IMG/VR virus record: IMGVR_UViG_3300042458_000706
Coordinates: 1-21,757 of that record
From: a virus
DNA length: 21,757 bases
Direction: 5' to 3' (one strand)
Shown here: piece by piece, positions 1-21,757 of the stretch
Layout of the letters: every line of letters starts with the position of its first letter
Position numbering within the stretch: the first letter of the stretch is position 1
The notes under the pieces: generated by a model
Told to the model about the DNA's origin: nothing
What the model saw: the letters and a program-made list of their open reading frames with translations, nothing else
The model's database searches: none
Position numbers and translations under genes: made by a program

Positions 1-1
1 T

Positions 2-574
2 GTTCAGGTTCGCCATAAAACAGAATACGGCATGAGTGAGTGGAGTGTGCCGCTTGACCCTAAAGAGCAGCATTCCACATGGGCTGATGGCGTTGAAATG
101 CGCTTGCTCTACACCACACCACCATCCACCAGCATTGGCGGGGCGGTGACGGATGATGTTAAGTATGAATGTGTCAATGCAGCATGGGGCAGCAAGAAAT
201 GGTATTCATCAGCCACTAACACAAAGCCTGTAGCCCAAGCAGAGCCATCAGCTAAATCTGATTTTCGACAGCCATTACTTGATTGGAATTTGGTAAATGC
301 GTTTGTTCACCAAAAAGTAGCGCGGCTGGAAAAATCTCTCGAACTGGCAAGGCGGCTTTTGACTGTTGCTACATGGGCGGCTGGAAAAATCATTATCGAA
401 AGAAAACGCGGCGCGTCGACTGCCCCGCACGCCGAAGTCGATGCACTGGTTTGCGCCAACGAAAGCATCCGGTCATGGCTAATAACAACGGGCTGGAGCG
501 GCTGCATTGAGAGCGCACCAACACTTGAGGAAATTGCTGCCATAGCCAGCACCAAGCCAGGGGCCACCCCATGA
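2..574 (+). CDS. Phage accessory protein, 5' end beyond window
   Basis: The reading frame is open from base 2 and runs through an internal ATG at 32. The residues before that ATG (VQVRHKTEYG) lead smoothly into MSEWSVPLDP, so the gene most likely starts left of the window and only its last 190 residues are seen. The N-terminal part (to about residue 45 after the ATG), including RLLYTTPP, resembles the tails of small phage accessory proteins that end a beta-rich segment with a LYT-PP sequence. The C-terminal part is helical (LEKSLELARRLL) and is not recognised. It is the first of seven coupled plus-strand genes and overlaps the next by ATGA. The function is unknown; coding status is well supported by length and operon context. 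Confidence 0.7.
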   Translation, partial: VQVRHKTEYGMSEWSVPLDPKEQHSTWADGVEMRLLYTTPPSTSIGGAVTDDVKYECVNAAWGSKKWYSSATNTKPVAQAEPSAKSDFRQPLLDWNLVNAFVHQKVARLEKSLELARRLLTVATWAAGKIIIERKRGASTAPHAEVDALVCANESIRSWLITTGWSGCIESAPTLEEIAAIASTKPGATP

Positions 575-759
575 TCGACAAAAGTGATGCCGAAAGGCTG
601 GCGATGGCTAAAGCCTTTGACATCGTGATCGCGTGGCTACAGCACAAAGGTACGGCGGCCAATGTCTCGGAGCTTGCCAGCATGTGTGAGTTTGTGGTTT
701 TCGTCCAGGCACGCAATCCAGATGCCCCGCAACCAGCAGAGCGCAATGATGGCGGCTAA
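571..759 (+). CDS. Small hypothetical phage protein (62 aa)
   Basis: The ATG overlaps the stop of the preceding gene in an ATGA, the usual translational coupling in this operon, and a purine-rich AGGGG lies upstream. The product is 62 residues, largely helical in the first half (DAERLAMAKAFDIVIAW), with no signal peptide or membrane segment. It overlaps the next gene by 14 nt. I do not recognise a family. Its position among small accessory genes suggests a dispensable host-interaction role, but that is inference. Confidence 0.6.
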   Translation: MIDKSDAERLAMAKAFDIVIAWLQHKGTAANVSELASMCEFVVFVQARNPDAPQPAERNDGG

Positions 760-973
760 AAAAGAATACTGGGTGCTGACTGAAACGCTCCCTGATAAAT
801 TGACAAAAGGCAAGTGGACGCATATCACCAGCACCCGGGTGGTTCGTCTGATGGCGCAGGCCGAAGGGTATGCAATGGTGCGTAATCAGGGGTGTATGCC
901 GTTTTGCGTCAGTGTTAAAAAACTGACTAAATATGTGCCACCTCAAAGTAAAAGAACAGAAGGATTGACATGA
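746..973 (+). CDS. Small hypothetical phage protein (75 aa)
   Basis: The open frame extends upstream to 662, but the stretch before 746 lies inside the preceding gene and looks non-native. The likely start is one of two consecutive ATG codons at 746 and 749. The product begins MMAAKKEYWVLTE and contains a compact alpha/beta-looking segment (KGKWTHITSTRVVRLMAQAEGYAMV). It overlaps the previous gene by 14 nt and the next by ATGA. The Shine-Dalgarno sequence is weak (AGAG), so translation probably depends on coupling to the upstream gene. The family is not recognised. Confidence 0.55.
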   Translation: MMAAKKEYWVLTETLPDKLTKGKWTHITSTRVVRLMAQAEGYAMVRNQGCMPFCVSVKKLTKYVPPQSKRTEGLT

Positions 974-1359
974 CAAACACCGACAAGATGCGCGAGGATT
1001 TCGCCAATCACATCAATGACTGCATCGAAAGCGAAGGCGGCTTAATGCAGGCCTTGCAGCGCAATGAAGCTGGCGATTATGTAACGCACTGGGTTGCTCA
1101 AAAGTGGGTAACTTGGCAAGCAGCCACACTCAAAGCAGCGCCGGGGTGGCGGGATATTGCGGATGCGCCAAAAGGCGGAACTGAGTATTGGGCTACTGAC
1201 GGAAAGCATTACTTCACAGAAAGCCAGCCGCCAGACTGCTATCCGGGGCAGTGGGTCTGGTTTAAAAAAGAACAATACTGGGGCGGCTCAATATCAACTT
1301 ACAAAGCCACTCATTTCATGCCACTTCCTGCACCACCAGCACCAGGGGGTGACAAATGA
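970..1359 (+). CDS. DUF551-like phage protein
   Basis: The product is 129 residues. The C-terminal half, from about residue 59, has the pattern of DUF551 proteins common in temperate-phage accessory regions: W-R-D-I-A-D-A-P near its start and A-T-H-F-M-P-L-P-A-P-P near the end. The N-terminal half (MREDFANHINDC ... WVTWQAAT) is the helical leader often joined to that domain. The biochemical role of DUF551 is unknown. A good Shine-Dalgarno sequence (AGAAGGA) precedes the ATG, which overlaps the previous stop in an ATGA; the 3' end overlaps the next gene in the same way. Confidence 0.75.
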   Translation: MTNTDKMREDFANHINDCIESEGGLMQALQRNEAGDYVTHWVAQKWVTWQAATLKAAPGWRDIADAPKGGTEYWATDGKHYFTESQPPDCYPGQWVWFKKEQYWGGSISTYKATHFMPLPAPPAPGGDK

Positions 1360-1604
1360 GCGTATTCATAACTCTTGGCGATATTATTTCTTTTGCCTTG
1401 GCTGCAATTTTTGGCCTAATTTTGCTGGTGATTTATTTTCTCATTTGGTGGGCACAATGGCGCTGCAAACATGATGGCGATTTTGGCGAGACTCAAGCCT
1501 GTGATGCTATTTGTCATCAGTGCGGCAAAAATCTCGGCTTTATTGGAACAGTCCGAGCAAAACGCGCTGCCGCAGCCATTGGTAAATCTGAGAGGGGGGA
1601 GTGA
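1356..1604 (+). CDS. Small membrane protein with Cys-rich (zinc-ribbon-like) tail
   Basis: The product is 82 residues. Residues 8-32 form one strong hydrophobic segment (FALAAIFGLILLVIYFLIWW), followed by a short soluble tail with C37, H39, C49, C53 and C56. The arrangement CDAICHQCGKNLGF looks like the knuckle of a zinc ribbon. Similar short Cys-knuckle proteins occur among phage accessory genes, but the target is unknown. The topology is probably a single-pass inner-membrane anchor with a small metal-binding domain. The gene is coupled by ATGA upstream and by TGATG downstream. Confidence 0.65.
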   Translation: MSVFITLGDIISFALAAIFGLILLVIYFLIWWAQWRCKHDGDFGETQACDAICHQCGKNLGFIGTVRAKRAAAAIGKSERGE

Positions 1605-1816
1605 TGGCTGAATATCGCACAGGACTTGCGCCGACCACATACAACCCACGCACGGACACCTATGACACGTCAGATGGCACGGCAGTAGGCGCAGAACTGA
1701 TTCATGGCGCAAAGAACATAGAAGATGTATTTTGGATTGCAACCATCAGAGAACAGCAACGCAAAGCCATCAGAGAACAGCAACGCAAACCAGCCAATCA
1801 AGGAGCCGACAAATGA
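1604..1816 (+). CDS. Small hypothetical protein with duplicated IREQQRK motif
   Basis: The start is the ATG at 1604, which overlaps the previous stop in TGATG; a GTG three bases earlier is possible but less likely. The product is 70 residues. A tandem 24-bp duplication near the 3' end (1743-1790) makes the protein end with two copies of IREQQRK, strongly basic and glutamine-rich. The N-terminal 45 residues (GLAPTTYNPRTDTYDTSDG) are polar and may be disordered. The family and function are not recognised. Confidence 0.55.
   Translation: MAEYRTGLAPTTYNPRTDTYDTSDGTAVGAELIHGAKNIEDVFWIATIREQQRKAIREQQRKPANQGADK
1743..1790 (+). repeat. Tandem duplication, 2 x 24 bp, in-frame
   Basis: The units 1743-1766 and 1767-1790 differ only in their last base (g versus c). 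The unit length is a multiple of three, so the reading frame is preserved and the encoded motif (T/A)IREQQRK is doubled. This looks like a recent slippage or unequal recombination event. Confidence 0.95.
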
Positions 1817-2112
1817 CAGACAAACAATTATTGATTGATGCGGCTAAGGCTGCGGGGATTAATCTTGAGTGGGACGGCCACCCTGACAAATGGCAACCCA
1901 TGTTTTACCAGGGTAAGACATATCACGCATGGAATCCACTTGAGGACGATGGCGATCTATTCAGGCTTGCGCAAAAGCTCAATATCGTCATCGATTTCAA
2001 TGAGGGTTTTGCAGAGCACTGGAGCACGCTGCGCCATCATTTTGGTGACAACGGCAGAACCGTCCACCATGCAGTGCTGCAAGTTGCCGCTGAAATTGGA
2101 TTTACTGCTTAG
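1813..2112 (+). CDS. Phage_ABA_S-like (phage ABA sandwich) domain protein
   Basis: The chosen ATG overlaps the previous stop (ATGA) and has a strong Shine-Dalgarno sequence (AAGGAG) 8 nt upstream, so the longer in-frame extension to 1732 is rejected. The product is 99 residues: helix MTDKQLLIDAAKAAGI, then a beta segment ending in the signature WNPLEDDGDLFRLAQKLNI, and a C-terminal helix (HHAVLQVAAEIG). The WNPL-DDGD-LRLA pattern is typical of the phage ABA sandwich family, whose function is unknown. It is the last gene of the plus-strand operon and its stop lies 9 nt from the stop of the convergent holin gene. Confidence 0.75.
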   Translation: MTDKQLLIDAAKAAGINLEWDGHPDKWQPMFYQGKTYHAWNPLEDDGDLFRLAQKLNIVIDFNEGFAEHWSTLRHHFGDNGRTVHHAVLQVAAEIGFTA

Positions 2113-2121
2113 GCCAAGCGG

Positions 2122-2658
2122 TTATTTGACAGACGGCGCGGCGGCCAGCATCGTGGTTTTGTTCTCGCTTTGGCGTGTCGTGCCAAACCAGAAAGCCATC
2201 ACGCTTGTCCAGGCTGTACCCAAACTGCCCAGCATCAGCAGCAGCGCGTCAGATGAATCCGTGGTTAGCCAGCCTTTCATCATGCAGATAAGCACGCCCA
2301 AAAAGCCAACAGTCACGATAATAGACAAAGCCGCAGGAACTATGCTTGGGTTTGCCATTTGCAGCTTACGGGCGCTGTCACGGTCAGCCGCGGCGATTGC
2401 CTCCAAGTCCTTGATGTTGGCAAAACCGAGCGCCTTCATTTGCAGTTCAAAATTCTGGTCGGCTTCTTTTAGGGCCAAAAGTTGTTCAGGCGTTGCATTG
2501 GCCACGGCATTGCCAATCGCTTCGGGTGTAGCGCCAACTGTTACGCCCAGCGCCTGGCCAACCTCCTTAGCGGCCATCGCAATTAAGGCCGGGACGTTGC
2601 CAGTAGCAGCCGCGCCTATCCAAGGCAGAGCGGTCGTTAGAATTTTCGTAAAGTCCAT
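2122..2658 (-). CDS. Holin-family membrane protein
   Basis: The product is 178 residues. It has an N-terminal weakly hydrophobic stretch (about 8-30), a charged helical middle (PEQLLALKEADQNFELQMKA, about 57-76, then AAADRDSARKLQM), and two clear membrane segments at about 106-128 and 138-159. This matches the 3-TM holin type found in proteobacterial phages and gene-transfer agents. Holins accumulate in the inner membrane and release or activate the lysozyme at the set time. The gene directly follows the lysozyme gene with a good Shine-Dalgarno sequence (AAAGGA). It is the last gene of the minus-strand block. Its exact mode (holin versus accessory membrane protein) is inferred. Confidence 0.75.
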   Translation of the reverse strand: MDFTKILTTALPWIGAAATGNVPALIAMAAKEVGQALGVTVGATPEAIGNAVANATPEQLLALKEADQNFELQMKALGFANIKDLEAIAAADRDSARKLQMANPSIVPAALSIIVTVGFLGVLICMMKGWLTTDSSDALLLMLGSLGTAWTSVMAFWFGTTRQSENKTTMLAAAPSVK

Positions 2659-2678
2659 TTTTTTCCTTTAATTTAAAC

Positions 2679-3161
2679 TCATTTAATAGCCGCGCCTACT
2701 GCGATAGCTTGGTCGCCAGACAAGCCACGGAATAACGCCTGTTCAGCAGCGCGACGGCGGGTCAGGCCGAGCATCACTTTGCCGTCGTTTTTGTTCCATC
2801 GCGGAAACTGTGCATCCGCGCCGGGTATGTCGCCAGCGTTGAATTTCTGTAGCAGCGTCGAAGATTTGAGGTTGCCCAAACCGAGGTTATAAGCAAAGCA
2901 CACCAGAGCGTCGAATTGGCCCTGTGTTGCGGTTTTAATCAAAGCTGATACACCGGGCTCAAACTCACGGGCAAGCCGCTTGGCAAAGCGCATATTGGCC
3001 TCAATTTGCGTGATGGTGCACCCGGGTGTGACGTGCGGCCCGGTATCACCCCAGCCGATAGTTAGGGGTAGACCATTTTTACTGCCAGGGTCTGGGTAGG
3101 CGGTTAGCTTGCAGCCCTCAAAATTGTGCAGTACTTGAATGCCGCTGCTTGAGGTTTTCAT
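2679..3161 (-). CDS. Endolysin, GH24 phage lysozyme
   Basis: The product is 160 residues, the normal size for T4/P22-type lysozymes, which hydrolyse the glycan backbone of peptidoglycan. The catalytic Glu is E15 in NFEGCKLTAYPDPG, followed by D24 after eight residues and T34 in LTIGWGDTG, matching the E-x8-D-xn-T active site with a short insertion (SKNG) between D and T. The conserved core helix QFDALVCFAYNLG and the later GLTRRRAAEQALF motif are present. No signal peptide or SAR segment is visible, so export should depend on the holin. It starts 2 nt after the stop of the preceding gene with Shine-Dalgarno AAAGG. Confidence 0.93.
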   Translation of the reverse strand: MKTSSSGIQVLHNFEGCKLTAYPDPGSKNGLPLTIGWGDTGPHVTPGCTITQIEANMRFAKRLAREFEPGVSALIKTATQGQFDALVCFAYNLGLGNLKSSTLLQKFNAGDIPGADAQFPRWNKNDGKVMLGLTRRRAAEQALFRGLSGDQAIAVGAAIK

Positions 3162-3163
3162 GA

Positions 3164-3454
3164 TTAACCTTTCACGCCACGTTTTTCAGCCTTCAACAAA
3201 GCAATCTCGAGTTGTTGTTCAACACGTTTAAGCAGCTCCAGCAGCTCGATGCGTTTGACGTAGGCCTCGCGCATGGCGGCGACTTCGGCTTTGACCTCAT
3301 GCAGTTGCGAGCGTGTAGTTTCATGCGCATCAACCAAACGCACGATCTGTGTGTATATACCAAACACGCCAAGGCAAAGTGCTATCAATAGCCCTGGGAC
3401 AATCTTGTCCCTGAGCCAATACCAAAAATAAAACTCGTCGTCCGGTCTTGTCAT
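3164..3454 (-). CDS. Single-TM coiled-coil protein of the lysis cassette
   Basis: The product is 96 residues with a charged N-terminus (MTRPDDEFYFWYWLRDK), one membrane segment at about 18-40, and an uninterrupted coiled coil from about 42 to the end (LHEVKAEVAAMREAYVKRIELLELLKR). That architecture is shared by small i-spanin-like proteins and by holin-accessory proteins, and the position directly before the lysozyme fits either. I found no lipobox-containing o-spanin nested in another frame, so a spanin assignment is not secure. The start overlaps the preceding stop (ATGA) and has Shine-Dalgarno AGGGGG. Confidence 0.7.
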   Translation of the reverse strand: MTRPDDEFYFWYWLRDKIVPGLLIALCLGVFGIYTQIVRLVDAHETTRSQLHEVKAEVAAMREAYVKRIELLELLKRVEQQLEIALLKAEKRGVKG

Positions 3455-3936
3455 GCCCGCCCCCTGAAAAAGTCTTCTGTCACATCCCGCCCCAAGCTCA
3501 TAGCAATGGCCGCATACTGCGCCGGGCCAAATAGCTGCGGTTCGACAATGCCGACACTTGCGCCGCAGGCCTCATTGCAATACCAGCGGTCGATGTATTG
3601 ACTGCCGGGTAGTACCGTGGCCAGTGCCCCGCGCATGTCGTACTTTTCGCCATTGTGGATAGCAAACCATTCTTTTGACTGGTTCAAGCTCCAGATTGGT
3701 ACGTCAACAATCATCCAATGCCCAGCCGTCAGCCGGGCGGTTTTTGTGCGCACGCCTCCGTCGCGCAGGCTGGCGCTGGCAATGACAACCGAGCCGTCTG
3801 TCAGCTCGTCGTGAATCATCTCCGTGTGGGTAACGCGCTGATAAATGCCGCGCTGGACTAGCCGGGTAAGCGCCCAGCCAGCGCGCACCTTCAAGGTGTC
3901 GCCGCTGTGGTTGCCGATGTAGAGCGCGGTTTTCAT
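3451..3936 (-). CDS. Permuted papain-like (NlpC/P60, YiiX-type) hydrolase
   Basis: The product is 161 residues. The N-terminal GDTLKVRAGWALTRLVQ leads to a His in VTHTEMI (H37), and the Cys in RWYCNEACG (C120) follows near the C-terminus. This His-before-Cys order, with the C-N/S-E sequence, is that of circularly permuted papain-fold enzymes such as YiiX/YaeF, which act as amidases or thioesterases on cell-envelope or lipid substrates. Phages often encode such a protein near the lysis genes. The substrate is unknown; peptidoglycan peptide cleavage is plausible. Shine-Dalgarno AAGGA is present and the start overlaps the 51-residue gene upstream (ATGA). Confidence 0.7.
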   Translation of the reverse strand: MKTALYIGNHSGDTLKVRAGWALTRLVQRGIYQRVTHTEMIHDELTDGSVVIASASLRDGGVRTKTARLTAGHWMIVDVPIWSLNQSKEWFAIHNGEKYDMRGALATVLPGSQYIDRWYCNEACGASVGIVEPQLFGPAQYAAIAMSLGRDVTEDFFRGRA

Positions 3937-4088
3937 GGCAGTGCGTCCTTAGCCGCCCATGATTCGGCAAATACGCCTTGAACGTAGACCAGTAGCGCCC
4001 CGGCCAAGCCCTTGACTTGGTTGGTCGTTAGCGTTTGAATAGTGCCGGTTTTTGAGCGTACTGCAATGGTTGCGTCTTCTTTAAGCAT
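3933..4088 (-). CDS. Small hypothetical phage protein (51 aa)
   Basis: This gene fills most of the gap between the hydrolase and esterase genes. The ATG at 4088 is preceded by AAAAGGGCGAAA, a usable Shine-Dalgarno sequence, and the stop overlaps the next start in ATGA. The 51-residue product begins MLKEDATIAVRSKTGTIQTL, then has an amphipathic helix (NQVKGLAGALLVYVQGVF). The frame is clean and both junctions are coupled, which argues for a real gene. Similar short proteins lie beside tail-fibre genes in other phages, but I do not recognise a named family. Confidence 0.65.
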   Translation of the reverse strand: MLKEDATIAVRSKTGTIQTLTTNQVKGLAGALLVYVQGVFAESWAAKDALP

Positions 4089-4143
4089 TTTCGCCCTTTT
4101 GTTTTCTGATGTGCCAGCCTTTAAAGTCTTTGCGGCTTGTCAT
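4081..4143 (-). CDS. Possible 20-residue coupled mini-ORF
   Basis: The ATG overlaps the stop of the alpha/beta hydrolase gene (ATGA) and the TAA overlaps the first codons of the 51-residue gene. The peptide (MTSRKDFKGWHIRKQKGENA) is short and very basic. It may be a real micro-protein or just a translational relay that carries ribosomes from one gene to the next. Evidence is limited to the overlap geometry. Confidence 0.35.
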   Translation of the reverse strand: MTSRKDFKGWHIRKQKGENA

Positions 4144-4871
4144 GTCGGGTACATTGCCTGCATTTGACTGACTGCAACATCCCATTGAGTAATATGCCCA
4201 CCGGGGAAGCTGCGAAAAGTCAGTGTGTTGCCTTGTGCAAACCTGTCACGCGCCTGCTCTTGCTGATAGAAGGGCACTTGCACATCTTCAGGGCTCCCGT
4301 TCAAATAAATAACCGCCCCCGAGATTGATTTACTTAAAGGTGAGCGGCTGAAATATTCGTTAGGCACTTGTGACGGAGTGCCTCCCATGCACGCCTCAAG
4401 ACTTTCGCGGAACTGAGGTTTTTGCAGCCACCAGTCGGCAAGGTCAAATGGAAACACCCAAAACAAACCACCGTACAAAACGCCCGGATATGCCGCCATG
4501 TACATCAAACCGAGATAGCCGCCGCCTGATGTGCCTATGCCAATGACACGTTCAATCATGGGAAATTCAGCCTTGATGCTTTCAATCACACGGTTGATGC
4601 GCTCCAGTTGCGACGGGTGGCCTGCGCCTTGCGGGTGAAAATTAATCCCACCAGCGTTTGGGCAGACCATCACATAGTTGTTCAAACTCGCCAGCAGCGG
4701 GTAGTTGTCCAGCTCGTTCATGTTGCTGCTCCACGCATGGAAAACCACAATCAATGTGCGAGGCCAGCCCTTCACGGCGCGTTTATATGGCTCGTCACCC
4801 ACATAACGGACACTCACGCTTTCTTCTGCGCTTGTCGCAGTCAATGTGCCTTCAAGGTCGTTGACGTTCAT
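4140..4871 (-). CDS. Alpha/beta hydrolase (PHB-depolymerase/esterase-like), tail-associated
   Basis: Using the ATG at 4871, 1 nt after the previous stop, the product is 243 residues. A strand with the oxyanion-type sequence VVFHAWSSN lies at about residues 42-50. The nucleophile elbow GTSGG gives S115, and the likely acid D196 (GSPEDV) and base H226 (PGGHITQW) complete the triad in the right order. The frame is open further upstream to 5084 and includes MSRRLVFTVSIAGALLLAARC, which would look like a signal peptide, but that stretch overlaps well-conserved-looking coding sequence of the preceding gene. No strong Shine-Dalgarno sequence is seen at either start, so the start is uncertain. The position after tail fibre genes suggests an esterase acting on host surface polysaccharide; a cytosolic role cannot be excluded. 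Confidence 0.75.
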   Translation of the reverse strand: MNVNDLEGTLTATSAEESVSVRYVGDEPYKRAVKGWPRTLIVVFHAWSSNMNELDNYPLLASLNNYVMVCPNAGGINFHPQGAGHPSQLERINRVIESIKAEFPMIERVIGIGTSGGGYLGLMYMAAYPGVLYGGLFWVFPFDLADWWLQKPQFRESLEACMGGTPSQVPNEYFSRSPLSKSISGAVIYLNGSPEDVQVPFYQQEQARDRFAQGNTLTFRSFPGGHITQWDVAVSQMQAMYPT

Positions 4872-4872
4872 A

Positions 4873-5433
4873 TTAGGAAAAAACTCTTGCTTCTGCAATC
4901 TGGCACAACGCGCCGCCAGCAGTAACGCACCAGCGATACTTACTGTAAACACCAGGCGACGTGACATTGAATGCTTTGGTTTCTCCATCTGCAAATGATA
5001 TGCTGTTTGCGCTGTGAAGTACCGACCATGCCGAACCATTCCAACCCTCAAACGTCCATGTGTTGGGGCATAGCGTGTTGGCATCGCTGCGATTGGTCAG
5101 GTTGTAGCTGTAGCAAGGCGCAGCCGCTGGCATGTCAATTTGCAGAATTTGCGGTGCGCTTGCCGATGGTTGTGATGTTGATGACCAACCCACTGCCCAC
5201 CCGTTGCCTGTTTGTTTGTTAAACGCACGCCAAGCCGCAGCGGTTATGCCAGCTTCGCTATATTCGGACGTTGCAAAAGCCGTGTGACCGCCGCCAGTCG
5301 GTGCGCTCAGTGTGGGCGTTATCTCGGCGTTGTTGCGCGGGGGCAGGCTCGGTGCTGGTTTTGGTACGCTGGCAAGCGTCAGACTGCCGGATGCGGTGTG
5401 GATTACACCGTTGACGTTTACGTAAACTGTCAT
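4873..5433 (-). CDS. Discoidin (F5/8 type C)-like tail/receptor-binding protein
   Basis: The start is the ATG at 5433, with GGAG 7 nt upstream inside the end of the fibre gene; a TTG at 5445 is rejected. The product is 186 residues. Residues 1-35 are a short proline-rich leader (PKPAPSLPP). From about 40 onward the sequence has discoidin-domain features: aromatic core (AAWRAFNKQTGNGW), ILQIDMP strand, TFEGWNGSAWSVLHS, and the closing KYRWCV...IAEARVF. Such domains bind sugars. Four Cys (107, 122, 169, 177) could form disulfides. It directly follows the tail fibre gene and precedes the hydrolase, so a host-recognition role is likely. Confidence 0.65.
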   Translation of the reverse strand: MTVYVNVNGVIHTASGSLTLASVPKPAPSLPPRNNAEITPTLSAPTGGGHTAFATSEYSEAGITAAAWRAFNKQTGNGWAVGWSSTSQPSASAPQILQIDMPAAAPCYSYNLTNRSDANTLCPNTWTFEGWNGSAWSVLHSANSISFADGETKAFNVTSPGVYSKYRWCVTAGGALCQIAEARVFS

Positions 5434-5435
5434 GC

Positions 5436-6644
5436 TTATCTCCAAGCTCTTAAAATTAAATTCCAGTTTCCGGCTGTGATGCTCAGCAACGCGCCATTGT
5501 CTTTTCGAACTATTTGAAACCCGTTTGAGCTGTATCTCACGTCAAGCGTTGTTGCAGTGGGTACAACCGAGACGCCACGCGCCGCTGCGCCGTCAAAATC
5601 CCCTTGAAGGTTAAACATCACTTCATCATTGATGGAGTAGCCGCCTTCTGCGGTAACGCATCTAAGACGAGCCTGAAGCAGCGAAGGCATACCGCCAAGA
5701 CTATGTGTTAAAGACAAAGCGCCAGCAAGTGTGATTGTTTGGGCTGGAGATGTGTAGGAGCCGCTGAAAGGTGCAATAAACCTTTCAACCAGAGCTTGTG
5801 TCGCACTTATAAGTGTGACGCGACTACGGTGATTGATAGGAATGTCGCCAGCCGCCAAGTTTGAGTACGTGCCGTCTAAATTTTCTTTAACCAGATTCGG
5901 CGGGGTTGCAATGCCGTTTATCGCTAAGGTCGGTGATACCCCGCAAGCGGCATTAAAGTTCACAACAAAAGACATGCCCGCTGCATATGCCGTGTAAACA
6001 GGATTCGGCGTGATCGTGTAGGCGGTGCTTGTGCCGCCCGTGGTGTAGATCGTGCTGGTGTTGTTGCCTAGCGATGTAATGTCGCTGTTTGCGCCTGCTG
6101 CAGCATGCAAGTTGGCGGCACGCTGATACTGCACAACATTCCAGCCGTTACCCGCTAAATTCGGATATGCGATACATGTATCGCCTGCCGCTGTTGTGAT
6201 GTTGGCCGCGCCGGGTAATGCGAGAGTTGCGCTGTTTGTCAGGATAAGCACACCAGAAAACCTGATGTATCGTGGCCCGTTGTAGTTTGTGCCAAACGAT
6301 GTAATGCCAGTCGTTCCAGATATTTCAACCGCTACGCTGTTTTGACCACCAATATCAACCGTGGCGGCTGACGGCAGTGACGCTGGCGCGCCTTGGCTAA
6401 ATAGCTGCTGAAACCGCAAAGAATCACCCGAAACAGTACCCGCGCCAAGCCCGGTTAGTTTGTTGCTAGCCATTGGCAGATTGGCGCTTGGGGGCGATTG
6501 GCCGTCCCGGGTGATCGCGTTTGTCAGGCCAGCCGCAATGTCTGTCATTGTGGCGTTAAACGCGGTGGAACTAATGACAGTCCCGGTGATAACCGGATTC
6601 CCCGGCGTGTAGGGTGAAAACGACCCTGATCCGTTAAATGGCAT
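5436..6644 (-). CDS. Tail fibre protein
   Basis: The product is 402 residues. The N-terminus (MPFNGSGSFS, then PGNPVITGTVISSTAFN and ANLPMASNKLTGLG) matches the virion-attachment region of many podovirus and siphovirus tail fibres, which repeats as short beta segments. The centre is Ser/Thr/Gly/Asn-rich and beta-prone, as in fibre shafts, and the C-terminus (about 300-402) looks like a compact beta domain. It would attach to the tail and bind the host receptor. Shine-Dalgarno AAGGATACAAAC is well placed. A 168-bp gap separates it from the preceding virion gene. Confidence 0.85.
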   Translation of the reverse strand: MPFNGSGSFSPYTPGNPVITGTVISSTAFNATMTDIAAGLTNAITRDGQSPPSANLPMASNKLTGLGAGTVSGDSLRFQQLFSQGAPASLPSAATVDIGGQNSVAVEISGTTGITSFGTNYNGPRYIRFSGVLILTNSATLALPGAANITTAAGDTCIAYPNLAGNGWNVVQYQRAANLHAAAGANSDITSLGNNTSTIYTTGGTSTAYTITPNPVYTAYAAGMSFVVNFNAACGVSPTLAINGIATPPNLVKENLDGTYSNLAAGDIPINHRSRVTLISATQALVERFIAPFSGSYTSPAQTITLAGALSLTHSLGGMPSLLQARLRCVTAEGGYSINDEVMFNLQGDFDGAAARGVSVVPTATTLDVRYSSNGFQIVRKDNGALLSITAGNWNLILRAWR

Positions 6645-6654
6645 GTTTGTATCC

Positions 6655-6683
6655 TTGTGACTACTGGTTACTGGGCTTAGAAT
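6655..6683 (+). promoter_or_regulatory. Candidate sigma70-like promoter, plus strand
   Basis: TTGTGA (6655-6660) and TAGAAT (6678-6683) are separated by 17 nt and match the -35 and -10 consensus at 4/6 and 5/6 positions. It points away from the late operon and ends 6 nt before the ATG of the 6690 ORF. One such match in this length can arise by chance. Confidence 0.25.
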
Positions 6684-6689
6684 GCGAGA

Positions 6690-6872
6690 ATGGATACTCT
6701 TTATTCTGCTATCGGCTTTGCGATTGCATTTGCAGCGCGCAACTGGGTTTGGTGGTTGCTTTTGTCAACCAGTTTATGGCTTGGTCGAAAATTTTTACCC
6801 CAAAAACTTGGGTCATTGATTTTCGGCCATTACTGGGTTAAGAAGCATTCTTTGCGCAAGCGCGGCGGCTAA
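6690..6872 (+). CDS. Possible opposite-strand small membrane protein (60 aa)
   Basis: This ORF lies mainly in the 168-bp gap of the minus-strand operon and overlaps the end of the neighbouring gene by 60 nt. The product has a hydrophobic first half (MDTLYSAIGFAIAFAARNWV, then WWLLLSTSLWLG) that could span the membrane once or twice, and a basic tail (VKKHSLRKRGG). It has no convincing Shine-Dalgarno sequence, but a promoter-like element ends 6 nt upstream, so transcription would begin near the ATG (leaderless). It could be a moron-type gene or a chance ORF. Confidence 0.3.
   Translation: MDTLYSAIGFAIAFAARNWVWWLLLSTSLWLGRKFLPQKLGSLIFGHYWVKKHSLRKRGG
6709..6816 (-). CDS. Possible coupled mini-ORF (35 aa)
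   Basis: The ATG overlaps the stop of the 550-residue virion gene in an ATGA, the arrangement used throughout this phage. The frame runs 35 codons into the gap (MTQVFGVKIFDQAINWLTKA...). It competes with the opposite-strand ORF for the same DNA, and nothing else supports it. Confidence 0.25.
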   Translation of the reverse strand: MTQVFGVKIFDQAINWLTKATTKPSCALQMQSQSR

Positions 6873-8465
6873 TGCTTTTGCGGCTGGTGTAGCTGCTTTA
6901 CTTGTTTGATCTGCTAACAATGCAGCCGTTGGATTGTTTGCAATAAATCGCGGATAAGCCGTCATCATTGGTGATGTTGTTGCTTTTGCCGCCGTGTAAG
7001 CCAATGGAGCACGAATCAACGAAGACAAAATATCTGCTGTTGCCTCACGCTCGTAAGTGGGTGAACCTGCTTTAAGCGGCTTCATGTTTTCGCCTATTTT
7101 GGCAATGTCATAAAGCGGATTACCTTCAAGCTTGCCCTGACGGAAAGCGGAGGGATTGTTGTTTCGTAGAGCAGCGGCCAATCGAGCAGGGCTTACATTG
7201 CCACCTTCGGCAACCATGCCCTTTTCAAGCGTTTTAAGATTAGCGTATTGCGGACGCACTTCTCGCAGCGCCTTGGCTAATGCCTCGTTACCAGATGCTT
7301 TAAGAGATTGTTCTGCTGAATCGTCAAGCGCACCTAATAGCTTGCCGTACAAAGCCTTGTTTGTACCTGTTGCATCAAATGCTTGATCTGATAATCCAGA
7401 CCGCGTTAACTGATAGGTTTCGCCATCAATCTTGCCGCTATTTTGAGCAAGCATTTTGGCCTGTTTTGCAATTACTGTAAGCGCCGGGTCGCGCTGGGCG
7501 GCTATTTGCTTGCTTTGGGTTTTTAACAACTCGTCTGCAATTTCCCCGACTTTTGGCGAAATAGCAATTTGTTTGCCGGGTAGGTCTTTGATTTCTTGAA
7601 AAGTTTTCCCCAGGCGAGTTGCAGCGTCAGAAAATACTTGCGGAGTCATTTCGTCCGCAGTTTCGCCAATACTTTGTGCGGCTCTACGGTTTACGGCATT
7701 TTGATTGGCTTGTGCAAAATCTTGCATGACGCCAGCGCCGCCAGGAGTGCGTGCTGCAACGTCCTCAATGCGCGCCATTAGCGGGCTACCTGTTACCTCA
7801 GAGATTCTCGGTCGATACCCCATTGCAATTGCAGCTTTTAACGCCGCACGCTGTCCGCTTGATAGCATTTTGCTGGCTACAGGGGAAATAAGATTAGCTA
7901 CTTTTTGACCAACAGCACCACCAATAAGGGTAGAACCAGCGCCAACCACGCCGCGTGATGCGCGTTCTTCTGGAGAACCGTATTTAAGAGCCTCCATACC
8001 ACCAGTCACCGCTGCTGATGGTAAAAGCCCGGCCAACCCTGTTGCCATAATAGAAGGAATAGCCTCCCCTGCACCAGTAGCTATTGGTCGAGCGGCTTTT
8101 AGCCCTGCGTATATTGCATCTTTTTCAGACTCAAGTCGCGCCTGTTTTTCTCGCTCCTGCTTTGCTGCATTTGCAAAACTTTCAGGCGCAAACCTTTCAA
8201 CGCCCGCAAGAGTCAGGTCTTTTAGACCCATTGCCATTTTGTCAAACCCTTGTCCTGCTGCAACCGCTAACGTATCGCCTAAGCCCAGGCCCTCAGCCGC
8301 CGCCTTTGATGCCTCCGCAGAAACATTGTTAGACTGCTTTTTGGGTTGTGCTGGTTTGGTCTGTTCTCGAGCCGCTTTGTACGCTGACGCAACCGTTTCA
8401 AACTCAGGAGAACCCTGTTTGTCTTGGTTGTCAACTATCCATTGCGCGTACTTTTCGGCACTCAT
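6813..8465 (-). CDS. Ejection / internal virion protein (550 aa)
   Basis: The product is 550 residues. The N-terminal motif KYAQWIVDNQDKQGSPEFET followed by VASAYKAAR is seen at the start of many podovirus and siphovirus virion proteins of the DNA-transfer class. Glycine-rich hydrophobic stretches at about 128-157 (ATGLAGLLPSAAVTGG) and 171-188 (GVVGAGSTLIGGAVG) could insert into membranes, and the rest is Ala-rich helix. By position (last of three such genes before the fibre) and composition it corresponds to P22 gp16/gp20-type ejection proteins; sequence homology to those is not claimed. Its start overlaps the previous stop (ATGA) with Shine-Dalgarno GGAG. Confidence 0.7.
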   Translation of the reverse strand: MSAEKYAQWIVDNQDKQGSPEFETVASAYKAAREQTKPAQPKKQSNNVSAEASKAAAEGLGLGDTLAVAAGQGFDKMAMGLKDLTLAGVERFAPESFANAAKQEREKQARLESEKDAIYAGLKAARPIATGAGEAIPSIMATGLAGLLPSAAVTGGMEALKYGSPEERASRGVVGAGSTLIGGAVGQKVANLISPVASKMLSSGQRAALKAAIAMGYRPRISEVTGSPLMARIEDVAARTPGGAGVMQDFAQANQNAVNRRAAQSIGETADEMTPQVFSDAATRLGKTFQEIKDLPGKQIAISPKVGEIADELLKTQSKQIAAQRDPALTVIAKQAKMLAQNSGKIDGETYQLTRSGLSDQAFDATGTNKALYGKLLGALDDSAEQSLKASGNEALAKALREVRPQYANLKTLEKGMVAEGGNVSPARLAAALRNNNPSAFRQGKLEGNPLYDIAKIGENMKPLKAGSPTYEREATADILSSLIRAPLAYTAAKATTSPMMTAYPRFIANNPTAALLADQTSKAATPAAKALAAALAQRMLLNPVMAENQ

Positions 8466-9904
8466 TTTTTACTCCGGTTCAGGATAGCGTCAGCGTCATT
8501 AAAAACGCGATTGCCTTGGGGCATTGGTTTTGCGCTTGCGGGATCGGGTGCGCCAGTCACTGCGGCTGGCTCGTCAAAATTAAACTCCTGACCCACCGTC
8601 CCCATTGTCGGATTGTTTTTCAACCTGTCTGCTACTGCCTTGCCTTTGCTGATAGATGCACGGCCAGCGCGTTCGTTCATATCTGCAAGGTCGCGCAATG
8701 TACTGGCGTTGACCTCCAAATTACCAGACTTGGCACGCTCCAAGAATGCGCGGTCTTTGTCGGTAAAGCCTTGCCCACCACCCAATCCAGATGTTTTGAT
8801 AGCGTCCAGCGTAGAACTGGCAAGCAAGCCCGCAAGAGTTTCAGTGTTTTGAACCTGTTTGCCGTCAATAATACCTGCTGTAGTCAGTGCTTTGTTAAGC
8901 GCTAACCGAGCCTCTGCGCCCGTGCCCGTGATCGGGTTTTTGTCAAGATAGGATTTGATGCTTTGCGCGTTTCTGATACGGTCGCCAGCGGCACGCGCCG
9001 CGTCTATAGTTGCTAAGTCAGATGCTGCTAGTCCTTTGGCAATTTCGCCTGCATAGCCTTTTTCCGTGTTTACGCTAACATTCGATGCGCCAGCTCTTGC
9101 GATTCCAGATTTAACGCCCACCAGCGGAGCATTAGGGATAAAGCCGCCTTTGCCATCGCTAACCAAAAGGTCTTTATATGGGTTGCCTGTCATTTCAAGC
9201 GGCGCAACACCTGACGGCCTGTCGCCAAACTTTGTAACAGGCACTTTTTGCCCGCCTACGTCTTGGAAAGTCACCTCGTCGCGCCCGTAGTTCCTAGACT
9301 CGTAGTATTGTTTGACCATCTCAGGCGGCACACCCGCTGCAATAGCTTGCTGTGGCCCTGGTGCGCTTTGAAGCACGGCCATCATGCGCTGCTGTTGCGC
9401 CTGTGCCTGCGCCTGCTTCGCCTGCTCTTGCGCCATCTGCAATTGACCTTGCGTGCCCATTTGTTGTAGTCCGGGCGTTCTAGCACTTGCCGCGTACTGG
9501 TAAGCAGCGTTAATGTCGCCAGGAACTGCAGCTTTTTGCGCGACTGGCATGGCGTTGCCTTCATCATCGTTTGGCGTAAGGGGTTGAATATCACGCGCTG
9601 GCTCACCGCCTAGCAGTTTGGTGAATTGCCCCATTTCCTCAGACTGACGGCCACGCACAGCCTCTGCAAGTGCTTTCTGGCGTTCATCGGCTTGCCGTAC
9701 ACCTTGCCCACCTTGATAGGCGTTTAGGAGCTGTGCGAGGTTTTGTGTGATGCTAGGGGCTACATAATGGCCGCTTACCATCTGGCTTTGTGGTGCTTGG
9801 TCGCCCTTTTGCCGTAAAAGCTGGGCGTACTGGCGTTGGCGTTCAATGTTTTGCGCCTCGATTTGCTCATCAAATCCGGGCTGGAAGAAGTTAGCTTGTG
9901 CCAT
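8462..9904 (-). CDS. Internal virion / ejection-type protein (480 aa)
   Basis: The product is 480 residues and is helical and Gln-rich. The N-terminal 100 residues (MAQANFFQPGFDEQIEAQNI, QNLAQLLNAYQGG) form a typical virion-protein leader. A low-complexity coil lies at about 154-174 (QLQMAQEQAKQAQAQAQQQR). The C-terminal half is an alpha-helical domain (DRAFLERAKSGNLEV, LRDLADMNERAGRASISKGK). Its place between two other ejection-type proteins suggests it leaves the capsid with the DNA. It has Shine-Dalgarno AAGG and overlaps the next gene by ATGA. Confidence 0.7.
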   Translation of the reverse strand: MAQANFFQPGFDEQIEAQNIERQRQYAQLLRQKGDQAPQSQMVSGHYVAPSITQNLAQLLNAYQGGQGVRQADERQKALAEAVRGRQSEEMGQFTKLLGGEPARDIQPLTPNDDEGNAMPVAQKAAVPGDINAAYQYAASARTPGLQQMGTQGQLQMAQEQAKQAQAQAQQQRMMAVLQSAPGPQQAIAAGVPPEMVKQYYESRNYGRDEVTFQDVGGQKVPVTKFGDRPSGVAPLEMTGNPYKDLLVSDGKGGFIPNAPLVGVKSGIARAGASNVSVNTEKGYAGEIAKGLAASDLATIDAARAAGDRIRNAQSIKSYLDKNPITGTGAEARLALNKALTTAGIIDGKQVQNTETLAGLLASSTLDAIKTSGLGGGQGFTDKDRAFLERAKSGNLEVNASTLRDLADMNERAGRASISKGKAVADRLKNNPTMGTVGQEFNFDEPAAVTGAPDPASAKPMPQGNRVFNDADAILNRSKK

Positions 9905-9912
9905 AAGTTACC

Positions 9913-10794
9913 TTAAAACATCTTGCCAATGCCAGAGCCGAGCATCCCGCCCATTGGCCCACCTAATGCCGAGCCAGCCAAGCCAAACAAGCCGCTTGTA
10001 AAGTTGTTATTACTTGCGTTTGCCGCATTGCGTGCGCCTAGCGCGTTGTTGTAGTTGCTATTTGCCGCGCTGAACTGTGAATTTGCAGCGCTGAGCATGT
10101 CGGCACCTTGCGCTGTGGCTTGCTGTGCGTAGCTGCCAAACGTGGGGTTAGTCACCTGTGAACCAGTACGCAAGGCGTTCAAGGCGTTCAAGTCGCGGGT
10201 GTTGAAATACTGCTGCTCTTGAATACCCTGCTGGCGTGCCTGCTGGCCTGTGCTGATGCCTTGTAAGGCGGCTTGGCTGTACGCATCATTTTCCTGCCTG
10301 CCGATGTCGTCCTGTGCGTTTCTGTAGGCTTCCGAGCCTTGCTGAATACCTTGGTTGGCCAGGCGTGTTTCAGCACTTGCGCGGGAGCGGTCAAGCTGTG
10401 GCTGCATTCTGCGAAGGATTGCGTCTTGTGCCGTTTCGCCGGGGTTAAATGTGGGTTTAACCAGCTTGTCATCACCCCATCCTGCCGCCTGCTGTGCTGC
10501 AACCCGTGCCGTGGCTTGGTCTTGCAGGTTTGCAAGCCCCTGGCTGGTTTTGTTGCTTTGGTCGAGTAGCTTTTGGCCTTCAGCCGTTAAATTAATGCGC
10601 TGCGTCCACGGGTCATAGTCTGTTGCGCCGCGCTGCCACTCCAATGAACCGTAAGGCGTGTACTGATTGGCACGATTCGCAACGGTTGCGTACTTTGCGG
10701 CCTCAAGATTTCCCGCTGCCGTAGCTGTTGCTGCGCCTGCATAGTCAGGTGCTGGCGGTGGCGGTGGTGGTGGTGGACTGCTGCTTTTACCCAT
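9913..10794 (-). CDS. Proline-leader virion protein, ejection-type (293 aa)
   Basis: The product is 293 residues. It starts MGKSSS followed by eight consecutive prolines (residues 7-14) and APDYAGAATATAAGNLEAAK, a leader typical of a phage virion-protein family placed just before ejection proteins. The middle (QPQLDRSRASAETRLANQGI) is coiled and Gln-rich; the C-terminus (FTSGLFGLAGSALGGPMGGM) is Gly-rich and hydrophobic, suggestive of membrane insertion. It is probably a tail-tip or ejection component. The start is supported by GGAG overlapping the GNAT gene's last codons. The polyproline run at the very start should require EF-P for efficient translation. Confidence 0.7.
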   Translation of the reverse strand: MGKSSSPPPPPPPPAPDYAGAATATAAGNLEAAKYATVANRANQYTPYGSLEWQRGATDYDPWTQRINLTAEGQKLLDQSNKTSQGLANLQDQATARVAAQQAAGWGDDKLVKPTFNPGETAQDAILRRMQPQLDRSRASAETRLANQGIQQGSEAYRNAQDDIGRQENDAYSQAALQGISTGQQARQQGIQEQQYFNTRDLNALNALRTGSQVTNPTFGSYAQQATAQGADMLSAANSQFSAANSNYNNALGARNAANASNNNFTSGLFGLAGSALGGPMGGMLGSGIGKMF

Positions 10795-10797
10795 TGT

Positions 10798-11193
10798 TTA
10801 CTCCAAAAATCGACACTGATTGCGTGTCATAGTGAGAATGCAAAAATCCCCTTTTGGGCCTGCGTCTTTGATAAGTGATTCGTCTGTGAAGCCGATGTGT
10901 CGGGTAAAGCGAAGACAAGCCGAGTTTTCGGAGTCAATCACACCCACTATTTTTTTAACCTTAGCCACGTTGAAGGCATAGCCGAACAAAGCGCGTAGCC
11001 AAGCCTTTGACATTCGCTGTCCAGGCTCTAAGCCGACGTGAATCTGTAGCGAATTTCCGGTGTAGTTTTCAAAGAACACACCGCACACAATGCGGCCTTC
11101 TTTTTCAATCCCAAACCCGACACCACCGCCAAAATACTCACCGCCGCCCTGCGCTGCTACCCACTCGCAAACGCCTTTGCCCTGGACAATCAA
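10798..11193 (-). CDS. GNAT-family N-acetyltransferase
   Basis: The open frame extends to 11373, but that upstream part lies inside the gp10-like gene and is a shadow. The native start is most likely the TTG at 11193, which overlaps the previous stop (TTGA), giving 131 residues. The middle shows the GNAT acetyl-CoA region in degenerate form (GLEPGQRMSKAWLRALFGYA, about residues 54-73), and the following KKIVGVIDSENSACLRFTRH-IGF pattern (N90, R95, GF at 101-102) is the usual GNAT C-terminal motif. It would transfer an acetyl group from acetyl-CoA to an unknown amine. It sits among virion genes, as in several other podoviruses, so the target may be a virion or host protein. Confidence 0.8.
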   Translation of the reverse strand: MIVQGKGVCEWVAAQGGGEYFGGGVGFGIEKEGRIVCGVFFENYTGNSLQIHVGLEPGQRMSKAWLRALFGYAFNVAKVKKIVGVIDSENSACLRFTRHIGFTDESLIKDAGPKGDFCILTMTRNQCRFLE

Positions 11194-12719
11194 AGTACGC
11201 CTGCGCCTTTTTCTGCAACGTAGTCCACCGACTGCCAGCGCAGTTGTGCCGAACTGGTTTGCACTTTGAGATACAAAGCCGCGCAATAACCAACGCCGCC
11301 GATGGTGTTCCAGTCTTTGCGAAGTGTTAGCCCACCTGCCCACACCGCGCCGTCCCATGTTGCAGCGTCCCATGTCGCGGCGGTTGACGGGCTGAATGTT
11401 GGACTGCCTACGGGTTCCTGAATATCAAAATCTACGTTCAAGCGAAGCAAAACACCGACGCTTGGAGAGTCGGTTGTGATGATCGGGCGTGCCATCGTGT
11501 AACGCTTTTGGCTCATGCCGCCGTGATACTGAAAAGACGGCAAAGCATTTCCTGTAATTGCTACGCCAGAATCATTTGCACCTATCCATGCCTTTACAAC
11601 CTTACCCGCAGTGCCGTAATAAAGGGTTGACTGCGTTTGAACAAAACATGAAGCATTCCAGCCAATAAAGCGACACCACGACCCGCTCAGTGTGTTCATC
11701 ACATACTGCTGACTACCGCCAAACACCGGGACATTTAAAATCAGCGCGTTCTTTTCAGCAAACCCTTGGAGCTGCCAGCCGTAGGACGATGCATAAGCCC
11801 CAGTTGCATCGCTCATTGCTTGCTGTATCTTGTCGGTTATGCTGACTTTCGTTGATACCCGCGAGGACTGCAAAGCCGCTGACAGGGGTTGCACACCATC
11901 ACGGCAAATCAAAAGCAAATCTGAGCCGTACTTCATAAAGCAATTGCGGGTAACAGGCTCGCCAATGTCATACACACCGACTAAAACGAAGCCAGCCGCT
12001 GTAGAAGGGTCAATGCCGCGATACACAGCCACTTGGCCTTCAGACGTAATAAACACCGCATGGTCATCCATTCCAGACCCGCTGTCTATCGTCCAAGTAC
12101 CCATCGCCATCAAGTAGCCGCCACGATTAAACAATGATGCAAAATCAATTGACTGTGCCGCGCCGCCAATTGAATCAACTGGCAAATACCAGACTTTCAT
12201 CGTGTCATCTTGAGTAAACCAGATGCGCCGTGCGTACACATTAATGTGTGTCAATGTTGTAGTGGTCACGCCCGTAACCGCTGGAACGCTTGCCCCATCT
12301 ACAGAAACCCATGTAGCGCCGTTCCACAAACGTGGGCTATCCGCACCATTCACCGCGTAGAGGAACGAACCGCCAGCGGTGGAGAAATTCACATATCGCC
12401 ATTGCGCGTTAGCTAGGCCAGTCTGCACCGCTGCACCTACGGCACCCGCTGCGGTCACGTTGTAAATGTTCGTGCCAGCAGCAGCAAACATGGTAGTCGC
12501 CCCGGCTGGCGTGTTGTAGTCCATCAGCGTTTCCACCGTGCCAGTAATGCCGGTCACATGATCAACGGAGCCGGGGCGCAGTGATACCTCAGTGGTCAGC
12601 GGGAAAAAGTTATCCAGAATCACCGCATCACGCGGCCCCATTTGCGCAATTGGGTCTTTTGCGTTCCAGCCACCTACCGGGGCGGGCATAGTAACAACCG
12701 AAGCTATGCGTTTTTTCAT
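11190..12719 (-). CDS. P22 gp10-like tail hub / DNA stabilization protein
   Basis: The product is 509 residues, close to the size of P22 gp10-type proteins that plug the portal and carry the tailspikes. The N-terminal APVGGWNAKDPIAQMGPRDA followed by ILDNFFP and SLRPG is the hallmark opening of this family. The rest is beta-rich with repeating W/Y/G segments (RLWNGATWVSVDG, QVAVYRGIDPS, GSWCRFIGWNAS), consistent with a propeller-like tail hub. No Shine-Dalgarno sequence is visible before the ATG at 12719, where the DNA is almost pure A/T; a later ATG (residue 11) has none either. It follows the chimeric protein gene by 11 nt. Confidence 0.8.
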   Translation of the reverse strand: MKKRIASVVTMPAPVGGWNAKDPIAQMGPRDAVILDNFFPLTTEVSLRPGSVDHVTGITGTVETLMDYNTPAGATTMFAAAGTNIYNVTAAGAVGAAVQTGLANAQWRYVNFSTAGGSFLYAVNGADSPRLWNGATWVSVDGASVPAVTGVTTTTLTHINVYARRIWFTQDDTMKVWYLPVDSIGGAAQSIDFASLFNRGGYLMAMGTWTIDSGSGMDDHAVFITSEGQVAVYRGIDPSTAAGFVLVGVYDIGEPVTRNCFMKYGSDLLLICRDGVQPLSAALQSSRVSTKVSITDKIQQAMSDATGAYASSYGWQLQGFAEKNALILNVPVFGGSQQYVMNTLSGSWCRFIGWNASCFVQTQSTLYYGTAGKVVKAWIGANDSGVAITGNALPSFQYHGGMSQKRYTMARPIITTDSPSVGVLLRLNVDFDIQEPVGSPTFSPSTAATWDAATWDGAVWAGGLTLRKDWNTIGGVGYCAALYLKVQTSSAQLRWQSVDYVAEKGAGVL

Positions 12720-12730
12720 TTAAATAAAAT

Positions 12731-13585
12731 TTAAAATAAAGGTTTGCCGTTATTACTAAACACTTTAATAAAATCTGCGCCTGAATTCCTAGCTTCTTGA
12801 TAAGCCTTAAAAACACTTTTTCGAGCGTTCCGCGCGGCAACTTCTAATGGCGAGTTATACAATTCTTGCTCTTTGAGATACTGCGCTACTCTTGTGTCAT
12901 AAGCCAATTGCTGTTCTGGAGTTACTTTTGCAAGCGAATTTAAATAATCGTCGTATTCGCCAATATTTAATCCAGAATCGTGGCTTCCCCGTATTTCTCG
13001 AACATATTGCGACTGCACAGGCCCTTTTGAGTGGTCAGAGAATCTAAATGGCGTGTTGTCAAAAACTCCCGCCCCTGTTACTGGGTTATGAACCTTCACA
13101 TAAGAACTAGGCCCAGCGCGGCTCCCTGAATGCTCAACTGAGCCGCGTAAGCCTCGCGCCTTTAATGAATCTACAAAATCTTCTGCATGTTTTTTAACTG
13201 CGGCAACCTTCTCTGGCTGTGTAAAATAATCGGGGAAAGCAATCACGCCGGCCTGCTTGTTCATGGTTGCTGGTGCCGAGAGATTATCCATCGCACCCAA
13301 AGCACCACGCGCTATTTGCGGGGCAAAGTTAGTCGCCAGCGCAGGGCCAGCCATGCCCAATGTCTCGCCAATGATTCGAGGTGCGCCCATCGGCACATCG
13401 CGGGTCAATCCTTTGTCTGCCATCCATTGCGAGCCGCCTACGGGGTTTTGTGGCATGGGTAAGCCTATCCCCTTGAGTCCCATAGAAAGAAGGTCTACGG
13501 GGCCGCTGACATTGCTGGCAATGGCGTTAGAGGCGCTTTGTGCGGTGTCGCGCAGCAGGGCGGCGAGTTGTTTAGCTTTATCCAT
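12731..13585 (-). CDS. Chimeric virion-region protein: conserved N-terminus, atypical C-terminus
   Basis: The product is 284 residues. Residues 1-110 (MDKAKQLAALLRDTAQSASN ... VGGSQWMADKGL, GAPRIIGETLGMAGPALATN) form an Ala/Gly-rich leader that recurs in podovirus proteins encoded next to gp10-like genes. From about residue 125 the character changes to a soluble alpha/beta domain (VEHSGSRAGPSSYVKVHNP, FRFSDHSKGPVQSQYVREIR) with a charged helical tail. Base composition shifts at the same place: about 38% GC in 12721-13020 against about 61% in 13321-13440. This suggests a swapped C-terminal module. The leader may target the protein into the virion and the C-terminus may be an injected effector, but no catalytic motif is certain. 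Confidence 0.65.
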   Translation of the reverse strand: MDKAKQLAALLRDTAQSASNAIASNVSGPVDLLSMGLKGIGLPMPQNPVGGSQWMADKGLTRDVPMGAPRIIGETLGMAGPALATNFAPQIARGALGAMDNLSAPATMNKQAGVIAFPDYFTQPEKVAAVKKHAEDFVDSLKARGLRGSVEHSGSRAGPSSYVKVHNPVTGAGVFDNTPFRFSDHSKGPVQSQYVREIRGSHDSGLNIGEYDDYLNSLAKVTPEQQLAYDTRVAQYLKEQELYNSPLEVAARNARKSVFKAYQEARNSGADFIKVFSNNGKPLF

Positions 13586-14479
13586 TTAAGCACCCGGCCA
13601 ATTTCCGTCCGGAATATTTTCCGTGCTCAACAACACCGAGCCGCTACCCTGAGCCAGTGACAACGTAGGCGCTGATTTGTTTTGTGCTTGGCACGTTGCC
13701 AGCAGATTTTTATATGCATCGTCGTCGTATGCAAAGCCCTTGGCTTTATTCCAGCGAAGTTTTAAGCCTTCCACCATGAGTGAATCGTCAAACACGGCGC
13801 TATCGGTATCGACCGTGAACTTTTCTTTTGTCGTGCCTGCCAGTGCTGTAACCCAGTTCTTGCTGACGTACTCCATCGACAAGAGCGAAGCAGCGGACGG
13901 CGGCGGGTTAAGTTGTATCGTGTTGCCTGCAATCCTGAACCGCAAGCGAGGGCCAGCGTACACAATGCCGCTTTTGAAGTTCTGCCACTCTTGCGCCGAC
14001 TTTGGGCCATTCAAAGGCCAGCGGTTTGTTCTGTCCCATTCGGTTTGTTCAATCTGCCGTAGCCAGTCTGCCGGCAGCGGGTAGTTGACTTGACCGAAGT
14101 TGATAGCAATGCCTACGCCTGTAGCCTCTGACGGCTGGTTAAGCGTGACCGTGCCTACACCTACAGAAATGATCTGGGAGAACGGCACAGCGCCTACAAA
14201 AGAAGCGCCCCAATTGGTTGTCAATCCCGTGGTGTCGGGGATGCCAGTCACCACCGCACTGCCTTGCGTCACGTTACCCGTGGTCACTAGCGTTGCGGTG
14301 GTCAGTAAATATTCTTTATCCAGCTCTTGCCAGACGAATTGGCGCGACAAGTCACGGCCAAAGCGATTCAGGAGGGCGAAAATCTGCTGGATTTGCGGAT
14401 CAGTCGATGCCGCTACTTGCGTAGGCGCGGCTATGCCGACCTCGTAGCACATCTGTTGCGTCAGTTCCAGCAGATTCAT
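13586..14479 (-). CDS. Head-tail adaptor / connector (P22 gp4-type position)
   Basis: The product is 297 residues. The N-terminal helix MNLLELTQQMCYEVGIAAPT and QQIFALLNRFGRDLSRQFVW are typical of phage adaptor proteins that dock under the portal ring. A central beta insert (VTQGSAVVTGIPDTTGLTTN) and a conserved YPLPADWLRQIEQTEWDR segment follow, then PKSAQEWQNFKSG. This layout is common in podovirus connector proteins downstream of the coat gene. It presumably seals the portal after packaging. The start has AGAGG upstream. Named by general pattern and position. Confidence 0.75.
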   Translation of the reverse strand: MNLLELTQQMCYEVGIAAPTQVAASTDPQIQQIFALLNRFGRDLSRQFVWQELDKEYLLTTATLVTTGNVTQGSAVVTGIPDTTGLTTNWGASFVGAVPFSQIISVGVGTVTLNQPSEATGVGIAINFGQVNYPLPADWLRQIEQTEWDRTNRWPLNGPKSAQEWQNFKSGIVYAGPRLRFRIAGNTIQLNPPPSAASLLSMEYVSKNWVTALAGTTKEKFTVDTDSAVFDDSLMVEGLKLRWNKAKGFAYDDDAYKNLLATCQAQNKSAPTLSLAQGSGSVLLSTENIPDGNWPGA

Positions 14480-14482
14480 GGT

Positions 14483-15025
14483 TTATGCCTCTTCGGTTTC
14501 TTTTGCAGGCCGACCGCGCTTAGGCTGTGCCATTTGCGCGATCTGCTCTTTAAGGGCTTCAATCTCGCCTTGCAAGCGGTCATTTTCAGCGGCTTGGCGC
14601 GTAACCAGTGCAGAGTCTTTCGCGGCTAATAGCCATGCTTTGGCCTTGCTGCGTAGTTCCATGTAACCCATCCCCATGCGCTTGCAGGTTGAATCAGACA
14701 ATTCAGCCAGTTGCTCGACCGAGCGTATCTCAAAGAATTCGCATTCTTTAACCTGAGACTTGTTCACAACAGGCCACATCGATAGCGGCGTGCCGTCGAT
14801 TACATCTTTCATGCCTTTTTCAAAGCGTTCAAACTGGCGGCGGTATTCTTGTTTGTGTTGTTCAGTAGCAGGCGTCTCAATGATTGACGTTGCATCACCT
14901 GGAACCATGATTCGCACAAAAACGCGCTGCTCATAGACCGGGCGGCCTTCTTGTTCGCTCTTAAAAGGTATTTCTAAAGCGTCTTCATAAAATTCAACAA
15001 ACAGATTGGCTGGGGAGTTGTCCAC
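14483..15025 (-). CDS. Conserved phage coiled-coil protein (180 aa), GTG start
   Basis: The start is the GTG at 15025 with a strong Shine-Dalgarno sequence (AAAAGGA) upstream. The product is 180 residues. The N-terminal half (NLFVEFYEDALEIPFKSEQE, RVFVRIMVPGDAT) is beta-rich, then EYRRQFERFEKGMKDVIDGT is a motif seen in proteins downstream of podovirus coat genes. A coiled coil (about 145-165, ENDRLQGEIEALKEQI) and a basic AT-hook-like tail (PKRGRPAK) end it. The AT-hook hints at DNA contact inside the head, though this is inference; the function is unknown. Confidence 0.7.
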   Translation of the reverse strand: MDNSPANLFVEFYEDALEIPFKSEQEGRPVYEQRVFVRIMVPGDATSIIETPATEQHKQEYRRQFERFEKGMKDVIDGTPLSMWPVVNKSQVKECEFFEIRSVEQLAELSDSTCKRMGMGYMELRSKAKAWLLAAKDSALVTRQAAENDRLQGEIEALKEQIAQMAQPKRGRPAKETEEA

Positions 15026-15044
15026 AGTAGTTCCTTTTAAAGTT

Positions 15045-15067
15045 GCCCCGGTTTAGCCCACCGGGGC
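15045..15067 (-). promoter_or_regulatory. GC-rich hairpin between head genes
   Basis: A perfect 7-bp stem (GCCCCGG / CCGGGGC) closes a 9-nt loop 8 nt after the stop of the 122-residue gene. The transcript continues AACUUUAAAAGGAACU, so there is no real U-tract. It may be a weak terminator or an mRNA 3'-end stabiliser/processing hairpin that sets the ratio of head to downstream proteins. Confidence 0.55.
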
Positions 15068-15074
15068 GAAGGGC

Positions 15075-15443
15075 TTATGCTGAAAGAAGTGCGAACCAGT
15101 TGGCCGAGCCTGTTCCCACGAACATAGCGCGACCACCAGCAGCGACTGAAAAGCCGCCAGTAGTAGCAGTCAAGGCGTTAATGCTTGCGCCGGTACTGGG
15201 GTACACCAGCACGGCGTTAGCGCCTGAGTTGATAACAACAACGGCTGAACCAGCCTCGGGGGCCATCAGGCGAACACCTGTTGACGCCGCAGCGGTAGTC
15301 ACGCGGTTAATCGCGGCTGAGAGTCCTGTTGCGTCAGCATGGGTCGTGCCGGCGGCGGTTATGGTGTCAACCACATCGCCGCAGGCATTAACTGCTTGCT
15401 GTGCTGAGAACCCCGAACCCATAAGCCGGGTTGGAATTGCCAT
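15075..15443 (-). CDS. Small virion protein, decoration-type (122 aa)
   Basis: The product is 122 residues, rich in Ala, Gly, Ser and Thr, with alternating beta segments (GSAVVVINSGANAVLVYPST, GGFSVAAGGRAMFVGTGSAN). The C-terminal 60 residues look like a small beta barrel of the type seen in phage head decoration or minor structural proteins encoded right after the coat gene. The start has Shine-Dalgarno AAGGAG. It is assigned as structural from composition and position only. Confidence 0.6.
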   Translation of the reverse strand: MAIPTRLMGSGFSAQQAVNACGDVVDTITAAGTTHADATGLSAAINRVTTAAASTGVRLMAPEAGSAVVVINSGANAVLVYPSTGASINALTATTGGFSVAAGGRAMFVGTGSANWFALLSA

Positions 15444-15453
15444 GCTTTACTCC

Positions 15454-15750
15454 TTAAACGCCAGCGCGTGAGAACCAGCCACGGTCACCCGAAGCCATCG
15501 CCACAGCAGGCGACAGGTAAGAACCACCGGAAGCAGTAGCCAGAAACGTGGTTGCGTTGACGGTGCAATCTGCATCGCTTGCGGAAATAACGGCGTTAGC
15601 TTGTGAATACACGTAAATACGGCCATTGGTGGCAAATACTTGCGTACCCAACTGAGGTGCATCCTCTGCGGTTGTGCCGACATCAGCCGCGTGGGTGATG
15701 GTATTGAGGTCAATGCCCAAAACGGGCGTAACTGTAAATGGTGATGCCAT
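15454..15750 (-). CDS. Small virion protein, head region (98 aa)
   Basis: The product is 98 residues, beta-rich and low in charge (FTVTPVLGIDLNTITHAADV, LGTQVFATNGRIYVYSQANA, ending GDRGWFSRAGV). Proteins of this kind are often encoded directly after the coat gene and may decorate the capsid surface. The start has AGGAG, and a hairpin separates it from the coat gene. The family is not identified with certainty. Confidence 0.6.
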   Translation of the reverse strand: MASPFTVTPVLGIDLNTITHAADVGTTAEDAPQLGTQVFATNGRIYVYSQANAVISASDADCTVNATTFLATASGGSYLSPAVAMASGDRGWFSRAGV

Positions 15751-15780
15751 TTGAAACTCCTAAAAATGTGAATGAACAAC

Positions 15781-15794
15781 AGGGCCGAAGCCCC
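15781..15794 (-). terminator. UUCG-type hairpin after coat gene
   Basis: Six nt after the coat stop the minus-strand transcript reads GGGGC UUCG GCCCU followed by GUUGUUC. The 4-5 bp stem with the extra-stable UUCG loop and a weak U-rich tail could act as a partial terminator or protect the coat mRNA 3' end, which would raise coat output over downstream genes. Confidence 0.45.
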
Positions 15795-15799
15795 ATTGA

Positions 15800-16795
15800 T
15801 TAGCCAGCGTGAAAAACGCCTTGGAACTGAGCGCCAGAGCAGGTCAAGTTGCCAGCCCAGCCGATCAGCTTGGTTACAGCGTCTTGATTAACAGAGGTGC
15901 GGTCACCGCCGATTGGCACAAAGTTGCGGTCTGCGTGCGGACGGAAGTGCAAGAACTTCGTATTCATGAAGTACATGGTGTTGGCACTGATAGAACCACC
16001 AATACCACCGTCAAGCACCACATCAGCGGCTTTACCCGTGCCCATGTATTTGAGCGAGGCGAAGCCAGCAGCAGCCATTTCTTCCGACGCTACGCGCTGG
16101 ATAGCTTGCAGGCTTTCCAGGTACAGACGGTAATAGTTGTTGTCAGCCACGATCAAATCAGCCGAGTCAGTACCGCGAACCAGTTGGAGTGCCAAGCGGT
16201 TCATGTAAGACTGGATGTTTGCCGAGGTTGCAGCAGAGCCGCCGTTGGTCACAGCACCAAATGACGCATTGCGCCAGAAAGTCCAAGTGGCGCGGTTGAT
16301 GTTGCCATAAGTGCCAGAGGTAGGCGCAACAGCGATAGCGGCCTGCAAACCTGTAATGTCCTTGCCACCGTTGCCAGTGCCGTTGGAATACAAACCAGCA
16401 GAAATGCGATCCATCAAGTTAGCTTCTGCCACCATGATGCGGCCTTCAACCAAATCAATCACGCGCTCTTTGCCCGCGTTCTGGAGCATTTCCAGACCGG
16501 ATACCGACACCGCAGCAGCGTACTGCTTGATATCGAACTGAGCAGCCGAGATTGGGCTGTTTGGGGTGATGTCGATCACATCGTAGCCGCTGTACGAGCC
16601 AGCGTTACGGGTAGAAGCATCAAGGTATGCCAATTCTTGCAGAATGACGTTACCGCCACTGAAAGTCTTGACGTTGCCGCGCTTTTTAAGGCGAAGCAGC
16701 AGAGCGGTGTTCTGGCTGACGTTATCGGCCAGTGAGCCGGTACGGGACTGGATACCCGCAGTGATGATGTCACTGATGTTGGCGAAGGTTGCCAT
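15800..16795 (-). CDS. Major capsid (coat) protein
   Basis: The product is 331 residues. The N-terminus (MATFANISDIITAGIQSRTG, LLLRLKKRGNVKTFSGGNVI) and the segments SAAQFDIKQYAAAVSVSG, EMLQNAGKERVIDLVEGRI and DLIVADNNYYRLYLESLQAI are the pattern of an HK97-fold phage coat family common in proteobacterial podoviruses and siphoviruses. It is placed immediately after the scaffold gene, as expected. No N-terminal delta domain or prohead protease is seen, so the scaffold is a separate protein. Shine-Dalgarno GGAG is 7 nt before the ATG. A hairpin follows the stop codon. Confidence 0.9.
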   Translation of the reverse strand: MATFANISDIITAGIQSRTGSLADNVSQNTALLLRLKKRGNVKTFSGGNVILQELAYLDASTRNAGSYSGYDVIDITPNSPISAAQFDIKQYAAAVSVSGLEMLQNAGKERVIDLVEGRIMVAEANLMDRISAGLYSNGTGNGGKDITGLQAAIAVAPTSGTYGNINRATWTFWRNASFGAVTNGGSAATSANIQSYMNRLALQLVRGTDSADLIVADNNYYRLYLESLQAIQRVASEEMAAAGFASLKYMGTGKAADVVLDGGIGGSISANTMYFMNTKFLHFRPHADRNFVPIGGDRTSVNQDAVTKLIGWAGNLTCSGAQFQGVFHAG

Positions 16796-16814
16796 TGTTT
16801 AACTCCAAATAAAA

Positions 16815-17819
16815 TTAAGATTCCCAAGCGCTTTCTAGAGCTGCTCGGAGGTTGGTTGGTGCTGCGCCAGAGCCGGATGCAGGGGAGCTGCCACGTACCG
16901 ACACCGATGCGGCTTTCGCACGGTTGGCAAGGGCTGCTGACTGCGCCTGCTTTAACGCTTCGCTCCTTTGCTGTTCAAGCAAGGTTTGCCGCGTTTGCGG
17001 GTTGGCGTACACCGCTTTGTCGTAGGCGTCTTTTAAGTCTGTGGCGCGTCCCGCTTGTAAAAGCGCGGCCATATCCTCTTTGACTGCCTCAAAATGCTCT
17101 GCCGTTGCTGCGAACGCTTGCAATTCACTGTTGAGTGATTGGCGCTGCTGCTCTTGCTGAGACTGCTGGAAACTCTCTTGTTGCTGCTGTATTTGTTGCA
17201 GCCGCTGCTCAAGTTGAAACGTATAAAGGTCGGGCTGCGGAATCTGCGCGGCTTGTCCCATATCAATGCCGTACTGCTGGGCAAGCGAAGCAAAATACTG
17301 CGCACGCTGCGCCGGGTCTGGGTTGCGCAACATTGCATCAGCGCGGAGCAATGCGCCTACCGCTTGGTCTGGTGCAACGCCCAATTGCTGAATGGTCTGC
17401 ATGTAGGGCTGGATGGCTCGCTCCATGCTTCGGCCTAAGTCTGCGTGTTGCTTGAAGCCTTCAATGCCCTTGTGAAAATCCGTCTCCCGGCGCAACACTT
17501 CGTCCTGTACATGCGGAGGAAGTTTGTCGAATTCTGCTGCAGCTTCTTTCTTCCATGAGGAAGGAGGGCGCTTTTCTGGTGCTGGTGCTGGCGTTATTTC
17601 AGCGGCTGGATTAGCGGCTTTATCAGCGGCTTGCTGTGCCAGTTCGGCGGCGGTAAAGCGTCCGGCCTCGTCGCGTGTCCGTGCTGGCTTGTCTTCTACC
17701 GGCTCGACGGGTTCCGCTGGTTGCGACTGTTTATCAATTGCGGATTCCAGCACCGAGCGCAAGTCTTGCGGTTCATTGCTGGTGTCCAGGGTTGCCTGTT
17801 CACCTTGCTCTTCAATCAT
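16815..17819 (-). CDS. Scaffolding protein
   Basis: The product is 334 residues, acidic at the start and Ala/Gln-rich, with a Pro-rich linker (about 33-85), a helical centre (KKEAAAEFDKLPPHVQDEVL), and a very Gln-rich coil at about 203-232. The C-terminus is helical and basic (TLLEQQRSEALKQAQSAALA), then disordered. This composition, and the position between portal and coat, fit the scaffold that shapes the prohead and then leaves. The first ten residues (MIEEQGEQAT) and the Shine-Dalgarno (TTTGGAG) lie in the 142-bp repeat and are identical to the start of the next gene upstream. Confidence 0.85.
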   Translation of the reverse strand: MIEEQGEQATLDTSNEPQDLRSVLESAIDKQSQPAEPVEPVEDKPARTRDEAGRFTAAELAQQAADKAANPAAEITPAPAPEKRPPSSWKKEAAAEFDKLPPHVQDEVLRRETDFHKGIEGFKQHADLGRSMERAIQPYMQTIQQLGVAPDQAVGALLRADAMLRNPDPAQRAQYFASLAQQYGIDMGQAAQIPQPDLYTFQLEQRLQQIQQQQESFQQSQQEQQRQSLNSELQAFAATAEHFEAVKEDMAALLQAGRATDLKDAYDKAVYANPQTRQTLLEQQRSEALKQAQSAALANRAKAASVSVRGSSPASGSGAAPTNLRAALESAWES

Positions 17820-17930
17820 TTATTGCTCCAAATAGACAAAAAAAAACCACCCGAGGGTGGCTTGCACTGCGACTGATCGACTCAGCCCAAAACCCGCCTT
17901 ACCGCCTCTTCTGCGGCTCTGCGAATGCCT
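17789..17930. repeat. 142-bp perfect direct repeat, copy 1
   Basis: It is identical base for base to 18157-18298 (offset 368). In minus-strand order it holds the last 14 codons of the 17882 gene (including its stop), a terminator, the TTTGGAG ribosome-binding site and the first ten codons of the scaffold gene. Confidence 0.97.
17838..17860 (-). terminator. Intrinsic terminator, copy 1, before scaffold gene
   Basis: The minus-strand transcript forms CCACC-CUCG-GGUGG, extendable by G-U and two A-U pairs, followed by nine U. The U-run ends 18 nt before the scaffold ATG, leaving no room for a promoter between terminator and gene. It must be read through, antiterminated, or act as a leader hairpin. 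Confidence 0.85.
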
Positions 17931-18187
17931 GCGCGGTCTAATTCACGCGGCTTGTTAACTTGCTTTTCGTTGCCAATTTCAATCAGGCCGTGCCGCTTCA
18001 AGTGGTCACGATGCTGTGAACGTGAACTAATCCATTCACCTGTCACCATTGACTGATAGCCATGAATATCTGGCACGATGTACGCACTCTTGTTGATGCT
18101 TGGACGGCGATATTCATCTTTGGGTATCAGTTCACCAGTGGTAGGGTCTTGAACCCGGGTTGCCTGTTCACCTTGCTCTTCAATCAT
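17882..18187 (-). CDS. Small conserved phage protein with transplanted scaffold N-terminus (101 aa)
   Basis: The product is 101 residues. Residues 1-10 (MIEEQGEQAT) are encoded in the 142-bp repeat and are the same as the scaffold's. From residue 12 on (VQDPTTGELIPKDEYRRPS, IVPDIHGYQSMVTGEWISSR, SQHRDHLKRHGLIEIGNE) it resembles a short protein found in the same position, between portal and scaffold, in other podoviruses; its function is unknown. The C-terminal RRAAEEAVRRVLG is also in the repeat. Its Shine-Dalgarno (TTTGGAG) is a copy of the scaffold's, so the original 5' end of this gene has probably been replaced. Confidence 0.75.
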   Translation of the reverse strand: MIEEQGEQATRVQDPTTGELIPKDEYRRPSINKSAYIVPDIHGYQSMVTGEWISSRSQHRDHLKRHGLIEIGNEKQVNKPRELDRAGIRRAAEEAVRRVLG

Positions 18188-18298
18188 TTATTGCTCCAAA
18201 TAGACAAAAAAAAACCACCCGAGGGTGGCTTGCACTGCGACTGATCGACTCAGCCCAAAACCCGCCTTACCGCCTCTTCTGCGGCTCTGCGAATGCCT
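18157..18298. repeat. 142-bp perfect direct repeat, copy 2
   Basis: This is the second copy, starting 11 nt after the portal stop in minus-strand order. Here the C-terminal codons RRAAEEAVRRVLG are a gene remnant in frame with, but beyond, the portal stop; the terminator, ribosome-binding site and ten start codons now serve the 17882 gene. Confidence 0.97.
18206..18228 (-). terminator. Intrinsic terminator, copy 2, after portal gene
   Basis: It has the same stem, CUCG loop and nine-U tract as copy 1. It lies about 80 nt after the portal stop and 18 nt before the start of the 101-residue gene, so the small gene is bracketed by two identical terminators. Confidence 0.85.
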
Positions 18299-18309
18299 CC
18301 ATGTTTTTC

Positions 18310-20424
18310 TCATGCCACCGCCTCGTCGGATGCTTGGTCTTGTTGTGCGGTCATCACGGCATTGGCTGATATTTGCGCTACGTCGATCTTTGTTTGTGCA
18401 TCAAGCACGGCTTTGAACTTGTCAAACATCAAGCCCATCGCCATCTCTTGCTGCTTTGCGGCCGTCTCGCGGTCTTGCTTGGCGGCTTCGCGTTCACCTT
18501 CAAGGCGTGCGCGGAACTGCTCTAGCATCATTTCTTGATTCAATTCAGCCTGCATGCGGCGCTCATCGGCTTGCGCTTGCAGGGCTTCGCTTTGCTGTTG
18601 TGCCTGTAAACGCATCTGCTCGGTTTGTTGATCGGCTTGCAACTTGGCTTGTGCCGCCTGTTGCTGGGCTTGAATCTTCAACATCTCGGGGTTAGGCTGC
18701 TCCGGCTTGGGCTGCTTGGCTTTTTCTGCCTGCTGTGCAATGAACTGTTCCAGGCTGGCCTCCATCGCCTCGCCTGATTTAAACGAGCGAACGCCAAACA
18801 TAAGCATTTCACCTAAAAGCGGAGCCATTTCAGGCGGTGCTTGGATAGCCTCACGCAAGAACCCGCCCGCTGCTGTCAAGAACTCCATGCGGCTGGCTTT
18901 TTCGCCTGCCTCATCCAGTTCCACCATTGAATCAGTGGCCACTTCAATGCGAAAGGCGCGAAGTACATCGTTTTGCAGCAGTTGGATTGCTTGCTCCACG
19001 TACTCAGCGTCCTTCGTGCTTTCGATGCTGGACATTGCCACCAGTACCTCGGGACGGTACAGGCTGCACATAATTTGTGCTTTCATGCGTAGCAAGTCAG
19101 ATGCAAACCGAGCCACGTCCGACTGCAGCGTTTTTAAGCGTAGGGAAGCAAACTGACTCTTAATCTGTTGCGCCGTAGCAGTTTCAGAGGCTACCGATGC
19201 GCCTCGAATGATGTCCGATAGCCCGGTAATCTCATAAATAATTTGTTTGACCTGATCGCGTGCTGTGTACAAACCAGCTAAAGCAGTCAACACCATATCA
19301 ATCGGCATGAAGTCAACTGCGCCCTTAAGTCCACCTTTTTCGGCAAACATGGCCCATGTGGACACGGGGATAAGCGTGTTATCCACACCCTCATTCAGCA
19401 TGCGCTGGATACCCGCGTGGCTTGCGTCATATACGCCCACTACCTTAACGGCTTTTACCAGCATCGCAATGCGTGCGGTCAGCTCGTCCATTTCCTTGGC
19501 TTGGTCTTGGTACTGTTTGAAGTCAGGCACCGGCACCAGCGTGTCACTGGTCAGCGTCGCATAAATCGGCTTAGGGCATGGGAAAAAGCCTTCCAGCTCA
19601 AGCGGGTCATCCCGCACGTCCAGAATCTCCTGGAAGCCTTCAGCGTGCCAGTACACCTTTTTCTCAGACTTGCACCAGATTTCCCAGACCTTCGCCTTCT
19701 TCATGCGATCAATCTGGTCAGCGGCCATGCCGTCAGACTTCATTTGATCAATGCCAATAGGCTCGTGAGCTAAGGGCGCGTCTTTGAATATGTCTTTAAA
19801 GCGCTTAATACCCTCATCCTTGCCCATATAGACAAGGCGCGCAACCCATGTAACCTCTTCCCAAGTCCGTGCAGGTGAGTGCCGGAAATCTTCCCAATAC
19901 ACATAATCACAAGGGCTGCACTCGTAAGCGCCCATACTTTCAGATGCGCTGTCGTCTGTGATCTGTTCCGGGCTTTGGGCAGCTTCGGGCTGTTCTGGTG
20001 TATCGGCAGGCTCAAACCTTACCCAAGTCGTGCCGCGCCCGGGCAACAGGCGGTCAAGCACACAGTTTTTGATTGTGCTGTCATAGTCTGAGTAATGGTC
20101 AATCTCAAACTGTAAAGCACGCTCGAGAATCTGCGAAGCACAGCGGCCTACCGGATCAGCATCTTTGAATCTACGCTGCACTTGCGCTTTTGGCTTTTTG
20201 GCATAAACGGCAGGCATCAATGTCTGTACGTTAGACCAAAGGATGTTGTATTTACGCGAGTTGTCACTAACCCCGCGCTTATCCCGATAACGCTCAACGA
20301 TCTTGCGGCCAGCCTTAATAAAGTCCTTATCGGCGTTTTTGGCTTGGTCTAAATCAGCGGCCCACCGACGCGCCAAGCCAGCGCGGTCTTTTTCGTCTAC
20401 GCCGCTATCGTCCAACTCAGTCAT
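18310..20424 (-). CDS. Portal protein (P22-type)
   Basis: The product is 704 residues, the size of the P22 portal class. The N-terminal RWAADLDQAKNADKDFIKAG and NILWSNVQTLMPAVYAKKPK, followed by the central ARTWEEVTWVARLVYMGKDE and GLYTARDQVKQIIYEITGLS segments, are characteristic of this family. The last 125 residues (about 580-690) form a long Gln/Ala-rich coil (KIQAQQQAAQAKLQADQQTE), comparable to the C-terminal barrel that reaches into the head in P22. As a dodecamer it forms the DNA entry and exit ring. The start overlaps the preceding stop (ATGA) with AGAGG upstream; a repeat containing a terminator follows. Confidence 0.92.
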   Translation of the reverse strand: MTELDDSGVDEKDRAGLARRWAADLDQAKNADKDFIKAGRKIVERYRDKRGVSDNSRKYNILWSNVQTLMPAVYAKKPKAQVQRRFKDADPVGRCASQILERALQFEIDHYSDYDSTIKNCVLDRLLPGRGTTWVRFEPADTPEQPEAAQSPEQITDDSASESMGAYECSPCDYVYWEDFRHSPARTWEEVTWVARLVYMGKDEGIKRFKDIFKDAPLAHEPIGIDQMKSDGMAADQIDRMKKAKVWEIWCKSEKKVYWHAEGFQEILDVRDDPLELEGFFPCPKPIYATLTSDTLVPVPDFKQYQDQAKEMDELTARIAMLVKAVKVVGVYDASHAGIQRMLNEGVDNTLIPVSTWAMFAEKGGLKGAVDFMPIDMVLTALAGLYTARDQVKQIIYEITGLSDIIRGASVASETATAQQIKSQFASLRLKTLQSDVARFASDLLRMKAQIMCSLYRPEVLVAMSSIESTKDAEYVEQAIQLLQNDVLRAFRIEVATDSMVELDEAGEKASRMEFLTAAGGFLREAIQAPPEMAPLLGEMLMFGVRSFKSGEAMEASLEQFIAQQAEKAKQPKPEQPNPEMLKIQAQQQAAQAKLQADQQTEQMRLQAQQQSEALQAQADERRMQAELNQEMMLEQFRARLEGEREAAKQDRETAAKQQEMAMGLMFDKFKAVLDAQTKIDVAQISANAVMTAQQDQASDEAVA

Positions 20425-20657
20425 GGCGCTACGACCTCTAAACCGTGCCGACGCTCAACATCGAGGCATTGCGCGTGTGCAGCATCAAAATCGCCGTTCA
20501 CCACTACAGCCACCGCCTGCTGGTTATTACCATAATTGGGCAGCGTCAGTTTTATAGATAGAGGCTGGTCAATATCAAACGGCCGCTGCCCAAACATGAT
20601 AGACACGCCGTTGCGGGTAACAATGCGGCGCATAGCCTTGATCTGTGGTTCAGTCAT
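20421..20657 (-). CDS. Small hypothetical phage protein (78 aa)
   Basis: The start is the ATG at 20657, overlapping the previous stop in TGATG with AAAGG upstream; a TTG one codon earlier is rejected. The product is 78 residues: MTEPQIKAMRRIVTRNGVSI, a beta segment (IDQPLSIKLTLPNYG), and AQCLDVERRHGLEVVAP. It looks like a compact alpha/beta protein. It lies between terminase (presumed, outside the window) and portal and overlaps the portal start by ATGA. The family is not recognised. Confidence 0.6.
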   Translation of the reverse strand: MTEPQIKAMRRIVTRNGVSIMFGQRPFDIDQPLSIKLTLPNYGNNQQAVAVVVNGDFDAAHAQCLDVERRHGLEVVAP

Positions 20658-21055
20658 CAAGCAACGAACCTTTGGCTTAGCAATTGAGGCTCTGGCAAAT
20701 ACCCGGCCGCTACCGGGTCAGCCACATCGACAAGTTGCAGCTTCATGTTTGGCATTGCCAACACCAGCGGCGCGTGTAGCAGAATTCCTGTCAGCGGTCC
20801 CGGCTCAAACATTTGATCCGCGATTTTGCGGCCATCGTCGCCGATGTTGGCGTATACGGAGTCGTAGTCCATCCACCACAATCCTGCCGTGGCGGTGTGT
20901 TCGTGCCAAATGCTCATGTCAAATGGCTGTGTGGTGTATTCAGGATCACTGGCAAGCCGTTGCAGGCGTGACCATGTGTTGACTTGATCAAGCATGATTG
21001 CCTTGAGCTGTTCGGCTGGTGGGTTCAGCGGGCAAAGAAACTGTAGGATTTTCAT
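20657..21055 (-). CDS. Hypothetical phage protein (132 aa)
   Basis: The product is 132 residues with no membrane segment. It begins MKILQFLCPLNPPAEQLKAI and includes Trp/Asp-rich segments (SIWHEHTATAGLWWMDYDSV) and a hydrophobic strand (GILLHAPLVLAMPNMKLQLV). Shine-Dalgarno AAGGA precedes the ATG, and the 3' end overlaps the 78-residue gene by TGATG. I do not recognise the family; the position suggests a packaging-region accessory protein. Confidence 0.6.
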   Translation of the reverse strand: MKILQFLCPLNPPAEQLKAIMLDQVNTWSRLQRLASDPEYTTQPFDMSIWHEHTATAGLWWMDYDSVYANIGDDGRKIADQMFEPGPLTGILLHAPLVLAMPNMKLQLVDVADPVAAGYLPEPQLLSQRFVA

Positions 21056-21063
21056 GATTTTCC

Positions 21064-21756
21064 TTATGCTACGGTGATGCCGTAGTAAGCGCCCTCATTG
21101 CGCTCAAGGGTTTGGCGGTCGGTGGTGGAGAGGACGGAGGGGAACGAAATCAATCCTGATACAGTGCCGTCGAATGGGAGCGATGATCCAGCTCCATTCA
21201 ACGAACCTATCGCGCTATTGACCCCCGTATAGACGCTCGGAATTGTTGCGCTATCCCATTCCGTGCCGTTCTTAAACAGTTTCCACTGCTCGCTTCCGGT
21301 GGTTGATATAGATGTGATTAAAGTGGGTGTATTTGAAATAGCAACCTCTGCGGCGAGACCACCGCTTCCTCCGCCTCCCGTCGCTGAACCGTTGAATACG
21401 TTTAAAAACCCAGCCGACGCACCTCCACTTGAAATTTGGTTTGCAAGAATTGTAAAACGGCCAGTTTGGCCAGCGGACCACTGCCCAAACAAAGACCCGG
21501 TTACATTTTCAATCGTCGGTGTGAATAGAACAAACAAACTGTGCGTCGTGTCAATAAGCGGAGAAGCGGCAGCTAAATAATCATCCACGCCATCAAACCT
21601 GATTTCCGGCTTTCCGTTAAGAGCCTCCAACACGCCACTATTTACAATGCGCGGCTGCTGTCCTGCCGTTGTCTGCGTGGCATTGCGAGCATTGCCTGAT
21701 TGGTCATACCAAGTGGCAACAAAGCCGTCGCCTGTTGTGCGGACTACGTTCGTTGT
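21064..21756 (-). CDS. LamG / concanavalin A-like domain protein, 5' end beyond window
   Basis: The frame stays open to the right edge, giving at least 230 residues. The region before the internal GTG at 21633 reads VATWYDQSGNARNATQTTAG, a segment that belongs to the domain, so the true start lies outside the window. FDGVDDYLAA is the classic LamG opening; SLFVLFTPT, WKLFKNGTEWD and PFDGTVSGLISFPSVLS are the matching beta strands of the jelly-roll. Such domains bind sugars or proteins and usually occur in tail fibres. Here the gene lies on the packaging side of the portal, far from the fibre cluster, so it may be a head-surface adhesin or an inserted fibre gene. Confidence 0.75.
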   Translation of the reverse strand, partial: TTNVVRTTGDGFVATWYDQSGNARNATQTTAGQQPRIVNSGVLEALNGKPEIRFDGVDDYLAAASPLIDTTHSLFVLFTPTIENVTGSLFGQWSAGQTGRFTILANQISSGGASAGFLNVFNGSATGGGGSGGLAAEVAISNTPTLITSISTTGSEQWKLFKNGTEWDSATIPSVYTGVNSAIGSLNGAGSSLPFDGTVSGLISFPSVLSTTDRQTLERNEGAYYGITVA

Positions 21757-21757
21757 T

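Follow-up and report, generated by a model that had tools for sequence, protein, structure and literature searches.

How did two adjacent genes of one phage come to begin with the same ribosome-binding site and the same ten codons? The locus that raises this question lies in the window, an entire virus record of 21,757 bases with tailed-phage head and tail genes on the minus strand. By capsid protein, its nearest named phages are Myxococcus Mx8, Stenotrophomonas BUCT555 and Bradyrhizobium ppBjS10J-1, at 52-53% identity. Among named phage genomes, the search for a near-DNA match gave nothing beyond a 266-bp, 66% match to Rhizobium phage RHph_I3_18. Along the minus strand, the order at the locus is P, R copy 1, S, R copy 2 and Q, where P is the portal gene, S the body of a small gene, Q a scaffold-like gene, and R a direct repeat. 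Q is called scaffold-like from its place ahead of the capsid gene, and family searches with it gave no match. We consider it likely that a genuine, recent local duplication took place in the window, and that the resulting repeats were unstable and yielded the order P-R-Q. The features of the locus are the following.

18310..20424, minus strand: portal gene (P); PHROG 12082 portal protein, E 3.6e-188
18188..18313, minus strand: 41-codon ORF, apparently born from the insertion; from translation, its native start being known from the P-S-R-Q contigs L006 and L007
18157..18298, minus strand: R copy 1, the putatively derived copy; small-gene 3' end out of frame, terminator, Shine-Dalgarno sequence, first ten codons of Q
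18212..18231, minus strand: intrinsic-terminator-like hairpin, extra copy in R copy 1, separating portal from small gene
17931..18156, minus strand: S, the small-gene body, without counterpart in the P-R-Q contigs L004 and L005
17882..18187, minus strand: small head-module gene with a hybrid start, MIEEQGEQAT-RVQDP...; conserved family
17789..17930, minus strand: R copy 2, in the putative native place; small-gene 3' end in frame, terminator, Shine-Dalgarno sequence, first ten codons of Q
17844..17863, minus strand: intrinsic-terminator-like hairpin, native copy, in R copy 2
16815..17819, minus strand: scaffold-like gene (Q), starting MIEEQGEQAT; putative donor of the gene start
15800..16795, minus strand: major capsid protein gene; PHROG 9953, E 1.4e-109; 53% identity to Myxococcus phage Mx8

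The repeat and its contents

The maximal exact match between the copies is 142 bp, at 17789 and 18157, with a period of 368 bp; when one mismatch is allowed, it extends to 145 nt (17786-17930 and 18154-18298). R comprises the final codons of the small gene with their stop, the terminator hairpin, a Shine-Dalgarno GGAG and the MIEEQGEQAT codons of Q. The preliminary description had reported identical copies at 17789-17930 and 18157-18298, two adjacent genes with the first ten codons MIEEQGEQAT in common, and a terminator inside the repeat. These observations hold: the copies match exactly over 142 bp, both translated minus-strand ORFs (17819-16815 and 18187-17882) open with MIEEQGEQAT, and both copies contain a terminator-like hairpin. 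The same description placed a remnant of the small gene's C-terminus after the portal stop. The DNA is indeed there, though it is read in another frame from the old small-gene ATG at 18313, which overlaps the portal TGA. The resulting 41-codon ORF runs into R copy 1 and stops at a TAA at 18188, immediately before the new small-gene ATG at 18187.

The window has no family of direct repeats of 25 bp or more other than R. In 633 kb of sequence, made up of the window and related loci, no other exact direct repeat exceeds 50 bp, which argues against a chance repetition. The pattern of the R ends, searched for at other sites, was found at this locus only. Except for the terminator, R shows no unusual RNA folding (z -0.84), an Rfam search across the repeat region gave no match, and a tRNA search found none. 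A mobile element or intron was rejected as the source, since R contains only gene ends and a terminator and no mobility gene. An exact direct repeat of 50 bp lies in the relative L002, near the contig end (14177-14226 and 14441-14490, spacing 264).

The small gene and its family

The small protein has a conserved core, D-x3-Y...G-x3-I-x-SRSQHR-x-HLK-x5-E-x-GNE, which is intact in the window. Its gene is found at this place in 34 of the 36 contigs picked by the scaffold protein alone, a count that includes four contigs from the prophage survey (L009, L013, L014 and L015); the exceptions are L004 and L005. It is also present in 26 of 27 prophages picked by the capsid protein alone, and in the remaining one (L064) an ORF carries a motif judged by eye to be recognisably similar. 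The protein has no match in Pfam and only a weak one in PHROG, to PHROG 21669, a family without an assigned function. Among solved structures, no relative was found by sequence or by fold, the best fold match having an E value of 1.1.

The N-terminus of the small protein varies among relatives, being a zinc ribbon in some (L020, L021, L022, L029, L034 and L041) and a short unrelated stretch in others (L006, L009 and L072). The zinc ribbon lies ahead of the core and resembles Zn_ribbon_8 with an E value of 1.4e-5, a match that falls short of the Pfam cut-off. These alternating N-termini suggest that the family has exchanged the start of its small gene on at least two occasions. The predicted structure of the small protein has a mean pLDDT of 81, with high confidence in the core and low confidence (55) over residues 1-10. 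The swapped start is probably tolerated, and the structural model suggests that the swapped residues are probably disordered.

Relative to L006, S carries four nonsynonymous and no synonymous codon differences, compared with 25 and 129 in the neighbours (Fisher p 0.00095). The changes that can be polarised, at two sites, fall on the L006 side. Such differences could point to a small gene decaying in the window lineage, a reading that was rejected since both polarisable sites retain the outgroup state in the window.

The boundary between portal and small gene looks like an insertion hot spot in relatives (L008, L010-L012 and L017; L028, L033-L035 and L038). In the L008 group, at least 4-5 kb of proteins lie at that boundary, one of them polysaccharide-deacetylase-like by eye, and gaps of up to 3.3 kb occur there in other relatives. 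In L008-L018, L072 and L073, a terminator hairpin whose stem differs in sequence occupies the same position between the small gene and Q, with no obvious promoter before Q.

Arrangement, polarity and age

Four close contigs were gathered by searching with a DNA pattern taken from R and with the protein of the small gene, and all the forms compared (window, P-S-R-Q and P-R-Q) are known here as assembled contigs. P-S-R-Q is the order in 3300042901_000667 (L002/L006) and 3300043436_000937 (L003/L007), at about 97% DNA identity to the window. R copy 1 is absent from L006 and L007, in which the small gene starts ATGAGAAAAACATGGGTTCAAGACC (MRKTWVQDP) and its start overlaps the portal TGA (ATGA). P-R-Q is the order in 3300033996_000448 (L004), with 6 differences from the window in 13,188 bp, and in 3300042430_000139 (L005), with 3 differences in 6,033 bp. 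Both come from separate assemblies and carry the window's own P/R junction, ACATGG/AGGC. On a near-identical background, they equal the window minus exactly one 368-bp unit, that is, one repeat plus the spacer. The R/S junction, AACCC/GGGTTC, was found in none of the other viral contigs and is present in the window only. A pattern from S matches just the two P-S-R-Q contigs. Since 6 of its approximately 226 bases differ from L006, S belongs to the window's own lineage; a chimera with the L006 lineage is ruled out by these alleles.

A native small-gene start of the form M(R/K)xxxVQDP is found in L006 and L007 and also in the more distant relatives L009-L017, L072 and L073, and it overlaps the upstream stop in L006, L007, L072 and L073. 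Q starts with MIDEQGELAT in L072 and MLEEQGELAT in L073, as translated directly from the DNA. MIEEQGEQAT thus appears to belong to Q, and the native small-gene start is of another form, which makes the state in the window derived and Q the likely donor of the start. Judged from these sequences, P-S-R-Q with a single R copy is the ancestral arrangement and the P-R-S-R-Q of the window is derived. This agrees with the earlier proposal of a recent 1.4-copy duplication that gave the small gene the start of Q. That proposal had referred the ancestral copy number to the closest relatives; L006 and L007 carry one R, and several outgroups polarise the single-copy order as ancestral.

The zero divergence between the copies had been taken to indicate a very recent event, maintenance by recombination or an assembly artefact. 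Recency is supported, on grounds other than identity, which is a weak guide because zero differences over 142 bp bound divergence only to below about 2%. At 3% divergence, as to L006, the chance of no difference in 142 bp is 0.014. In both R copies, a T-run is one base shorter than in L006 and L007, which implies either copying within the window lineage or homogenization of the copies. Recency is better supported by this private state of both copies, together with the absence of the duplication at 97% identity, which would suggest a young event.

Origin, alternatives and known systems

In an ancestor with the order P-S-R-Q, a stretch of 142-145 bp that starts close to the small gene's 3' end and reaches codon 10 of Q would have been copied about 0.2 kb upstream and inserted five codons into the small gene. 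The joints of the insertion have 0-2 bp of microhomology, and the junction sequences are most simply read as a single templated insertion, made when replication or break repair switched templates. The small gene would have lost MRKTW and the stop-start overlap with the portal gene while keeping its conserved core, and would have gained the ribosome-binding site and first ten codons of Q along with an upstream terminator. A second terminator would now stand upstream of both the small gene and Q. A ribosome leaving the portal gene could read the 41-codon ORF through the terminator to the new ATG, and might thereby suppress termination. The 142-bp repeats could then recombine or slip, with loss of the 368-bp unit and the small gene to give P-R-Q.

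This last step has a serious rival. K-mers were computed for the window form, P-S-R-Q and P-R-Q, and the window form supplies every P-R-Q k-mer up to k = 143. L004 and L005 could therefore represent collapsed assemblies of a P-R-S-R-Q genome in a clone that keeps the small gene throughout. Such a collapse, which competes only with the deletion step, is plausible without being probable. The small gene is otherwise near-universal, and its true loss in L004 and L005 would be somewhat surprising, given that practically all relatives have it. However, an identical continuous P-R-Q path was obtained from two separate assemblies, and deletions between repeats of 142 bp should be common. Either P-R-Q arose by deletion not long ago, or it is a collapse made in assembly.

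A two-step origin of the window form seems unlikely. Here, a tandem duplication of S-R would be followed by loss of the first S, or S would be deleted first and later restored by recombination with a duplicated genome. Both routes account for the same two novel junctions, and phages are known to undergo local tandem duplication (PMC9391042), yet they require two illegitimate events rather than one plus a homologous deletion, and no P-S-R-S-R-Q contig was seen.

It is less likely still that the assembler made the window form from a sample with single-copy genomes only. The length of R is near common maximum k values, and the confinement of the R/S junction to the window counts against a genuine duplication. 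However, the P/R junction recurs in two other assemblies, and overlap-merging errors would give head-to-tail copies rather than copies with a 226-bp spacer. The R/S junction has 20 to 146 unique k-mers for k = 21 to 147, all missing from a mixture of P-S-R-Q and P-R-Q. Because this junction exists in neither simpler form, the two could not have generated the window as a k-mer artefact. The preliminary description had suspected an assembly artefact in the window; that suspicion fits a different contig, since it is P-R-Q that could be a collapse, while the R/S k-mers are not derivable from the simpler forms.

We give little credence to the idea that the living population varies in its number of R-S cassettes, which would act as a natural on-off and dosage switch of a conserved head gene and a terminator in the head operon; if it were true, unequal recombination between the 142-bp repeats would give phages with zero, one or more copies. 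Least credible is a functional switch in which changes in copy number of the 368-bp R-S unit toggle the small gene and the extra terminator: single-unit and zero-unit forms do exist on a near-identical background, but the junctions seem accidental, no recombinase site is present, and relatives have no conserved repeat, the phenomenon being limited to one lineage.

A genuine local duplication followed by repeat instability is the reading that we prefer. It would make the locus an unusually clear natural snapshot of a gene swapping its start signals, with ancestor, duplication and apparent deletion product preserved at 97-100% identity. Should P-R-Q phages truly exist, a gene of the head module that almost every relative has conserved would be dispensable. 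The locus is also a warning that genes may be hidden or lost at 142-bp repeats when viral genomes are assembled from short reads.

Deletion between direct repeats arises through homologous recombination, annealing or slippage. P-R-Q resembles the product of such an event in being the window minus exactly one 368-bp unit; it differs in that the deletion in the window's clone is deduced from contigs, and an assembly collapse would yield an identical contig. Phage T4 amplifies dmd-tifA segmentally through microhomologies of 6-10 bp, and there, too, local duplication creates direct repeats in arrays that are unstable by recombination (PMC9391042). In T4, whole genes are amplified under selection, whereas the window repeats a sub-gene fragment with no known selection, and the window junctions of 0-2 bp, not 6-10 bp, led to the rejection of T4-type microhomology amplification (PMC9391042). 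Template switching as in MMBIR likewise copies a nearby stretch and leaves joints nearly without homology, although that model comes from human copy-number changes and the mechanism in the window is a deduction (PMC2621351). Recombining local duplications are well known in phages, and the duplication in the window is of this ordinary general kind, from which it differs in its size, its near-absent microhomology and the chimeric gene start that it contains.
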